DNA of 64,000 bases from Phenylobacterium sp. Root1290 (GTDB taxonomy: Bacteria > Pseudomonadota > Alphaproteobacteria > Caulobacterales > Caulobacteraceae), in contig NZ_LMEE01000002.1 of NCBI RefSeq assembly GCF_001425305.1, forward strand, positions 692,191-756,190, in the 5' to 3' direction. The notes under the pieces are model-generated. The model searched no databases. It saw only the letters and a program-made list of their open reading frames with translations, and was not told the DNA's origin. Of the stretch, positions 1 through 64,000 are shown piece by piece. Position numbers and translations under genes: made by a program. Each line of letters opens with the position of its first letter. Within the stretch, counting starts at the first letter, position 1.

Positions 1-1
1 C

Positions 2-538
2 GGGAGCATCCCTCTGTGCCTTGGCCTGGCCCCCGTCTGGTGGCGGCGCGACAAGGTCCGCTGCATGGTCTCGCCCTCGGCCGATGGCGAGTTCATCGCC
101 CAGGCGCTGTCGCGCGCCGGCTTTCCCGCCATCCGCACCTCCTCGGCCAAGAAGGGCGACACCGCCAAGGCGCGGCAGGCCGTCGCCGCCATCCGCGAGG
201 CCATCAACTGGGTCAATGACGGCGGCGTGCTGATCGTCACCCCCGACGGCCCACGCGGTCCCGCCGAGGTCATCGCCCAGGGCTCGCTGCAGATCGCCAA
301 GAAGACCGGCGCGCCGATCTACCTGATGGGATTGGCGGTTTCCCCGGCCATCGTGCTCGACACCTGGGACAAGGTGACCTTCGCCTGGCCGTTCGGCCGC
401 GGCGCGACTGCCTGGGACGGTCCCTTCTACGTGCCCGCCGACGCAGGCGAGGCGGAGATCTCCGCCCTGATCGAAGACCTGTCGGCCAGACTGACCGCGA
501 CGACCAAGCGAGCCGAGGCCCTCGTCGGCCGACGTTGA
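2..538 (+). CDS. DUF374 / LPLAT-family acyltransferase, 5' truncated
   Basis: The frame is open from the first bases of the window, so the true start lies upstream and only about 178 C-terminal residues are visible. The motif TPDGPRGP followed by KKTGAPIY is typical of the DUF374 branch of lysophospholipid acyltransferase-like proteins; the HxxxxD catalytic block would be in the missing part. It heads a run of envelope genes (CDF, waaA, lpxK) on the same strand, which fits a role in lipid A or inner-membrane lipid acylation. That substrate is inferred from context only. Confidence 0.85.
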   Translation, partial: GSIPLCLGLAPVWWRRDKVRCMVSPSADGEFIAQALSRAGFPAIRTSSAKKGDTAKARQAVAAIREAINWVNDGGVLIVTPDGPRGPAEVIAQGSLQIAKKTGAPIYLMGLAVSPAIVLDTWDKVTFAWPFGRGATAWDGPFYVPADAGEAEISALIEDLSARLTATTKRAEALVGRR

Positions 539-568
539 TCCTTTCGAGCCGCGGTGACACATAGGGTC

Positions 569-1567
569 ATGGCGCAAGACCACCATCGTCACGACGATCA
601 TGACCATGATCACGCGCACGACCATGACCACGATCATGGCGCGCACGGACACTCACATGCGCACGCCCACGGGCCAGGCGGACACAGCCACGCGCCGAAA
701 GACTTCGGACGCGCCTTCGCGATCGGCGTCGGGCTGAACTTCGCCTTTGTCCTGGCCGAGGCCGCCGTCGGCCTATGGTCGGGCTCGCTGGCGCTGCTGG
801 CCGACGCCGGACACAATCTCTCGGACGTGCTGAGCCTGCTGCTGGCCTGGGGCGCGACGATTCTCGCCAAGTCGGCGCCGACGTCGCGCCGCACCTACGG
901 TCTGCGCAAGGCCACCATTCTGGCGTCCCTGGCCAACGCCGTGCTGCTGCTGGTCGCGGTCGGCGTCATCATCTCCGAGGCCATCCACCGCTTCTCCGAG
1001 CCGGCTCCCATCGCCACCTGGCCGGTGATGATCGTCGCCGCCATCGGTGTGGTCATCAACACCGCCACCGCGCTGATGTTCATGAAGGGCCACGACGACC
1101 TCAATATCCGCGGCGCCTTCCTGCACATGGCGGCGGACGCCGGGGTGTCGCTTGCGGTCGTCGTCGGCGCAGGCCTCATCGCCCTGACCGGCATGCTTTG
1201 GATCGACCCGGCGCTGAGCGTGCTGATCGCCGTGGTCATCGTCATCGGCACCTGGGCGCTCCTGCGCGAGTCGGTCGACCTGGCGCTGGACGCCGCGCCA
1301 CGCGGCCTGGACGTCCAGGCCGTGCGCGCCTGGCTGCTGGCGCAGCCGGGTGTGACCGAGGTTCACGACCTGCACGTCTGGGCCATGAGCACGACCGAGA
1401 CCGCCATGACCGCGCACGTCACGCGCCCCGACAACGCCGACGGCGACGCATTCCTGCACGCCGCGTGCGAGGGCCTGGCCAGCAAGTTCCGCATCGGGCA
1501 CGCCACGCTGCAGGTCGAGACGGGTCATTCGGCGTCCTGCCGGCTCGCCAGCGTCCACGCGATCTGA
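569..1567 (+). CDS. Cation diffusion facilitator (CzcD/ZitB-type zinc exporter)
   Basis: Inner-membrane metal/proton antiporter of the CDF family, probably exporting zinc. The N-terminus (about residues 3-45) is an extreme His/Asp-rich stretch that would bind metal. Six hydrophobic segments follow. The paired metal-site motifs are visible: DAGHNLSD in TM2 and HMAAD in TM5. A C-terminal cytoplasmic domain (about 230-315) contains VHDLHVWAM. I chose ATG 569; a GTG at 554 in frame would add five residues. It starts about 30 bases after the DUF374 gene and ends 11 bases before waaA, an odd place for a metal exporter inside a lipid A operon. Confidence 0.93.
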   Translation: MAQDHHRHDDHDHDHAHDHDHDHGAHGHSHAHAHGPGGHSHAPKDFGRAFAIGVGLNFAFVLAEAAVGLWSGSLALLADAGHNLSDVLSLLLAWGATILAKSAPTSRRTYGLRKATILASLANAVLLLVAVGVIISEAIHRFSEPAPIATWPVMIVAAIGVVINTATALMFMKGHDDLNIRGAFLHMAADAGVSLAVVVGAGLIALTGMLWIDPALSVLIAVVIVIGTWALLRESVDLALDAAPRGLDVQAVRAWLLAQPGVTEVHDLHVWAMSTTETAMTAHVTRPDNADGDAFLHAACEGLASKFRIGHATLQVETGHSASCRLASVHAI

Positions 1568-1578
1568 GGCCGAGCCCT

Positions 1579-2829
1579 TTGCGCCCGCTCTCCCTTGCGC
1601 TCTACGCCGCAGCGACGGGGCTCGCCGAGCCGCTCGCACCCGTGATCCTGCGCCGCCGCGCCCAGCGAGGTAAGGAAGACCCCGCCCGCATCGGCGAGCG
1701 CCTGGGCAAGGCAAGCGTCGCCCGTCCGCCCGGTCCGCTGGTCTGGCTGCACGGCGTCAGCGTCGGCGAGAGCTTGTCCCTGCTGCCCTTGGCCGAGGCC
1801 CTCGCCCGCCCCGGTCTCACCCTGTTGGTGACGTCTGGCACCCGAACCTCGGCCGACCTGCTCGCCAAGCGCCTTCCCGCTGGCGCGATCCACCAGTACG
1901 CGCCCGTGGATGGCCCCGGCGCCGTGCGCCGGTTCCTGGACCACTGGCGGCCGGATGCCGGCATCCAGGTCGAGAGCGAACTCTGGCCCAACCTGATCCT
2001 GAGCGCGAAGGCGCGGGGCGCGAAACTCGCACTCGTCTCGGCCCGCATGACCCAGGCGAGCGCCGACGGCTGGGCTCGCGCGCCTGGCGCGGCCCGCAAA
2101 CTGCTGGGCGCCTTCGATCTGGTGCTCCCCCAAGACGCCGAGACCGATGCACGTCTGCGGGCGCTCGGCGCATCGACCGGCCCGCACCTGAACCTCAAGA
2201 ACCTCGGCTCGCCGCTCCCGGCCGAACCGGCCGAGTTCGCCCGCCTCCAGGCCGCGATCGGCGATCGTCAGGTGGTTCTCGCGGCGAGCACTCATGCGGG
2301 CGAGGAGGAGATCATCGCGCGGGCCGTCGCGGCGACAGGCGCGCTGCTGATTGTCGCTCCGCGCCACCCCGATCGCGGCGATGCCGTCGCGGCCCTGCTG
2401 GCGCAGATGGGCTTCACCGTCGCCCGCCGCGCCGCTGGCGAGGCGCCGACCGCCAAGACCACGGCCTATGTCGCCGACACGCTCGGCGAGATGGGACTGT
2501 TCTTCCGGGCCTGCGACGTCGCGGTGATGGGCGGCAGCTTCGTGCCCGGCATCGGCGGGCACAATCCGCTGGAGCCTGCGCGCCTGGGGGTGCCGATCCT
2601 CACCGGCCCCGACGTGTTCAACGCGGCGGCGACCTATGACGAAATGTTCGATCGGGTGGCCGCGATCCGTTGCGCGAGCGAGGCCGACTTGGCCCGCGAC
2701 CTGCGGGGCCTGCTGACAGAACCGCTGATCGCCCCGCGTATCGGCCGCGCAGCGCTCGCCTACGCCGAGCGACAGGGCGCCGCCCTGGGTGAAGCATTGG
2801 CCCTCCTCAAGCCCCTGTTGCCGGCATGA
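1579..2829 (+). CDS. waaA: 3-deoxy-D-manno-octulosonic acid (Kdo) transferase
   Basis: Inner-membrane GT30 enzyme that adds Kdo from CMP-Kdo to lipid IVA. The N-terminus carries a hydrophobic anchor. The acceptor-site block WLHGVSVGES contains the family catalytic Glu, VESELWPN follows, and GIGGHNPLEPA is the C-terminal CMP-Kdo-binding motif. There is no ATG; TTG at 1579 gives MRPLSLALY, the usual N-terminus of the family. An upstream CTG at 1564 overlapping the CDF stop is possible. The end overlaps lpxK by four bases, so the two are translationally coupled. Confidence 0.93.
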   Translation: MRPLSLALYAAATGLAEPLAPVILRRRAQRGKEDPARIGERLGKASVARPPGPLVWLHGVSVGESLSLLPLAEALARPGLTLLVTSGTRTSADLLAKRLPAGAIHQYAPVDGPGAVRRFLDHWRPDAGIQVESELWPNLILSAKARGAKLALVSARMTQASADGWARAPGAARKLLGAFDLVLPQDAETDARLRALGASTGPHLNLKNLGSPLPAEPAEFARLQAAIGDRQVVLAASTHAGEEEIIARAVAATGALLIVAPRHPDRGDAVAALLAQMGFTVARRAAGEAPTAKTTAYVADTLGEMGLFFRACDVAVMGGSFVPGIGGHNPLEPARLGVPILTGPDVFNAAATYDEMFDRVAAIRCASEADLARDLRGLLTEPLIAPRIGRAALAYAERQGAALGEALALLKPLLPA

Positions 2830-3818
2830 AGCTCTCCACGCCGCGCTGGTGGTACGTGCGCGAGGGCGGTCCCGCGCCGGTGACACGCACCCTGCTCAAG
2901 CCGATCTCCTGGATCTGGGCGGCCGTGACCGCCCGGCGCATCGCGCGGGCCGAACCGATCGATCCGGGCGTCCCGGTGATCTGCGTCGGCAACCTCACCG
3001 TAGGCGGGTCGGGCAAGACCCCAGTTGTACGCGAGATCTTGCGCCGACTGCCCGGCGCGCACGGGCTCTCACGCGGCTACGGCGGCTCCGAACGTGGCCC
3101 ATTGCAGGTGGACCCCGCCAGGCACACCGCCGCCGAAGTGGGCGACGAGCCGCTGATGCTGGCCAAGGACGCGCCGATCTGGGTCGCCCGCGATCGCGCC
3201 GCCGGCGCCATCGCCGCTGCAAAGGCCGGAGCCACGGCGGTGGTGATGGATGACGGACACCAGAACCCTGACCTGAAGAAGACCCTGTCGCTGGTCGTTG
3301 TCGACGGCGAAACCCGTGACGGCGTCTGGCCCCTGGGCGATGGCTCAGTGTTCCCGGCCGGCCCGCTGCGCGAGCCGCTGGCTGTCGGCCTGGCGCGTGC
3401 CGACGCGGTGGTGCTGATGCTGCCGGCGGATCTGGCCGAGCCGGATCCGGCGCTCGTCAGGGCGCTGATCGACAAGCCGATCCTGATCGCCCGGCTCGAC
3501 CCGGCCGCGCCGCCGCCGCCAGGGCCGCAGGTCGGGTTCGCCGGCATCGGCATGCCCTGGAAGGTCGAGCGCGCGCTGAAGGCCGCCGGGTGCGAACTGG
3601 CCGACTTCATCCCGTTCCCCGACCACTTCGCCTATGACGCCGGCGCCCTGAAGCTGATCGAGAGCCGCGCCGAACTGTTCGGCGCCGAGCTGGTCACCAC
3701 CGAAAAGGACTGGGTCAGGTTGCCGCCGGCCTGGCGCAAGCGCGTCACGGCCTGGCCCGTGCGCGCGGCGTTCGAAGATGACGATGTGCTCGAACGGCTG
3801 CTGGCGCCGTTCCGCTGA
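2826..3818 (+). CDS. lpxK: Tetraacyldisaccharide 4'-kinase
   Basis: Membrane-associated kinase that phosphorylates the 4' position of the lipid A disaccharide to give lipid IVA, the substrate of WaaA encoded just upstream. The Walker A block GGSGKT is at residues 60-65 within VGNLTVGGSGKTP, and DDGHQNPDL is the family's metal/catalytic segment. At 330 residues it is full length. The start codon overlaps the waaA stop (ATGA). Its stop is directly abutted by the stop of the convergent PBP1A gene with no spacer. Confidence 0.95.
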   Translation: MKLSTPRWWYVREGGPAPVTRTLLKPISWIWAAVTARRIARAEPIDPGVPVICVGNLTVGGSGKTPVVREILRRLPGAHGLSRGYGGSERGPLQVDPARHTAAEVGDEPLMLAKDAPIWVARDRAAGAIAAAKAGATAVVMDDGHQNPDLKKTLSLVVVDGETRDGVWPLGDGSVFPAGPLREPLAVGLARADAVVLMLPADLAEPDPALVRALIDKPILIARLDPAAPPPPGPQVGFAGIGMPWKVERALKAAGCELADFIPFPDHFAYDAGALKLIESRAELFGAELVTTEKDWVRLPPAWRKRVTAWPVRAAFEDDDVLERLLAPFR

Positions 3819-5765
3819 CTAGAAGATCGGCTGCGACGCCTGGTCCGCGGCGGCTGGAGCGGTCGGCTGTGCGGGCGTGGCCTCCGGCGTAGCCGGCTCG
3901 GCCGCTTCGAGGGGCGCTTCGCCATCGATGGGCGGGATGTCCAGAACCTCAGGCTCGACGGTCGGCGGCGGGGCGACCGGCGCCAAACCGATCTGGCGGC
4001 CATTGGCGCGGACCACGCCCTTGCTCATCGCAAAGCGCGCGAAGTCCCGCCAGATCTCGGCCGGCAGGCCGGCGCCGGCCACGCCGTTCATCGGGCTGTT
4101 GTCGTCATTGCCGACCCAGACGCCGATCACCAGGTCGCCGACATAGCCGAGATAGAGCGCGTCCCTATAGTCCTGGGTCGTGCCGGTCTTGCCGTAGGCG
4201 TACTGCGAGACGTTGCCGCCGTTGGCGGTGCCGAAGGTAACCGCGGCGCGCAGCATGTCGCGAAGCCCGTCACGCTCGGTGGCCGGCAATTCCTTCGTCG
4301 CCGGCTTGCGGGCCTGGATCACGCCGTAGGGGGTGACCGGATAGCGCCCAGAGGCCACGCCGGCATAGGCCGCCGTCAGATCCAGCAGCGTCGTCGGCGC
4401 GGTGCCCAGCGAGAGGGTCAGGTCGGGCGGGAACTGCGAGCGCAGCCCCATGTCCTCGGCCGCCTTGATGATCGCGCCACGGCCGACCTGCTGCGCCAGG
4501 CGCGCGGCGGCGACGTTGGACGAACCGGCGAAGGCGTTGCGCAGGTGGATCTCGCGGTTGGCGTAGTGGCCCTCGTGGTTCTTGGGCGACCAGTCGGCGA
4601 TCGTCACCGGCGCATCGAGGATCAGACTGTCAGGCGTCATGCCCTGGCGCAGGGCGGCCTGGTAGACGAACAGCTTGAACGCCGACCCCGGCTGGCGCTG
4701 GGCGTCGGTGACGCGGTTGAACTGGCTGGCCTTGTAGTCGTCGCCGCCGACCATCACGATCACCCGGCCGTCCGGGCGCATCGCGACGACAGCGGCCTGG
4801 CTGGCGTGCAGGTAGCCGCCGTGGCGCTTCAGCGCCGTGCGCACGATCTCCTCGGCGCGGTCCTGCAGGATGGAGTCGAGCGTGGTCGGGACCATGACCT
4901 CGCCGTAGGCCGCCTCGAACGCCTCACGCGCCTGGGACGAGACCCAGTCCGCGAAGTACGATCCGACAGGCAGCTTCTCGCGGCCGGACCGGACACTGGC
5001 GGGCCGCGCAGCGCGGGCCTGCTGCGGCGTTATGACACCCTGATCGGCCATGGCCGCCATGACGATCCGGGCCCGGGCGCGGGCCGCTTCGAGGTCCTCG
5101 GTTGGGGCCAGGCGCGAGGGCGCCTTGACCATGCCGGCCAGCATCGCCGCCTCGCTGATCGACAGCGTCTCGGGCGTCCTGTCGAAGTAGTGGCGGGCGG
5201 CGGCGCGCAGGCCGAATACCCCGTCGCCGAAATAGACGGTCGACAAGTATCTGGAGAGAATCTCGTCCTTCGAGAGGCGGGCTTCGAGGTAGAGGGCGAT
5301 CAGGGCTTCCTGGGCCTTGCGGCGCAGGCTGCGCTTGTTGCTGAGGAAGGCGTTCTTGGCGAGCTGCTGGGTGATGGTGGAACCACCCTGCTGGACCTCG
5401 CCGGCCGAGACGTTGCGCTGCAGGGCGCGGGTCAAGGCCTTCAAATCTATACCGAAATGACTGTAGAAGCGGCGATCCTCGATGGCGATGAACGCCCCGG
5501 GAACGTGCTTGGGCAGCTTGGCCACGTCGACCGGCTGCTCCTTGTAGGAGCCGCGGCGGGCAAACGGTTTGCCGTCGGCGGTGACCAGCACCAGGGTCGG
5601 ATCCGGCAGCGGCTCAAGCGCTCGACCGAGCGGGAGAGACCAGACCATGAAGACGATCACGGCGACCAACGCCAGCACCGCCCCGCCAGCGATCTGCCAG
5701 GGGCGGCGGCGCCAGATCGGGGGCCGTTCGCGCACGACGTCGGGTGCGCCGGTAAGCTCGGTCAT
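3819..5765 (-). CDS. Class A penicillin-binding protein (PBP1A family)
   Basis: Bifunctional peptidoglycan glycosyltransferase/transpeptidase, anchored by one N-terminal transmembrane helix (about residues 25-45). The GT51 domain shows IEDRRFYSHFG with its catalytic Glu, GGSTITQQLAKN and RKAQE. The transpeptidase domain shows the SxxK serine in PGSAFK, SSN as the SxN motif, and KTGTT. The C-terminal 60 residues are Pro/Ala/Glu-rich and probably disordered. At 648 residues it is shorter than enterobacterial PBP1A (about 850) but normal for this alphaproteobacterial subgroup. It is convergent with lpxK and ends immediately beside it. Confidence 0.94.
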   Translation of the reverse strand: MTELTGAPDVVRERPPIWRRRPWQIAGGAVLALVAVIVFMVWSLPLGRALEPLPDPTLVLVTADGKPFARRGSYKEQPVDVAKLPKHVPGAFIAIEDRRFYSHFGIDLKALTRALQRNVSAGEVQQGGSTITQQLAKNAFLSNKRSLRRKAQEALIALYLEARLSKDEILSRYLSTVYFGDGVFGLRAAARHYFDRTPETLSISEAAMLAGMVKAPSRLAPTEDLEAARARARIVMAAMADQGVITPQQARAARPASVRSGREKLPVGSYFADWVSSQAREAFEAAYGEVMVPTTLDSILQDRAEEIVRTALKRHGGYLHASQAAVVAMRPDGRVIVMVGGDDYKASQFNRVTDAQRQPGSAFKLFVYQAALRQGMTPDSLILDAPVTIADWSPKNHEGHYANREIHLRNAFAGSSNVAAARLAQQVGRGAIIKAAEDMGLRSQFPPDLTLSLGTAPTTLLDLTAAYAGVASGRYPVTPYGVIQARKPATKELPATERDGLRDMLRAAVTFGTANGGNVSQYAYGKTGTTQDYRDALYLGYVGDLVIGVWVGNDDNSPMNGVAGAGLPAEIWRDFARFAMSKGVVRANGRQIGLAPVAPPPTVEPEVLDIPPIDGEAPLEAAEPATPEATPAQPTAPAAADQASQPIF

Positions 5766-5831
5766 GGGGCTCCGTACTCGGACGTTGGGCGATCGGCCGA
5801 TCGCCCTCTTCGCACGCCGCGTGGACGGTTG

Positions 5832-6899
5832 CTAGGCCCCGGCCCGCTGGGCGTAGGTCCATGCCGACTTGGCCAGCAACGGCACCCGTTCGGCCATGGC
5901 CGCTGCCTGAGGGCTGTTCGCGGTGCCGTCGCGGACCCGTCCGACGATGCCCTGACAGATCCCGGCCAGGCGGAACATGTTGTACGAGAGGAACCAGTCG
6001 AGGTCGTGCAGGCCCGAGCGGCCGGTCCGCTCGCAATAGGCCTCGACCGCCTCCTCGATCGTCGGGATGCCGTGCGCCTTGAGGTCGGGCAGCTGCGAGA
6101 TCGTGCCGTTCACCCAGTTCATCAGGAGATAGGTGAAGTCGGCGAGCGGCTCGCCGAGCGTGCCCAGCTCCCAGTCGAGGACGGCGATGACGCGCGCCTC
6201 GGTCGGATGGATGACCATGTTGTCCAGGCGGTAGTCGCCGTGGACGATCGAGGTGCGCTCCTGCTCGGGCAAGGTCTTGGGCAGCCAGTCGATCAGCCGC
6301 TCCATCTCTTCGATGTGCGCCGTCTCCGAGGCCTTGTACTGCTTCGTCCAGCGATCGACTTGCCGGCCCATATAGTTGCCGGGCTTGCCGTAGTCGCCCA
6401 GGCCGATGGCCTGGTAGTCGGTGTTGTGCAGGTCGGCCAGGGTCTTGATCTTGGCCATGAAGATCGCGTGGCGCTCGGCCGGCTCATAGGCCGGGAGCTG
6501 CTGATCCCAGAGGATCCGGCCCTCGACCATGTCCATGACGTAGAACATCGTGCCGATGACGCTGTCGTCGGTGCAAAGGCCGTACGAGCGCGCGACCGGG
6601 AAGCCGGTCGGGTAGAGCGCGGTGATCACCTTGTACTCGCGGTCGACAGCGTGCGCCGAAGGCAGCAGCTTGCCCGGCGGCTTGCGGCGCAGGACGTACT
6701 TCTTGCCCGGCGTGATCAGCTGGTAGGTCGGGTTGGACTGGCCGCCCTTGAACTGGCGGACCTCAAGCGGTCCGGCATAGCCCTCGACGTTGGCCTGCAT
6801 CCATGCGGCCAGCGCGCTCTCGTCAAAACGATGGGACTCCGCGACCTCCTTGGTCCCGCTGTTGAGCTGTTCGCGCTGCTGCTCGGCGGCGTCGGCCAT
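5832..6899 (-). CDS. APH/ACAD10-11-type phosphotransferase family protein
   Basis: A kinase-fold protein of the aminoglycoside phosphotransferase superfamily, in the subgroup related to the N-terminal kinase domain of ACAD10/ACAD11, which phosphorylates 4-hydroxyacyl-CoA during fatty acid breakdown. Visible motifs: KYVLRRKPPG (nucleotide-site Lys), VHGDYRLDNM (catalytic Asp and Asn) and LDWELGTLG (metal-binding Asp). I chose ATG 6899 (MADAAEQQ); an upstream in-frame ATG at 6965 would run through the likely operator. A role in acyl-CoA metabolism is inferred from the family; antibiotic resistance is unlikely. Confidence 0.88.
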   Translation of the reverse strand: MADAAEQQREQLNSGTKEVAESHRFDESALAAWMQANVEGYAGPLEVRQFKGGQSNPTYQLITPGKKYVLRRKPPGKLLPSAHAVDREYKVITALYPTGFPVARSYGLCTDDSVIGTMFYVMDMVEGRILWDQQLPAYEPAERHAIFMAKIKTLADLHNTDYQAIGLGDYGKPGNYMGRQVDRWTKQYKASETAHIEEMERLIDWLPKTLPEQERTSIVHGDYRLDNMVIHPTEARVIAVLDWELGTLGEPLADFTYLLMNWVNGTISQLPDLKAHGIPTIEEAVEAYCERTGRSGLHDLDWFLSYNMFRLAGICQGIVGRVRDGTANSPQAAAMAERVPLLAKSAWTYAQRAGA

Positions 6900-6914
6900 G
6901 GCGTTTCCCTCGAC

Positions 6915-6934
6915 GTTCGTACAGTTGTTTGAAC
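6915..6934. promoter_or_regulatory. Candidate operator (imperfect palindrome) upstream of the APH/ACAD10-type gene
   Basis: A 20-bp imperfect palindrome with GTTC at its left end and GAAC at its right end, plus inner ACA/TGT arms (7 of 10 positions symmetric), sits 15 bases upstream of the start at 6899. Size and symmetry fit a TetR-type operator. No regulator gene is adjacent, so the cognate protein is unknown. Confidence 0.45.
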
Positions 6935-7013
6935 CACCATACCGAGGGGCGTGGCCGCCGAGCAAGCACCCAGGCGGGATCCATACCGAATATTCTAAAA
7001 AATGACGCCGGTG

Positions 7014-8288
7014 TCAGCGAGCCGAAAGGGCTCTCCAGCCGATGTCCGTGCGGTGGAAACCGCCCGGCCAGTCGATGCGGGCCACCGCCGCATAGGCCTT
7101 GTCGCGAGCCTCCTGGAGGGTGGCGCCGCGGGCGCAGACGTTCAGCACCCGACCGCCCGAAGCGCGCAGGGTCCCGTCCGCATCGCGCGAGGTGCCGGCG
7201 TGGAAGACCACCACATCGGGACCGAAATCCTGCTCGGCGCCGCGAATGATAGAGCCGGTCACCGGGCTTTCCGGATACCCATCGGCCGCCAGGACGACGC
7301 AGATCGCCGCCTCGTCGCGCCAGACCGGGGCCGGCATCTGGGCCAGCGTACCGTTCGCGCAGGCCAGCAGGTAGGGAACCAGGTCGCTCTCCAGGCGCAG
7401 CATCAGCACCTGACACTCCGGATCGCCGAAGCGGACATTGAACTCAACCAGCTTGGGGCCGTCCCTGGTGGCCATCAGTTCCACGAACAGCACGCCCTTG
7501 TAGGGCGCGCCTTCCGAAGCGATGCCGGCGAAGGCGGGTTCTGCCAGCCGCAGGCGCGTCTGCTCGATCAGTTCCGGCGTGAAGACCGGCGCCGGCGAAT
7601 AGGTGCCCATGCCGCCGGTGTTGGGGCCGACTTCGCCGTCATAGGCGCGCTTGTGATCCTGGGCGGCGCCGAAGACGATGGAGTCCTTGCCGTCGCAGAG
7701 CGCGAACAGCGAGCCGATCTCGCCTTCGAGGAACTCCTCGATCACGACCCGCGCGCCGGCCGTGCCGAAGCGGCCGCCCAGCGCGTCGTCGATGGCCGCC
7801 TCGGCCTCGGCCCGGTCCTGGGCGATGACGACGCCCTTCCCGGCCGCCAGGCCGTCGGCCTTGATCACATAGGGCGGCTGGAAGCCGTCCAGCGCCGCCT
7901 TGCCGGCCTGCGCCGTGTCGCAGACCTTGTAGCCGGCGGTCGGCAGGCCGTGGCGGTCGGTGAAGGCCTTGGTGAAGGCCTTGGAGGACTCCAGTCGGCC
8001 AGCGGCGGCCACCGGTCCGAAACAGGGGATCTGGGCCGCGTTCAGCGCGTCGGCCAGCCCCGCCTCGACCGAGACCTCGGGGCCGATCACCACGAGGTCG
8101 GCGGCGATTTCCCTGGCCAGCGCAACCAGGGCCGGCACGTCGGTGGCCTTGAGCGCTCGAAGTTCACCCAGCGAGGCCATGCCCGGATTGCCCGGCGCCA
8201 TCACCAGGCGCTTCACCAGCGGCGAGGCCGCGATCTTCCAGGCGAGCGCATGTTCGCGCCCGCCCGAGCCGACGAGGAGGATGTTCAT
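7014..8288 (-). CDS. purD: Phosphoribosylamine--glycine ligase
   Basis: Cytosolic ATP-grasp ligase, second step of de novo purine synthesis, joining 5-phosphoribosylamine and glycine. Starts MNILLVGSGGREHALAW, the family N-terminal nucleotide-fold signature. Contains ADGLAAGKGVV (ATP-grasp lysine region), GPNTGGMGTYSP and NVRFGDPECQ (metal-binding acidic/Asn residues). At 424 residues it is full length. It follows the VOC gene by 33 bases on the same strand and may be co-transcribed with it. Confidence 0.97.
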   Translation of the reverse strand: MNILLVGSGGREHALAWKIAASPLVKRLVMAPGNPGMASLGELRALKATDVPALVALAREIAADLVVIGPEVSVEAGLADALNAAQIPCFGPVAAAGRLESSKAFTKAFTDRHGLPTAGYKVCDTAQAGKAALDGFQPPYVIKADGLAAGKGVVIAQDRAEAEAAIDDALGGRFGTAGARVVIEEFLEGEIGSLFALCDGKDSIVFGAAQDHKRAYDGEVGPNTGGMGTYSPAPVFTPELIEQTRLRLAEPAFAGIASEGAPYKGVLFVELMATRDGPKLVEFNVRFGDPECQVLMLRLESDLVPYLLACANGTLAQMPAPVWRDEAAICVVLAADGYPESPVTGSIIRGAEQDFGPDVVVFHAGTSRDADGTLRASGGRVLNVCARGATLQEARDKAYAAVARIDWPGGFHRTDIGWRALSAR

Positions 8289-8321
8289 GCGCGGAGCGTT
8301 TGGCGCGCCCAGGCGCGGCGG

Positions 8322-8786
8322 TCAAGGATGCGCCGCGCCCAGCCACCGGCGAACGACCTGCTGCGCCCGCTCGCCGGGCGTCGCTGGCAGCTGGCTGGGG
8401 GGCGCGGTGATCTCCAGCACGACGCCGTCAGGGTCCTCGAAGTAGATCGACTGCTGGGCGCCATGATCCTCTTCCCAGAACCTGACTTCGGCCGTGCGGA
8501 GCCGGCTTCGCCAGGCGGCAAGGTCCGAGACGGCGTCGATCGCCATGGCGTAGTGCCGGGCGTCCCGCGGCAGAGCTCCGTAGTCGGGGAGTTGGGCGTC
8601 CCTGAGCTCGACCAGCACGATCTCGCCGCCGCCGGGCAGCGGGAAGATCATCATCAGCCAGGGAAAGGAGTCCCAGTCGTCGCCGTCGTGCGCCTCGGCA
8701 AGCGAGAGGCCGAGGACATCGCGGTAGAAGGCGAGACTTCGTGCGGCGTCGCGGATCGGAAAGACCACATGGTCCAGTCTGAGCAT
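8322..8786 (-). CDS. VOC-superfamily (glyoxalase/bleomycin-resistance fold) protein
   Basis: A 154-residue single-domain VOC protein. The N-terminus LDHVVFPIRDAARSLAFYRDVLGL is the first beta-alpha-beta unit, and SIYFEDPDGVVLEI near the C-terminus carries the second metal-ligand Glu. Such proteins act as metal-dependent lyases, dioxygenases or binding proteins; the substrate cannot be read from sequence. It lies between dcd and purD on the same strand with short gaps. Confidence 0.85.
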   Translation of the reverse strand: MLRLDHVVFPIRDAARSLAFYRDVLGLSLAEAHDGDDWDSFPWLMMIFPLPGGGEIVLVELRDAQLPDYGALPRDARHYAMAIDAVSDLAAWRSRLRTAEVRFWEEDHGAQQSIYFEDPDGVVLEITAPPSQLPATPGERAQQVVRRWLGAAHP

Positions 8787-8850
8787 GCGCGCCCTCCTTC
8801 AGAAGGCGCGCCGACCATAGCACATGTCCCTGGGGCGAGCGCTCCTGGCC

Positions 8851-9864
8851 TTAGCTCCAGACCCGGAAATGCTTCGAGAGCTTGAGGCCCTGACGTTGAT
8901 AGTGTGAGCCATTGTCGCCGTAGAGACGGGCAGGTTTAGCGGTCAGCGGCTCATAAACCAGCCGAGCGACGGTCTGGCCGTCCTCGAGCAGGAAGGGGGT
9001 CTCGTGACTGCGGACCTCGAGCACGCCGCGCGAGCCTACGCCGCCGGCCTCCTCCGTGCCGAAGCCGGGGTCGAAAAAGCCGGCGTAGTGGACGCGGAAC
9101 TCGCCGACAGACGGATCGATCGGGGTCATCTCGGCCGCTTGCATGACCGGGATCTCCACGGCTTCCTTCGAGGCCAGGATGTAGAACTCGCCCGGATCAA
9201 GCAGGAGCTCTCCGCGACGCGGGATCAGCGGCTCCCAGAAGTCCTTGGGATCGTGGCCGTCCACATGATCCATATCGACGACGCCGGCATGGCGGCGAGC
9301 GCGGAACCCGGCGATGCCGTCGGTGAGATCGACGCCGACGCTGCGGATCGAGAGCTTCGGCGGCTCGCCGCGCTTGAGGCGCAGCTGGTTCAGGCGCGTG
9401 GAGGTGCGCACCAGAATCGAGAAGGTCTGCGGCGCGATCTCGATGTAGGTCGGGCCGGTGTAGCCCTCGGACACATCGTCAAAGGCGACGGAATTGTTGG
9501 TCAGCAGCCGCACGAACACGTCGACGCGGCCCGTCGAGCTCTTCGGGTTGGCGCGGGCCGAGATGCCCTTGGGCAGGGCCAGCGCTTCCTGCAGCTCGGC
9601 GATGTAGACGCAGCCCCGCTCCAGCACGGCGCCCTTGGTCAGGTCGAGCTCGTGCATGGCCACGTCCTCGATGCGCTGAGGCACGGTGCGGCCAAGCCCG
9701 GGCAGGAACGAGGCCCGCACCCGCCAGGCGCGCGCGCCAAGCCGCAGGTCGAGGCTGGCCGGCTGGACCTGGTCCTTGTCGAAAGCGCGGGAGGACGTGA
9801 TGGCGCCCGCGGCGATCAGGTCTTCGATGGATTGGGAGGGCAAGATGCCGGGGGCGTCGTTCAT
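8851..9864 (-). CDS. dcd: 2'-deoxycytidine 5'-triphosphate deaminase (two-domain form)
   Basis: Converts dCTP to dUTP for thymidylate synthesis. This is the long alphaproteobacterial form, with two dUTPase-like domains in one chain (337 residues versus about 190 for E. coli Dcd). ATG 9864 gives MNDAPGILPSQSIEDLIAAG; an upstream in-frame ATG at 9900 looks less likely. Recognisable blocks include ARANPKSSTGRVDVFVRLL, which holds the nucleotide-binding Ser/Arg region, and HYAGFFDPGFG in the second half. It is divergent from metZ across about 138 bases. Confidence 0.92.
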   Translation of the reverse strand: MNDAPGILPSQSIEDLIAAGAITSSRAFDKDQVQPASLDLRLGARAWRVRASFLPGLGRTVPQRIEDVAMHELDLTKGAVLERGCVYIAELQEALALPKGISARANPKSSTGRVDVFVRLLTNNSVAFDDVSEGYTGPTYIEIAPQTFSILVRTSTRLNQLRLKRGEPPKLSIRSVGVDLTDGIAGFRARRHAGVVDMDHVDGHDPKDFWEPLIPRRGELLLDPGEFYILASKEAVEIPVMQAAEMTPIDPSVGEFRVHYAGFFDPGFGTEEAGGVGSRGVLEVRSHETPFLLEDGQTVARLVYEPLTAKPARLYGDNGSHYQRQGLKLSKHFRVWS

Positions 9865-10002
9865 CGCCGCGACACTCGCCGTCCGCCCCGAGTCTGGCAA
9901 GGCTCGACGCCCGCTTCCGCTGCAAGCTGCGGCAGATTTTCACTGGTGGCGGAGGCCGGGGCCGGGGTTTAGAACGCCCTGCCCAAGCTGAAAGGAACCA
10001 CC

Positions 10003-11187
10003 ATGGCCGAAGACACGCGCGACTGGGAGCTCGAGACCAAGCTGGTGCGCGGCGGCCTGGCGCGTACGCCCTACGGAGAGATCTCCGAGGCCCTGTTCCT
10101 GACCCAGAGCTTTTCCTACGAGAGCGCCGGCGCGGCCGACAAGCGCTTCTCCGGCGAGGAGCCGGGCTTCATCTACCAGCGCTTCGGCAACCCGACGACG
10201 CAGATGTTCGAGGACCGCCTGGCGCTGCTGGAAGGCGCCGAGGTCTGCCGCGCCACCGCCTCGGGCATGGCCGCGGTGCATGTGGCGCTGCAGGGCCTGG
10301 TGCGGGCCGGCGACCACATCGTCGCGGGCCGCGCGCTGTTCGGATCGTGCCGCTGGATCCTGTCGGAGTGGATGCCGCGTTTCGGGGTCGAGGTGACCTA
10401 TGTGGACGCCACCGACCTGGACGCCTGGAAAAACGCGGTACGCCCCAACACCAAGGCCTTCCTGGTCGAGAGCCCTGCCAACCCGCTGCTGGAAGTGACC
10501 GCCATCGGCGCCGTGGCCGAGATCGCGCATGCGGCCGGCGCCAAGCTGGTGGTCGACAACGTGTTCGCCACGCCGGTCTTCCAGAAGCCGCTGGCCCTGG
10601 GCGCCGACATCGTCGTCTATTCGGCGACCAAGCACATCGACGGCCAAGGCCGGGTGCTGGGCGGCGCGATCCTGGGCGCCGAGCAGCTGATGACCGAGTC
10701 CTACAAGGACATCCTGCGCCACACCGGCCCGGCGCTGTCGCCGTTCAACGCCTGGGTGCTGCTGAAGGGCCTGGAGACGCTGGAGCTGCGCGTCACCCGG
10801 CAGGCCCAGAACGCCGCCAAGATCGCCGACGTGATCGCCGCGCACTCGAAGGCCAAGAAGGTGCTCTATCCGACCCGCCCAGATCACCCGCAGGCGGCGA
10901 TCATCGCCAACCAGATGACCGGCGGCGGAAATGTCGTGGCCTTCGACCTGGGCAGCCGCGAGGCGGCCTGGCGATTCCTGGACACGCTGGAGATCGTCGA
11001 CATCTCCAATAACCTGGGCGACGCCAAGTCGATGGCCACGCACCCCTGCACCACCACCCATCGCTCGATGCCGGAAGCCGAGCGGCTGGAAATCGGCCTG
11101 ACTGAGGGCTGGGTGCGGATGAGCGTCGGCCTCGAAGGCCCCGGCGACCTGACCCGCGACGTCAACCGCGCGCTGGACGCGGCCTAA
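10003..11187 (+). CDS. metZ: O-succinylhomoserine (or O-acetylhomoserine) sulfhydrylase
   Basis: PLP-dependent Cys/Met-metabolism enzyme making homocysteine directly from an acylated homoserine and sulfide. The PLP lysine is in YSATKHIDGQGRVLGG; ESPANPLLEV and the Asp of VVDNVFATP are also visible. At 394 residues it is full length. The start is preceded by GAAAGGAA. The MetZ assignment implies succinyl substrate, but MetA in this window (52256-53182) carries the residue associated with acetyl-CoA use, so the true acyl donor is open. The last 26 bases overlap the convergent hydrolase gene. Confidence 0.92.
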   Translation: MAEDTRDWELETKLVRGGLARTPYGEISEALFLTQSFSYESAGAADKRFSGEEPGFIYQRFGNPTTQMFEDRLALLEGAEVCRATASGMAAVHVALQGLVRAGDHIVAGRALFGSCRWILSEWMPRFGVEVTYVDATDLDAWKNAVRPNTKAFLVESPANPLLEVTAIGAVAEIAHAAGAKLVVDNVFATPVFQKPLALGADIVVYSATKHIDGQGRVLGGAILGAEQLMTESYKDILRHTGPALSPFNAWVLLKGLETLELRVTRQAQNAAKIADVIAAHSKAKKVLYPTRPDHPQAAIIANQMTGGGNVVAFDLGSREAAWRFLDTLEIVDISNNLGDAKSMATHPCTTTHRSMPEAERLEIGLTEGWVRMSVGLEGPGDLTRDVNRALDAA

Positions 11188-12250
11188 GCTCAAGCCAGTC
11201 GAGGATCTCGCCGCTCATTTCCACCGGATATGTGTGGGCGAGGTCCTTGATCTCCCGGTAGGCGACCTCGGCGCCGGCGTCTTGCAACGCCTGGACGGCG
11301 TCGCGCGCCATATCGACCGGGAACATCCAGTCGAGCGCGCCATGCACGACCTGGATCGGCAGTCCATGCAGGCGGTCGCCGTAGGCCGCCTGGGCCAGCA
11401 TCGGGTGGAAAGCCGCGGCCACGGGCGCCAGATGCGTGAACGGCGAGCGCGGCTCTAGCCCGCTGACATAGCTGAAGGTGCCACCGTCGCTCATGCCGGT
11501 GAGCAGCAGGCGGCCACGGTCCAAATTCCACCGCGCCCCGATCTCGGAGACGATGTGCGCCAGGTTGGGGGTGTCGAAATCCGGCCCCGAGAGCGCCCAG
11601 GTCTCGCCGGCGGCGGTGGGCGCGACCACGATCGCGCCGCGGCTGCGGGCGGCCCGCAGCCAGCTCCAAAGGAAGGCGCGGCCGTTGCCCGAGCCGCCGT
11701 GCAGCGCCACCACCAGGGGCCAGGCGCGGTCCGCGGAGTAGTACTCGGGCACATAGAGGGAGAAGGCGCCCCGCGCGCCGGGCTCGCCGCCGGCGTGCAT
11801 GACCCCGGTATGCGGCGCGGGCGTATGGAAGCGCGCCTGCAACGCCGCGTCGCCGCGCATCGCAGGTTCGAGGAAGTAGCGGTTCACCGGCGGCAGGAGA
11901 CCCGCGAGAGGATAGAGCGCCTCTTGCGCCCGCGGCCCGTGGCGCAGTCCCCGGAAGGCCTGGATCACATCGCCCGCCGCCACGCCGGCGCGCAGCTCCT
12001 CAAACCCGGAGAGGACGGCGAGTCCGGCTTCCTCCAGCGGCTCACGCAGGGCGAGGATCTGCCCCCGCCAATGGCCCATCCGCTGCAGCGGACCGCGCAG
12101 CGCCTCCTCCGGCGCGCCGACTGCGGCCAGCAGTCCGGGCAGGTCGGGCGGGTTCAGTCGCCGAGCGATGAAGGCGAGCGCCTCCAGCGCCCCCAGCAGC
12201 GCGCCGGTGAGCTCGGCCAGTTCCTCAAACTCGGTGTCAGCGTCTTGCAT
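11162..12250 (-). CDS. Alpha/beta-hydrolase (phospholipase/carboxylesterase-like)
   Basis: 362 residues. The first about 150 are a helical region I do not recognise. The C-terminal alpha/beta-hydrolase domain starts near FSLYVPEYYS and has an oxyanion block VALHGGSGNG, nucleophile motif GMSDGG, the Asp in HGALDWMFP and the His in DLAHTYP. It resembles PHB-depolymerase/phospholipase-type serine hydrolases. No signal peptide is visible. Its 3' end overlaps the metZ coding end by 26 bases, tail to tail. Confidence 0.85.
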   Translation of the reverse strand: MQDADTEFEELAELTGALLGALEALAFIARRLNPPDLPGLLAAVGAPEEALRGPLQRMGHWRGQILALREPLEEAGLAVLSGFEELRAGVAAGDVIQAFRGLRHGPRAQEALYPLAGLLPPVNRYFLEPAMRGDAALQARFHTPAPHTGVMHAGGEPGARGAFSLYVPEYYSADRAWPLVVALHGGSGNGRAFLWSWLRAARSRGAIVVAPTAAGETWALSGPDFDTPNLAHIVSEIGARWNLDRGRLLLTGMSDGGTFSYVSGLEPRSPFTHLAPVAAAFHPMLAQAAYGDRLHGLPIQVVHGALDWMFPVDMARDAVQALQDAGAEVAYREIKDLAHTYPVEMSGEILDWLELRPRPARG

Positions 12251-12280
12251 GTCGCCATAGTCGCGTCAGAAGGCGAAGGC

Positions 12281-12315
12281 GTCATCCCGGTTTCGGCGCA
12301 GCCGAAGACCGGGAC
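12281..12315. repeat. 35-bp intergenic palindromic repeat, copy A
   Basis: Stem arms CCCGGTTTCGGC and GCCGAAGACCGGG enclose GCA. The same 35 bases occur, exactly and in inverse orientation, at 40541-40575. It lies between the hydrolase start and the hslO stop. This looks like a REP-type dispersed hairpin; it may also act in transcript ending. Confidence 0.85.
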
Positions 12316-12337
12316 AGCTATGAACGACGGCGGAGAG

Positions 12338-13243
12338 CTAGAGCGTGCCCGGGTCGATGGCGTAGGTCGTCGAGCAGTACTCGCAGGTGACGCGGATCTG
12401 GCCGTCATCCTCGACCATGTCGGCGCGCTCTTCCCCGCCGAACGACTTCAGGACCGTCTCAATCCGCTCCTGCGAGCAACGGCAGAAGGCCTGCAACACC
12501 TTCGGCTCGAAGACCCGCACGCCGTCCTCGTGGAACAGGCGGAACAGCAGCGTCTCGGCCGAGATCGTCGGATCGAGCAGTTCGTCCTCGCCGATGGTCT
12601 CGAAGAAGGCCTGGCTGCGCACCCACGGTTCGGCGGTCGAGCCGCGGGCGTCATCCTCGGCGATGTTCTGGATCAGCATGCCGCCGGCGCGCCAGTGCGG
12701 CCCCTGACCGACATCGGCCTGGCCGACCGCCAGCCGGACGCGGGTCGGGGTCTGTTCGGACTGGGCGAAATACTGTTCAGCGCACAGGGCCAGCGTCTCG
12801 CCCTCGATGGCGGTCACGCCCTGATAGCGATCCATGTCAGGACCCTGGTCGACGGTCATGATGAACACGCCGCCGCCCAGCAGGCTCTTGGCGCCGGGGC
12901 GTGCAAAGCCGGTGGTCAGCTTGGCGACCTCTTCCTCGTCGAACCGGCAATAGCCGCGCAAAGCGCCCGAGGTGTCGTAGTCGACGACCACATAGCGCAC
13001 CGGGCCGTCGCCCTGGGCCTGGACGATGAGCCGGCCGTCGAACTTCAGGCTGGACCCCACCAGGGCGGCCAGCGCGCAGGCCTCACCGAGCAGGTTCGCG
13101 ACCGGCTCGGGATAGGCGTGGCCGGTGAGGATCTGATCGACGGCGTCGCCGAGGCGGACAAGGCGGCCGCGCACGGCTTCGCCCTCGATCTGGAACGGGG
13201 CGACGATGTTGTCGGGGATGGCGTTCATGACGGTGTCGGACAT
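12338..13243 (-). CDS. hslO: Hsp33 redox-regulated holdase chaperone
   Basis: Cytosolic chaperone activated when oxidation releases zinc from four cysteines. All four are present near the C-terminus as FCRCS and CEYCS. The N-terminal domain contains IVQAQGDGPVRYVVVDYD and the linker SLLGGGVFIMTVDQG. ATG 13243 gives MSDTVMNAIPDNIV and 301 residues, the usual length; the longer frame to 13330 would overlap argF. Same strand as argF, with the start 68 bases past the argF stop. Confidence 0.95.
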   Translation of the reverse strand: MSDTVMNAIPDNIVAPFQIEGEAVRGRLVRLGDAVDQILTGHAYPEPVANLLGEACALAALVGSSLKFDGRLIVQAQGDGPVRYVVVDYDTSGALRGYCRFDEEEVAKLTTGFARPGAKSLLGGGVFIMTVDQGPDMDRYQGVTAIEGETLALCAEQYFAQSEQTPTRVRLAVGQADVGQGPHWRAGGMLIQNIAEDDARGSTAEPWVRSQAFFETIGEDELLDPTISAETLLFRLFHEDGVRVFEPKVLQAFCRCSQERIETVLKSFGGEERADMVEDDGQIRVTCEYCSTTYAIDPGTL

Positions 13244-13311
13244 GGTGGCGGCATATAGGGAGGCGAAACCGAAGTTGCGAGCTTCAGCGCCCGCCTCCCG
13301 ATGACGCGGCT

Positions 13312-14247
13312 TCAGATCGCGCCGAAGCACCAGGCGAGGATCGACTTCTGAGCATGGATGCGGTTCTCCGCCTCGTCCCAGATCAGCGATTGCGGGCCGT
13401 CGATGACATCGTCGGTGACTTCCTCGCCACGGTGAGCCGGCAGGCAGTGCAGGAAGACGCCGTCCTTGGCGGCCAGAGACATCAGGTCGCCGTCGACCTG
13501 ATAGGGCTCCAGGGCCTCCATGCGCTCGTCGTGGTCGGTGTCGCCCATCGACACCCAGGTGTCGGTGATCACGCAGTCGGCGCCGCGCACCGCCTCGCGC
13601 GGATCATCGGTGGTGAACACCTGGCCCTGCAGATCGGCGGCGCGAGCCAGATCCATCAGGTCAGGGTGATAGAGCGCCGGGCTGGCGATGTTCAGCTTGA
13701 AGCCGAGCTTGGGCGCGGCGTGGATGAAGCTGGAGCAGACGTTGTTGCCGTCGCCGACCCAGGCGATCGTCCGACCGGCCAGCGGGCCGCGATGTTCCTC
13801 GAAGGTCATCAGGTCGGCGATGATCTGGCAGGGGTGGCCCTTGTCCGACAGGCCGTTGATGACCGGCACGGTGGAGGCGTAGGCCAGCCGCTCGACGTCA
13901 TCGTGGCTGTTGGCGCGCAGCATGATCGCATCGACCATGCGCGAGAGCACCTTGGCGGTGTCCTCGATCGTCTCCCCGCGGCCAAGCTGCATGTCGTTGG
14001 CCGTGGAGATGATCACGTCGCCGCCCAGCTGGCGCATCGCGGCGTCGAACGAGAAGCGGGTGCGGGTCGAGTTCTTCTGAAAGATCATCGCCAGGGTCCG
14101 CTCGCGGGCGGGGGCGTCGGCGTCGAGACGGCCCTGGGTCCAGCCGCGGCGCGCGGCCTTGCGGGCCTTGGCGTCGTCAAGAATGGCGCGCAGGTCGGAA
14201 GCTTCGATCTTCCAGAGGTCGACAAAGTGTCTGACAGGTTGGGTCAT
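13312..14247 (-). CDS. argF: Ornithine carbamoyltransferase
   Basis: Makes citrulline from ornithine and carbamoyl phosphate in arginine synthesis. The carbamoyl-phosphate motif STRTR is in [22 protein letters not shown] carries the catalytic Cys and DTWVSMGD is the ornithine-site SMG loop. Full length at 311 residues. It lies downstream of argD on the same strand, with a palindromic repeat between them, so the pair is an arginine operon continuing toward hslO. Confidence 0.97.
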
Positions 14248-14262
14248 GTTGCGATCCTAAAC

Positions 14263-14355
14263 CCGCTCATCCCCGCGAAGGCGGGGACCCAAGCTGCAAC
14301 GCCGAGGCGATGGGCTTGGGAGTCGGCTTGGGTTCCCGCCTTCGCGGGAATGAGC
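14263..14355. repeat. Palindromic repeat pair between argD and argF
   Basis: Two arms of about 32 bases, 14263-14294 and 14324-14355, are near-perfect inverted copies. Each contains its own inner hairpin around CCCCGCGAAGGCGGGG or the equivalent CCCGCCTTCGCGGG. The whole could fold into a long cruciform or hairpin of about 30 bp with a 29-base loop. It resembles dispersed intergenic repeats of alphaproteobacteria and lies inside the argD-argF transcript, where it could affect mRNA stability or readthrough. Confidence 0.85.
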
Positions 14356-14368
14356 GGTGGAATGGGGG

Positions 14369-15598
14369 TCAGGCGGCGGACTTGGCCTTGGCGCGGGCGA
14401 CTTCGCAGGCGCGTTCGAGCTTTTCGACGGCCTCGCGAGCTTCCTCGATGGTCAGGTTCAGCGGCGGAAGCAGACGCACGCAGTTGTCGCCGCCGCCGGC
14501 CACCAGCAGATGCTGGTCGCGGGCATGCTGCATGAACTCGCGGTTGTTGGTGGCGAGCTTCAGGCCGATCAGCAGGCCCTTGCCGCGGATGTCGAGCACG
14601 ACGTCCGGATAGCGGTCCTTGAGGCCGTTGAACTGCTGGGTGAAATAGCCGGCCAGCTCGCGGACATGGTCCATCAGCTCGGGCTTGGACAGCTCCTCCA
14701 TCGAGGCCAGGCCGACGGCCATGGCCAGCGGGTTGCCGCCGTAGGTCGAGCCGTGCGAACCGACGGTCATGCCGGCGCCGGCCGCGGCCGAGGTCACGCA
14801 GGCGCCGATCGGGAAGCCGCCGCCCAGGGCCTTGGCCAGGGCCACGATGTCCGGCTTCACGTCCTGCGCCCATTCCCAGGCGAACAGCTTGCCGGTGCGG
14901 CCCAGGCCGCACTGGATCTCGTCGAGGATCAGCAGCGTGCCGGTCTCGTCGCAGAGCTGGCGCATCTGCTGGAGCTGCTGCTCGGTCAGGGCGCGCGCCC
15001 CGCCCTCGCCCTGCACCGGCTCGACGATGATCGCCGCGGTGGTCGGGCCGACGGCGGCCTTCAGGGCCTCCATGTCGCCGAACGGCAGCTGCACGAAGCC
15101 GGGCATGCGCGGGCCGAAGCCCTCGAGGTAGGCGGCGTTGCCCGAGGCGTTGACGGCCGCCAGCGTACGGCCGTGGAACGAGCCGTCGAAGCCGATGATG
15201 TCGATGCGCTCAGGCGCGCCCTTGGCCCAGTGATACTTGCGCGCGGTCTTGATCGCGCACTCGATCGCCTCGGCGCCGGAGTTGGTGAAGAACACCTCGT
15301 CCAGGCCGGTGAGGTCGGTCAGCATCTTGGCCAGCTTTTCCTGGCCCGGGATCTGGAAGACGTTCGAGACGTGCCAGAGCTTCTCGGCCTGGTCCTTGAC
15401 CGCCTGAACCAGTTTCGGGTTCGCGTGGCCCAGCGCGTTCACCGCGATGCCGGCCATGCAGTCGAGATAGGCGTCACCGTCCGTGGTGAACAGGCGCGCG
15501 CCCTCGCCTCGTTCGAACGCCAGCGGAGCGCGGTTGTAGACGCCCATGATGTGGTCGCTGGGAACGGTCGCGGCTTGCTGCGCGGTCTTTTCAGTCAC
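14369..15598 (-). CDS. argD: Acetylornithine aminotransferase
   Basis: PLP-dependent class III aminotransferase of arginine synthesis; many homologues also act on N-succinyl-diaminopimelate in lysine synthesis. Visible: LILDEIQCGLGRTGKLFA and the PLP lysine in IVALAKALGGGFPIGA, plus GSHGSTYGGNPLA. At 409 residues it is full length. It is the first gene of the argD-argF run. Confidence 0.95.
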   Translation of the reverse strand: MTEKTAQQAATVPSDHIMGVYNRAPLAFERGEGARLFTTDGDAYLDCMAGIAVNALGHANPKLVQAVKDQAEKLWHVSNVFQIPGQEKLAKMLTDLTGLDEVFFTNSGAEAIECAIKTARKYHWAKGAPERIDIIGFDGSFHGRTLAAVNASGNAAYLEGFGPRMPGFVQLPFGDMEALKAAVGPTTAAIIVEPVQGEGGARALTEQQLQQMRQLCDETGTLLILDEIQCGLGRTGKLFAWEWAQDVKPDIVALAKALGGGFPIGACVTSAAAGAGMTVGSHGSTYGGNPLAMAVGLASMEELSKPELMDHVRELAGYFTQQFNGLKDRYPDVVLDIRGKGLLIGLKLATNNREFMQHARDQHLLVAGGGDNCVRLLPPLNLTIEEAREAVEKLERACEVARAKAKSAA

Positions 15599-15772
15599 GG
15601 GGATTGCCCTCCGAAAACATAAGCGTCCCCGCGGCCACGGCGGCGGGGACTGGAAGGCTTGGCGTTTTCCGCTGGGAACGGCGGTCTGTCAATGACCGGT
15701 TCTGTGAAGCTTCGTGGACCGCACGTCTACGCGGGTCCATGTTTGGCCACGTTTGTCCCCGAGGAGCACCAG

Positions 15773-16183
15773 ATGAAGCCGATTTACGCCCTCGCCCCGC
15801 TCGTCGCCCTGACCCTCGCCGGATGCGCCTCGATGGAACCGCCGACCGCCGCAAAGGCCCAGATCACAGGGTCGGTGATCTATCGCGAGCGGATCATGCT
15901 GCCGCCGACCGCGACCGTGACGGTGACCCTGGCCGACACCTCGCTGATGGATGCCCCGGCCAAGGTGATCGACACCCAGGTGCTGACCGGCGGATCGCCG
16001 CCCTACAAATTCACGCTGAACTTCGATCCGGCGAAGATCGTCGAGAACCACACCTACACGGTCTCGGCGCGGATCGAGGTCGACGGCAAGCTGCGTTTCA
16101 TCACCGACACCCACACGCCGGTGATCACCCGCGGCGCTCCGACCCACGTCGAGATGATCGCCGTAGCCGTTCCGCAGAACTAG
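15773..16183 (+). CDS. YbaY-family lipoprotein
   Basis: 136-residue exported lipoprotein. The N-terminus MKPIYALAPLVALTLAGCAS has a lipobox ending at Cys20. The mature part is one YbaY-type beta domain beginning ITGSVIYRERIMLPP, with DTHTPVITRG near the end. Function is not known for the family; it is thought to be an envelope protein. ATG 15773 is preceded by GAGGAG, which decides this start over an upstream in-frame ATG at 15659. It is convergent with the VOC gene at 16185. Confidence 0.87.
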   Translation: MKPIYALAPLVALTLAGCASMEPPTAAKAQITGSVIYRERIMLPPTATVTVTLADTSLMDAPAKVIDTQVLTGGSPPYKFTLNFDPAKIVENHTYTVSARIEVDGKLRFITDTHTPVITRGAPTHVEMIAVAVPQN

Positions 16184-16184
16184 C

Positions 16185-16700
16185 TCAGACGGGCGGCGGG
16201 CCGGCGAACATCTGGCCCGCGACCTGGGGATTGTAGAAGGCGAGGTAACGCGCCGTGCCCTCGGGCGGCAGCACCTCGACCAGGACGCGGTTGTCGACCC
16301 ACAGCTCGACCAGGTCGAACACCCCGCCCCGATCGCAGTGGACGGCGCGCCAGCCTGCGGCGCGGCCCAGTTCGATGATCTCAGCCGCGCTCAGCGCCGT
16401 CGTCACCGCCACGTGCAGGCCGCTGGCGGAGCGATCGTCGCCATCCTGACGGATCTGGGTTTCCCAGGGCATCGTTTCCGGCCCCTGGGCCGAGCGGGCC
16501 GGGTCGCGATCGCCGCTGCCCAGATGATGGGCGGTGGCCGCAGGTACGACCTCGACACCGACGCCGGACCCGTCGCGGGCGATGGCGACCCAGGCGCCCG
16601 GCACGACGGGAAAGGGCATCACCTCGCCGTCGATGATCTTGCCGAACAGTTCGGCCGTGGCTCGGGTGTCGCGGGCCGGAATGGAGAAATGAGCGATCAT
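16185..16700 (-). CDS. VOC-family protein
   Basis: 171-residue VOC/glyoxalase-fold protein starting MIAHFSIPARDTRATAELFG. The chosen start (16700) overlaps the stop of the TetR gene by four bases (ATGA), so the two are translationally coupled. The TetR protein may therefore control or sense something linked to this enzyme or binding protein. Substrate unknown; a possible resistance or detoxification role is only a suggestion from the pairing. Confidence 0.82.
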   Translation of the reverse strand: MIAHFSIPARDTRATAELFGKIIDGEVMPFPVVPGAWVAIARDGSGVGVEVVPAATAHHLGSGDRDPARSAQGPETMPWETQIRQDGDDRSASGLHVAVTTALSAAEIIELGRAAGWRAVHCDRGGVFDLVELWVDNRVLVEVLPPEGTARYLAFYNPQVAGQMFAGPPPV

Positions 16701-17341
16701 GGCTTGCTCCGGGTTGTCCCGCCTTTGGCGGGCTTGAGAGGCGCCGCGCCACGGCGGCGAAGATCGGCGAGCAGGGTCTCGACCGCCCAGGCGCCCGCGT
16801 CGGCGGCGCGCTCGCCGGTGACGTCCCACTGCTCGCGCAGCGAAATCCAGCCATAGGCCGAGTAAATCAGTTGCAGCATGCCGGCCGCCTTCTCCTGCTC
16901 ATCGGCAGGCAGGTCGGGCGCGGCTTCGGCCACGGCCGCCAGGAACGCCGCGCGGCGCGGTTCATTCAGGCTCTCGCGCATCTCCCGGCCCTGCTGGCTG
17001 GTGACCGCAGCAACGATGTGCGCCGGCGCGGCGTCGAAGGTCGCATATAGGGCCGGAAGCTTGGCAGAGATGTCGTCGGCGCTCTCGGGCATGCCCACCG
17101 TCACGCCGTTGCGCCGGTTCAGCCACTCCCAAAGCCCGCGCATCAGCAGATCGCGGCTGGGGAAGTGGCGATAGACGGTCACCTCGGTCACGCCGGCCGC
17201 AGCGGCGACGGCGCGGTTGGTCACCAATTCCACCCGCCCCTCGGTCTGCAACAGGTCGGCCATGGCCGCCAAGATCCGCTCCCGCGTGGCCTCGGCCTGC
17301 TCCTGACGCAGCCGTGAATTATATGTTCTCACCTCTAACAT
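16697..17341 (-). CDS. TetR/AcrR-family transcriptional regulator
   Basis: 214-residue one-component regulator. The N-terminal HTH spans about residues 14-60 and includes TNRAVAAAAGVTEVTVYRHF, the conserved TetR recognition-helix pattern. The C-terminal ligand domain is helical and not assignable. First gene of a two-gene unit with the VOC protein. The ATG at 17341 lies about 40 bases from the terminator hairpin of the upstream ABC permease gene, so its promoter must be in that short gap. Confidence 0.92.
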   Translation of the reverse strand: MLEVRTYNSRLRQEQAEATRERILAAMADLLQTEGRVELVTNRAVAAAAGVTEVTVYRHFPSRDLLMRGLWEWLNRRNGVTVGMPESADDISAKLPALYATFDAAPAHIVAAVTSQQGREMRESLNEPRRAAFLAAVAEAAPDLPADEQEKAAGMLQLIYSAYGWISLREQWDVTGERAADAGAWAVETLLADLRRRGAAPLKPAKGGTTRSKP

Positions 17342-17381
17342 GATGATAGTTCGTATTACATCAATATAGATGGTGCAACAC

Positions 17382-17411
17382 GAAAAAGCCCTCCCGGGCG
17401 GGGAGGGCTTT
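17382..17411 (-). terminator. Rho-independent terminator after the ABC permease gene
   Basis: The arms GCCCTCCC and GGGGAGGGC form a strong hairpin, followed on the minus strand by a run of five T. It ends the permease transcript and insulates the TetR gene downstream. Confidence 0.85.
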
Positions 17412-17435
17412 TGGAGCGCGGCGCTGGCCGGCGGC

Positions 17436-18257
17436 TCAGGTCTTCAGCTTGTAGCCGGTCTCGAACATCCAGAGGCACATGAACGCGAAGGCTGCGACCA
17501 GGCCAGCCGTCATGCCCATGCCCGCCAGCAGCGACCCCTCCGCGTGGCCGATGAAGCCATAGCGGAAGCCGTCGATCAGATAGAAGAACGGGTTGTAGTG
17601 GCTGGCGGTGCGGAACGGCTCGGGCAGTCGGTCGACCAGGTAGAAGGTCCCCGATAGGAAGGTCAGGGGCATGATGATGAAGTTGGTCACCACGGCCATG
17701 TGGTCGAATTTCTCGGCCCAAAGCCCAGCCATGATGCCCAGCATGCCGAGGATCAACGCCGCGCTGATCCCGAAGTAGAGCACGGCCCAGAGGTGGGTGA
17801 TCGGCAATGCGGCGAAGGGCAGGATCGCCGCATACGTGACCGCGCCAACCACCACGCCGCGCGTCGCCGCGCCCAGCGCGAAGGCCAGCACCTGCTCGAC
17901 CGGGGTCAGCGGCGGGGTCATGAAGTCGCCGACCAGGCCGTTGAACTTGGCCTGCAGCAACGACGAGGACGAGTTGGCGAAGGCGTTGTTGAGGATCTGC
18001 ATCATGATCAGGCCCGGCGCCACGAACACCGCGAAGGGCGTGCCGTGGATCGGCGGGGCCGCGCCCTGCACGGCCACGACAAAGACCATCATGTAGAGCA
18101 GCGCCGTGACCACCGGAGCGGCCAGGGTCTGCATCCCGACCTTCCAGAAGCGTCGGACCTCGCGGGTATAGAGGGTTCCGAACCCCGCCCAGTTGAACCC
18201 GTGATAGTTCCGGGGCTGCGGGGGAATGACGGTGTCGGCGGCTGGCATGTCCTTCAT
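17436..18257 (-). CDS. ABC-2-type transporter permease
   Basis: 273-residue integral membrane subunit of an ABC-2 (NodJ/DrrB-like) exporter. After a cytoplasmic N-terminus there are about six hydrophobic helices; ILNNAFANSSSSLLQAKFNG and VEQVLAFALGAATRG match the signature region of this family. I took ATG 18257 (MKDMPAAD); ATG 18248 is an alternative. No ATP-binding subunit is encoded within the window, and the gene has its own terminator, so its ATPase must be elsewhere. Confidence 0.9.
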   Translation of the reverse strand: MKDMPAADTVIPPQPRNYHGFNWAGFGTLYTREVRRFWKVGMQTLAAPVVTALLYMMVFVVAVQGAAPPIHGTPFAVFVAPGLIMMQILNNAFANSSSSLLQAKFNGLVGDFMTPPLTPVEQVLAFALGAATRGVVVGAVTYAAILPFAALPITHLWAVLYFGISAALILGMLGIMAGLWAEKFDHMAVVTNFIIMPLTFLSGTFYLVDRLPEPFRTASHYNPFFYLIDGFRYGFIGHAEGSLLAGMGMTAGLVAAFAFMCLWMFETGYKLKT

Positions 18258-18327
18258 GGCCCAGGATGTGCGCCCGCTTTTCCCAGATCGCAAGCGCGCG
18301 TCACAGCGCCGCCTGAGAGGCGAACCC

Positions 18328-18362
18328 TGTGGACAGAATCAACATCTAGTTTCTGTGGACGA
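18328..18362. promoter_or_regulatory. gcrA upstream region: two DnaA-box-like sites and a GANTC site
   Basis: TGTGGACAG (18328-18336) and TGTGGACGA (18354-18362) are direct repeats 26 bases apart, each matching 7 of 9 or fewer positions of the DnaA box complement TGTGGATAA. A CcrM site GAATC is at 18336-18340. In Caulobacter crescentus gcrA transcription is known to respond to DnaA and to CcrM methylation, so these are good candidates for the same control. A poor CtrA-like TTAA-N7-GTTA is at 18387-18401. Confidence 0.5.
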
Positions 18363-18507
18363 AGCGAAGGGCGCCTATTGTGGCCATTAATGGATCGGTT
18401 ACGATATCTAGTAGTTGATGGCGGTCAGATCTCGGACTGCCACAAGATGTAGATCCCAGCCACCCGCGGGGGCGGCGCTGGGGGCGTGCAAGCGGGTGGA
18501 GCCAGAC

Positions 18508-19020
18508 ATGGGTTGGACTGACGAACGCGTCGAGAGCCTGAAGAAGCTCTGGCAAGACGGCCTCTCGGCCAGCCAGATCGCAAAACAATTGGGCGGGGTG
18601 ACCCGCAACGCCGTTATCGGCAAGGTCCATCGCCTGGGCCTGTCGGGACGCGCGGCTCCGTCGAAGCCGGCGCGCCCGGCCTTCAAGCCGCCGCGTCCGG
18701 CCCGTCCGGCCGCGGCGGCTCCGGCCGCGCCGCGCCGGATCGCCGAACCGACCGCCGTCGCTGCGGCGCCGACCCCGGCCCCGTCGCCGGTGCGCTACAT
18801 CGACGAAGCGCCGGGCACGGCCACCGTGCTGACCCTGGGCGCGCACATGTGCAAGTGGCCGATCGGCGATCCGTCGAGCGACAGCTTCACCTTCTGCGGC
18901 CGCCGCCAGGACGATGGTCCGTACTGCATGGAGCACGCTCGCGTGGCCTACCAGCCGGTGCAGACCAAGAAGCGCGGCGGCGCCAACGAACTGGCCCGCT
19001 CGCTGCGCCGGTACATCTAA
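18508..19020 (+). CDS. gcrA: GcrA cell cycle regulator
   Basis: 170-residue RNA polymerase sigma70-associated regulator that, in Caulobacter, activates promoters carrying methylated GANTC sites. The N-terminal DNA-binding domain (residues 1-49, MGWTDERVESLKKLW ... RNAVIGKVHRLGL) is almost canonical. A Pro/Ala-rich linker spans about 50-95, and the C-terminal domain holds MCKWPIGDP, FCGRRQDDGPYCMEHA. ATG 18508 starts the canonical N-terminus; an upstream in-frame ATG at 18415 is rejected. It is divergent from the ABC permease gene across 250 bases. Confidence 0.97.
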   Translation: MGWTDERVESLKKLWQDGLSASQIAKQLGGVTRNAVIGKVHRLGLSGRAAPSKPARPAFKPPRPARPAAAAPAAPRRIAEPTAVAAAPTPAPSPVRYIDEAPGTATVLTLGAHMCKWPIGDPSSDSFTFCGRRQDDGPYCMEHARVAYQPVQTKKRGGANELARSLRRYI

Positions 19021-19117
19021 TCCGGGGGGATGGGTTCGGGACGCGTCCGATGATGGCTAGCCGCCGTCGGGCGCGCCCGAACTTCTTTTTGGCGACGCTC
19101 GCCGCTATGTCTGCCCC

Positions 19118-20572
19118 ATGACCGACGTCGCGCCCGACACCGACAGCAACGCCAAGGCCTATTCGGTCTCGGAACTGGCTTTCGCGCTGAAGCGCACGCT
19201 CGAGGACGCTTACGGCTTCGTCCGCCTGCGCGGCGAGTTGTCGAAGGTCACCCACCACTCCAACGGCCACGTCTACCTGACCATCAAGGACGAGCGCGCC
19301 GCCATCGACGGCGTGGTCTGGAAAGGTTCGGTCAAGAACCTGTCGATCCGTCCCCAGCAGGGGATGGAGGTCGTGGTGACCGGCAAGATCACCACCTACC
19401 CGGCGGGCTCGCGCTACCAGATGGTCATCGAGACCATGGAGGCGGCGGGAGTCGGCGCGCTGCTGGCCCAGCTGGAACGCCTGAAGGCCAAGCTGCATGG
19501 CGAGGGCCTGTTCGATCAGGCCCGCAAGCAGCCCCTGCCGACCATGCCCGCCGTGGTCGGGGTGATCACCAGCCCGACCGGCGCGGTGATCCGCGACATC
19601 CTGCACCGCATCCGCGACCGCTGGCCCTGTCGCGTGATCGTCTGGCCCGTGGTCGTCCAGGGAGACGCCGCAGCCGGGCAGGTCGCCAACGCCATCGCCC
19701 GCTTCAACGCCATGCCGGCCGACGGTCCCGTGCCGCGCCCGGACATCCTGATCGTCGCGCGGGGCGGCGGCTCGGTGGAAGACCTCTGGGCCTTCAACGA
19801 CGAGAACCTGGCCCGGACAGTCGCGGCCGGGACCATCCCGCTGATCTCCGCCGTCGGGCACGAGACCGACACCACCCTGATCGACTTCGTTTCCGACCGC
19901 CGTGCGCCGACCCCGACCGCTGCGGCGGAAATGGCGACCCCCGTGCTGGCCGAATTGAAGGCCTATATCGGCGATCTGTCGGCCCGGCTGCATCGCTGCG
20001 GCGGCCGCACGGTGGAGGACCGTCGCGGCCGGGTCGAGCACGCCGGCAGAGCGCTGGCGCGCGTTCCCGACCTGGTCGAGATGGCCGCCCAGCGCTTCAA
20101 CCTGGCCTCCAGCCGGCTGGGCGCGGGACTGTCGCGCAACGTCGCGGCGCACCACACCGACCTGGTCCGGGTCTCGTCGCGCCTGTCGCCGAGCCTGTTG
20201 CTGCGCCCGCAGCAGGTTCACGCCGACAGGCTGTCGCGGCTCGTGCTGCGCCTGAAGCCGGCGATGGATCGGGGCCTGGACCGCACCGCCGAGCGGCTGG
20301 GCAGCCTCTCCAAGCTCTACGCGTCCGTCGATCCCAGCGCCCCGCTGAAGCGCGGCTTCGCGCGCGTTCACAGGACCGACGGCTCGCTGGTGCGCGAAGG
20401 CGCATCGCTGGCCAGCGGCGAAGGCGTACGCCTGGTGTTCGCCGATCAGAGCCGCGAGGCGACGATCGACGGCGCGCCCAGCGCGGCGCCCACGCCCACG
20501 CCGGCGGCCGCGCCGAAACCGGCCAAGGCGCCGAAGCCGGCCCCGCCGTCCAACCAGGGCGACCTGTTCTGA
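19118..20572 (+). CDS. xseA: Exodeoxyribonuclease VII large subunit
   Basis: Catalytic/DNA-binding subunit of ExoVII, a single-strand DNA exonuclease of repair. N-terminal OB fold (about residues 15-110) with [23 protein letters not shown] cut by family-typical blocks; the catalytic core has [16 protein letters not shown] and [18 protein letters not shown] coiled-coil region follows, then a Pro/Ala/Lys-rich tail. The small subunit xseB is not in the window. 484 residues, full length. Confidence 0.96.
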
Positions 20573-20623
20573 ACTGGCAGGGCGCCCTGTTCTCGCCGCT
20601 TCCGGCGCGCTAGATAGAAATCC

Positions 20624-20842
20624 ATGAACGCCTACGACCGCGACCTCACCGGCTCCGACCTCGCCTCGCTGCACTATGGCGACGGGGAATTCGTCGTGCT
20701 CAAGCCGGGACGCTACGTGATCTGCGCCGTTTCCAAGGTGAAGATCCCGGTGGAGGCCCTGCGCTACTGGAACCCAGCCCTCCAGGAAGCCTACGCCACA
20801 CCGGTCGAAGCGCTGGCGCGGTGGAAGGAAATGCATCCCTGA
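20624..20842 (+). CDS. DUF2093 domain protein
   Basis: 72-residue protein matching the small alphaproteobacterial DUF2093 family: LHYGDGEFVVLKPGRYVICA and PVEALRYWNPALQEAYA are its conserved core. Function unknown. It commonly sits behind xseA, as here (51-base gap), and is followed at once by the M23 peptidase gene. Confidence 0.9.
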   Translation: MNAYDRDLTGSDLASLHYGDGEFVVLKPGRYVICAVSKVKIPVEALRYWNPALQEAYATPVEALARWKEMHP

Positions 20843-20849
20843 CGATGCG

Positions 20850-21680
20850 CTGAACCGCCGGAGGGCGGTTCTCGGGCTGGCCTCCGCCGCACTCGCCGCC
20901 GCGCCCGCCCGGGCCGCGGACCTGGCGCTGACCGGCCGCATGCAGCAAAGCGGGTTCGCGATCGGACGCACGGCGCCGCGCGCCAAGGTCTATCTCGACC
21001 AGCAGATGGTCACCCGCGCCTCGGACGACGGGTTCTTCTATCTCGGCTTCGACCGGGACGCCGGGCCTCGCGCCCTGGTGCGCATCGATGGCCGCGGCCC
21101 CGACGTCTCGCGTACGCTGCAAATCGACCCCGCCGAATACGACGTCCAGCGCATCAAGGGCCTGCGCCGTGTCTATCAGGGCCAAGCCAGCCCCGAACTC
21201 GAGGCCCGCATCGCCGATGAGAGCCGCCGCAAGGCCGCGGCGTTCGCCAGCGTGGCCGAACGCGACGACTTCAGGGGCGGCTTCTCGGCCCCATTGCGGG
21301 ACTTTCGCGTCACCGCGCGGTTCGGCGGCCAGCGGATCATCGACGGGCGGCCGCGACCGCCCCACTACGGAATCGATCTGGCGGCGCCGCGCGGCACGCC
21401 CGTCAACGCGCCGGCCGGCGGACTGGTGGTGCTGGCCGATCCTGGGATGCTGTTCGAGGGCGGGCTGGTCATGGTCGATCATGGCCAGGGCCTGGTCTCG
21501 GCCTACCTGCATCTCAGCAGCGTGGACGTCTCGGCCGGCCAGTCGCTCGCCCGTGGCCAGCGCATCGGCGCCGTCGGCGCCACCGGCCGGGCCACCGGGC
21601 CGCATCTCTGCTGGCGGCTGAAGTGGCGCGGGCGGAACATGAACCCGCTGCTGATGGTCGGCTTGCCTGGGCCCGCCTAG
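20850..21680 (+). CDS. M23-family (LytM-type) metallopeptidase, probable CTG start
   Basis: Exported murein endopeptidase-like protein. The catalytic domain shows HYGIDLAAPRGTP (His and Asp zinc ligands), YLHLS and GPHLCWRL. The first ATG in frame (20940) would remove the export signal. Reading back from it gives a Tat/Sec-like leader LNRRRAVLGLASAALAAAPARA whose parts are seen from codon CTG 20850, directly after the DUF2093 stop. No ATG, GTG or TTG exists in frame after the last upstream stop at 20739. Either CTG is used or a base is missing near 20845, where an ATG sits in another frame. Confidence 0.8.
   Translation: MNRRRAVLGLASAALAAAPARAADLALTGRMQQSGFAIGRTAPRAKVYLDQQMVTRASDDGFFYLGFDRDAGPRALVRIDGRGPDVSRTLQIDPAEYDVQRIKGLRRVYQGQASPELEARIADESRRKAAAFASVAERDDFRGGFSAPLRDFRVTARFGGQRIIDGRPRPPHYGIDLAAPRGTPVNAPAGGLVVLADPGMLFEGGLVMVDHGQGLVSAYLHLSSVDVSAGQSLARGQRIGAVGATGRATGPHLCWRLKWRGRNMNPLLMVGLPGPA
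20852..20871. repeat. Perfect 8-bp hairpin at the M23 start
   Basis: GAACCGCC and GGCGGTTC are separated by GGAG, overlapping the first codons of the M23 reading frame. No T run follows. It could limit translation or be a chance product of the arginine codons of the signal peptide. Confidence 0.5.
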
Positions 21681-21689
21681 CACAAGGGC

Positions 21690-22604
21690 CTAGCGGGCGC
21701 GCCGATAGGTCTCGTTCGGCCAGCGCTTGTGGGTCCAGAACCACTCGGCCGGGCGCTCGCGCACCCAGGTCTCGATCATGGCGTTGATCTTGCGGACCCC
21801 CGCCTCGATGTCGGACGCGGTATTGCCGGTGTGCTCAAGATGGATCGGATCGTGCACCACGACACGGAAGCGGGCCTTGTGTCCCCGCTGCACCGACATC
21901 GGCTGGAGCACGGTGTTGAACCGCAACGCCAGCCGCGAAGGTCCCGGCGCAGTGTGGCAGGTGACGCCGAAGAACGGCGCGGCGACGCCGCCATTGAACT
22001 TCTGGTCGTTCATCAGCGCGACCGAGTCGCCCCGACCGAGCGCCGCCAGCAGTTCGCGTGCGCCATCCCCGCCCTTGGGCGCGAAGTAGCGGACCCCATA
22101 GCGGAAGCGATAGTCGCGGACCCGCTTCTCGACGTGCGGATTGTTCATCGCCCGATAGGTGATCTGGCAGTTCACCGGCGAATTGACGATGGCGGCCGGC
22201 ATCACCTCGAAGTTCGCGAAGTGACCGGAGACGAAGACCACCGGCTCCTGGTTCGCGGCGATCTCGTCGAAACGCTGGGCGTTGACGATCTCCACCCGGC
22301 CCGGCGCGCCGATGATGCGGTCCATGATCAGCAGTTCGAGGAAGGTGCGCCCGGTGTTGTCCCACTGCGCCTGCAGCAGATCGGCGATCTCGCGGTCCGA
22401 GGCCTGCGGGAAAGCGATGCGCAGGTTGGTCTCGGCCACCTTCTGCGCGCTTGTCAGAGGCCCGACCGTCTTGAAGAACCAGGCGCCGAAATCAGACACG
22501 AAGTCGACCGGCAGTATACGCGCGAACGCGATCACCACGTCGAAGGCCAGCGCCTCCAACCGCCACAAAAGATCCTGCGCCACCGGGGCCTTAGCCTGCG
22601 TCAT
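21690..22604 (-). CDS. Lipid A biosynthesis lauroyl acyltransferase (LpxL/HtrB family)
   Basis: Inner-membrane late acyltransferase adding a secondary acyl chain to lipid A. The HX4E catalytic motif is in SGHFANFEVMP, and the conserved blocks ALMNDQKFNGGVAAPFFG and WFWTHKRW are visible. 304 residues, full length, with an N-terminal hydrophobic segment. It is convergent with the M23 gene and divergent from the HTH gene. Which position it acylates cannot be read from the sequence. Confidence 0.92.
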   Translation of the reverse strand: MTQAKAPVAQDLLWRLEALAFDVVIAFARILPVDFVSDFGAWFFKTVGPLTSAQKVAETNLRIAFPQASDREIADLLQAQWDNTGRTFLELLIMDRIIGAPGRVEIVNAQRFDEIAANQEPVVFVSGHFANFEVMPAAIVNSPVNCQITYRAMNNPHVEKRVRDYRFRYGVRYFAPKGGDGARELLAALGRGDSVALMNDQKFNGGVAAPFFGVTCHTAPGPSRLALRFNTVLQPMSVQRGHKARFRVVVHDPIHLEHTGNTASDIEAGVRKINAMIETWVRERPAEWFWTHKRWPNETYRRAR

Positions 22605-22730
22605 GCCCTCTACTAGTCGCGTCGTTCCCTGTCGCGCAACGCGAACAGCGCTCGCTTGGCGCGCGACTTGCGAAATTCAGCCCAAGCCGTCTCGCTTTGG
22701 GACGGGCGTCAAGCAGAGGGACCGGGGGCG

Positions 22731-23132
22731 ATGGAGCCTATGGGCAGCAATATCGACGTTCACCTGGGCAAGCGGCTGCGCCGTCGGCGCCGGCTGCTGG
22801 GCCTGACCCAACAGCAACTGGCCGGCGCCTGCGGCGTGCGGTTCCAGCAGATCCAGAAGTACGAGTGCGGCGCCAACCGCATTTCGGCGGCGCGCCTGTG
22901 GCAGCTGTCCGAAGCCCTGGAGGTGCCGGTCGGCTACTTCTACGACGGCCTGGCCGACGCGGCGCAGCGTGAACAGGCGCTGGGCGAGGGGCCTGGCGAA
23001 GCCGGCGGCGAAGTCCTGGGCAGCAAGGAAACCCTGGACCTGATCCGCGCCTATTATCAGCTCGGCGAGCGTCCGCGCCGCCGCCTGCTTGACCTCGCCA
23101 AGTCGCTGAACGGCGAACACGAGGCTGCCTGA
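22731..23132 (+). CDS. XRE-family helix-turn-helix regulator
   Basis: Small (133-residue) transcription factor with a single HTH_3 domain (about residues 12-68): LGLTQQQLAGACGVRFQQIQKYECG contains the two helices (split here from RLRRRRRL before it). The C-terminal part is short and mainly helical. Related proteins in Caulobacterales and Rhizobiales are numerous; targets are not known. ATG 22731 and ATG 22740 are both possible; the first has GAGGGA upstream. It precedes hisN by 75 bases. Confidence 0.9.
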   Translation: MEPMGSNIDVHLGKRLRRRRRLLGLTQQQLAGACGVRFQQIQKYECGANRISAARLWQLSEALEVPVGYFYDGLADAAQREQALGEGPGEAGGEVLGSKETLDLIRAYYQLGERPRRRLLDLAKSLNGEHEAA

Positions 23133-23207
23133 CGTCTGCTTGCGCCCGACCCCGCGCTTTCCTCAGGGGGATTTCGCGGACGCCGGCGGCGAGGTAAAGC
23201 GGGATCC

Positions 23208-24023
23208 ATGCCCGCCCTCCCCGCCGGCCGTCTGGCCGAACTCGACGCCTTCCTGATCGAACTCAACGCCGCCTCGGCGCAGGTGATCCTGCCGCTGTTC
23301 CGCGCCGACCACGGCCTGGAGGACAAGGGCGGAGTCCGCGGCTTCGATCCCGTCACCGCCGCCGACAAAGGCGCGGAGGCGGCCCTCCGCGAGCTGATCG
23401 CCGCGCGCTATCCCGAGCATGGCGTGATCGGCGAGGAATATGGCGAGGATCGCCCCGACGCCGAGTTCGTCTGGGTGCTGGATCCCGTCGACGGCACCCG
23501 CGCCTTCATCGCCGGATTGCCGCTGTGGACCACGCTGATCGGCCTGCGCCACCAGGGGCGGCCGGTCCTGGGCTCCATTGGACAACCCTATCTGGACGAG
23601 GTCTACATCGGTCATGCCGGCGGCTCGCGACTGGTCGCCCGTGGCCAGGCCACGCCGCTGAAGGTCCGCCCCTGTCCCAAGCTGACCGACGCGGTCATCG
23701 CCACCACCGACCCTGAGGCCTGTTTCGACGGCGCCGAACTGGGCGCCTGGACCCAGGTGCGCGCGGCCGCCCGCCTGGCGCGGCTGGGCTGCGACGCCTA
23801 CGCCTACGCCATGGTGGCGATGGGCAAGATGGACATGGTCATCGAGGCGGGACTGAAGTCCTGGGACATCGAGTCCGCCATCCCCCTCATTGAGGGCGCA
23901 GGCGGTCTGGTCACCAACTGGCGCGGCCAGCCGGTGGGCCAGAACGGCGGCCAGATCGCCATCGCCGGCGACCGGGCCTGCCTGGAAGAGGCCCTGGTCG
24001 CGCTGAAGCGATCGGCGAAATAG
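23208..24023 (+). CDS. hisN: Histidinol-phosphatase, inositol-monophosphatase type
   Basis: Magnesium-dependent phosphatase of the IMPase fold, the kind that replaces HisB/HisK in alphaproteobacterial histidine synthesis. Motifs: GEEYGED (first metal site), VLDPVDGTRAFIAGLP (DPxDGT) and KSWDIESAIPLIEGAGG (WD). 271 residues, full length. Related phosphatases act on inositol phosphate, so the histidine role is likely but not proven here. It ends directly beside the stop of the convergent hydrolase gene. Confidence 0.87.
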   Translation: MPALPAGRLAELDAFLIELNAASAQVILPLFRADHGLEDKGGVRGFDPVTAADKGAEAALRELIAARYPEHGVIGEEYGEDRPDAEFVWVLDPVDGTRAFIAGLPLWTTLIGLRHQGRPVLGSIGQPYLDEVYIGHAGGSRLVARGQATPLKVRPCPKLTDAVIATTDPEACFDGAELGAWTQVRAAARLARLGCDAYAYAMVAMGKMDMVIEAGLKSWDIESAIPLIEGAGGLVTNWRGQPVGQNGGQIAIAGDRACLEEALVALKRSAK

Positions 24024-25487
24024 CTACTTCTTCGCCGGCGCCTTCTTGGCGGCCGGTTTCGCAGCCGGTTTCGCGGCGGCCTTGGCGGGAGCCGCCTTCG
24101 CCGGTGTAGCCTTCGCCGGTGTAGCCTTCGCCGGTGTAGCCTTGGCGGCAGCCGCCTTCGGCGCGGCGGGCTTCTTGGCGGCGGCAGGCTTGGGCGAGGC
24201 CTTCGGGGCCGCGGCGGCCTTGGGAGCGGCGGCCTTCGCCGGCGGCTTCGCAGCAGCGGGCTTGGCGGCGGCAGGCTTGGCCGCCTTGGCGGCGGGCGCG
24301 GCCTTCGGCGCAGCCTTGGCGGCTGGAGCCTTCGGCTTGGCGGCGGGCTTGGCTTCGGCCTTCGGCTTGGGCGCAGCCTTGGGCTTGGCGGCCGGCTTCG
24401 GCGCGGGGGGCTTCACCTCGGCCACGACCGGTTCGGGCGCCGGCTTGGGTTCTACGGCGGGCGCGGGCGCGGGAGCAGGAGCGGCGGCGACCACCGGCTG
24501 GGGAGCCGGTTCCGCAGGCTTGGCCGCAGGAGCGGCCGGCGCAGGCGCCGACTTGCCCAGCAAGGCGTCCAACGCACGCAGGAAGATGTTCCGCATTGTG
24601 TCCGTCTCCATCAGGATTTCGTGGTAGGCGCCGGCCACGCTGATGAACTCGCCCTGGGGCAGGTTTCTGGCGGCCGCACGCTGCGCATTGTTGTCGACGA
24701 GCCGATCCTGTTCAGCCGACACGATGACGACTGGAATCGTGACGCTTTTCAAGTTCTCGGGGCGGGACAGGTAGCCCGTGGCCTTCAGCGCGAAGTCGAT
24801 CCAGCCCCAGGTCGGACCGCCGAGATCCAGCTTCGGCTCGGCCAGGACCTGGGCCCTGGCGCGCTCGTAGCGCGCGCGGTCGTGCGTAAGGACGTTGGTC
24901 TCGAAGGTTTCGGCCGGGCCGCTGGGCCGCGCCATGGCGCCGCCGCGGCCCAGCAGGACGTTGAGGCCCGCCATGACCCGCGCAGCCGTCGGCGACGTCT
25001 TGCCAAGCTGCAGGCCGAGCATCGGTGCGCAGAGGGCCGCCCCCTGGAAGCGGGCCGCTTCGCCGCGGGCCAGCGCCAGCAGCGTCAGGCAGCCGCCCAT
25101 GGAGTGGCCGATCGCGAACCAGGGCTTGGGCAGCCGCGCCTCGTAGGCGCTCAGCAGGGCGCGATAGTCGGTCAGAAAGGCGTCGTAGCCGCGCGCGTGG
25201 CCGGCAAGCCGGTCGGCGAGCTCGCGATGCGACAGGCCCTGCCCGCGCCAGTCGTGCGCCAGGACGACGTAGCCGCGCGCGGTCAGGTCCTCGATGACCT
25301 CGAAATACTTCTCGATCGGCTCGGTGCGGCCGCCGCTGAGCACGATGGAGCCGCGCACCTGGCCGCGGGCTGGAAACAGCGCGGCGCGCAGCTTGGCCTT
25401 TCCCGCGCCCTCGAACCACGCCGCCTCGCCTCCGGCGGGAACCGGCGCGCTGGGCGTGGAGATCAGGGGCGCGGCCGACATGCTCAT
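24024..25487 (-). CDS. Alpha/beta-hydrolase (lysophospholipase-like) with histone-H1-like Ala/Lys/Pro tail
   Basis: 487 residues in two unlike parts. Residues 1 to about 312 form a monoglyceride-lipase/PldB-like hydrolase: HDWRGQGLS, nucleophile GHSMGG, Asp in SAEQDRLVDN, His in AGAYHEIL. The remaining about 175 residues are a low-complexity Ala/Lys/Pro tail with PAKA and KPAA repeats, like the C-terminus of histone H1 or AlgP. The tail should be disordered and strongly basic. It is coupled to the SCP2 gene by a four-base overlap. The hydrolase substrate is likely a lipid ester; the tail's role is unknown. Confidence 0.88.
   Translation of the reverse strand: MSMSAAPLISTPSAPVPAGGEAAWFEGAGKAKLRAALFPARGQVRGSIVLSGGRTEPIEKYFEVIEDLTARGYVVLAHDWRGQGLSHRELADRLAGHARGYDAFLTDYRALLSAYEARLPKPWFAIGHSMGGCLTLLALARGEAARFQGAALCAPMLGLQLGKTSPTAARVMAGLNVLLGRGGAMARPSGPAETFETNVLTHDRARYERARAQVLAEPKLDLGGPTWGWIDFALKATGYLSRPENLKSVTIPVVIVSAEQDRLVDNNAQRAAARNLPQGEFISVAGAYHEILMETDTMRNIFLRALDALLGKSAPAPAAPAAKPAEPAPQPVVAAAPAPAPAPAVEPKPAPEPVVAEVKPPAPKPAAKPKAAPKPKAEAKPAAKPKAPAAKAAPKAAPAAKAAKPAAAKPAAAKPPAKAAAPKAAAAPKASPKPAAAKKPAAPKAAAAKATPAKATPAKATPAKAAPAKAAAKPAAKPAAKKAPAKK
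24094..24138. repeat. Three exact 15-bp tandem copies in the hydrolase tail
   Basis: The unit GCCTTCGCCGGTGTA (plus-strand reading) occurs three times without change and encodes a five-residue repeat of Lys, Ala, Thr, Pro, Ala on the minus strand. Exact copies in a longer degenerate region point to recent slippage, so tail length probably varies between strains. Confidence 0.9.
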
Positions 25488-25795
25488 CCCAGCTTGGAGA
25501 ACAGGGCCTGCATCTGCGGCTGCAACGACATGGCCATGCCCATGTCGGAGACCTTCAGGCGGCCGGTGATCACGGCAGTCATGGGGTTGAGTTCACCCGC
25601 CCCCAGCGCCTTCAGGTCCTTGCGGCTGATGGAGATGGTCAGGTCGGCGGGCTTGTCGTCGTTGGTCACCGCCGCCCCGTCGATGTGGATGAAGCCCTCG
25701 CCCCGCAGATCGACCTTGAACGTCTTGCCGAGGCCGGAATCCTCGCCCACAGCTGCAGCCACGCGCTCGGTCAGTTCTTCCAGGGTCGTCGTCAT
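25484..25795 (-). CDS. SCP2 sterol-binding-domain protein
   Basis: 103-residue single SCP2-fold lipid-binding protein: FKVDLRGEGFIHIDG, ADLTISISRKDLKAL and NPMTAVITGRLKVSGD-like end (here LKVSDMGMAMSLQ). ATG 25795 (MTTTLEEL) is preferred to 25837. It probably binds a fatty acyl or sterol-like ligand in the cytosol. The stop overlaps the start of the downstream lysophospholipase-like gene, which supports a joint lipid-handling role. Confidence 0.9.
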   Translation of the reverse strand: MTTTLEELTERVAAAVGEDSGLGKTFKVDLRGEGFIHIDGAAVTNDDKPADLTISISRKDLKALGAGELNPMTAVITGRLKVSDMGMAMSLQPQMQALFSKLG

Positions 25796-25894
25796 GGGCG
25801 CCGTCTCACATCGTCGTGAGGGGCAGCTTCGCCTCAAGCGCGAGCCAAGTAAACGGTTCAGCTAGGGATTTCGTCGCAGGCGTGGTTAAGCGCC

Positions 25895-26341
25895 TTATCC
25901 CTCGGCAGGCGCCGCCGCCGGACAGGTCTCGCTGATGCGCTTGGCCGTCGTGATGGCGTTGGCGCTCAGCGGCACACCGGCATAGGTGGTGCTGATCTTG
26001 GCGTTCATCATGAAGGTCGTGGGCGAGTAGGTCCCCGTCGCCTCGATGGCCGCCTTGCTGCCGTTCTTGGTGGCGCAGGCGCCCTTCAGCCGGATCTTGC
26101 CGTCCTTGAACACGCGGGTGGGATAGTCGCACTTGTAGTGGCGATTGGACGGCCCCATCACGAACTTCGACACCTCGGACGGGGTGATGCAGCGCCGCTC
26201 GGTCTTGGTCTGGCTGACGATCGCGGAGACCTTGTTCGTCACGTCCCAGTATCCAGGCAAGATGGTTTGCTCCTGCGCAGCGGCGGGAGCGGCCAGCAGC
26301 AGGCCGGCAGGGATCAGGGCGAGCAGGGCTTTACGGAGCAT
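25895..26341 (-). CDS. DUF3617-family exported protein
   Basis: 148 residues with a Sec signal peptide (MLRKALLALIPAGLLLAAPA, cleaved near AAAQ). The mature part begins LPGYWDVTNKVSAIV and has paired cysteines in RRCITPSEV, YKCDYP and GACATKNG, as in DUF3617. Function unknown, periplasmic. Divergent from the PPOX gene. Confidence 0.85.
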   Translation of the reverse strand: MLRKALLALIPAGLLLAAPAAAQEQTILPGYWDVTNKVSAIVSQTKTERRCITPSEVSKFVMGPSNRHYKCDYPTRVFKDGKIRLKGACATKNGSKAAIEATGTYSPTTFMMNAKISTTYAGVPLSANAITTAKRISETCPAAAPAEG

Positions 26342-26499
26342 ATCTTGCCTTTAGCGCATCAGGTTCGCGGCAAGCTAGCCGCATGCAGGTGACTGCATGC
26401 TGACAGGACCGGGCGCGACATCGTTCATCTTGGGATGACAGCGCGCCGGTTCAAGCGCATGTTTGCGAACAACTCTCAACAAGAACGGGGAGCAGAGGC

Positions 26500-27111
26500 A
26501 TGAAGACTCTCGATCTCGCGGGCATCGACGAGCTGTATCGTCCGCCCGGCAAGCTGGTGCTCGACAAGGTGCTGGATCATGTCGAGAAGCACGGCCGCGC
26601 CTTCATCGGCCTCTCGCCGTTCTGCGTCGTCAGCTCGGCCGGCTCTGACGGCGCGATCGACGTCTCGCCCCGCGGCGGCGAACCAGGCTTCGTGCACGTC
26701 AGCGAGGACGGCAAGACGCTCTACCTGCCCGACCGGCCAGGGAACAACCGGCTCGACACCATCCGCAACCTGCTGTCTGGCCCCGGCCGCATCGGGCTGA
26801 TGTTCATGATCCCCGGCTTCGACGACGTCCTGCGGGTCAACGGCAGCGCAACGGCCTCCGCCGACCCGGAGTTGCTCGCCAAATTCGTCGAGTTCGGCAA
26901 GACGCCGCGGCTGGTCGTGATGGTCGCCGTGGAAGAGGCCTTCCTGCATTGCCCCAAGGCGATCATGCGGGCGCGGCTATGGGAAGCCGAGGCGCAGGTC
27001 GAGCGCACCGCCCTGCCCTCCGGCGCGGAGATGATCTTCGACCAGCTCGACATGGGAAAGGTGCCCGTGCCGGACGAGCAGATCATCGCCAGCTACAAGG
27101 AGCAGCTCTAG
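26500..27111 (+). CDS. PPOX-type FMN-binding flavoprotein (MSMEG_1061-like)
   Basis: 203-residue pyridoxamine-5'-phosphate-oxidase-fold protein. FCVVSSAGSDGAIDVSPRGG is the FMN-phosphate region and YLPDRPGNNRLDTIRNLL the second strand pair, both typical of this FMN-dependent subfamily. True PNPOx activity is unlikely. Its stop codon and that of the convergent methyltransferase share the four-base palindrome CTAG at 27108-27111. Confidence 0.87.
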   Translation: MKTLDLAGIDELYRPPGKLVLDKVLDHVEKHGRAFIGLSPFCVVSSAGSDGAIDVSPRGGEPGFVHVSEDGKTLYLPDRPGNNRLDTIRNLLSGPGRIGLMFMIPGFDDVLRVNGSATASADPELLAKFVEFGKTPRLVVMVAVEEAFLHCPKAIMRARLWEAEAQVERTALPSGAEMIFDQLDMGKVPVPDEQIIASYKEQL

Positions 27112-28001
27112 CTGGCGGGCTTGACCAGCCGCAGGGTCATCCGGTCGCTCTCGCCGATGGCGTCGTAGGGCGCGCGGTCGAAATTCGGATCAGCCGGCTC
27201 GCCGCGCGGCGCGGTCAGCCGTACAGGCGGCAGGGTCCAGACCCCGAAGGGGTGGTCGCGCGTGTCGGATGCGTTGGCGTTGATCTCGCTGGTCTTGTCG
27301 AGGACGAAGCCGGCTTCCTGCGCCAAACGGACGACATAGGCTTCCTGCACGTAGCCGTCGGCGGCCAGTACGTCCTGCACTCCGCCGGGCGCGGCGCGGT
27401 GCTCCTCGATCCCCAGCACGCCGCCGGGCTTTAGGGCCGCGAACGCGTCCCGGAACGCCTTTTCGGCGATGCCGGCGGCCATCCAGTTGTGCAGGTTGCG
27501 GAGGAACAGCACCAGGTCGGCGCCGCCGGCCGGCGCCACGGGTCCGCTGGTCGGCCCGAAGGCGGTGATCTCGACGTCGCCGTAGATCTTCGGCTTGGCC
27601 TTCAAGCGAGCGCGGTAGGCCTCGACGATCTCGGTCGACGCCGGGTCGGCCGGCTCCAGGTTCGCCGCGATCAGCTTGCCTTTGTTGGCGGCCAGATAGG
27701 GCGCCAGGATGTCGGTGTACCAGCCGGCGCCGGGCCAGAATTCGACCACGGTCTGACCGGGCTTGAGGCCCCAGAATTCAAGTGTCTCGACCGGATGGCG
27801 CCAGGGATCGCGCGCCTTGTCGGCGGCGGGCCGCCACTCACCGGCGACGGCGTCCTGCAGCGTCATGTTCCGTGCGGCCTTGGCCGCTGGCGGCTTCGGC
27901 TCCGCCTCGCCCTTCCTGCCACAGGCCGCCAGCGCCAGAGCGCCGATCAAGGCGCCGCGACGCGAGAAGGAAGCCGCCGAAGTCGGAAGAACACGCCGCA
28001 T
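27108..28001 (-). CDS. Exported class I SAM-methyltransferase-like protein, paralogue 2
   Basis: 297 residues. The N-terminus has twin Arg in SFSRRGALIGALALAACG and a possible lipobox Cys, so it is exported by Tat and/or lipid-anchored. The rest is a methyltransferase-like fold: TVVEFWPGAGWYTDILAPYL as motif I and LKPGGVLGIEEHR. It shares most blocks with the next gene upstream (28069-28917), including HPFGVWTLPPVR and the end ESDRMTLR. Catalysis outside the cytosol would need SAM there, so the real activity is doubtful. Confidence 0.85.
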   Translation of the reverse strand: MRRVLPTSAASFSRRGALIGALALAACGRKGEAEPKPPAAKAARNMTLQDAVAGEWRPAADKARDPWRHPVETLEFWGLKPGQTVVEFWPGAGWYTDILAPYLAANKGKLIAANLEPADPASTEIVEAYRARLKAKPKIYGDVEITAFGPTSGPVAPAGGADLVLFLRNLHNWMAAGIAEKAFRDAFAALKPGGVLGIEEHRAAPGGVQDVLAADGYVQEAYVVRLAQEAGFVLDKTSEINANASDTRDHPFGVWTLPPVRLTAPRGEPADPNFDRAPYDAIGESDRMTLRLVKPAS

Positions 28002-28068
28002 GAAAATCTCGAAGTCACCACCGTCCCGAGCGGCTTACCTGACCCGGGACGATGGTCAAAGCGTGGCC

Positions 28069-28917
<849 letters not shown>

Positions 28918-29031
28918 CGAGCCTTCTGGTTGTTTCCTGGACGCGGCGGAGCCTAGAGACGCGCGCAGCGCTGGCAAGCCGACTTCAGCACTACCTGGCG
29001 AACCTTCGCAAAATTGTTGCTCCGGGCAGGT

Positions 29032-29060
29032 CTTGAACGGGGGAAATCGCCTCCCACCTA
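29032..29060 (+). promoter_or_regulatory. Candidate RpoH (sigma32) promoter of hsp20
   Basis: CTTGAA (29032-29037), a 15-base spacer and CCCACCTA (29053-29060) resemble the heat-shock sigma factor consensus. The predicted transcript start, near 29067, falls exactly before the first leader hairpin. Confidence 0.55.
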
Positions 29061-29065
29061 GACAA

Positions 29066-29172
29066 TCGAAGGCGCTGGGCATCCGGGCCTTCCGGACACA
29101 AGGCGAGGCCGATCTTGGCTCGCACGCGGTCCGACCCACGCAACCTTGCTTAAGCCAAGAAGGTACTTTCAC
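29066..29172 (+). promoter_or_regulatory. ROSE-like RNA thermometer in the hsp20 leader
   Basis: A leader of about 107 bases folds into hairpins: GAAGGC (29068-29073) with GCCTTC (29087-29092); CGAGGCC (29104-29110) with GGCTCG (29117-29122); and a last one where CCTTGCT (29144-29150) faces the ribosome-binding site AAGAAGG (29157-29163). In the last hairpin CCUU pairs with AAGG and the next G lies opposite a G, the non-canonical feature described for ROSE thermometers, whose hallmark is UUGCU or UCGCU opposite the Shine-Dalgarno. ROSE elements control small heat-shock genes in alphaproteobacteria. Confidence 0.65.
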
Positions 29173-29628
29173 ATGCGTACGATCGACTTCTCCCCCCTCT
29201 ATCGCTCTGTCGTCGGGTTTGACCGCCTGGCCTCGCTGCTGGAAACCGCCAGCGTCGACGCCGCGGCCGGCTATCCGCCCTACAACATCGAGCGCACCGA
29301 CGAGAACGCCTACCGCGTCGAGATCGCGGTCGCCGGCTTTCGTCCGGAAGAACTCAACATCGAGGTCAAGGAAAACCTCCTGACCGTCCAGGGCCGCAAG
29401 GCCGCCAACGACGACCAGCGCCAGTTCCTCCACCGCGGCCTGGCCGAGCGCAATTTCGAGCGCCGGTTCCAGCTTGCCGACTATGTGGTGGTGACCGAGG
29501 CCAAACTCGCCGACGGCCTGCTCTCCATCTCGCTGAAGCGTGAGCTGCCCGAGGCTCTGAAGCCCCGCACGATCGAGATCTCCACCTCGACGCCGGCCAA
29601 CCTGATCGAAGGCGAGAAAGCCGCCTAA
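29173..29628 (+). CDS. Hsp20-family small heat-shock protein
   Basis: 151-residue alpha-crystallin-type holdase. N-terminal MRTIDFSPLYRSVVGFDRLA is typical of alphaproteobacterial IbpA-like class A Hsp20. The alpha-crystallin domain runs about residues 36-128 with YRVEIAVAGF, LTVQGRK, LHRGLAERNFERRFQLAD and LADGLLSISL; the C-terminal IEI replaces the usual I-x-I. ATG 29173 follows AAGAAGG by nine bases. A frame-compatible ATG at 29146 lies within the thermometer hairpin and is rejected. Preceded by a heat-shock-like promoter. Confidence 0.95.
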   Translation: MRTIDFSPLYRSVVGFDRLASLLETASVDAAAGYPPYNIERTDENAYRVEIAVAGFRPEELNIEVKENLLTVQGRKAANDDQRQFLHRGLAERNFERRFQLADYVVVTEAKLADGLLSISLKRELPEALKPRTIEISTSTPANLIEGEKAA

Positions 29629-29658
29629 CCTCCCCCCTGAGGCGGCATCTAGCCCTCC

Positions 29659-29686
29659 GGGGCGGCGCAGCGACCTGCGCCGCCCC
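29659..29686 (+). terminator. Perfect 12-bp hairpin after hsp20
   Basis: GGGGCGGCGCAG and its exact complement enclose CGAC. It is followed by ACTTCCCC rather than a clean T run, so termination may be weak. A second hairpin follows at 29709. Confidence 0.6.
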
Positions 29687-29708
29687 ACTTCCCCTCCCAG
29701 ACTTCGCA

Positions 29709-29740
29709 GGGCGGCTCCGAAAGGCGCCGCCCTTCTTCTT
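29709..29740 (+). terminator. Second hairpin with T-rich tail after hsp20
   Basis: GGGCGGC and GCCGCCC (29726-29732) enclose a ten-base loop, then TTCTTCTT. Likely terminator of hsp20, just before the 3' end of the convergent crotonase gene. Confidence 0.65.
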
Positions 29741-29746
29741 GGCCGC

Positions 29747-30514
29747 TTAGAACGCCCCGTGACGCCCCTCGCCCGAAGCGAAGCGCCCCGCACCCTCCCG
29801 CGCTTCGCCGCTGGCGAGCGTCGCCCGTCCCAACTCGACTTCGAAGCGGGTCGCGCTCTCCCAGTCCATCGACCACTGCGCGATCGCCGAGGCGCGGTCG
29901 TTGCGCAGGCAGGCTTGAGGAAAGGCGCTGATCTGGGCGGCCAGATCCAGGGCGACCGCCAGGGCCTCGCCATTGGGCGCCAGCCGGTTGGCTAGGCCGA
30001 TCTCAAAAGCCTCCTGCGCGCTGACCGGCCGTCCGGTCAGGATCAGGTCCATCGCCCGCGAATGGCCGATCAGCCTGGGCAGGCGCACGGTGCCAAGATC
30101 GATCAACGGCACGCCAAACCGGCGGCAGAACACCCCGAACACGGCGTCCTGCGCCGCGACCCGCAGATCGCACCAGGCGGCGACTTCGAGACCGCCCGCG
30201 ACGGCGTGACCCTCGACCGCCGCGATGACCGGCTTGGAGAGCGCCAGGCGAGTGCAGCCCATTGGGCCAAGATCGCCGCCGACATGAACCGGGTTTCCAC
30301 GCCCCTCGCTGACGCCCTTCAGATCGGCGCCCGCACAGAAGGCCCCGCCCCTGCCTTGCAGCACGGCGACGTCCAGGCTGGCGTCGGCGTCGAAAGCCTT
30401 GAACGCGTCATAGAGCGCCTGGGCCGTGGCCCCGTCGACGGCGTTGCGGCGCTCGGGCCGCTCAATGGTGATGATGGCGGTCCGCTCGCGGACCTCGACG
30501 CTGACGGTTTGCAT
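29747..30514 (-). CDS. Enoyl-CoA hydratase/isomerase (crotonase) family protein
   Basis: 255-residue crotonase-fold enzyme acting on acyl-CoA thioesters. GGAFCAGADLKGVSEGR forms one half of the oxyanion hole and VEGHAVAGGLEVAAWCDLRVA the other. The position of the usual second catalytic Glu is occupied differently (FCRRFGVPLIDLGTVRL keeps the downstream Asp), so hydratase activity is not certain. Acyl-CoA role inferred from family. Confidence 0.9.
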   Translation of the reverse strand: MQTVSVEVRERTAIITIERPERRNAVDGATAQALYDAFKAFDADASLDVAVLQGRGGAFCAGADLKGVSEGRGNPVHVGGDLGPMGCTRLALSKPVIAAVEGHAVAGGLEVAAWCDLRVAAQDAVFGVFCRRFGVPLIDLGTVRLPRLIGHSRAMDLILTGRPVSAQEAFEIGLANRLAPNGEALAVALDLAAQISAFPQACLRNDRASAIAQWSMDWESATRFEVELGRATLASGEAREGAGRFASGEGRHGAF

Positions 30515-30576
30515 GATCGCCGCCTCCTTGCCTGGAGGCGACGATAGCGCGTTGCCCGAGCGTCAGCCCAAGGGCC

Positions 30577-31836
30577 TCAGATCACGTCTTCGAGGCCGCG
30601 CGCGCCCCACCTTTGGGCGTTGGTGAGATTGGCGGTCCGGACCATCGCGCTCGTGAAGTTGGCGCGGCTGAGGTCGGCGTCGACAAAGATCGCATGCCGG
30701 CAGTCGGCCCGCGCCAGGTCGGCGTTCTTCAACGTCGCCCCGGTCAGGTTGCACGGCAAGGTGCGGTCCGCGCCCAGCAGCAACGGCCCCATCTGGGCGT
30801 CGCGCAGGTCCGCGCCGGAGAGCTTGGCCCCGATCAGGCGGGCGCCGCGGAGGTCGGCGCGGCGGAGGTTGCAGTTGCGCAGGTCGGCGCCGTCGAGCTG
30901 GGCGCCCTGAAGCTGCACGCCCTCCATGTCGAGGCCGTAGAACACCGCGCCCTTGGCCGACAGCGCGGTCAGGTTGAAGCCGCGGATCGTCTCCAGCGCT
31001 CGCAGGTCGGCGTTGTCAAAGACGCTGGGTGTCCCCTCGGCGCCGCCGGTCTCGCACCACTTGGCGTGATCGCGGATCATGGTCTTGTAGGGCAGGTCCT
31101 GCACCGACTTGCCGACTGGGTCGTCGGTCAGCACGCCGCGCATGTCGGCCTGGGAGACGTTCCAGGCGAAGGTCTTCGCGCCGACCAGAATGACGTCGCG
31201 CATGTCCGCGCCAGCCAGGTCCGCGCCCGAAAGGTCGCAGCCCGCCATGTTGGCGCCCGACATGTTGGCTTGCTTGAGGTTGGCGCGCACCAGCTTGGCG
31301 TCCTTGAGGATCGCGTCGCTGAAATCGGCCTTGATCGCCATGACGCCCGACAGGCGCGAGCGCTCGAGGTTGGCGCCGGCCAGGATCGCCCCGGACGCCT
31401 CGCCCACGCGGTTGATGTGCTCCAGCACGCGCAGGCCCTTGTCGCGGTCGCCGACCGCGATCGAGCCCTCGCGCAGGTCGGCCTCGAACATGTCGGCGCC
31501 GGTCAGGTTGGCGCCGCGCAGGCACGCGCCGCGCAGGTCGGCCCGGCGCAGCGAGGCGTCGGTCATGTTGGCGTTCTGGAGGTCGGCGCCGAACAGGTTG
31601 GCGTGGTCGAGACGAACGCCCTGCATCTGGCAATCGGAGAGCACCGCGCCGGTCAGGTCGGCGTCGCAGAGGTTCTTGCCGCGCAGATCGAGGCCCGAGA
31701 GATCCTTCCAGGCGAACACAGCTCGCGCGCCGCCCGGCTTCGAGGTCCAGAGACGGTCATGTTTGGCGCAGACGGCGTCGAGCTCATGCTGATCGAGCCT
31801 GCGCAACTCCTGGGCGGGAGCGCTCTGGGCGGACAT
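30577..31836 (-). CDS. Pentapeptide-repeat protein
   Basis: 419 residues, mostly A(D/N)LxX pentapeptide repeats that should form right-handed quadrilateral beta helices. There are two repeat blocks (about 50-225 and 285-410) split by a segment around MIRDHAKWCETGG. The N-terminal LRRLDQHELDAVCAKHDRLW precedes the first block. Some family members mimic DNA and bind gyrase; nothing here shows that target. ATG 31836 (MSAQSAP) is preferred to 31848. It follows the deaminase gene by 80 bases. Confidence 0.9.
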   Translation of the reverse strand: MSAQSAPAQELRRLDQHELDAVCAKHDRLWTSKPGGARAVFAWKDLSGLDLRGKNLCDADLTGAVLSDCQMQGVRLDHANLFGADLQNANMTDASLRRADLRGACLRGANLTGADMFEADLREGSIAVGDRDKGLRVLEHINRVGEASGAILAGANLERSRLSGVMAIKADFSDAILKDAKLVRANLKQANMSGANMAGCDLSGADLAGADMRDVILVGAKTFAWNVSQADMRGVLTDDPVGKSVQDLPYKTMIRDHAKWCETGGAEGTPSVFDNADLRALETIRGFNLTALSAKGAVFYGLDMEGVQLQGAQLDGADLRNCNLRRADLRGARLIGAKLSGADLRDAQMGPLLLGADRTLPCNLTGATLKNADLARADCRHAIFVDADLSRANFTSAMVRTANLTNAQRWGARGLEDVI

Positions 31837-31916
31837 CGGAAACCCCACTGACTTTCAGCCACGATACTAGGCGCGCGTAATTAACACGCTCTTTCCGCAG
31901 CTTAGCTTGACCGTGG

Positions 31917-32360
31917 TTAATTTGCGGGGGGAACGTAGGTTTCGTAGAGGCCGGCGGCCTCGTCGGCGAGCACGCCAAGGCGTACTGGCACGCCGGCCGC
32001 GGCCAGCCGCTCGGCGCCCTGGCCGGACGCGTAGGGCGAGGCGTCCTCGCAGGCGACGACCACTTCGGAGACGCCGGCGCTCGCCAGCCGCTGGGAGCAG
32101 GATGCGGCGCCGGAGGAGCGGGCGCCGCACGGCTCGAGCGTCACATAGGCGATCGCGCCGCGCGCACGTTCGCCAGCAATTTCAATAGCCTGCTCTTCGG
32201 CATGCGGGCGCCCGCCCTTGCCGGTCACGCCCTCGCCGACAACCACGCCGTCCTTGACCAGCACGCAGCCGACGCTGGGGTTTTCCCCCGTCAGCCCGAC
32301 ATGGGTCCGCGCCAGGACGATGGCGCGGCGCATGTGCTGGAGGTCGGCGTCGGTGGTCAT
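31917..32360 (-). CDS. RibD-type cytidine/deoxycytidylate deaminase-family protein, stand-alone
   Basis: 147-residue zinc deaminase with the fold of the RibD N-terminal domain (riboflavin synthesis): [24 protein letters not shown], zinc ligand block PHAEEQAI, and [15 protein letters not shown]. The Cys-Cys spacing is one residue longer than in typical RibD (PCxxxxxxxxC) and no reductase domain follows. It might deaminate a nucleoside or a pterin-like compound. The gpmA stop overlaps its start by four bases. Confidence 0.85.
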
Positions 32361-33070
32361 GCCGTCGGCGGCAGGGCCGTCGCGCGGGCTTCGTCGAGAT
32401 AGCGCGCGGAGACCGGCTTAAGGTTAGCGTCGAGCTCGATCAGCAGAGGATTTCCAGTGGGAATTTCAACGCCGATGACGCCCTCGTCGGACAGGCCGAA
32501 CAGCAGCTTCACAATCGCGCGTAGAGAGTTGCCGTGCGCCGCAACCAGCAGGGTCTCCCCGGCCTTCAGGTGCGGCGCGATCTCAGCGTCCCAATAGGGC
32601 TGCACGCGGTCGAGGGTGGTCTTCAGGCTCTCGGTGTCGGGCAGGACGGCGCCGGCGTAGCGGCGATCCTTGGCGAAATCGAACTCGCCGCCGGGGGCCA
32701 GCGGCGGCGGCGGCACATCATAGGAGCGGCGCCACACCTTGACCTGGTCGTCACCGTGCTTGGCGGCGGTCTCAGTCTTGTTGAGGCCGGTGAGGCCGCC
32801 GTAATGGCGCTCGTTCAGCCGCCAGTCCTTGGTCTCCGGCACGAACACCTGGCCGGCGGCGGTCAGCGCCAGCCAGAGGGTGCGGATGGCGCGGGTCAGG
32901 ACGGAGGTGTAGGCGCGGTCGATCTGCAGGCCGGCGGCCTTGATCAGCTCACCGCCCTTTTTGGCCTGGGCCTCGCCCTCGGCGGTCAGGTCGACGTCCA
33001 CCCAGCCGGTGAATCGGTCCTCGAGGTTCCATTGGCTCTGGCCGTGGCGAAGAAGGATCAAGGTGGGCAA
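32357..33070 (-). CDS. gpmA: 2,3-bisphosphoglycerate-dependent phosphoglycerate mutase
   Basis: Glycolytic enzyme interconverting 3- and 2-phosphoglycerate through a phosphohistidine. [12 protein letters not shown] carries the catalytic His; [18 protein letters not shown] and [15 protein letters not shown] hold the second His and substrate residues. 237 residues, full length. First gene of a coupled pair with the deaminase. Confidence 0.96.
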
Positions 33071-33172
33071 GGGGCTATGCTCCGTCTGCTGGATGCTTGC
33101 GGGCTAAGGCCCGGGGCGCCAAGCGTCAAGGTCCGCTGGCCCCTGAGGGCGGCGCTGGCTATATGAGCGTGC

Positions 33173-33418
33173 ATGTCCGATCGCCTGTTCTTCCCCCTCG
33201 CCGCGATCCTGGCGCTGGCCATGGTGGCGCTGGCCGCTGTCTGGCCTCAGGGCCTGGGCGCCCGTTCGCCGGGGCCGTTCGGCCACACGCCGGTCCAGCA
33301 GACCGCCGAAGCCAAGGCCGCCATGAAGCGCGAGACCGAAGCCTCCGAGCAACGGCTGAAGGCCGCGCGCGAGGCCGTCGCCGACATCCAGGCCCAGAAG
33401 CTCAGCCCAACCCAATGA
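33173..33418 (+). CDS. Small single-pass membrane protein
   Basis: 81 residues, not recognised. One N-terminal hydrophobic helix (LFFPLAAILALAMVALAAVW), then a Gly/Pro stretch, then a charged helical C-terminus (EAKAAMKRETEASEQRLKAAREAVA) likely to form a short coiled coil outside the membrane. Its stop overlaps the kpsF start (ATGA), so it is coupled to the Kdo pathway gene. Confidence 0.75.
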   Translation: MSDRLFFPLAAILALAMVALAAVWPQGLGARSPGPFGHTPVQQTAEAKAAMKRETEASEQRLKAAREAVADIQAQKLSPTQ

Positions 33419-34395
33419 CGGACCCCGCCCAGATGACCAAGTTCGACGCCGTCGCCGTGGGCCGCCGGGTGCTGACCGCCGAAGCCGACGCCCTGCGACT
33501 GCAGGCCGACACCCTGGGCGAAGCCTTCGAGAAGGCGGTGGACCTGCTCCACGCCGCCAAGGGCCGGGTGATCTGCACCGGCATCGGCAAGTCGGGCCAC
33601 GTGGCCAAGAAGATCGCCGCCACCTTCGCCTCCACCGGCGCGCCGGCCTTCTTCGTCCACGCCAACGAGGCCAGCCACGGCGACCTGGGCATGATCGCCG
33701 AGGGCGACGTCATCCTGGCGCTGTCCAAGTCCGGCCAGAACCAGGAACTGGCCGACGTCATCGCCTATTCGCGGCGCTTCCACATTCCGCTGATCGCGCT
33801 CACCGCCTTCGCCGACAGCCCCCTGGGCCAGGCCGCCGACGTGGCGTTGCTGCTGGCCGACACCACCGAGGTCACCTCCGAGGTCAAGGCGCCGACCACC
33901 TCGACCACCCTGCAGATCGCCCTGGGCGACGCCCTGGCGGTGTCGCTGCTGGAGCGGCGCGGCTTCAGCGCCAAGGACTTCAAGATCTTCCACCCGGGCG
34001 GCAAGCTGGGCGCCATGCTGCGGACGGTCGGCGACCTGATGCACGGCAAGGCCGAACTGCCGCTGGTCCGCGAGGACACGCCGATGTCCGAAGCGCTGCT
34101 GGTGATGACGGAGAAGGCCTTCGGCATCGTCGGGGTGACCGACGCTGGCGGCGCGCTGAAGGGCGTCATCACCGACGGCGACCTGCGTCGCCATCTCGAC
34201 GGCCTGCTGACCCACACCGCGGGCGACGTCATGACCGCCGGACCCAAGAAGACCGCGCCGCCGCAGATGCTGGCCGCCGAGGCCCTGGCCCTGATGAGCG
34301 ACCCGCTGCCGATGGTCACGGTGCTGTTCGTGGTCGAGAACGGCCGTCCGGTGGGCATTCTGCGCGTTCACGACCTGGTTCGCGCCGGGGTCTGA
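33415..34395 (+). CDS. kpsF: Arabinose-5-phosphate isomerase
   Basis: Converts ribulose-5-phosphate to arabinose-5-phosphate, the first step toward Kdo. The SIS domain (about residues 30-190) has CTGIGKSGHVAKKIAATFAS and SASHGDLG-like ASHGDLGMIAEGD; two CBS domains fill the C-terminal 120 residues (VTDAGGALKGVITDGDLRR). ATG 33415 overlaps the preceding stop; the long upstream extension of the frame is not coding. Supplies substrate for the Kdo used by WaaA. Confidence 0.94.
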   Translation: MTDPAQMTKFDAVAVGRRVLTAEADALRLQADTLGEAFEKAVDLLHAAKGRVICTGIGKSGHVAKKIAATFASTGAPAFFVHANEASHGDLGMIAEGDVILALSKSGQNQELADVIAYSRRFHIPLIALTAFADSPLGQAADVALLLADTTEVTSEVKAPTTSTTLQIALGDALAVSLLERRGFSAKDFKIFHPGGKLGAMLRTVGDLMHGKAELPLVREDTPMSEALLVMTEKAFGIVGVTDAGGALKGVITDGDLRRHLDGLLTHTAGDVMTAGPKKTAPPQMLAAEALALMSDPLPMVTVLFVVENGRPVGILRVHDLVRAGV

Positions 34396-34439
34396 CGATC
34401 GTCACGAAACGGACGGCCAAGGTTCGCGTTCGCATGGTC

Positions 34440-34459
34440 TTAAGGTCTACGGGCCTTAA
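34440..34459. promoter_or_regulatory. Inverted repeat upstream of the phosphohexomutase gene
   Basis: TTAAGG and CCTTAA separated by eight bases, 29 bases before the ATG at 34489. AT-rich half-sites in GC-rich DNA suggest a promoter or operator; I cannot name the regulator. The half-sites contain TTAA, but the spacing does not fit the CtrA box. Confidence 0.4.
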
Positions 34460-34488
34460 AGAGCCACGACAGAGATAACGGAGTTACG

Positions 34489-35988
34489 ATGCTGCCCGTC
34501 CCGCGCGCCGATCTCATCCCCAATACCTTCGAGTACGAAGTCACGCCGCTGGTCAAGGCGACGGGCTTCCGCGAATACGACGCGCGCTGGCTGTTCGGGC
34601 CGGATATCAACCTGCTGGGCATCGAGGCGCTGGGTCTCGGTCTCGGGACCTACATCCAGGAACTGGGTCAGACGAAGATCGTCGTCGGCCACGACTATCG
34701 ATCCTACTCGCTGTCGATCAAACAGGCCCTGACCGTCGGCCTCGTCGCGGCGGGCTGCGAAGTGGTCGACATCGGCCTGGCCCTGTCGCCGGTCGCCTAC
34801 TACGCGCAGTTCGCCCTCGACGCGCCGTGCGTCGCCATGGTCACCGCCAGCCACAACGAGAACGGCTGGACGGGCGTGAAGATGGGCGCCCAGCGGCCGC
34901 TGACCTTCGGTCCGGTCGAGATGGGCCGGCTGAAGGAAATCGTGCTGGGCGGCGAGAGCAAGACGAAGGCCGGCGGATCGCTGACCCACGTCCAGGGCTT
35001 CGCCGAGACCTACATCGCCGACGTCTCCAGCCGCGCGGCGATCAAGCGCCCGCTGAAAGTGGTCTGCGCCTGCGGCAACGGCACGGCCGGCGCCTTCGCC
35101 CCCGAGGCCTTGCGCCGCATGGGCGTCGAGGTGGTCGAGATGGACTGCGACCTCGACTGGAACTTCCCGCGCTACAATCCCAATCCCGAAGACCACGAGA
35201 TGCTCATGGAGATGGCCAAGGCCGTCCGCGAGCACGGCGCGGATCTGGCGCTCGGCTTCGACGGCGACGGCGACCGCTGCGGGGTGGTGGACGACACCGG
35301 CGAGGAGATCTTCGCCGACAAGATCGGTCTGATGCTGGCCCGCGACCTCTCGGCTTTGCACAAGAACGCGACCTTCGTGGTCGATGTGAAGTCGACCGGC
35401 CTCTTCGCCACCGACCCTGTGCTGGCGGCCAACGGCGCCAAGACGGTCTACTGGAAGACCGGGCACAGCTACATCAAGCGCAAGACCGCTGAGCTCGGCG
35501 CCCTGGCCGGCTTCGAGAAGAGCGGCCACTTCTTCTTCAACGCCCCGCTGGGCAACGGCTACGACTGCGGCCTGACCGCCGCCGCCGCGATCCTCGCCAT
35601 GCTGGATCGGAATCCCGGCAAGAAGCTCTCGGAGCTGAAGGCCGCCCTGCCCGTCGCCTGGACCTCGCTGACCATGTCGCCGCATTGCGCCGACGAGGAA
35701 AAATACGGCGTCGTCGATGACGTGGTGGCCGAATACGAAGCGCTGGCCGCATCCGGCGGCACGATCCTTGGCCGCAAGATCGTCGAGGTGATCACCGTCA
35801 ACGGCGTGCGCGTCGCACTCGAAGACGGATCCTGGGTTCTGGTCCGGGCTTCGTCGAACAAGCCGGAGATCGTGGTCGTGGTGGAGAGCACCCAGTCGGA
35901 GGACGACATGCGCGCCCTCTTCCGGCAGGAGGTGAAGCCTCGCCTGGCCAAGCGTCCGCAAATCGGCGCCTACAATCAGGAAGTCTAG
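34489..35988 (+). CDS. Phosphomannomutase/phosphoglucomutase
   Basis: Alpha-D-phosphohexomutase interconverting hexose 6- and 1-phosphates. The phosphoserine loop VTASHNENGWTGVK, metal loop GFDGDGDRCGVV and phosphate-binding VRASSNKPE are visible. 499 residues, within the PMM/PGM (AlgC-like) group but with its own N-terminus. It feeds glucose-1-phosphate to GalU and Ugd (36112), located just downstream and 10 kb away respectively in reverse order. GTG-free, clear ATG after ATAACGGAG. Confidence 0.93.
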   Translation: MLPVPRADLIPNTFEYEVTPLVKATGFREYDARWLFGPDINLLGIEALGLGLGTYIQELGQTKIVVGHDYRSYSLSIKQALTVGLVAAGCEVVDIGLALSPVAYYAQFALDAPCVAMVTASHNENGWTGVKMGAQRPLTFGPVEMGRLKEIVLGGESKTKAGGSLTHVQGFAETYIADVSSRAAIKRPLKVVCACGNGTAGAFAPEALRRMGVEVVEMDCDLDWNFPRYNPNPEDHEMLMEMAKAVREHGADLALGFDGDGDRCGVVDDTGEEIFADKIGLMLARDLSALHKNATFVVDVKSTGLFATDPVLAANGAKTVYWKTGHSYIKRKTAELGALAGFEKSGHFFFNAPLGNGYDCGLTAAAAILAMLDRNPGKKLSELKAALPVAWTSLTMSPHCADEEKYGVVDDVVAEYEALAASGGTILGRKIVEVITVNGVRVALEDGSWVLVRASSNKPEIVVVVESTQSEDDMRALFRQEVKPRLAKRPQIGAYNQEV

Positions 35989-36111
35989 CCGCGTCTGGCG
36001 CGCAGCTTGCTTGCTCGGAATAGCAGTGTTCCGTTCTGGATCGACGTACGATTGCGAGTGCGCTCTCGGCGTGGTGAAAGGCGGAAAGGGAACGGATCTT
36101 AGGGATAACCC

Positions 36112-37416
36112 ATGCACGTCACGATGATCGGCACCGGCTATGTGGGCCTGGTGAGCGGGGCCTGTTTCGCCGATTTCGGTCACACCGTGACCTGCGTCGA
36201 CAAGGACGCTGGCAAGATCGAGCGCCTGCGCGCCGGCGGCATCCCCATCTATGAGCCCGGCCTGGACGTGCTGGTCGCCCAGAACGTCAAGGCCGGCCGC
36301 CTGTTCTTCGACACCGAAGCGGCCGAGGCCGTGAAGAAGGCCGACGCGGTGTTCATCGCCGTCGGCACCCCCTCGCGTCGAGGCGACGGCCACGCCGACC
36401 TTTCCTACGTCTACGCCGCCGCCGAAGAGATCGCCGGCCTGCTGGACGGCTTCACCGTCATCGTCACCAAGTCGACCGTGCCGGTCGGCACCGGCGACGA
36501 GATCGAGCGCATCGTGAAGGCCAAGCGGCCCGACGCGCAGTTCGCGGTGGTCTCTAACCCTGAATTCCTGCGCGAAGGCGCGGCGATCGAGGACTTCAAA
36601 CGTCCCGACCGCGTCGTCGTCGGCATGGAGGACGAACGCGCCCGTCCGGTGATGACCGAGCTCTATCGGCCGCTGTTCCTCAACGAGACGCCGATCCTGT
36701 TCACCGGCCGCCGCACCAGCGAGCTGATCAAGTATGCGGCCAACGCGTTCCTGGCCATGAAGATCACCTTCATCAACGAGATGGCCGATCTCTGCGAAGC
36801 GGTGGGCGCCGACGTCCAGCATGTCGCGCGCGGCATCGGCCTCGACAAGCGGATCGGCGGCAAGTTCCTGCATGCGGGCCCGGGCTATGGCGGCTCCTGC
36901 TTCCCGAAGGACACCCTGGCCCTGGTGCGCACCGCGAGCGACGCCGGCGCGCCGACGCGGCTGATCGAGGCCACGGTCGCGGTGAACGACGCGCGCAAGA
37001 AGGCGATGGCGACGAAGGTCGCCGACACCATGGCCGGCGACCTGGCTGGCAAGACCGTCGGCGTGCTTGGCCTGACCTTCAAGCCCAACACCGACGACAT
37101 GCGCGATGCGCCCAGCCTGGACATCATTCCGGCGCTGCAGGCCATGGGCGCCAAGGTTCAGGCCTTCGATCCGGAAGGCGCGCATGAGGCCCAGCACATG
37201 CTGCCGGGCGTCGAGTTCAAGGCTGACTCCTATGGGGCCGCGGCGGACGCCGACGCCCTGGTCATCATCACCGAATGGGACCAGTTCCGCGCGCTGGACC
37301 TGGACCGCGTGAAGGACGTCATGAAGACGCCGGTCCTGATCGACCTGCGCAACATCTATCGCGCCGACGACGTGCGCGGGCGAGGCATCAAATACGCCTC
37401 GATCGGCCGCGCCTGA
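36112..37416 (+). CDS. ugd: UDP-glucose 6-dehydrogenase
   Basis: NAD-dependent oxidation of UDP-glucose to UDP-glucuronate for exopolysaccharide or LPS sugars. Rossmann motif MIGTGYVGLVSGACFADFG at the N-terminus; GPGYGGSCFPKDT holds the catalytic Cys; LTFKPNTDDMRDAPS is the C-terminal UDP-binding signature. 434 residues, full length. The gap of 123 bases before it contains an inverted repeat CGGAA-N8-TTCCG (36016-36033). A strong terminator follows. Confidence 0.96.
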   Translation: MHVTMIGTGYVGLVSGACFADFGHTVTCVDKDAGKIERLRAGGIPIYEPGLDVLVAQNVKAGRLFFDTEAAEAVKKADAVFIAVGTPSRRGDGHADLSYVYAAAEEIAGLLDGFTVIVTKSTVPVGTGDEIERIVKAKRPDAQFAVVSNPEFLREGAAIEDFKRPDRVVVGMEDERARPVMTELYRPLFLNETPILFTGRRTSELIKYAANAFLAMKITFINEMADLCEAVGADVQHVARGIGLDKRIGGKFLHAGPGYGGSCFPKDTLALVRTASDAGAPTRLIEATVAVNDARKKAMATKVADTMAGDLAGKTVGVLGLTFKPNTDDMRDAPSLDIIPALQAMGAKVQAFDPEGAHEAQHMLPGVEFKADSYGAAADADALVIITEWDQFRALDLDRVKDVMKTPVLIDLRNIYRADDVRGRGIKYASIGRA

Positions 37417-37441
37417 TCGCGCAGCCTATGATTTGATTGAG

Positions 37442-37474
37442 AAAAGGCGGCGCTTATCCAGCGCCGCCTTTTTT
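37442..37474. terminator. Strong bidirectional terminator after ugd
   Basis: AAAAGGCGGCGC and GCGCCGCCTTTT enclose TTATCCA, with a T run on the plus strand and A/T on the other. It serves both ugd and the small membrane-protein gene that converges on it. Confidence 0.93.
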
Positions 37475-37476
37475 CG

Positions 37477-37632
37477 TCATCCCGCCAGCAGGTGGATGAG
37501 CGTGTTCCCGATCCAAAGAGCGCCGGCCCAGAAGGCGATGGCGAGTGCGGCGACAAAGGCGAGGCAGGCGATCGAGGTCAGACCCCGCGCGGCTCCCCGC
37601 GATGCGCCACCGAAGGCGACTGGTCGTGGCAT
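37477..37632 (-). CDS. 51-residue membrane microprotein
   Basis: A short gene seen by reading the minus strand. It starts MPRPVAFGGASRGAARGL, then has one hydrophobic helix (about residues 19-42, with two Trp) and ends HLLAG. A GGGAG ribosome-binding site lies six bases before the ATG, and the stop sits three bases from the shared terminator, all of which support a real gene. Basic N-terminus suggests an N-in single-pass inner-membrane protein. No family recognised. Confidence 0.65.
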   Translation of the reverse strand: MPRPVAFGGASRGAARGLTSIACLAFVAALAIAFWAGALWIGNTLIHLLAG

Positions 37633-37781
37633 GTTTCGCTCCCAGACTTTTCTTTAGGTCCTCACCGGTCGAGCGGCGTGGACCGGAAGAGGCTGACACG
37701 AATTAGCCGATCTGCAAAGTCCCGCGCGGATGCGCGACAAATAGGCGCAAGAACAGTGCTTGGGGGCGCGCCGATCTTCAC

Positions 37782-37790
37782 TGTGGATAA
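37782..37790 (-). promoter_or_regulatory. Perfect consensus DnaA box
   Basis: TGTGGATAA on the plus strand, i.e. TTATCCACA on the minus, matches the 9-base consensus exactly. It stands alone about 100 bases upstream of the DUF969 gene. One such site is expected by chance in roughly 10^5 bases, so it may be regulatory or accidental. Confidence 0.5.
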
Positions 37791-37890
37791 TTCGGCCAAA
37801 CTTACCTCTTCCTCCGATTACCGAACGCCCAGAGCCGGCTAGAGTTCACGCTCTCCGCGCAACGCGCTGGATCCAGGGGGCCTGCAAGCT

Positions 37891-38568
37891 TTGCTTCCGC
37901 TAGTCGGCATTCTCGTCGTCGTGGTCGGGTTCATGGCCCGGCTCAATCCGCTGCTGGTGGTGACCGTCGCGGCGCTGGTCACCGGCGTCGCCGGCGGCAT
38001 GGGCCCCGTCGAAGTCGTCGAGACCTTCGGCAAGGCGTTCAAGGAAAACCGTTACGTCTCAGTGGTCTGGGTGGTGCTGCCGGTCATCGGCCTGCTGGAG
38101 CGCGCTGGCCTGCAGGAGCGCGCCAAGACGCTGATCGGCCAGGTCAAGGCGGCCACGACAGGCCGCCTGCTGCTGCTCTACTTCATCCTGCGCCAAGCCA
38201 CGGCCGCGCTCGGCCTGACCTCGTTGGGCGGCCATGCGCAGATGGTTCGGCCGCTGGTCGCACCAATGGCCGAGGCCGCCGCCGAGACCCACCACGGCCC
38301 GCTGCCCGACGAAGTGCGACAGACGATCCGCGCCCACACCGCGGCGGCCGACAACATCGCGCTGTTCTTCGGCGAGGACATCTTCATCGCCATCGCGTCC
38401 ATCCTGCTGATCAAGGGATTCCTCGAGCAGAACGGAATCATCGTCGAGCCCTTGCAGCTTTCGGTCTGGGCGATTCCCACCGCGATCGTGGCCCTGCTGG
38501 TCCACGGCGCGCGGCTAATGCTGCTGGACCGCCGGCTGGCGCGCACCCTGGCGGAGGCGCGGCCATGA
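37891..38568 (+). CDS. DUF969 membrane protein
   Basis: 225 residues, about six transmembrane helices. The start is TTG 37891 (MLPLVGILVVVVGF) after CAGGGGG. TSLGGHAQMVRPLVAPMAEAAAE and the FFGEDIFIAIASILLI segment match DUF969. It always pairs with DUF979, here with a four-base overlap, suggesting a two-subunit membrane transporter or permease. Context with DUF2891 is also usual. Substrate unknown; related gene sets occur beside pyroglutamyl peptidase genes. Confidence 0.88.
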   Translation: MLPLVGILVVVVGFMARLNPLLVVTVAALVTGVAGGMGPVEVVETFGKAFKENRYVSVVWVVLPVIGLLERAGLQERAKTLIGQVKAATTGRLLLLYFILRQATAALGLTSLGGHAQMVRPLVAPMAEAAAETHHGPLPDEVRQTIRAHTAAADNIALFFGEDIFIAIASILLIKGFLEQNGIIVEPLQLSVWAIPTAIVALLVHGARLMLLDRRLARTLAEARP

Positions 38569-39515
38569 TCGGCCTGGAGGCCCTCTACGTCATCGGCGGC
38601 GCCTTCTTCGCGGCCGTCGCAGTGATGAGCGCCCGCGACGCCAGCAATCCCAAGCGCTGGAAGAACACCGCCTTCTGGGGCCTGTTCGCCGCGAGCTTTC
38701 TGTTCGGGTCGCACCTGCCCGACTTCGCCAATGGCCTGATCGTCATCGCCATGGTCGCGGTGGCCGGCTTCGGCGGCCTTGGCCGCGGAGAACCCCAGAC
38801 CACGGGCCAGGCCGAGCGGACCGAAAGCGCCGCGCGGCTGGGAAATCGCTTGTTCCTGCCCGCCCTGGCGATCCCGGCGACGGCCCTGGCGGGGACCTTC
38901 CTGTTCAAGCGGCCGGAGCTGGCGGGGCTCGTCGATCCCAAGCAGGCGACCTTGGTCTCGCTGATCCTCGGCGTGTTCGTCGCCCTGGCCATCGCCATGC
39001 CGATGCTGCGCGCCAAGCCCGCAACGCCTTTGCAGGAAGGCCGCCGGCTGCTCGACACGGTCGGTTGGGCGGCGGTGCTGCCGCAGATGCTGGCGGCGCT
39101 GGGGGCGGTGTTCGCCGCCGCCGGAGTGGGCGCCGCGATCGGCCAGATCGCCAGCCAGTGGCTGCCGGACGGAAGCCAGTTGGCGGCGGTGGCGGCCTAT
39201 ACTTTCGGGATGGCGATCTTCACGATGATCATGGGCAACGCCTTCGCGGCGTTCCCCGTGATGACCGCGGGGATCGGACTTCCGCTTATCGTTCAAAGGT
39301 TTGGCGGAGACCCGGCGATCATGGGCGCGATCGGAATGCTCTCCGGGTTCTGCGGGACGCTGATGACGCCGATGGCGGCCAACTTCAACATCGTCCCGGC
39401 GGCGCTGCTGGAACTGAAGGACCGCAACGGCGTGATCCGGGCCCAGGTCCCCACCGCGCTCATCCTCCTCCTGGCCAACACGGCGCTGATGTATGCCCTC
39501 GTCTTCCGTTTCTGA
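38565..39515 (+). CDS. DUF979 membrane protein
   Basis: 316 residues, eight or nine hydrophobic segments. NPKRWKNTAFWGLFAASFLFG and GNAFAAFPVMTAGIGLPL, followed by GFCGTLMTPMAANFN, match DUF979. The start overlaps the DUF969 stop (ATGA), and the 3' end overlaps the DUF2891 gene by 23 bases. Taken with DUF969 it looks like the second half of a split permease. Confidence 0.9.
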   Translation: MIGLEALYVIGGAFFAAVAVMSARDASNPKRWKNTAFWGLFAASFLFGSHLPDFANGLIVIAMVAVAGFGGLGRGEPQTTGQAERTESAARLGNRLFLPALAIPATALAGTFLFKRPELAGLVDPKQATLVSLILGVFVALAIAMPMLRAKPATPLQEGRRLLDTVGWAAVLPQMLAALGAVFAAAGVGAAIGQIASQWLPDGSQLAAVAAYTFGMAIFTMIMGNAFAAFPVMTAGIGLPLIVQRFGGDPAIMGAIGMLSGFCGTLMTPMAANFNIVPAALLELKDRNGVIRAQVPTALILLLANTALMYALVFRF

Positions 39516-40505
39516 GCTGAATCAAGAGCTTGGCGCCAAGTTCGCGCGCCTGGCCCTAGGTCACGTGCGCCGTCCCTACCCGTTCAAGCTGGACCAGGTG
39601 CTGACCGGCGACGAGGACGTCCTGCCTCCGCGCGTGCTGCACCCGATCTTTCACGGCAGCTTCGACTGGCACTCCTGCGTGCACGGCTACTGGCTGCTGG
39701 CGAGGCTCTACCGGCGCCTGCCGATGGAACCTGCCGCTGACGAAATCGCCAGCCTGTTCAACGAGATGCTGACCCCTGACAAGGTCGCCGGGGAGCTGGC
39801 CTACCTGCAGCGGCCGACCAGCGCCGGGTTCGAGCGGCCCTACGGATGGGCCTGGCTGCTGATGCTGAGCGCCGAACTGGAGCGCATTGAGGGCCAGCCG
39901 TGGGCCGCAAACCTACGGCCGCTGGCGCACGCGTTCGCCGACCGGTTCAAGGCCTTCCTGCCCAAGGCGACCTACCCGGTCCGCACGGGACCCATTACAG
40001 CACAGCGTTTGCGCTCACCCTGGCCCATGAATACGCGGAGCAAGTCGGCGACCGCGAACTGGTCTCGCTGATCGAAACCACGGCCCGCGGCTGGTACCTC
40101 GCCGACGCCGGCGCCAACGCCTGGGAGCCCAGCGGCGACGACTTCCTGTCGCCGACCCTGATCGAGGCCGAATGCCTGCGCCGGGTGCTGCCATCGGCAG
40201 ATTTTCGGGTCTGGTTCTCCAGGTTCCTGCCGAACGCCGCCGAGCGCCTGCCGGCGAGCCTGTTCACCCCGGCCAGCGTCAGCGACCGCAGCGACGGCAA
40301 GATCGCCCACCTGGATGGTCTGAACCTCAGCCGCGCCTGGTGCTGGCGCTCGATCGCCAAGTCGCTGGCCCTGACCGACCCGGCGCGCCGCGCGGCTCTG
40401 GCGGCGGCCGACGAACACCTGGCGACGGGGCTGGAGCACGTGGCCGGCGACTACATGGGCGAGCACTGGCTGGCGACCTTCGCGCTGCTGGCGCTGGAAG
40501 CTTAG
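39493..40505 (+). pseudogene. DUF2891 protein gene with a single-base frameshift
   Basis: Two frames make one protein. Residues from ATG 39493 (MPSSSVSELNQELGAKFARL) to YPVRTG lie in one frame; the continuation THYSTAFALTLAHEYAEQV to LLALEA lies in the next, ending at 40505. The switch is at about 39987-39990, in ACGGGACC: one missing base there restores the family sequence. The uncorrected first frame stops at 40071 after 192 residues. Either a real inactivation or a sequencing error. DUF2891 function is unknown; it travels with DUF969/DUF979. Confidence 0.85.
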
Positions 40506-40540
40506 GCCAAACCACATCTGGGACGATCTGTTGTTGATGG

Positions 40541-40575
40541 GTCCCGGTCTTCGGCTGCGCCGAAACCGGGATGAC
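40541..40575. repeat. 35-bp intergenic palindromic repeat, copy B
   Basis: Exact inverse copy of the element at 12281-12315. It lies between the DUF2891 remnant and the 3' end of add, where it may also serve as a bidirectional terminator. Confidence 0.85.
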
Positions 40576-40577
40576 AT

Positions 40578-41600
40578 CTAGTTTTGATCCGAGCGGGCCA
40601 CGTAGGCGTCGATTTCGGCGAGGTGGCGGGCGATTTCGTCGGGGGCCAGGAACGAGCCGGTGAAGCTGTTGCGGGCGAGGACGACCAGTTCCTCGCGGGT
40701 CAGGCTGAGGGCCTGGGCGGTCTGGGTCCAGTTCTGGCCGAGATAGCCGCCGAAATAGGCGGGGTCGTCGGAGTTGATCGTGGCGCGCAGGCCCAGGTCG
40801 AGCATGCGCTTGAGCGGATGGACGGTCAGGTCGCCGACCACACAGAGCTTGAGGTTGGAGAGCGGACAGACGGTGAGCGTCATGCCCTCGCGGACCAGCC
40901 GCTCGGTGAGGGCGTCGTCCTCCAGGGCGCGGTTGCCGTGGTCGATGCGGTCGACCTCCAGTAGGTCGAGCGCCTCGTAGACATAATCGGGCGGCCCCTC
41001 CTCGCCGGCATGGGCGACGACCTTGAGGCCGAGTTTGCGAGAGGCGGCGAAGACGCGCGCGAACTTGGACGGCGGGTGGCCGACCTCGGAGGAATCGAGC
41101 CCGACGCCGGCGATGCGGTCCAGATAGGGCCGCGCCTGCTCGAGGGTCTCGAAGGCCGCCTCTTCGGAGAGGTGGCGCAAGAAGCAGAGGATCAGCTTGG
41201 AGGTGACGCCCAGCGTCTGCTCGGCCTCGTCCATCCCCGACAACAGCCCCTCGATCACCACCGAGAACGGCACGCCGCGGTCGGTGTGGGTCTGCGGATC
41301 GAAGAAGATCTCGGCGTGGCGCGCGCCGTCGTCGGCGATGCGGCGGAAATAGGCCATGGCCAGGTCGTGGAAGTCGACCTTTGTCAGCAGGACCTGGGCG
41401 CCCTGGTAGTAGATGTCGAGGAAGTCCTGGAGGTTCGAGAAGGCATAGGCGGCGCGCACCTCCTCGACGTTGGCGAAGGGCAGGCTGACGCCGTTGCGCC
41501 GGGCGAACTCGAACATCTGCTCCGGCTCGAGGCTGCCCTCGATGTGGAGGTGGAGCTCGGCCTTGGGCAGGCCGCGGATGAAGGCGGCCAGGTCGCCCAT
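40578..41600 (-). CDS. add: Adenosine deaminase
   Basis: Zinc amidohydrolase turning adenosine into inosine (some members prefer adenine). PKAELHLHIEGSLEP gives the HxH metal site; VVAHAGEEGP, RIDHGN and TINSDDPAYFGGYLGQN supply the other metal and catalytic residues. 340 residues. The start codon shares one base with the glmM stop (TGATG), so it is coupled to glmM. Confidence 0.92.
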   Translation of the reverse strand: MGDLAAFIRGLPKAELHLHIEGSLEPEQMFEFARRNGVSLPFANVEEVRAAYAFSNLQDFLDIYYQGAQVLLTKVDFHDLAMAYFRRIADDGARHAEIFFDPQTHTDRGVPFSVVIEGLLSGMDEAEQTLGVTSKLILCFLRHLSEEAAFETLEQARPYLDRIAGVGLDSSEVGHPPSKFARVFAASRKLGLKVVAHAGEEGPPDYVYEALDLLEVDRIDHGNRALEDDALTERLVREGMTLTVCPLSNLKLCVVGDLTVHPLKRMLDLGLRATINSDDPAYFGGYLGQNWTQTAQALSLTREELVVLARNSFTGSFLAPDEIARHLAEIDAYVARSDQN

Positions 41601-42952
41601 CAGGCGGCCGCCTTCTTGACCGCGCCAACGATGTCCTTGACCACCTGAACGACGAGCTTCTCGTCGTCCCCCTCGGCCATCACCCGGATCAGCGGCTCGG
41701 TGCCCGAGGCGCGGACCACGATGCGGCCGCTGCCGTTCAGGCGCTGCTCGGCGTCGGCGATGACGCCCTTCACGTGTTCGGTCTCCAACGGCTTGCCGCC
41801 GGCGAACCGGACGTTCTCCAGGATCTGCGGCACCGGATCGAATTGGCGAGCCAGCTCGCTCATCGGCTTGTCGGAATCCTTCAGCACCGCCAGCACCTGC
41901 AGCGCGGCCAGCAGGCCGTCGCCCGTGGTCGAGAAGTCGGACATGATCATGTGCCCGGACTGCTCGCCGCCGAGGTTGAAGCCGCCCTCGCGCATGCGGG
42001 CCATGACATAGCGGTCGCCGACCTTGGTGCGTTCGAGCTTGAGGTTGCGGGCGGCCAGGAAGCGTTCGAGGCCAAGGTTCGACATCACCGTCGCGACCAC
42101 GCCGCCGCCGTTGAGGCGATCGCGCCCCGCCCAATAGTCGGCGATCAGGGCCATGATCTGGTCGCCGTCGACCACGTGGCCCTTCTCGTCGCAGATGATC
42201 AGCCGGTCGGCGTCGCCGTCGAGGGCGATCCCGATGTCGGCGCGGAATTCCTTCACCGCGCGAGCGATCGCCTCGGGATGGGTCGAACCGCAGTCTTCGT
42301 TGATGTTGGTGCCGTCGGGGCTGACCCCGATCTTGATGACCTCGGCGCCCAGTTCGTAGAGCACCACCGGGGCGACCTTGTAGGCGGCGCCGTTGGCGCA
42401 ATCGATGACGATGCGCAGGCCGGCGAGCGAGAGGCGGCGCGGGAAGGTCGCCTTGGCGATCTCAACGTAGCGGGCCTGGCTGTCGTCGACGCGCGAGACA
42501 CGGCCGAGCTCGGTCGGCGGGGCCAGCCCCTCATGCAGGCTCTGGCCCATCAGCGCCTCAATCTCGAGCTCGCGATCGTCGGAGAGCTTGTAGCCGTCGG
42601 GGCCGAACAGCTTGATGCCGTTGTCAGTGTAGGGGTTGTGCGAGGCCGAGATCATCACCCCGAGGTCGGCGCGCAGGCTGCGGGTCATCATCGCGACGCC
42701 GGGCGTCGGCATCGGGCCGAGCAGGCGCACGTCCATCCCGACGCTGGCGAAGCCGGCGACCAGGGCAGGTTCGACCATATAGCCGGACAGCCGGGTGTCC
42801 TTGCCGATCACCACCAGGTGCCGGCGCTCGTCCTGGGACTTGAACAGCTTGGCGGCGGCCAAGCCGACGCGCAGGGCGACTTCGGCGGTCATCGGATGGC
42901 TGTTGGCCTGACCGCGGATACCGTCGGTGCCGAAATAGGCGCGTTTGGACAT
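41600..42952 (-). CDS. glmM: Phosphoglucosamine mutase
   Basis: Turns glucosamine-6-phosphate into glucosamine-1-phosphate for UDP-GlcNAc, hence peptidoglycan and lipid [15 protein letters not shown] at the N-terminus, phosphoserine loop [15 protein letters not shown], metal loop [10 protein letters not shown] and [12 protein letters not shown] at the C-terminus. ATG 42952 gives the canonical start and 450 residues; the frame to 43021 is an extension. Divergent from glmS, which makes its substrate. Confidence 0.97.
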
Positions 42953-43062
42953 TCGTGTTCCCGAAACGATGCGAAACCCAGATTTAGTCGACGCCGCGTT
43001 TGCGAATGCTAAAGGCGACACAGGATTATCACGCCTTCAGGCGGCAAAAGGAACTGCGCGGC

Positions 43063-44883
<1,821 letters not shown>

Positions 44884-44887
44884 CGGC

Positions 44888-45187
44888 CTACTTGGCCGGC
44901 GGGGTGGCCGGCGCGACTTCCGACCCGGCCGGCGGCGTGGTCGCCATGCTGCCCGTGGCCGGCGGGGTCGCCGTCATCGCGTCGGCCGGAGGGGTGGTCG
45001 CCATCGAACCGGCGGGCGGGGTCGCGGTCATGGTGTCAGCCGGCGGCGTGGCGGCCATGCTGTCGACCGGCGGGGTCACCGCGGTGTCCTGAACCGGGGT
45101 CGCTTCCTCGGCCTTCTGGCCACAGGCGGCCAGAGTCAGGGCGAGCGCCGAGGCGGCGGCGAGCGCGGAAAAGGTGCGAAGTTTCAT
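44888..45187 (-). CDS. Small lipoprotein with TPPA tandem repeats
   Basis: 99 residues. Signal peptide MKLRTFSALAAASALALTLAACG with lipobox LAAC. The mature chain is almost all Thr/Pro/Ala/Met repeats of about ten residues, such as MAATPPADT and MTATPPAGS, so it should be extended and disordered. Likely an envelope lipoprotein or spacer. No family recognised. It converges with glmS, four bases apart. Confidence 0.75.
   Translation of the reverse strand: MKLRTFSALAAASALALTLAACGQKAEEATPVQDTAVTPPVDSMAATPPADTMTATPPAGSMATTPPADAMTATPPATGSMATTPPAGSEVAPATPPAK
44891..45086. repeat. Imperfect tandem repeat in the lipoprotein gene
   Basis: About six copies of a unit near 30 bases, each with GGCGGGGTCGCCGTCAT-like sequence, encoding the TPPA-Met decapeptides. 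A slippage-prone stretch, likely to vary in copy number. Confidence 0.75.
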
Positions 45188-45487
45188 TGGAGAGCCCTTT
45201 GTTCGAAGTGCTGGTGGCGTGCGATGAACCGTTCACGGCCTCGTGAGTTCCGGCCGGCCGATCACGAAACACCTGTACAGTAGCGCGCCAAGCCCAGCTT
45301 GAGCAGAATGGTCCACATACAAACTTTAGCTTTCAGGCAACTCTATCGGTTGAAAAGCTCTTCCACCGTGCGAGCGTGACCTTGGTCGAAATCCGGCGCC
45401 GAAACCTGGCGTCCATCTTCGACTGTCACACTGGGCGTTGAATATCGAGCGTCCCGTCATGGGTCGGGGGATTGCGGGAGGGCTTGG
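45188..45487. other. 300-base intergenic region before galU
   Basis: Carries the promoters of the minus-strand lipoprotein and of galU. One hairpin is clear: AGCTTT (45329-45334) with AAAGCT near 45353-45358, reinforced by CAAC and GTTG inside. AT-rich around 45320-45345, unusual here. No open reading frame or RNA gene recognised. Confidence 0.5.
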
Positions 45488-46357
45488 ATGACCAAACGTG
45501 TGCGCAAGGCGGTGTTGCCGGTGGCCGGGCTGGGGACGCGGGTTCTGCCCGTGGCGCGGGCGACGCCGAAGAACCTGCTGAACGTCTTCGACCGTCCGAT
45601 CCTGTCCTATGTGGTCGAGGAAGCGCGCGCCGCCGGCATCGAGCACTTCGTGTTCATCACCAGCCGCGGCCAGGGTCCGATCGAGGACTATTTCGACGGC
45701 AATCCCGAGATCGAGGGCGCGCTGGAGGCCAAGGGCAAGAGCGACGTCCTGGCCGAGGTGCGGCGAGACATCCTGCCGCCCGGCTCGATGAGCTTCATCC
45801 GCCAGATGGCGCCGCTGGGCCTTGGCCACGCGGTCTGGTGCGCACGCGACGTCATCGGCGACGAGCCGTTCGCGGTGATCCTGCCCGACATGCTGATGGC
45901 CGCGCAGACCCCGGCCCTGGCCCAGGCGGTCGCCGCCTATGACCAGGTCGGCGGCAACATCGTGGTCGTCGAGCCCGTGCCCGAGAGCGAGACCCACAAG
46001 TACGGCATCGTCGCCCTGGACGGGCGTGAGGGCCGGCTGAACCGCATGACCGCCATGGTCGAGAAGCCCAAGCCGGGCACGGCGCCGTCGAACCTGATCA
46101 TCTCGGGCCGCTACATCCTGCAGCCGGACATCTTCCCGCTGCTGGAGCGGCAGGGAAAAGGCTCGGGCGGCGAGATTCAACTGACCGACTCCATGGCCGA
46201 GCTGATGAAGGTCCAGGACTTCCACGCGCTGGAATACGACGGGACCACCTATGACTGCGGCGACAAGATCGGCCTCCTGAAGGCCAACGTCGCCTTCGCC
46301 CTGCAACGCCCGGACTTCGCCGACGCCGCCCGCAAGGCGATCGCCGAGCTGCTGTAG
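45488..46357 (+). CDS. galU: UTP--glucose-1-phosphate uridylyltransferase
   Basis: Makes UDP-glucose, used by Ugd and by glycosyltransferases. N-terminal nucleotide signature PVAGLGTRVLPVARATPKNLL (core AGLGTR), MVEKPKPGTAPSNL and GGEIQLTDSM are GalU features. The motif PKNLLNVFDRP differs slightly from the usual PKEMLPIVDKP. 289 residues. ATG 45488 follows GGGAGG. The SDR gene starts ten bases after its stop. Confidence 0.94.
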   Translation: MTKRVRKAVLPVAGLGTRVLPVARATPKNLLNVFDRPILSYVVEEARAAGIEHFVFITSRGQGPIEDYFDGNPEIEGALEAKGKSDVLAEVRRDILPPGSMSFIRQMAPLGLGHAVWCARDVIGDEPFAVILPDMLMAAQTPALAQAVAAYDQVGGNIVVVEPVPESETHKYGIVALDGREGRLNRMTAMVEKPKPGTAPSNLIISGRYILQPDIFPLLERQGKGSGGEIQLTDSMAELMKVQDFHALEYDGTTYDCGDKIGLLKANVAFALQRPDFADAARKAIAELL

Positions 46358-46367
46358 GCGGTTCCGG

Positions 46368-47228
46368 GTGCGCCTGTTCATCTATGGCTACGGGTTCGTG
46401 GGCCGTACGCTGGCGCGGCGGATGCGGGCCAAGGGCTGGGATGTCAGCGCCACCTATCGCAACCCCGCCGACGGCGAGGCGATGCGCGCCGAGGGCGTCG
46501 ATGCGGTGGCCGCCGAGGACAAGGACGCCATCGCCGCGCGGCTGAGCGACGCGCAGGCGGTGCTGGTGACCCCGCCGCCGGGCCCGGAAGGCTGCCCGGC
46601 GCTGCAGGTGCTGGTTCCGGCCCTGGCCAAGGCGGGCGCCTTCCCCGACTGGATCGGCTACCTCTCGACCACCGGCGTCTATGGCGACCGGCGCGGCGGC
46701 TGGGCGTTCGAGGACAGCCGGCTGGCGGCGCAGTCGCTCGAAGGCGCACGCCGCGTGGCGGCCGAGCGCGACTGGCTGGAGGTCGCGCGCGGGATGGGGC
46801 TGACGCTGACCGTGCACCGGCTGCCGGGGATCTATGGGCCGGGCCGCTCGGCGTTCGACCGGCTGCGCGAAGGCCGGGCCAAGCGCTACGACGCGCCGGG
46901 GCATGTGGTCGGGCGCGTGCATGTGGACGACCTGGCCGCGGGCCTGGAAGCCTCGATCGCGCGGCCGCGGGCCGGCGGGATCTACAACCTGGTCGACGAT
47001 GCGCCCGCGGCGAACAGCGAGGTGATCGCCCATGCGGCGGCGCTGCTGGGCCTGCCCGCCCCGCCGCTGACGCCGCTGGACATCGACGCCCTGCCCGTGA
47101 AGGCGCAGCGGTTCTATCGCGAGAACCGGCGCGTCTCGAACGCGCGGGCCAAGGCCGAGCTGGGCTGGCGGCTGGCCTATCCGACCTATCGCGAGGGGCT
47201 GGCGGCGATCCTGGCCGCCGAAGGCTAG
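46368..47228 (+). CDS. NAD(P)-dependent epimerase/dehydratase-like SDR protein
   Basis: 286-residue extended SDR of the YeeZ-like type. GTG start 46368 gives MRLFIYGYGFVGRTLARRM, the nucleotide-binding glycine motif. YLSTTGVYGDRRGGW holds the substrate tyrosine region; VHVDDLA and GIYNLVDDAP follow. Co-directional with galU at ten bases, so it might act on a nucleotide sugar, though YeeZ-like enzymes have no proven reaction. Its end overlaps the convergent chrA by four bases. Confidence 0.87.
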   Translation: MRLFIYGYGFVGRTLARRMRAKGWDVSATYRNPADGEAMRAEGVDAVAAEDKDAIAARLSDAQAVLVTPPPGPEGCPALQVLVPALAKAGAFPDWIGYLSTTGVYGDRRGGWAFEDSRLAAQSLEGARRVAAERDWLEVARGMGLTLTVHRLPGIYGPGRSAFDRLREGRAKRYDAPGHVVGRVHVDDLAAGLEASIARPRAGGIYNLVDDAPAANSEVIAHAAALLGLPAPPLTPLDIDALPVKAQRFYRENRRVSNARAKAELGWRLAYPTYREGLAAILAAEG

Positions 47229-48556
47229 AGCGACCCCAGTACAAGCCCGCCCAGCGCGCAGGCGATCAGGGTCGGGGTCAGGCCGACCTTGAACCGCAGC
47301 ATGGCGACGCCGGCGGCGGCGGCCAGCAGGGCCGGACGCCAGTCGAAGCTGGCCAGCACCGGGACGTCGGGTCCCCAGCCGCCGAACTGGACGACCTGGG
47401 CGAACAGCAGGTGCAGCCCGAACCAGAGGGCGAGGTTGGCGATGACGCCGACCACCGCCGCGGTGATGGCGCTGAGCGCGGCGGCGGCGGCGCGATGGCC
47501 GCGCAGGGCCTCGACATAGGGCGCGCCGAGGAAGATCCACAGGAAGCAGGGCGCGAAGGTGACCCAGGTGGTCAGCAGGGCGCCGAGGGTTCCGGCCAGC
47601 AGCGGGTCGAGATCGCCGGCCTGGCGGTAGGCGGCCAGAAAGCCGACGAACTGCAGCACCAGGATCAACGGGCCGGGCGTGGTCTCGGCCAGGCCCAGGC
47701 CGTCGGCCATCTCGCCGGGCTGCAGCCAGCCGAAGCCGTCGACGGCGGCCTGGGCGACGTAGGAGAGCACGGCGTAGGCGCCGCCGAAGGTGACGACCCC
47801 CATGGTCGAGAAGAAGCCGGCCAGCCGCGTCCAGACGCTGGCCTCGCCGAACACCAGGAACAGCACCGCGACGGGCGCCAGCCAGACCGGCAGCCAGACC
47901 GCCAGCACCCGCAGGGCGCGGCCGCGCGAAGGCGCCAGATGCCCGCCCTGGCCCGCGGCGACCACCGCGTCGACGAGATCGGGAGCGTCCGGCGCCGCGT
48001 CGGCCTGGACCGGGGGCGACATCAGCGCCGGCGCGAACCAGCCGAACAGCCCGGCGGCGAGGATCACCACCGGGAACGGAATGCGCAGGACGTAGAGCGC
48101 CAGGAAGGCGGCCAGCGCGATGAGCACGGCGGCGCGGGTCTTCAGCGCCCGGCGGCCGACGCGCAGCACCGCCTCGACCACGATGGCCAGCACCGCCGAC
48201 TTCACGCCCAGGAACAGCGCCGCGGCCAACGGCGTGGCGCCCAGCAGGACGTAGGCGATGCTGAGCCCCAGCATCACCAGGGCGCCGGGGACGATGAACA
48301 GCAGCCCGGCCAGCAGGCCCCCGGCGGTGCGGTGCATCAGCCATCCGACATAGGTGGCGAGCTGCTGGGCCTCGGGCCCGGGCAGCAGCATGCAGTAGTT
48401 GAGCGCGTGCAGGAAACGCCGCTCGCCGATCCAGCCGCGCTCCTCGACCAGCACCTTGTGCATCAAGGCGATCTGGCCGGCCGGTCCGCCGAAGCTGAGG
48501 AGGCCGATACGGGCCCAGACCCTGGCCGCCTCCCAGAAGCTGGGGATCTGCGCCAT
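47225..48556 (-). CDS. chrA: Chromate efflux transporter
   Basis: CHR-family inner-membrane protein exporting chromate, possibly also sulfate-like anions. Two homologous six-helix halves: first half has SFGGPAGQIALMH, second has TFGGAYAVLSYVAQ, with GLAETTPGPLI in the latter. 443 residues, the usual two-domain long form. No ChrB regulator is near. The downstream hydrolase start is separate on the same strand beyond its N-terminus. Confidence 0.93.
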   Translation of the reverse strand: MAQIPSFWEAARVWARIGLLSFGGPAGQIALMHKVLVEERGWIGERRFLHALNYCMLLPGPEAQQLATYVGWLMHRTAGGLLAGLLFIVPGALVMLGLSIAYVLLGATPLAAALFLGVKSAVLAIVVEAVLRVGRRALKTRAAVLIALAAFLALYVLRIPFPVVILAAGLFGWFAPALMSPPVQADAAPDAPDLVDAVVAAGQGGHLAPSRGRALRVLAVWLPVWLAPVAVLFLVFGEASVWTRLAGFFSTMGVVTFGGAYAVLSYVAQAAVDGFGWLQPGEMADGLGLAETTPGPLILVLQFVGFLAAYRQAGDLDPLLAGTLGALLTTWVTFAPCFLWIFLGAPYVEALRGHRAAAAALSAITAAVVGVIANLALWFGLHLLFAQVVQFGGWGPDVPVLASFDWRPALLAAAAGVAMLRFKVGLTPTLIACALGGLVLGSL

Positions 48557-48559
48557 GGG

Positions 48560-49306
48560 CTAGGCGAGCAGCTCGTCGAGGGCGGCGGTGAGGCGCGCCA
48601 GGTCCTGGGGCCGCGACAGCCGATGATCGCCGTCGCGGACCAGGGTGAAGACCACGTCCTCGCCGCGAATCGCCTGGGCCAGCTCCAGGGCATGGCGCCA
48701 GGGGACATCGGGGTCGGCCCCGCCCTGCAGGATGCGCACGGGGACGTCGATGTTCACCGGGCCGGGCAGGATCGACCAGCGGGCGCCGTCCTCCAGCAGC
48801 TGGCGGGCGATGGGATAGGGCTCTCCGTAGTCGGACGGACGCAGCCAGACGCCGGTCGCCTCCATCTGGGCGCGGTCGGCGGCGGTCATCTCCGGCGCCA
48901 TCAGCTTCTCGGTGAAGTCAGGCGCGGGCGCGATCAGCACCAGCGCCTTGATCCGCTCGGGGACCGCGCCGGCGACCAGGCACGAGATCCAGCCGCCCAT
49001 GGACGATCCGACCAGCACGGCCGGCCCCTCGACCAGCGCCTCCAGCACCGCCAGGGCGTCCTCGCGCCAGCGGGTGATGGTTCCTTCCGCGAAGTCGCCG
49101 TCCGACTCGCCGTGGCCGAAATAGTCGAAGCGGACATAGGCGCGGCCGCGGGCAAGCGCCCAGTCGGCCAGCACCTGGGCCTTGGTTCCGGCCATGTCGG
49201 AGCGGAAACCGCCCAGCCAGACCACCGTCGGGCCCGCGCCCGCCACACGCCGCCAGGCCAGCTTGGCGCCGTCGGGGCGCTCCAGAATTCCGCTCGTTTC
49301 ACCCAT
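48560..49306 (-). CDS. Alpha/beta-hydrolase, ABHD10-like
   Basis: 248-residue serine hydrolase. WLGGFRSDMAGTKA, DYFGHGESDGDFAEGTI, nucleophile GSSMGGW, Asp in GGADPDVPW and His in DGDHRLSRP match the ABHD10 group (acyl-protein thioesterase/acyl-glucuronide esterase in animals). ATG 49306 (MGETSG) is the sensible start; the longer frame to 50326 lies antisense to the glycosyltransferase. It is upstream of chrA by three bases on the same strand. Confidence 0.9.
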   Translation of the reverse strand: MGETSGILERPDGAKLAWRRVAGAGPTVVWLGGFRSDMAGTKAQVLADWALARGRAYVRFDYFGHGESDGDFAEGTITRWREDALAVLEALVEGPAVLVGSSMGGWISCLVAGAVPERIKALVLIAPAPDFTEKLMAPEMTAADRAQMEATGVWLRPSDYGEPYPIARQLLEDGARWSILPGPVNIDVPVRILQGGADPDVPWRHALELAQAIRGEDVVFTLVRDGDHRLSRPQDLARLTAALDELLA

Positions 49307-49378
49307 GGGTAGGTCATAACGCGCGGATGTGACATCGTTAAGCGCGCGCAGAGGGTTTACCAAACCGAGGCTTGCGCT

Positions 49379-50569
49379 ATGCAGAACCCCGTGACGCTTC
49401 CCCCAGACTTCACTCTCCTGCAGGTCGTGCCGGAACTCGAAACCGGCGGGGCCGAACAGACCACCATCGACGTGGCCAATGCGGTCGTGCGCGCAGGGGG
49501 CAAGGCCCTGGTCGCGACCCGTGGCGGACGCATGGCCGCACGGCTGGAAGCCGATGGCGGGCGGTTGGCCCAGATGCCCGTGCAGACCAAGAACCCGCTG
49601 GTGATGCTGGGCAACGCCGCGCGGCTGGTCGATCTGATCCGCAAGGAGAAGGTCTCGATCGTGCACGCCCGCAGCCGGGCCCCGGCGTTCTCGGCGCTGT
49701 GGGCCGCGCAGGCGACCAAGACCCCGTTCGTGGCCACCTATCACGGCGTCTACGGCGCCAAGAACAGCGTCAAGCGCTGGTACAACGCGGTGATGACGCG
49801 CGGCGACCTGGTGATCGCCAATTCCGACTACACCCGTGACCACGTGCTGGCCGAGCACCAGATCGACCCGACCAGGATCGTGTCGATCCCGCGCGGCATC
49901 GACCTCGAGCGCTTCAACCCGAGCTGGGTGACGCCCGAGCGCGTGCAGGCGCTGCGCGAGGCCTGGAGCGTCGACAGCCGCGACCGCCGCGTCAAGCTGC
50001 TGCTGGCCGGCCGGCTGACGCGGATCAAGGGTCACCTGCTGATCATCGAGGCCGCCAGGCGCATGCGCGCGCAGGGGACCGAGAATTTCCTGATCCTCTT
50101 CGCAGGAGACGACCAGGGCCGCACCGGCTACCGCGAGGAAGTCGAGGCGGCGATCGTCGCGGCGGAGCTGTCTGAATACGTGCGGCTGGTCGGACATTGC
50201 GACGACATGCCGGCCGCCTACCAGATCTGCGACATCGCCATGCTGCCGACCACCAAGCCGGAATCCTTCGGGCGCACGGCCGTCGAGCCGCAGGTGATGG
50301 GCAAGCCGGTGCTGGCCTCCGACCACGGCGGCACCACCGAGACCGTGCTGAACGGCGAGACCGGCTGGCTGGTCAAGGTCGACGACCCCGACGCCTGGGC
50401 CGTGGCGATGAACAAGGCGATCGAAATGGGCGCGCCGCGGCTGGCGGCCATGGGCCAGGCGGCGGCGAACCGCGCGCGCCGGCTCTACTCGGTCGACGCC
50501 ATGTGCGATGCGACCCTGGACGCCTACGCCCAGGTGCTGGCCGCGCGCAATTCGGGGTTCAGCGGCTGA
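49379..50569 (+). CDS. Glycosyltransferase family 4 protein
   Basis: 396-residue GT-B enzyme. TGGAEQTTIDVANAVV is the N-terminal acceptor-side glycine motif; HARSRAPAFSALW, SIPRGIDLERF and the C-terminal ESFGRTAVEPQVMG (EX7E nucleotide-sugar motif) are clear. Probably LPS-core or capsule assembly on the inner face of the membrane. Its stop shares bases with the GT9 start, so the two glycosyltransferases are coupled. Confidence 0.92.
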   Translation: MQNPVTLPPDFTLLQVVPELETGGAEQTTIDVANAVVRAGGKALVATRGGRMAARLEADGGRLAQMPVQTKNPLVMLGNAARLVDLIRKEKVSIVHARSRAPAFSALWAAQATKTPFVATYHGVYGAKNSVKRWYNAVMTRGDLVIANSDYTRDHVLAEHQIDPTRIVSIPRGIDLERFNPSWVTPERVQALREAWSVDSRDRRVKLLLAGRLTRIKGHLLIIEAARRMRAQGTENFLILFAGDDQGRTGYREEVEAAIVAAELSEYVRLVGHCDDMPAAYQICDIAMLPTTKPESFGRTAVEPQVMGKPVLASDHGGTTETVLNGETGWLVKVDDPDAWAVAMNKAIEMGAPRLAAMGQAAANRARRLYSVDAMCDATLDAYAQVLAARNSGFSG

Positions 50570-51543
50570 TGGCGCGCGAGATCAAGAAGATCCTGGTCAT
50601 CAAGCTCTCTGCCCTGGGCGACTTCGTGCTGGCGCTGGCGGCGATGAAGAAGATCCGCCAGGCGCACAAGCGCGCGCACATCACGCTGCTGACCACGCCG
50701 CCGTTCGAGAGCCTGGCCAAGGCCTGCCCCTATTTCAACGCCGTCGAGACCGACGGCCGGCCGGAGGGCCTGGGCGAGTGGCTGGCGCTGCGCAAGCGGA
50801 TCAAGGCGGCCAAGTACGACCGGGTCTACGACCTGCAGACCTCGGCCCAGTCGGCTCGGATCTTCCACATGCTCTCGCCGTTCCCGCCGGAATGGTCGGG
50901 GATCGCGGCGGGCTGCTCGCTGCCGCACAAGAATCCCGCCCGCAACCGCATGCACACGCTGGAGCGCCATGCCGACCAGCTGAAGTACGCCGGCATCTGG
51001 CCCGACGCGCCGACCGAACCGGGCACGGCGCCAGGTCCCGACCTGTCGTGGGTGCTGCCCAAGCCCAGCCAGACCCGCCCGGTGCCGGGCGGCGTGCGGC
51101 CAAAGCCCTATGCGCTGTTCGTGCCCGGCGGTTCGGCCCACCGGCTGGACAAGCGCTGGCCGGCCGAGCGCTACGGGCAGCTGGGCAAGATCCTGGTCGA
51201 GCGCGGCTACGACATCGTCATCATCGGCGGCCCGCAGGAAAGCGCCCTGGCCCGCCAGATCCAGCGCGAGGTCGGCCAGGTCCGCGACCTGACCGGCCGC
51301 ACCGATTTCGCCAAGGTCGCCATGCTGGGCGCCAAGGCGGCGCTGGTGGTCGGCAACGACACCGGCCCGCTGCATCTGGCCGCCGCCACCGGCGCGCCGA
51401 CCGTGGTGCTGTTTTCGAGCGCTTCAGACCCGGAACTGGCCGCTCCGCGCGGCCATGTGACCGTCCTGCGGTCGGGCGCGCTGAGCGACCTGTCTGTGGC
51501 CGAGGTCCTACAGGCGGCGAATGCTTTGCTGCCTCAGCCCTAG
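50569..51543 (+). CDS. Glycosyltransferase family 9 (heptosyltransferase-like)
   Basis: 324 residues. ILVIKLSALGDFVLALAAMKKI is the GT9 N-terminus in full; VVGNDTGPLHLAAATGAPTV is the donor-site signature with GGPQESALA before it. WaaC/WaaF-type LPS core heptosyltransferases are the closest well-known group; sugar and acceptor are not certain. ATG 50569 overlaps the preceding TGA by one base. Confidence 0.93.
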   Translation: MAREIKKILVIKLSALGDFVLALAAMKKIRQAHKRAHITLLTTPPFESLAKACPYFNAVETDGRPEGLGEWLALRKRIKAAKYDRVYDLQTSAQSARIFHMLSPFPPEWSGIAAGCSLPHKNPARNRMHTLERHADQLKYAGIWPDAPTEPGTAPGPDLSWVLPKPSQTRPVPGGVRPKPYALFVPGGSAHRLDKRWPAERYGQLGKILVERGYDIVIIGGPQESALARQIQREVGQVRDLTGRTDFAKVAMLGAKAALVVGNDTGPLHLAAATGAPTVVLFSSASDPELAAPRGHVTVLRSGALSDLSVAEVLQAANALLPQP

Positions 51544-51645
51544 CACCGCTTGATTGGGACCATCCCCTTCGTCATATATGGCGTCCTGACCGGAGCCCCG
51601 TGCTGCCGGCCACACCTGTTTCAACAGCTCTAGGAGCGAAAGCCT

Positions 51646-52179
51646 ATTCGCCGCCCCATGCAGGCGCCGCCCGTCAAAGACGGACCGCGCATCAATGATG
51701 AGATCCGCGTCCCCAAGGTTCTGCTTATCGACCAGCACGGCGAGAAGCAGGGCGTGATGCCGACGTCGAGCGCCATGGAGGCCGCTGAGGAAGCTGGCCT
51801 CGACCTGGTCGAGATCGTGCCCAATGCGGATCCGCCAGTCTGCAAGATCCTGGACTACGGCAAGTTCAAGTTCCAGGAACAGAAAAAGAAGAACGAGGCC
51901 CGCAAGCGCCAGAAGGTCGTCGAGATCAAGGAGATCAAACTCCGTCCGAACATCGACATTCACGACTACGAAGTGAAGACCAAGGCAATGCACCGGTTCT
52001 TCGACGAAGGCGACAAGGTGAAAGTCACCCTGCGCTTCCGCGGTCGCGAACTGGCTCACCCGGAACTCGGGATGAAGCTGCTCCAGAAGGTCAAGGCCGA
52101 CTTCGACGAAGTCGCCAAGGTCGAGTACGAGCCGCGCATGGAAGGCCGTCAGATGATCATGATCCTGGCCCCGCGCTAG
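51646..52179 (+). CDS. infC: Translation initiation factor IF-3, ATT start
   Basis: Ribosome 30S-bound factor that polices initiator tRNA and start codons. 177 residues from ATT 51646, reading (M)[21 protein letters not shown], the N-terminus found in other alphaproteobacteria; AGGAG ends nine bases before. The first ATG (51658) would lose four conserved residues and has no good ribosome site. A rare start codon lets IF-3 repress its own translation. Core blocks: [25 protein letters not shown] and [13 protein letters not shown]. rpmI and rplT are 11 kb away rather than adjacent. Confidence 0.94.
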
Positions 52180-52206
52180 GCTCGACGACATCGAGCGAAC
52201 GACAAG

Positions 52207-52234
52207 ACGGCCGCCCTTCGGGGCGGCCGTTTTC
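52207..52234 (+). terminator. Rho-independent terminator after infC
   Basis: Perfect 10-bp stem ACGGCCGCCC/GGGCGGCCGT closed by a stable TTCG tetraloop and followed by TTTC. Because it is a palindrome, it may also end the convergent metA transcript. Confidence 0.92.
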
Positions 52235-52255
52235 GTTTGGGCCTGACCTCCGCCG

Positions 52256-53182
52256 TCAGCCGACCTTGGCGCCGATGTCGCGCGGGTCGTAGGGCGTCGT
52301 GCGATAGATCTCGTTGATCCAGTTGGCGAACAGCAGGTGGGCGTGGCTGCGCCAGCGGTTCTTCGGCGCGCGGTCGGGGTCGCCGCCCGGGAAGTAGTGC
52401 TGCGGCTGCGGGGTGGCGGGATCCTTGGCGCGGTCGCGCACGAACTCGTCGGCGAGCGTCGTGGCGTCGTATTCCAGGTGATTGAACATGTGCAGTCCGC
52501 GCCGCGCCGGGTCCTCGACCAGGCAGAGGCCGGCCTCGTCGGATTCCAGCAGCACCTGGAGCCCTGCGCCGCTGGGCAACTCATCGCGCCGCACCTCGGT
52601 CCAGCGCGAGACCGGGACATCGACCTCCTCGGAAAGGCCGCGCAAGTACGGCGAGGCCGGCGCGACGAGGCGATGGGTGAAGACGCCCGAGCGCTTGTTC
52701 GCCAGCACATGCTTGCCGACCCCGTGGAAGTGCTGCAGCGCGGCCTGGGCGGCCCAGCAGATGTTCAGGCCGCTGTGCACATGGTCCTGCGTCCAGTCGA
52801 AGATCCTGCGCAGCTCGTCCCAGTAGTCGACCCGCTCGAACGGCAGCGTCTCGACCGCCGCGCCTGTGACGATGAAGCCATCGAAACGCTCGTGCCTGAC
52901 CTGGTCCCAGGTCCGGTAGAAGGCGGCCAGGTGCTCGGGCGGCGTATTGCGCGGCGTGTAGCTGGCCAGTTGGACCAGCGAGAGCTCGACCTGAAGCGGG
53001 GTGGCCCCCAGCAGGCGGGCGAACTGGATCTCGGTCTTGGGCTTGTCCGGCATCAGGTTGAGCAGCGCGATGCGCAGCGGCCGGATGTCCTGGCGCGCCG
53101 CCTGGGTCTCGGCCATGACGATGACGCCTTCCTCCTCGAGGGTGGCGCGCGCAGGCAGGGCGTCAGGAATCTTGATCGGCAA
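52256..53182 (-). CDS. metA: Homoserine O-acyltransferase, MetA type
   Basis: Activates homoserine for methionine synthesis. Catalytic Cys in SGLNICWAAQAALQ, TGAAVETLPFERVDYWDEL as the acyl-CoA-specificity region, and HLEYDATTLADE with the catalytic His/Glu. The Glu in GAAVE aligns with the Glu linked to acetyl-CoA use in Bacillus cereus MetA, whereas E. coli has Gly and uses succinyl-CoA. The start is TTG 53182 (MPIKIPDALPARATLE), with GAGGA eight bases upstream. A structured leader precedes it. Confidence 0.93.
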   Translation of the reverse strand: MPIKIPDALPARATLEEEGVIVMAETQAARQDIRPLRIALLNLMPDKPKTEIQFARLLGATPLQVELSLVQLASYTPRNTPPEHLAAFYRTWDQVRHERFDGFIVTGAAVETLPFERVDYWDELRRIFDWTQDHVHSGLNICWAAQAALQHFHGVGKHVLANKRSGVFTHRLVAPASPYLRGLSEEVDVPVSRWTEVRRDELPSGAGLQVLLESDEAGLCLVEDPARRGLHMFNHLEYDATTLADEFVRDRAKDPATPQPQHYFPGGDPDRAPKNRWRSHAHLLFANWINEIYRTTPYDPRDIGAKVG

Positions 53183-53224
53183 TGCTCGGTCCTCAGCACT
53201 TGAAGTCGGCGCGGGACGGAGTTC

Positions 53225-53335
53225 GGATCACCCGGTTCGTTGCCGCCTCGGCCACATCCCCCCAATGGGAGCGCCACCTTGCTCGGGAAGCAGGTTGGCG
53301 TTGGGCGACGCCCAACTCTTGATGCGAGACCAGCA
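53225..53335 (-). promoter_or_regulatory. Structured metA leader, S-box-like SAM riboswitch candidate
   Basis: On the minus strand the leader has: CTCGCATC (complement of 53321-53328) that can pair with GATG...CGAG (complement of 53247-53258) as closing helix; AAGAG next to it; a perfect hairpin GTTGGGC-GTC-GCCCAAC; then GCCAACCTGCT and AGCAAGGTGGC as a bulged stem. The CCAACC...AAGGTG pair resembles the conserved P3 core of the S-box (SAM-I) family (GCAACC...AGGTGC). Location before metA supports SAM sensing. The fit is partial, so the class is uncertain. Confidence 0.5.
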
Positions 53336-53428
53336 ATAGAAAATGTCGGCGCCTCTCACAAGGCGCCATGAACGGCTGAAAGAAGCGACGCGCGCGCTGC
53401 GGGGCCAGCGCGCGCGTCGCGGCAGGCG

Positions 53429-54502
53429 CTACTCGGTGTAGCGCTTGCGCAAGGCGGCGATGTCGGCGGCGCTGACACCCAGCTCCTTGTCGAGATAGCC
53501 CTCGACCGAGCCGTACTCGGCGACGAGCGCGTCGAGGGTCGCCTCGATGTAGGCCGGTTCGGTGCGCATCAGCACGGTCAGGACCTCTGGCGGCAGCTTG
53601 GCCAGGGCGGCGGTGGCCGGATCGTCGGCGCGGGCCGCCTGCTGGCGCATGGTCGACTGCTGATACTTCTCGCTGAGCGCATAGTCCGAGACGACGATGC
53701 TGCGCGGCACGCCGAGCGCGGTGAGGATGAGGGCCGAGCCGACGCCGGTGCGATCCTTGCCCGCCGTGCAGTGCACGAGCATCGGCGTGTCGCCCGCCTT
53801 CATCCGCGCGAACATGGCCTTGTACTCAGGTGCGTAGACCTTTGGGGTCTGGCGGTAGAAGGCGATGAAGTTCTCACGGACCTTGGCCGCGGTCGGCGTC
53901 CCCTCGCCCATCAACGACTTGGCGTCGAAGTCTAGGTTGGCCTTCGGCGAGTTGAGGAAGGCCGGCGGCCGCCCCTGCCACTTGGTCGGTTGGGCGAGCC
54001 GTTCCTGATCGGTGCGCAGGTCGCAGATCAACCGGACGCCCAGACCATCGACGGTCTTGTAGTCCGCCGGAGTCAGCTCCGAGAGCGCGTTGGAGCGGAA
54101 CACCTGGCCCCACTTCACGCGGTGGCCGTCCTTGGTCGGATAGCCGCCGACGTCGCGGAAGTTGCTGGCGCCGCTCAGCGGAATCACCCGCGTGCCGATG
54201 CGGACGCCTGTCGGCGCAGCGTCGGCGCGGACGTAGAAGTAAGGCCGCACGCCCGCCCCCAGCGGATCGCGGAAGGCCTCGGCGCCGTCGGTGTCGTTGT
54301 CGGCCAGCTTCTTCATCGCCTTGGGCGCGGCGAGCGGATCGGCCGAGACATAGACGTCGACCGGGGCGCCTGGCTTGGCCGTAGCCCAGGTGACCTCGTA
54401 GACGCCGGCGTTCCAGCGGACGTCGGCCGCGGTGACCGCCGGCGGCGGAGCGGCGGCGGTCAGCAACGGCAGGGCGAGCAGGGGCAGCAGGATGCGCTTC
54501 AT
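53429..54502 (-). CDS. Exported tyrosine-phosphatase-family protein (Y_phosphatase3)
   Basis: 357 residues with a Sec signal peptide (ILLPLLALPLLTAAAPP). A beta domain of about 90 residues precedes the phosphatase part, which begins near SGASNFRDVGGYPTKDG, the family's lead block. The catalytic P-loop HCTAGKDRTG (Cys and Arg) is near residue 243. Related enzymes (Listeria LipA type) act on phosphotyrosine or phosphoinositides. It follows the TonB receptor by 14 bases on the same strand, so a periplasmic role on an imported phosphorylated ligand is a fair guess. Confidence 0.9.
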   Translation of the reverse strand: MKRILLPLLALPLLTAAAPPPAVTAADVRWNAGVYEVTWATAKPGAPVDVYVSADPLAAPKAMKKLADNDTDGAEAFRDPLGAGVRPYFYVRADAAPTGVRIGTRVIPLSGASNFRDVGGYPTKDGHRVKWGQVFRSNALSELTPADYKTVDGLGVRLICDLRTDQERLAQPTKWQGRPPAFLNSPKANLDFDAKSLMGEGTPTAAKVRENFIAFYRQTPKVYAPEYKAMFARMKAGDTPMLVHCTAGKDRTGVGSALILTALGVPRSIVVSDYALSEKYQQSTMRQQAARADDPATAALAKLPPEVLTVLMRTEPAYIEATLDALVAEYGSVEGYLDKELGVSAADIAALRKRYTE

Positions 54503-54516
54503 GGGAGTCTCCGGGA

Positions 54517-57123
54517 TCAGAAGTTGAAGCGCAGGCCGGCCATGTAGCGGCGGCCGACGCCTTCGGTCTCGATCGGGCGCGAGGGGTTGCCCTGGTAGCG
54601 CTGACCGATCTCGTCCGTGAGGTTGTTGGCGTCGAAGTAGACGGTCAGGCCGTCGCGCACCTGGTAGCGGATCGAGAAGTCGAGCTGCTCGGTCGCCGAC
54701 CAGTAGGTGTCGCTGGAGGCGTCAGGGCTGGGCTCGTCCAGCCAGTCGTCGCGCCACTGGTAGCTGAGGCGGGCGGAGAGGCCGTAGTTCTCATAGAAGA
54801 TCGAGGCGTTGGCGATGGCGTCCGACATGCCCGGGAACCGCGAGGTCTTGCCGTCCGGCGTCTTGAAGTCGCCGTCCAGCAGGGTGAGGTTGCCCTGGAA
54901 GCCGAAGCCGTCGAACGGCGCGGGCAGGAACTGCCACTGCTGCAGGTAGGCGAACTCGACGCCGCTGAGCGTGCCGTCCGAACCGTTGAGCGTCGTGGTG
55001 TAGTCGTAGCCGGTCCGGTCGAAGCCGGGCGCGTCGAAGCGGTCGTCCTGGATGGTGGCGGTCGCGTCGAAGAGGACGTCGTCGACCTTGCGCATGAAGG
55101 CCGAGACCGAGGCCAGGCCGGCGCCCGGCAGATACCACTCCAGGGCCGCATCGATCCCCCAGGCCCGCTCGGGCTTCAGGTCCGGATTGCCGCCCGAGAC
55201 GACCTCGGAGACGTCGTTGATGGAGACGCTGGTGCGCAGCTCACCGAACGAGGGCCGAGCGATGCCGGTGATCACGGCGAAGCGCGCCTGCAGGTCCTCG
55301 TTGATCTCGTAGTTGATATGCAGGCTGGGGAAGACGTCGGTGTACTCCTGGCCGACCGTCAACGGGGTGAGCGCGCCGCCGGCCGCCGCAGCCCCGGAGC
55401 TTTCCAGTTCGACATGCTCGACGCGCAGGCCGGCGAGGATCTCCCACGGGCCGGTGCGCCACTTGTTCTGGACGTAGCCGGCGAGGATGTCCTCCGAGAC
55501 GTCGAAGCGGTCTTGCGGCTGGACGACCTTGGCGGGGTCGTACAGCCCCTGGGCCTGAGCGGCGGCGAGCAGCGCGTCGAGCTTGGCGCGCAGCCCGATG
55601 TTCTCCATCTGGCGCACGCCCCAGCCGCGCTGGAAGTCCGAGTCCCACTGCGCCGCCTCGAGGTGCGGATCGGCGCTCCAGCCAAGACCGGTCTGGGCGC
55701 CAAAGCTCTGCAGCACCGGCGTCGCGCCGGGGACGCCGGAGAACGTGTTCCCCTGGGCCTTGCGGGTGTCGTACTTCAGGCCCGCCGAGAAGGTCGCCTC
55801 GGCGCCGAACGAGGTCCAGTCGCGGGTGACGTCGAGTTGGCCGGTCCAGGCGTCGGTGTTGGTCTCGGTCTTGATCGGGATCAGGACGTCGGCGGCCGAG
55901 CCGGTCTGGGGCAGGTCGCTCAGCGCCGCGCCGCGGGTGAACGCCGCCCCGGGAACCGATCGATAGAGCGACATGTTCGGAATGCCGCTGGTCGCGCCGT
56001 CATAGACCAGCGACAGGCGGCTGGCGGGCAGCACGAAGTTCTGCTGGATGAGCGGCAGGTTCATCCCGGCGTCGGTGTGGGTGTAGTTGAGTCGCCACTC
56101 GACCCCGAGGTCGCCAAACGTATGGTCGCCGCCGAGCGTGTTGGTGAAGGTGTCGTCGTAGTAGCGGCCGTACTGGAAGCTGGACGTGTAACCCGCGCCA
56201 TCGACGAAGCCGGCGTCGGCGCCGCGGTTGGCGGGGCTCTGGGTCAGGGCGCGCGAGAGCTGGAAGTCGTACTGGTTGCGCTGCTCGCGGTCGATGAACT
56301 CGGAGTACAGGCTGCTGGCGAAGATGCGGTCGCCGTTATCGAAGCGATATTCGAGCCCCAGCTGCCCGGCGTTGTTCTCGCGCTCCAGCTGATATGAGCG
56401 GAACGAGAAGTCGTCCGGGGTGTCGAGGTTGCCGTCGCGGCTCCAGGTGATCTCGCGGTTGTCGGTCGTCTGGTTGCGGCGGTAGTGGGCCAGCGCCGCG
56501 GTGACGCCGAACTTGTCGTTGGACCAGGACAGGCGCACCGAGCCCTGCCGCTGCGGCCCTTCGCCGAGCTCCATCTGGCCCCAGCCCACGTCGCCCGAGA
56601 CGCTCAGGCCTCGCTGGTCGAAGGGCGAGGCGGTGACGATGTTGATGCGGCCGGCCAGCGCTTCGGCCGGCTGGTCGGGGGTCAGGGTCTTGTTGATCTC
56701 CAGACTGGAGATCACGACCGCCGGCACCGAGTCGAAGCGGAACAGCCGCTCCTCGGCGCCGAGGATGTTCATCCCGTCGACGGCCACGACGGTCCACCGC
56801 TCGGGCGCGCCGCGCAGCTGGACGTAGCGCTCCTGGCCCTGGTCGCGCTCGATGGCGACGCCGGGAACGCGCGAGAGCGCGGCGGCGGCCGACTGGTCGG
56901 GGAAGCGGCCGACGGCGTCGGCGGCGACGATGCTGACGATGTTGTCGGCTTCGCGCTGTTGGGCGATGGCGGCGGCCTGGGCGTCGAGGATCGGCCTGGC
57001 GACGACCACGACCTCCTCGACGGCGGCCACGTCATCGTCGGCCCAAGCAACGGCCGGCGCCGCCGCGAGCGCCGTAGTGGCAAGCAGCGCGGCTCGCATG
57101 AGCCGGGCGGAAGGTCTGAACAT
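54517..57123 (-). CDS. TonB-dependent outer-membrane receptor
   Basis: 868 residues. Signal peptide ends near AVAWADD; the TonB-box-like VEEVVVVARP follows. The plug has DQSAAAALSRVPGVAIERD, VQLRGAPERWTVVAVDGM and INKTLTPDQPAEALAGRINI; the 22-strand barrel ends in the aromatic RFNF. This is the class of receptors without a carboxypeptidase-type extension, common in Caulobacterales for sugar or other carbon ligands. ATG 57123 is preferred to 57225. Operon with the exported phosphatase; divergent from a two-domain TetR protein. Confidence 0.95.
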   Translation of the reverse strand: MFRPSARLMRAALLATTALAAAPAVAWADDDVAAVEEVVVVARPILDAQAAAIAQQREADNIVSIVAADAVGRFPDQSAAAALSRVPGVAIERDQGQERYVQLRGAPERWTVVAVDGMNILGAEERLFRFDSVPAVVISSLEINKTLTPDQPAEALAGRINIVTASPFDQRGLSVSGDVGWGQMELGEGPQRQGSVRLSWSNDKFGVTAALAHYRRNQTTDNREITWSRDGNLDTPDDFSFRSYQLERENNAGQLGLEYRFDNGDRIFASSLYSEFIDREQRNQYDFQLSRALTQSPANRGADAGFVDGAGYTSSFQYGRYYDDTFTNTLGGDHTFGDLGVEWRLNYTHTDAGMNLPLIQQNFVLPASRLSLVYDGATSGIPNMSLYRSVPGAAFTRGAALSDLPQTGSAADVLIPIKTETNTDAWTGQLDVTRDWTSFGAEATFSAGLKYDTRKAQGNTFSGVPGATPVLQSFGAQTGLGWSADPHLEAAQWDSDFQRGWGVRQMENIGLRAKLDALLAAAQAQGLYDPAKVVQPQDRFDVSEDILAGYVQNKWRTGPWEILAGLRVEHVELESSGAAAAGGALTPLTVGQEYTDVFPSLHINYEINEDLQARFAVITGIARPSFGELRTSVSINDVSEVVSGGNPDLKPERAWGIDAALEWYLPGAGLASVSAFMRKVDDVLFDATATIQDDRFDAPGFDRTGYDYTTTLNGSDGTLSGVEFAYLQQWQFLPAPFDGFGFQGNLTLLDGDFKTPDGKTSRFPGMSDAIANASIFYENYGLSARLSYQWRDDWLDEPSPDASSDTYWSATEQLDFSIRYQVRDGLTVYFDANNLTDEIGQRYQGNPSRPIETEGVGRRYMAGLRFNF

Positions 57124-57165
57124 GGCGTCCCCCTGGGTGTCCCTTACGGAGGCCGCCGATAGCAA

Positions 57166-57302
57166 TTCGAACAGTTGTACAGGGTGAAGCTTCGCGCAAG
57201 TTTTCGCGACAGTTTCGCAAACCACTGGCGATCAAGGACTTATTCTCGATATTCAGGGGCCAGGCACGTAAGCAAGGCAGACCGGAATTGAACGATTGTA
57301 CA
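57166..57302. promoter_or_regulatory. Repeated candidate operator between TonB receptor and TetR gene
   Basis: Two direct copies of a motif GAAC-N2-TTGTACA: within 57166-57181 (TTCGAACAGTTGTACA) and 57288-57302 (TTGAACGATTGTACA). One lies 43 bases before the receptor start, the other 36 bases before the TetR start at 57338. Placement at both divergent promoters suits one regulator acting on both. The core TGTACA is itself a palindrome. Confidence 0.6.
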
Positions 57303-57337
57303 CCGCATCGGGGTTGCAGGCTGGCCAAGGTGCGGAC

Positions 57338-58546
57338 ATGACCGAGCCGATGCGGGAGTTGATGGGGGGCACGGCCGAACGCCTGATCGCCGCGGGCGTC
57401 GATCTCGCGCGAGAGGAAGGCCTGCCGGCGCTCAGCGCGCGCGCCCTGGCCGAACGCGCCGGCGCCAGTCCGTCGGCGCTCAACTATCACCTCGGCGGAC
57501 GCGAGCGGCTGCTGGAGCATGTGCTGGATCATGCCGCGCAGGCGGCCCGTGACTGGTGCGCGCAGCGGCTGGCCGATGTGAGCGACGAGGCCGGGGCGCC
57601 GGCCTGGCTCTCACCGGCCGGAGCGATGGCGGCGATCATCGGCGACCGGGTCACTGCGTTCCGCACCTGGACGCTGTTGCTGGCCGAGTTCGAGATCCAG
57701 GCCGAGGCGGGAGACAGCGCGGCGCTGTCGGCGCGGCTGGGACGACAGAACGCCGCAACCGATCGCTTCTGGCGCGATGTGGCCCTGGCCCTGGGCGAGA
57801 ACGCCGATCGTGCGGCCATCTGGTCGGACCTGGCGATCGGGCTGACGCAGCTGCTGCTCAGCGACGAGCCGGTGGCTGTGAAGGCGCCGTGGATCGTCGA
57901 TTCCGCGAACCGCGCGCATGCGCGGATGCTGGGGCAGGTTCCGGGGCCGCTGCCCGAGCGGCCGCTGGGCGCAGCCGAGCGACTGAGCGGCGAGGCGCCG
58001 GTGGGCGACAGCGCGCGCAAGTTGCTCGATGCGGCGCTGCGGATCATCGCCGAGAAGGGCGCCGATCGGCTGACCCAGCGCGACGTGGCGGCGGGCGCCG
58101 GCCTGTCGCTGGCGGCCACGACCTACTTCTTCCGCACCAAGGCCGACCTGGTCTCAGCCGCCTTTCACGAGCTGCACCGGCAGGTCAGCGCACAGGCGCT
58201 GGCGGCGAGCGGCGCGGACCAGACCCTTCTGGGCGGGACGCTGGAGGACGACGGCGAGCGGGCGGCCTGGCGGGTGCGGGCGATGGAAGCGCTGCAGCTG
58301 TCCTCGGCGCGCGAACCCTCGCTGTCTCCGATCGCGCGCGAACTGCGGGCGACCCGGGGCGCCACCTCGATCGTCTGGCTGCGGGCCCAGGGACTGCAGG
58401 TCGACCGGCTGGACGCCTTCGTCTTCTCGACGGCCATGTCCGGCGCGATCCAGCGCACCCGCTTCGCACCGCCGGGCCGGCGCCGCATGGAGATCGCCGA
58501 GAGCCAGACGCGATTGCTGAGCACGCTGTTCGGCCGGCAGGCCTGA
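57338..58546 (+). CDS. Tandem double-TetR-domain transcriptional regulator
   Basis: 402 residues that hold two TetR units. Unit 1: HTH at about residues 12-58, with LAERAGASPSALNYHLGG as the recognition part. Unit 2: HTH at about 225-272, RDVAAGAGLSLAATTYFF, in an otherwise TetR-like chain. Each is followed by a helical ligand-domain-sized stretch. Most TetR proteins are about 200 residues and homodimeric; this one could form a pseudo-dimer in a single chain. Divergent from the receptor operon it most likely controls. ATG 57338. Confidence 0.9.
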   Translation: MTEPMRELMGGTAERLIAAGVDLAREEGLPALSARALAERAGASPSALNYHLGGRERLLEHVLDHAAQAARDWCAQRLADVSDEAGAPAWLSPAGAMAAIIGDRVTAFRTWTLLLAEFEIQAEAGDSAALSARLGRQNAATDRFWRDVALALGENADRAAIWSDLAIGLTQLLLSDEPVAVKAPWIVDSANRAHARMLGQVPGPLPERPLGAAERLSGEAPVGDSARKLLDAALRIIAEKGADRLTQRDVAAGAGLSLAATTYFFRTKADLVSAAFHELHRQVSAQALAASGADQTLLGGTLEDDGERAAWRVRAMEALQLSSAREPSLSPIARELRATRGATSIVWLRAQGLQVDRLDAFVFSTAMSGAIQRTRFAPPGRRRMEIAESQTRLLSTLFGRQA

Positions 58547-58696
58547 TCAGCGGCGCCATTCGCCTCCCCTCAAGTCTCCATGAAGCGTCACGGTTGAGGA
58601 GCATACTGCGGCCTAGGAGCCGCATCTGCGCGCGACAACAACCAAGCGCCCAACTCGGACTTGCGGCGTACCGCGTGTCCGCTTAACAGCGCTCAC

Positions 58697-59938
58697 ATGA
58701 CCGACACCGCGCCGCGGGGGAAGGCTCCGTCCCGCTGGGCGGCGCCCTCCCTGATCGCCGTTATTTTCATCAATATGCTCGGCTTCGGGATCATCGTCCC
58801 GTTGCTGCCCTTCTACGCCAAGTCGTTCAATGCGCCTGGCTGGCAGATCGGGCTGATCTTCGCGGCCTATTCGGTGGGCGCATTCTTCGGCGAGCCCTTC
58901 TGGGGCCGACTGTCCGACAAGTACGGCCGCAAGCCGCTGCTGATCTCGACGATCACCGGCAACTGCCTCTGCTACCTGGCCCTGGCCTTCGCCCCGAACA
59001 TCTGGGTCGCGTTCGCGATCCGGCTGGTCGGCGGGCTGGCTGCCGGCAACGGCGCGGTGGTGCAGGGCTACCTGGCCGACGTGACGCCGCCCGAGAAGCG
59101 GGCCCGGCAGATGTCGTACCAGAGCGCGGCCTGGAACGTCGGCCTGATCGTCGGCCCGTCCGTCGGCGGGCTGTTCGTCCATACGGGGGCCGGCCCGACC
59201 GGCTTCCGCATCCCGCTGTTCATCGCCTCGGGCCTGGCCCTGCTCTGCGTGATCGCGATCATGCTCTTCATCCGCGAGAGCCGCATCCGCGACACCAGCA
59301 TCACCGATCGCCCCAGCCGCTGGTCGGCGATCGGCGAGGCCGTCAGCCATCCGGTGATCGGCCGGCTGATGCTGCTGACCTTCCTGGTCGGCTTCGCCTT
59401 CACCGGGATCGAATCGATGTTCGGGCCGTGGTCCAACGCGCGCTTCGGATGGGAGCCGCGGGACATCGGCGTCTGCTTCGCCTTCGTCGGCATGGCCGCG
59501 TTCCTGACCCAGACGCTGGTCACCGGCCAGATGTCCGAACGGTTCGGCGAGGGCCCGATGCTGGCCGTCGGCATGAGCATGACCGTCATCGGCGCGTTGC
59601 TGCAGACCGTCTCGACAGGCGGACCGATGACCATCGCCCTGATGTGCTTCACCGCCGTCGGCCAATCGGTGGCGTATCCCAACGTCGGGGCGCTGATCTC
59701 GCGCACCGCCGATCCACATAAGCAGGGCCAGATCCTGGGGTTGAACAACGCCTGCGGCGCGGCCGCCCGCGTGGTCGGGCCGATCACGGCCGGCTTCGTG
59801 TTCGAGTCCTATTTGAACGGGCCATTCATTATCGCCGCCATGGTGGTGGCGCCGGCGATCTTCCTGGCCCTATCGGCCGGGAGGCGCGCCAAGGCCCACC
59901 TGGCGGCGCAGCAGGCCCAGTCGGCGGAACAGCCATGA
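58697..59938 (+). CDS. MFS exporter of the TCR/Tet family, copy 1
   Basis: 413 residues, 12 predicted transmembrane helices. The MFS motif A is in FWGRLSDKYGRKPLL between helices 2 and 3; LGFGIIVPLLPFYAKSF begins helix 1. Belongs to the Tet/TCR-like drug:proton antiporter group; substrate unknown. ATG 58697 is chosen. Its stop overlaps the start of a second, similar exporter by four bases. Confidence 0.93.
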   Translation: MTDTAPRGKAPSRWAAPSLIAVIFINMLGFGIIVPLLPFYAKSFNAPGWQIGLIFAAYSVGAFFGEPFWGRLSDKYGRKPLLISTITGNCLCYLALAFAPNIWVAFAIRLVGGLAAGNGAVVQGYLADVTPPEKRARQMSYQSAAWNVGLIVGPSVGGLFVHTGAGPTGFRIPLFIASGLALLCVIAIMLFIRESRIRDTSITDRPSRWSAIGEAVSHPVIGRLMLLTFLVGFAFTGIESMFGPWSNARFGWEPRDIGVCFAFVGMAAFLTQTLVTGQMSERFGEGPMLAVGMSMTVIGALLQTVSTGGPMTIALMCFTAVGQSVAYPNVGALISRTADPHKQGQILGLNNACGAAARVVGPITAGFVFESYLNGPFIIAAMVVAPAIFLALSAGRRAKAHLAAQQAQSAEQP

Positions 59939-61140
59939 GCCAGGCCCCGCCACCGCCCGCGGGCGATCGGCGGGCCCTGATCGTCCTGCTGTCGGTGATC
60001 TTCCTGAACATCGCCGGCTTTGGCCTGGTGATCCCGCTGCTGCCGTTCTTCGGCAAGGCGCTGAACGCGCCCGCCTGGCAGATCGCCATCCTGTTCTCGG
60101 CCTTCTCGTTCGGCCAGTTCCTGGGCGAGCCGTTCTGGGGCCGGATGTCCGACCGCATCGGCCGGCGGCCGGTGCTGATGGTGACCATCGCCGGCGGCGC
60201 GCTGGCCTATGTGGCGCTGGCCTTCGCCCCGACCATCTGGCTGGCCTTCCTGGCCCGGTTCGTCGGCGGCTTCCTGTCGGGCAACATCTCGACGCTGCAG
60301 GGATCGCTGGCCGACATCACCCGGCCCGAGGAGCGCGCGGCCAAGATGGGGCTGATGGGCTCAGCCTTCTCGCTCGGCTTCATGGTCGGCCCGGCGATCG
60401 GCGGCCTGCTGGCCCATCCCGAGCTGGGGACTTTCGGCTTCCAGATCCCGCTGTTCGCGGCGGCGGGCTTTGGCCTGCTGTCGGCGCTGGCGGTGTTCGC
60501 CTTCGTCCGCGAGAGCCGGCCCGAGCGGCACAAGGGTCCGCAGCCCAACCGCATGGAGGTGCTGCGTGTCTCGCTGGCGCACCCGATCATCCTGCGGGTG
60601 ATGCTGATCAGCTTCGTGGTGATCTCAGGCTTCGCCGGGATCGAGGCGACCTACGGCCTGTGGACCGAGCACCGCTTCAACTGGGGCCCGCGCGAGATCG
60701 GCTTCGCCTTCATGGGCATCGGCGTCCTGGGCGCGTTCTGCCAGGCGGTGGTGACCGGCGCGCTGGTGCGCCGCCACGGCGAGGCGCTGGTCCTCACCGC
60801 CGGGCTGGCGGCCATGTGGATCGGCATGATCTTCCAGTTCCTCTCGCCCAACTGGCCGGTGGCCATGGTCGGGTTCGCGTTCGTCTGCTTCGGACAGTCG
60901 ATCTGCTTCCCCTGCCTGACGGCGCTGATCTCGCAGGCCGCGCCGCCGGAGCGACAGGGCGAGACCATGGGACTCAACATGTCGAACATGGCCCTGGCGC
61001 GGATCGGCGGCCCGATCTTCGCCGGCCAGCTGTTCTCGCTGGTCGATCCGGGCGCGGCGTTCGTGGTGACGGCGATCCTGATCATCCCGGCGGTGGTGAT
61101 GGCGCTGCAGATCCTCAAGCGGATGCCGCGGCCCGCGTGA
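59935..61140 (+). CDS. MFS exporter of the TCR/Tet family, copy 2
   Basis: 401 residues, 12 helices; FWGRMSDRIGRRPVLM is motif A and GFGLVIPLLPFFGKAL is helix 1, matching copy 1 closely. The start overlaps the previous stop (ATGA), so the two are co-translated; an ancient duplication is likely, perhaps working as a heterodimer or on different substrates. EamA follows by 33 bases. Confidence 0.93.
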   Translation: MSQAPPPPAGDRRALIVLLSVIFLNIAGFGLVIPLLPFFGKALNAPAWQIAILFSAFSFGQFLGEPFWGRMSDRIGRRPVLMVTIAGGALAYVALAFAPTIWLAFLARFVGGFLSGNISTLQGSLADITRPEERAAKMGLMGSAFSLGFMVGPAIGGLLAHPELGTFGFQIPLFAAAGFGLLSALAVFAFVRESRPERHKGPQPNRMEVLRVSLAHPIILRVMLISFVVISGFAGIEATYGLWTEHRFNWGPREIGFAFMGIGVLGAFCQAVVTGALVRRHGEALVLTAGLAAMWIGMIFQFLSPNWPVAMVGFAFVCFGQSICFPCLTALISQAAPPERQGETMGLNMSNMALARIGGPIFAGQLFSLVDPGAAFVVTAILIIPAVVMALQILKRMPRPA

Positions 61141-61173
61141 CGCGCAGGGGGTGGTTCCGCTAGGTTCCGCGCC

Positions 61174-62082
61174 ATGTCCCAGGCTTTCCCGACCGCGCCG
61201 ATGCTGCGCGCCCTGACGCCCTATGCGGCGCTGATCGGGGCGATCGTCTCTCTGTGCGTCGGCACGTCCTTCGCCAAGCAACTGTTCCCGCTGGTCGGGG
61301 CGCAGGGCGCGACCGCGTATCGGGTGGGGTTCTCGGCGCTGCTGCTGTGCCTGATCTGGCGGCCCTGGCGGACGAAGCTCTCGCGCGACGACCTGATGCG
61401 ACTGGCCCTGTACGGCGCGGTGCTGGGGCTGATGAACCTCAGCTTCTACATGGCGATCCGCACCATTCCGCTGGGCCTGGCCATCGCCATCGAATTCATC
61501 GGACCGCTGAGCCTGGCGCTGATCCATTCGCGCCGGTTGATCCACTTCCTGTGGATCGGGCTGGCCGGACTGGGACTGCTGCTGCTCCTGCCGCTGCGCG
61601 ATGCGAGCCATGCCCTCGATCCGGTCGGCGTCGCCTTTGCGGGCGCGGCGGCGGTGTTCTGGGCGCTGTACATCATCCTGGGCAAGCGGACCGGGCACCT
61701 CCCCGCCGGGCAATCGGTGGCGTTGGGCATGAGCACGGCGGCGCTGGTCGTCGTGCCGTTCGGCCTGGTCGAGGCGGGAGCGACGCTGTTCAACCCGGCG
61801 CTGCTGGGGCTGGGGCTGGTGGTGGCCATCGTCTCCAGCGCCATCCCCTACTCGCTGGAGATGATCGCCCTGCGCGGCATCCCCAAGCGCAGCTTCGGGG
61901 TGATGCTGAGCCTGGAGCCCGCGGCCGGCGCCCTGGCCGGCCTGGCGATCCTGGGCGAGCACCTGGCGCTATCGCAGTGGCTGGCGATCGGCCTGATCAT
62001 CGCCGCGTCGGTCGGCGTGATCCTGACCGATCCGGCGGCCGCGGCGCCGATGACCGAGGACGGCCCGGTCCCCGCGCCCTAG
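61174..62082 (+). CDS. EamA/RhtA-type metabolite exporter
   Basis: 302 residues, ten transmembrane helices in two EamA repeats. [25 protein letters not shown] and the second-half [29 protein letters not shown] (core [10 protein letters not shown]) are those of the RhtA threonine/homoserine exporter subgroup. Substrate is likely an amino acid, but not shown. Its 3' end overlaps the convergent DUF1345 gene by four bases. Confidence 0.91.
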
Positions 62083-62786
62083 AACAGGCCGGCCAGCAGG
62101 TTGATCGTCAGGGCCAGCACCACGGTGTTGAAGGTGAAGGCGACGACGCCGTGGAGCGTGCCGATACGGCGCAGCGCCTTGGAGGTGAAGGAGACGTCCG
62201 CCGTCTGGCAGGCCACGCCGATGACCACCGAGAAGTGCAGGAAGTCCCAGTAGTCCGGCAGCTCTCCGCCCGGAAACAGCAGACCGCCGGCGTCGCGCGG
62301 CGTGTCGTCGTCGGGGGCGTAGTACTCGTGCGCGTAATGCAGAGCGAAGATCAGCTGCACCATGAACCAGGACGCGGCGACGGTGGCGAACACCAGGGCG
62401 ACGCGCAGGCCCTTGATGAGGCCGACGTCGTCCTTGGCGGCCGACAGTTCCTTGGCGATCACCCAGATGCTGGCGGCGGCGGCGGCGATGACCAGGGCGA
62501 GAATCACCCCCTGGCCCTGATCCTGGGTGGCGGCGACCGCGCGCATGCGGGCCGGGTCGGCGCCCCACATCATCGCGATGGCCAGGCCGATGAAGGTCAG
62601 GCAGGTGGCGTCCCAGGCCAGGATCGCGGCGGTGACGAGGCTGAAGCTGTTGGGAATCAGCAGGCAACCGGCCCAGACCAGCCCCCCCGCACCCACCGCG
62701 CCCAGCAACCGCGGCCGGGCGACGAAGGTCCCGAGCATGCGCCGACGGCGCGGCGCGGCGGCTTGCGGAGCGGGAGTGGACGCCAT
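62079..62786 (-). CDS. DUF1345 membrane protein
   Basis: 235 residues with five or six hydrophobic helices. [35 protein letters not shown] (core [10 protein letters not shown]) and [19 protein letters not shown] are the hallmark blocks. Function unknown. Divergent from the ribosomal-protein operon. Confidence 0.92.
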
Positions 62787-62978
62787 GAGAGCCTCGTTGC
62801 TGACCGCCGCCGAAGTCTATACCGCAGCCTCGCGCGAGTCGCCGCAGGCGGACTCAAAGCCTTGCCTTCGCTCACCCTTTCGCGTAAACGCCCCGCTCTT
62901 CGGAGTCGTCTGGCCACAGGCATGCCAGGGCGGCTCATCAATACGCCAGAGGACGGGGTCGCGAGGCTCCGCAGAGAA
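62787..62978 (+). promoter_or_regulatory. rpmI-rplT promoter and leader region
   Basis: 192 bases with no reading frame of its own. A weak promoter guess is TTGCTG near 62799 with TATACC near 62818. Leaders of L20 operons often bind L20 for autoregulation; I cannot show a definite pseudoknot here. Confidence 0.35.
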
Positions 62979-63179
62979 ATGCCCAAACTGAAGACCAAAT
63001 CGGGCGTGAAAAAGCGCTTCAAGCTGACCGCGAACGGCAAGCTGAAGGCCGGCGTGGCCGGCAAGCGTCACCGCTTGATCAGCCACAGCGCCAAGTACAT
63101 CCGTCAGAACCGTGGCACCAAGGTGATGAGCGAAGCTGACACGAAGATCGTCAAGCTTTGGCTCCCCTACGGCCTTTAA
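62979..63179 (+). CDS. rpmI: 50S ribosomal protein L35
   Basis: 66 residues, [17 protein letters not shown] to KLWLPYGL, strongly basic and canonical. ATG 62979 lies inside a much longer open frame that continues upstream only because of high GC. It is followed by rplT after 13 bases. Confidence 0.98.
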
Positions 63180-63192
63180 GGAGAACTGACAG

Positions 63193-63549
63193 ATGGCTCG
63201 CGTGAAACGGGGCGTTGTCGCCCACGCCAAGCACAAGAAGGTTCTCGAGCAAGCCAAGGGCTTCTACGGGCGCCGCAAGAACACCATCCGCGCCGCCAAG
63301 GCGGCCGTGGATCGGGCCGGCCAGTACGCGTATCGCGACCGCAAGGTCCGCAAGCGCAACTTCCGCTCGCTGTGGATCCAACGGATCAACGCTGCGGCTC
63401 GCCTGGAAGGCTTCACCTACTCGCAGTTTATCTTCGGCCTGGACAAGGCCGGGATCGAAATCGACCGCAAGGTCCTCTCGGACATCGCGGGTAACGATCC
63501 CACCGGGTTCAAGGCCATCGCCGACAAGGTTCGCGCCGCGCTGGCTTGA
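63193..63549 (+). CDS. rplT: 50S ribosomal protein L20
   Basis: 118 residues; [20 protein letters not shown] and [24 protein letters not shown] are the family start (core ARVKRGV, RAGQYAY). An assembly protein for 23S rRNA that also represses its own operon in other bacteria. A terminator hairpin separates it from pheS. Confidence 0.98.
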
Positions 63550-63585
63550 GGCCGTTTGAGTCGACAGACTCACTGAGCATTCGAG

Positions 63586-63619
63586 AAGCCCTTCGGCGTG
63601 AACCGCCGGAGGGCTTTTT
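63586..63619 (+). terminator. Terminator/attenuator between rplT and pheS
   Basis: AAGCCCTTCGGCG and CGCCGGAGGGCTT pair around TGAAC, followed by TTTTT. Ends most rplT transcripts; pheS begins 49 bases later and may depend on readthrough or on its own promoter. Confidence 0.88.
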
Positions 63620-63667
63620 GCTGTCTCCGCTTCCCGCGCCTACCCCGATCCCTTAGACGAGCCCGTC

Positions 63668-64000
63668 ATGACCGCCCAACTCGAAGCTGACATCCTCGCC
63701 GCCGTCGACGGCGCGGGCGACGCCGCCGCCCTTGAGGCCGTGCGCGTCTCCGCCCTCGGCAAATCCGGCTCCATTTCCGAACTGCTCAAGTCGCTGGGGG
63801 GCATGAGCCCCGACGAGCGTCGCGAGCGCGGCCCGCAGATCAACGGCCTGCGCGACCGGGTCCAGACCGCCATCGCCGCGCGCAAGCAGGTGCTGGAGGC
63901 CGCCGAGCTCGACGCCAAGCTGGCCGCCGAGCGGGTCGACCTGACCCTGCCCGCGCCGCCGCGCCGCAGGGGCAGCGTCCATCCGACCATGCAGGTCATG
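63668..64000 (+). CDS. pheS: Phenylalanine--tRNA ligase alpha subunit, 3' truncated
   Basis: First 111 codons only; the window ends inside the gene. [15 protein letters not shown] followed by [20 protein letters not shown] is the conserved N-terminal coiled-coil tRNA-binding arm of bacterial PheS. The catalytic domain begins at the end of the window ([13 protein letters not shown]). Its place after rpmI-rplT is a common bacterial order, with pheT expected next. Confidence 0.95.

Follow-up and report, generated by a model that had tools for sequence, protein, structure and literature searches.

The locus raises the question of whether a single gene of Phenylobacterium sp. Root1290 truly encodes one chain with two complete TetR units and, if so, which DNA such a protein would recognize and which genes it would control. 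The gene lies in a stretch of 64,000 nucleotides, referred to as the window, and its parts are as follows.

57338..58546, + strand: double TetR regulator gene, 402 amino acids (Pfam, frames of relatives, AlphaFold2 model)
57380..57520, + strand: TetR_N helix-turn-helix (HTH) of the N half, residues about 15-61 (profile searches)
57929..58009, + strand: poorly conserved linker between the halves, residues about 198-224 (alignment, model)
58022..58162, + strand: TetR_N HTH of the C half, residues 229-275 (profile searches)

The sequence-only reading had placed two TetR-type HTH units at about residues 12-58 and 225-272 within one uninterrupted frame. Indeed, the 402-residue translation of 57338-58546 (+) contained no internal stop, both units lay in that one frame, and an iterated HMM located them at residues 16-59 and 229-272. 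The Pfam profile TetR_N (PF00440) matched two stretches, the protein scoring 60.6 bits against a cut-off of 24 with 229-275 as the best stretch, and in a whole-genome profile search the two units scored 34.8 and 39.5 bits, both above the cut-off. The TetR_N scores above the curated cut-off assign the protein to the TetR family. The linker had a mean pairwise identity of 0.19, and the two HTH units had 0.48 and 0.47.

A frameshift or an assembly error joining two genes could have produced such a frame. With a threshold of E <= 1e-20, protein searches detected matches in 13 of 199 genomes of the family, 10 of 101 of the genus, and 10 of 299 of the order, the own genome being counted in each; the three levels pooled gave 20 distinct other genomes with a relative of the regulator. 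In all 20 relatives both TetR units were located inside a single open frame, and the artefact is therefore excluded. Two matches flagged "1 TAG" (L017 and L042) only carried their natural terminal stop. The distribution was patchy, 91 of the 101 genus genomes having no match at this threshold. An earlier scan of named genomes with a single protein as the query found no relative, and a named-genome scan yielding 25 loci contributed three more, Caulobacter hibisci (44%) and two Pandoraea (36-38%). Ten of these loci (L073-L082), with partial matches of 40 to about 157 residues, were excluded from all counts, and twelve of the other fifteen were taken to be in genomes already included, which were counted once. 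The resulting set of 24 loci, namely the window, the 20 relatives, and the three added loci, was used below, with the start codons of the relatives picked by a script.

AlphaFold2 with an alignment of 16 sequences gave a confident model (pLDDT 86.8, pTM 0.88) containing nine helices in the N half and at least nine in the C half; a single-sequence model (pLDDT 41) was discarded. As the earlier reading had expected of each unit, the halves of the monomer model were both TetR-like, each with its own helical domain. The N half matched the single TetR structure 3kkd_B (Z 13.2 over 8-200) and the C half 2g3b_B (Z 14.1 over 223-399), and two complete units, HTH plus helical domain, were thus found in one chain. 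Conventional TetR proteins (EbrR 3hta, 2g3b, and 3kkd) share the fold and the HTH with each half of the regulator, whereas they have one unit per chain instead of two. The best 50 matches from Foldseek and from VIA-align were nearly all single TetR chains, so that a lack of other double proteins among them carries no weight. The sole Foldseek match under E 0.001 was Mce3R (PDB 9b7y), which was also first in VIA-align (Z 18.2, 344 residues, covering 5-395 of the model) and was the only one of its best 50 matches spanning both halves, the other 49 covering one half each. Because Mce3R could be superposed globally only in a loose manner (TM 0.40, rmsd 8.8 A over 344 residues), the relative placement of the halves is left out of the claim; in its modelled form, the regulator shares the Mce3R architecture. 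On a further trait of Mce3R-type regulators, a four-helix bundle built over one DNA site by the two halves of a chain, the confident model with Mce3R as its best match stands against this loose superposition.

Mce3R is described as a single-chain double TetR repressor acting on a non-palindromic operator, with an asymmetric TetR fold determined by cryo-EM, and is by the authors' account the first double TetR to be solved (PMC11667970). The description also gives halves that pair within one chain, a single ligand-binding domain, and an operator of two asymmetric 25-bp sites located 53 bp apart, and the authors concluded that both HTHs are needed (PMC11667970). Since this published protein spans both halves of the regulator, the double TetR architecture is already known and is not new. 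As far as sequence and model can show, the regulator resembles Mce3R (Rv1963c of M. tuberculosis) in carrying two complete TetR units on one chain of about 400 residues. The likeness may extend to a non-palindromic operator in two copies and to a gene lying in its own regulon, both of which are predictions for the present regulator. The two proteins differ in that they share 16-17% identity, that the family profile of the regulator matches by sequence the N half of Mce3R only, and that the mce3 (yrbE3A) lipid-transport operon was not found beside the gene, where a receptor and a phosphatase gene lie instead. Orthology with Mce3R is not claimed because of the N-half match and the different neighbours. 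The paper also cites 204 double TetR proteins predicted in Actinomycetes (PMC11667970); these likewise have two TetR units fused in one chain, whereas the present group belongs to Caulobacterales and Pandoraea. Among the matches listed from the open-licence literature, which comprised titles and starts of abstracts, none concerned a characterized proteobacterial double TetR. EdcR (PMC8700777) and GplR1 (PMC12455991) were considered and set aside, since nothing in the available portions of the two texts describes a double TetR.

Subsequently, the DNA in front of the gene was examined for a site that such a protein could recognize, and two copies of a candidate were located.

57169..57181, + strand: predicted operator copy 1, GAACAGTTGTACA, 45 bp from the start codon of the receptor gene (repeats, conservation)
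57290..57302, + strand: predicted operator copy 2, GAACGATTGTACA, in the same orientation, 35 bp before the ATG of the regulator (repeats, conservation)

These sites, described beforehand as direct and not symmetric, are exact direct repeats, and the predicted core in its 12-base form, GAACNNNTGTAC, is asymmetric. Within 300 bp upstream of the regulator (7,200 bases in total), the core was present in 19 of the 24 loci, with 28 forward and no reverse occurrences, and it was absent from the other 364,511 bases of the same loci; the window contained the 12-base site at the two copies only. When one mismatch was allowed in the 24 upstream regions, 47 forward matches and one reverse match were obtained in 22 loci, as compared with means of 0.63 forward and 0.67 reverse and maxima of 3 and 4 in 300 shuffles, which preserve base composition only. 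The counted pattern was derived from the window itself, and site counts overstate independence, as many loci are closely related and their sites share ancestry.

In the 4.26 Mb of the own genome, GAACNNNTGTACA occurred exactly twice, at both predicted operator copies; a backwards control pattern also occurred twice, and a scan of the window with up to two mismatches gave 3 matches versus 2.67 expected by chance. Accordingly, bare site counts prove little against chance, and placement tells more than count. The case for the operator rests on the conservation of both exact copies and on their shared position in a single 214-bp gap. Alignment of this intergenic region with those of the two closest relatives (73% and 69%) revealed two conserved islands, GAACnnnTGTACA, one near the receptor gene and one near the regulator gene, running in the same direction.

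The number of copies varied among the loci. The seven Caulobacter loci had two more copies each near the regulator start, one base off (TGTCC for TGTAC), and the Pandoraea orthologs (L069 and L070) had three sites each. A single exact copy with no second was found in L029, L030, L032, and L050, and one site with a mismatch in each of L052 and L053, while L031 and L054 had no site even with one mismatch. These loci, and the lone reverse match described below, count against the assignment of the operator to this regulator. In L052, L053, and L054, the predicted start codon of the regulator is overlapped by a variant of the site (TGTACCA type), which encodes the first residues MYQ. The distance between copies was 121, 130, 131, 122, and 166 bp in five loci and 172 and 61-62 bp in Pandoraea; as the spacing varies, no looping is claimed.

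The repeated sites could instead belong to another factor or be promoter elements of the receptor gene, given that the blocks flanking copy 1 (TAGCAATT and TGAAGC) are conserved in the closest relatives and may be such elements. We searched for a sigma-70-like promoter near the sites and found none; a placement of copy 1 between -35 and -10 was dropped for this reason. What makes this explanation improbable is that the core recurs in the same orientation, three copies each, before the two Pandoraea orthologs, whose 17-kb loci contain neither a receptor nor a phosphatase homolog. On this ground the sites appear to travel with the regulator, and the Pandoraea copies are the strongest sign that the site would belong to it. 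Moreover, GAACNNNTGTACA was found nowhere else in the own genome. A 9-base pattern gave 66 matches in 10 genomes, 17 at the regulator and 49 elsewhere, and the seven distant ones examined, picked for middle bases like those of real sites, were all inside predicted ORFs.

The right half of the site nearly mirrors the left (GAAC / GTAC), one base breaking the symmetry. In the one-mismatch copies this base was C 14 times and G once, but in no case T, which would have completed a palindrome. Three symmetric patterns occurred 0, 1, and 0 times in the 24 upstream regions (GAACNNNNGTTC 0, GTACNNNNGTAC 1), and the lone GTACNNNNGTAC was also the lone reverse match, located at -41 in L030. Hence the palindromic operator that is a trait of conventional homodimeric TetR repressors was not found, and the conserved sequences point to the asymmetric, non-palindromic operator that is a trait of double TetR proteins. 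Typical TetR proteins are homodimers, and two chains of the regulator might accordingly form a symmetric, conventional dimer in which the N halves pair with each other and the C halves likewise, giving palindromic targets of two types. The authors of the Mce3R study drew this layout as a possibility, but the halves of Mce3R itself pair within one chain (PMC11667970). The near absence of symmetric site versions and the polarity fixed at 47 to 1 also speak against symmetric pairing, which we regard as quite unlikely. The proposal of a fused pseudo-dimer on an asymmetric operator is therefore well supported at the sequence level (28 of 28 exact and 47 of 48 one-mismatch sites in the same direction, symmetric forms nearly absent, and the match to Mce3R), but is not supported as a novelty, the architecture having already been published. 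The predicted operator is what the present analysis would add to that architecture.

The genes that the regulator might control were then considered. The neighbours were called with a simple ORF caller and checked by tblastn.

54517..57123, - strand: TonB-dependent receptor (TIGR01782 TonB-Xanth-Caul), divergent from the regulator, predicted target (profile, relatives)
53429..54502, - strand: tyrosine-phosphatase-family enzyme (PF13350) with the motif HCTAGKDR, predicted target (profile, relatives)
58697-59938 and 59935-61140, + strand: two adjacent MFS transporter genes, tetracycline-efflux-like, scoring under the curated cut-offs for the listed families

The phosphatase gene follows the receptor gene by 14 bp on the same strand, and the two probably form one operon; the N-terminus of the phosphatase reads as an apparent signal peptide. 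A literature search for its PDB homolog 8DHI found no paper. The receptor homolog was divergent from the regulator in 18 of the 20 relatives (Caulobacterales), and the phosphatase was present in 19. In L031, the phosphatase lies beside a different TonB-dependent receptor, and in L049, the contig of which ends 761 bp before the regulator, neither gene was found. The receptor gene of one relative (L024:3023-5886) is in two frames (658 + 314 aa), possibly owing to a frameshift or a sequencing error.

The two MFS genes at 58697-61140 are the next genes downstream on the strand of the regulator and resemble Tet(A/B/C)-type transporters, albeit below curated cut-offs, so that the regulator could control them as a classical TetR would control drug efflux. 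However, MFS genes were present in only one of the 20 relatives' loci (L047; L022, L023, and L026 end too soon to show them), whereas the receptor and the phosphatase were nearly always there. The conserved linkage to an efflux gene that is a trait of TetR/MFS pairs was thus not found, and the 12-base site occurs in the window at its two copies only. Control of the MFS genes consequently has little probability.

The genes for infC and L35/L20 are usually adjacent. In the window, what we take to be an infC-like gene (51658-52179) and the L35/L20 ribosomal genes (about 62980-63549) are about 11 kb apart with the regulator module between them, and the module also lies between them in L047, where the distance is about 13 kb.

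The preferred reading is that the single-chain pseudo-dimer binds two direct copies of the asymmetric operator and represses its own gene and the divergent receptor and phosphatase genes until a small molecule releases it; we estimate its probability at roughly 0.75. Two unequal halves of one TetR-family chain would pack as a built-in pseudo-dimer. This would bind the direct copies of the site with the core described above, one near the start of the regulator gene and one near the divergent start of the receptor and phosphatase genes, and the bound regulator would repress both sides. Activation instead of repression is possible. A small molecule, probably one linked to the scavenged phosphoester, would release the regulator from DNA. 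The sequence-only reading had also suggested that the protein could sense two ligands; for Mce3R, a single ligand-binding domain is described (PMC11667970).

The nature of this ligand was approached through the gene neighbourhoods. A locus for inositol-phosphate (phytate) uptake would combine a receptor and a phosphatase with a phytase. A phytase was found in 6 of 23 relatives' loci, as a beta-propeller type (PF02333) by Pfam in L021 and L053 and by similarity in L024, L025, L027, and L067; for this count, one side was beyond judging in L022, L023, and L026, which end within 260 bp of the regulator. The own genome contained one phytase, on another contig. The neighbours of the Pandoraea regulator in L069 included Ugp-type ABC transporter genes (two of three below curated cut-offs), an OprB-type porin, and a metallophosphoesterase. 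The phytases, these neighbours, and the phosphatase suggest phosphoester scavenging. Elsewhere in the own genome (L037:5307-10145), genes for a TonB-dependent receptor and for a phosphoinositide phospholipase C (PF16670) come after a paralog from the same lineage, an arrangement that fits an inositol-phosphate theme.

Seven double TetR frames were found in the own genome by Pfam, and the iterated HMM added an eighth, L101. Besides the regulator, the genes are located at C1:1810465, C3:469874, C2:256605, C2:847551, C2:497908, C1:1305894, and C4:26135 (L033-L038 and L101), and L034-L036 lie, by reading of the ORFs, among genes of acyl-CoA-type metabolism. A quick tree was built from 69 rows (15 N halves, 15 C halves, and 39 single-unit rows of the own genome), covering 40 of this genome's 53 other TetR_N places. 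The N halves of the regulator group and of the paralog L037 grouped together (SH-aLRT 89), and their C halves formed a separate set (96), the pattern that an old fusion passed on as one piece would be expected to leave. The sequence-only reading had suggested following the two halves separately. The other six doubles of the own genome formed a second set (SH-aLRT 93), suggesting that the two double TetR lineages arose by independent fusion, with deep forks that are weak. Two further TetR frames of the own genome, L089 (398 aa) and L098 (444 aa), have one HTH each, at residues 221 and 242, respectively; their N-terminal portion may represent a second unit that has degenerated, or stem from a wrong start.

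A broader and more speculative proposal, which we consider rather doubtful, is that single-chain TetR pseudo-dimers with a polarized operator, of which the regulator is one, form a proteobacterial class that senses an inositol phosphate or a related phosphoester, controls TonB-dependent uptake and periplasmic dephosphorylation, and arose independently of the second double TetR lineage in the same genome. If true, this would be an inositol-phosphate sensor of the TetR type whose direction on DNA is built in.

The regulator is a real and conserved protein whose kind was described recently, and although the principle has already been published, the operator and the target genes are a new and directly testable prediction. 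In bacteria such as Caulobacter, the group would provide a second case beside Mce3R, one whose asymmetric operator is sharply predicted and whose target genes are predicted as well. It makes testable which half of the protein reads which half-site and whether the fusion of a dimer lets an operator acquire direction. Should the phosphoester link prove true, it would also name a regulator for organic-phosphate scavenging in Caulobacterales.
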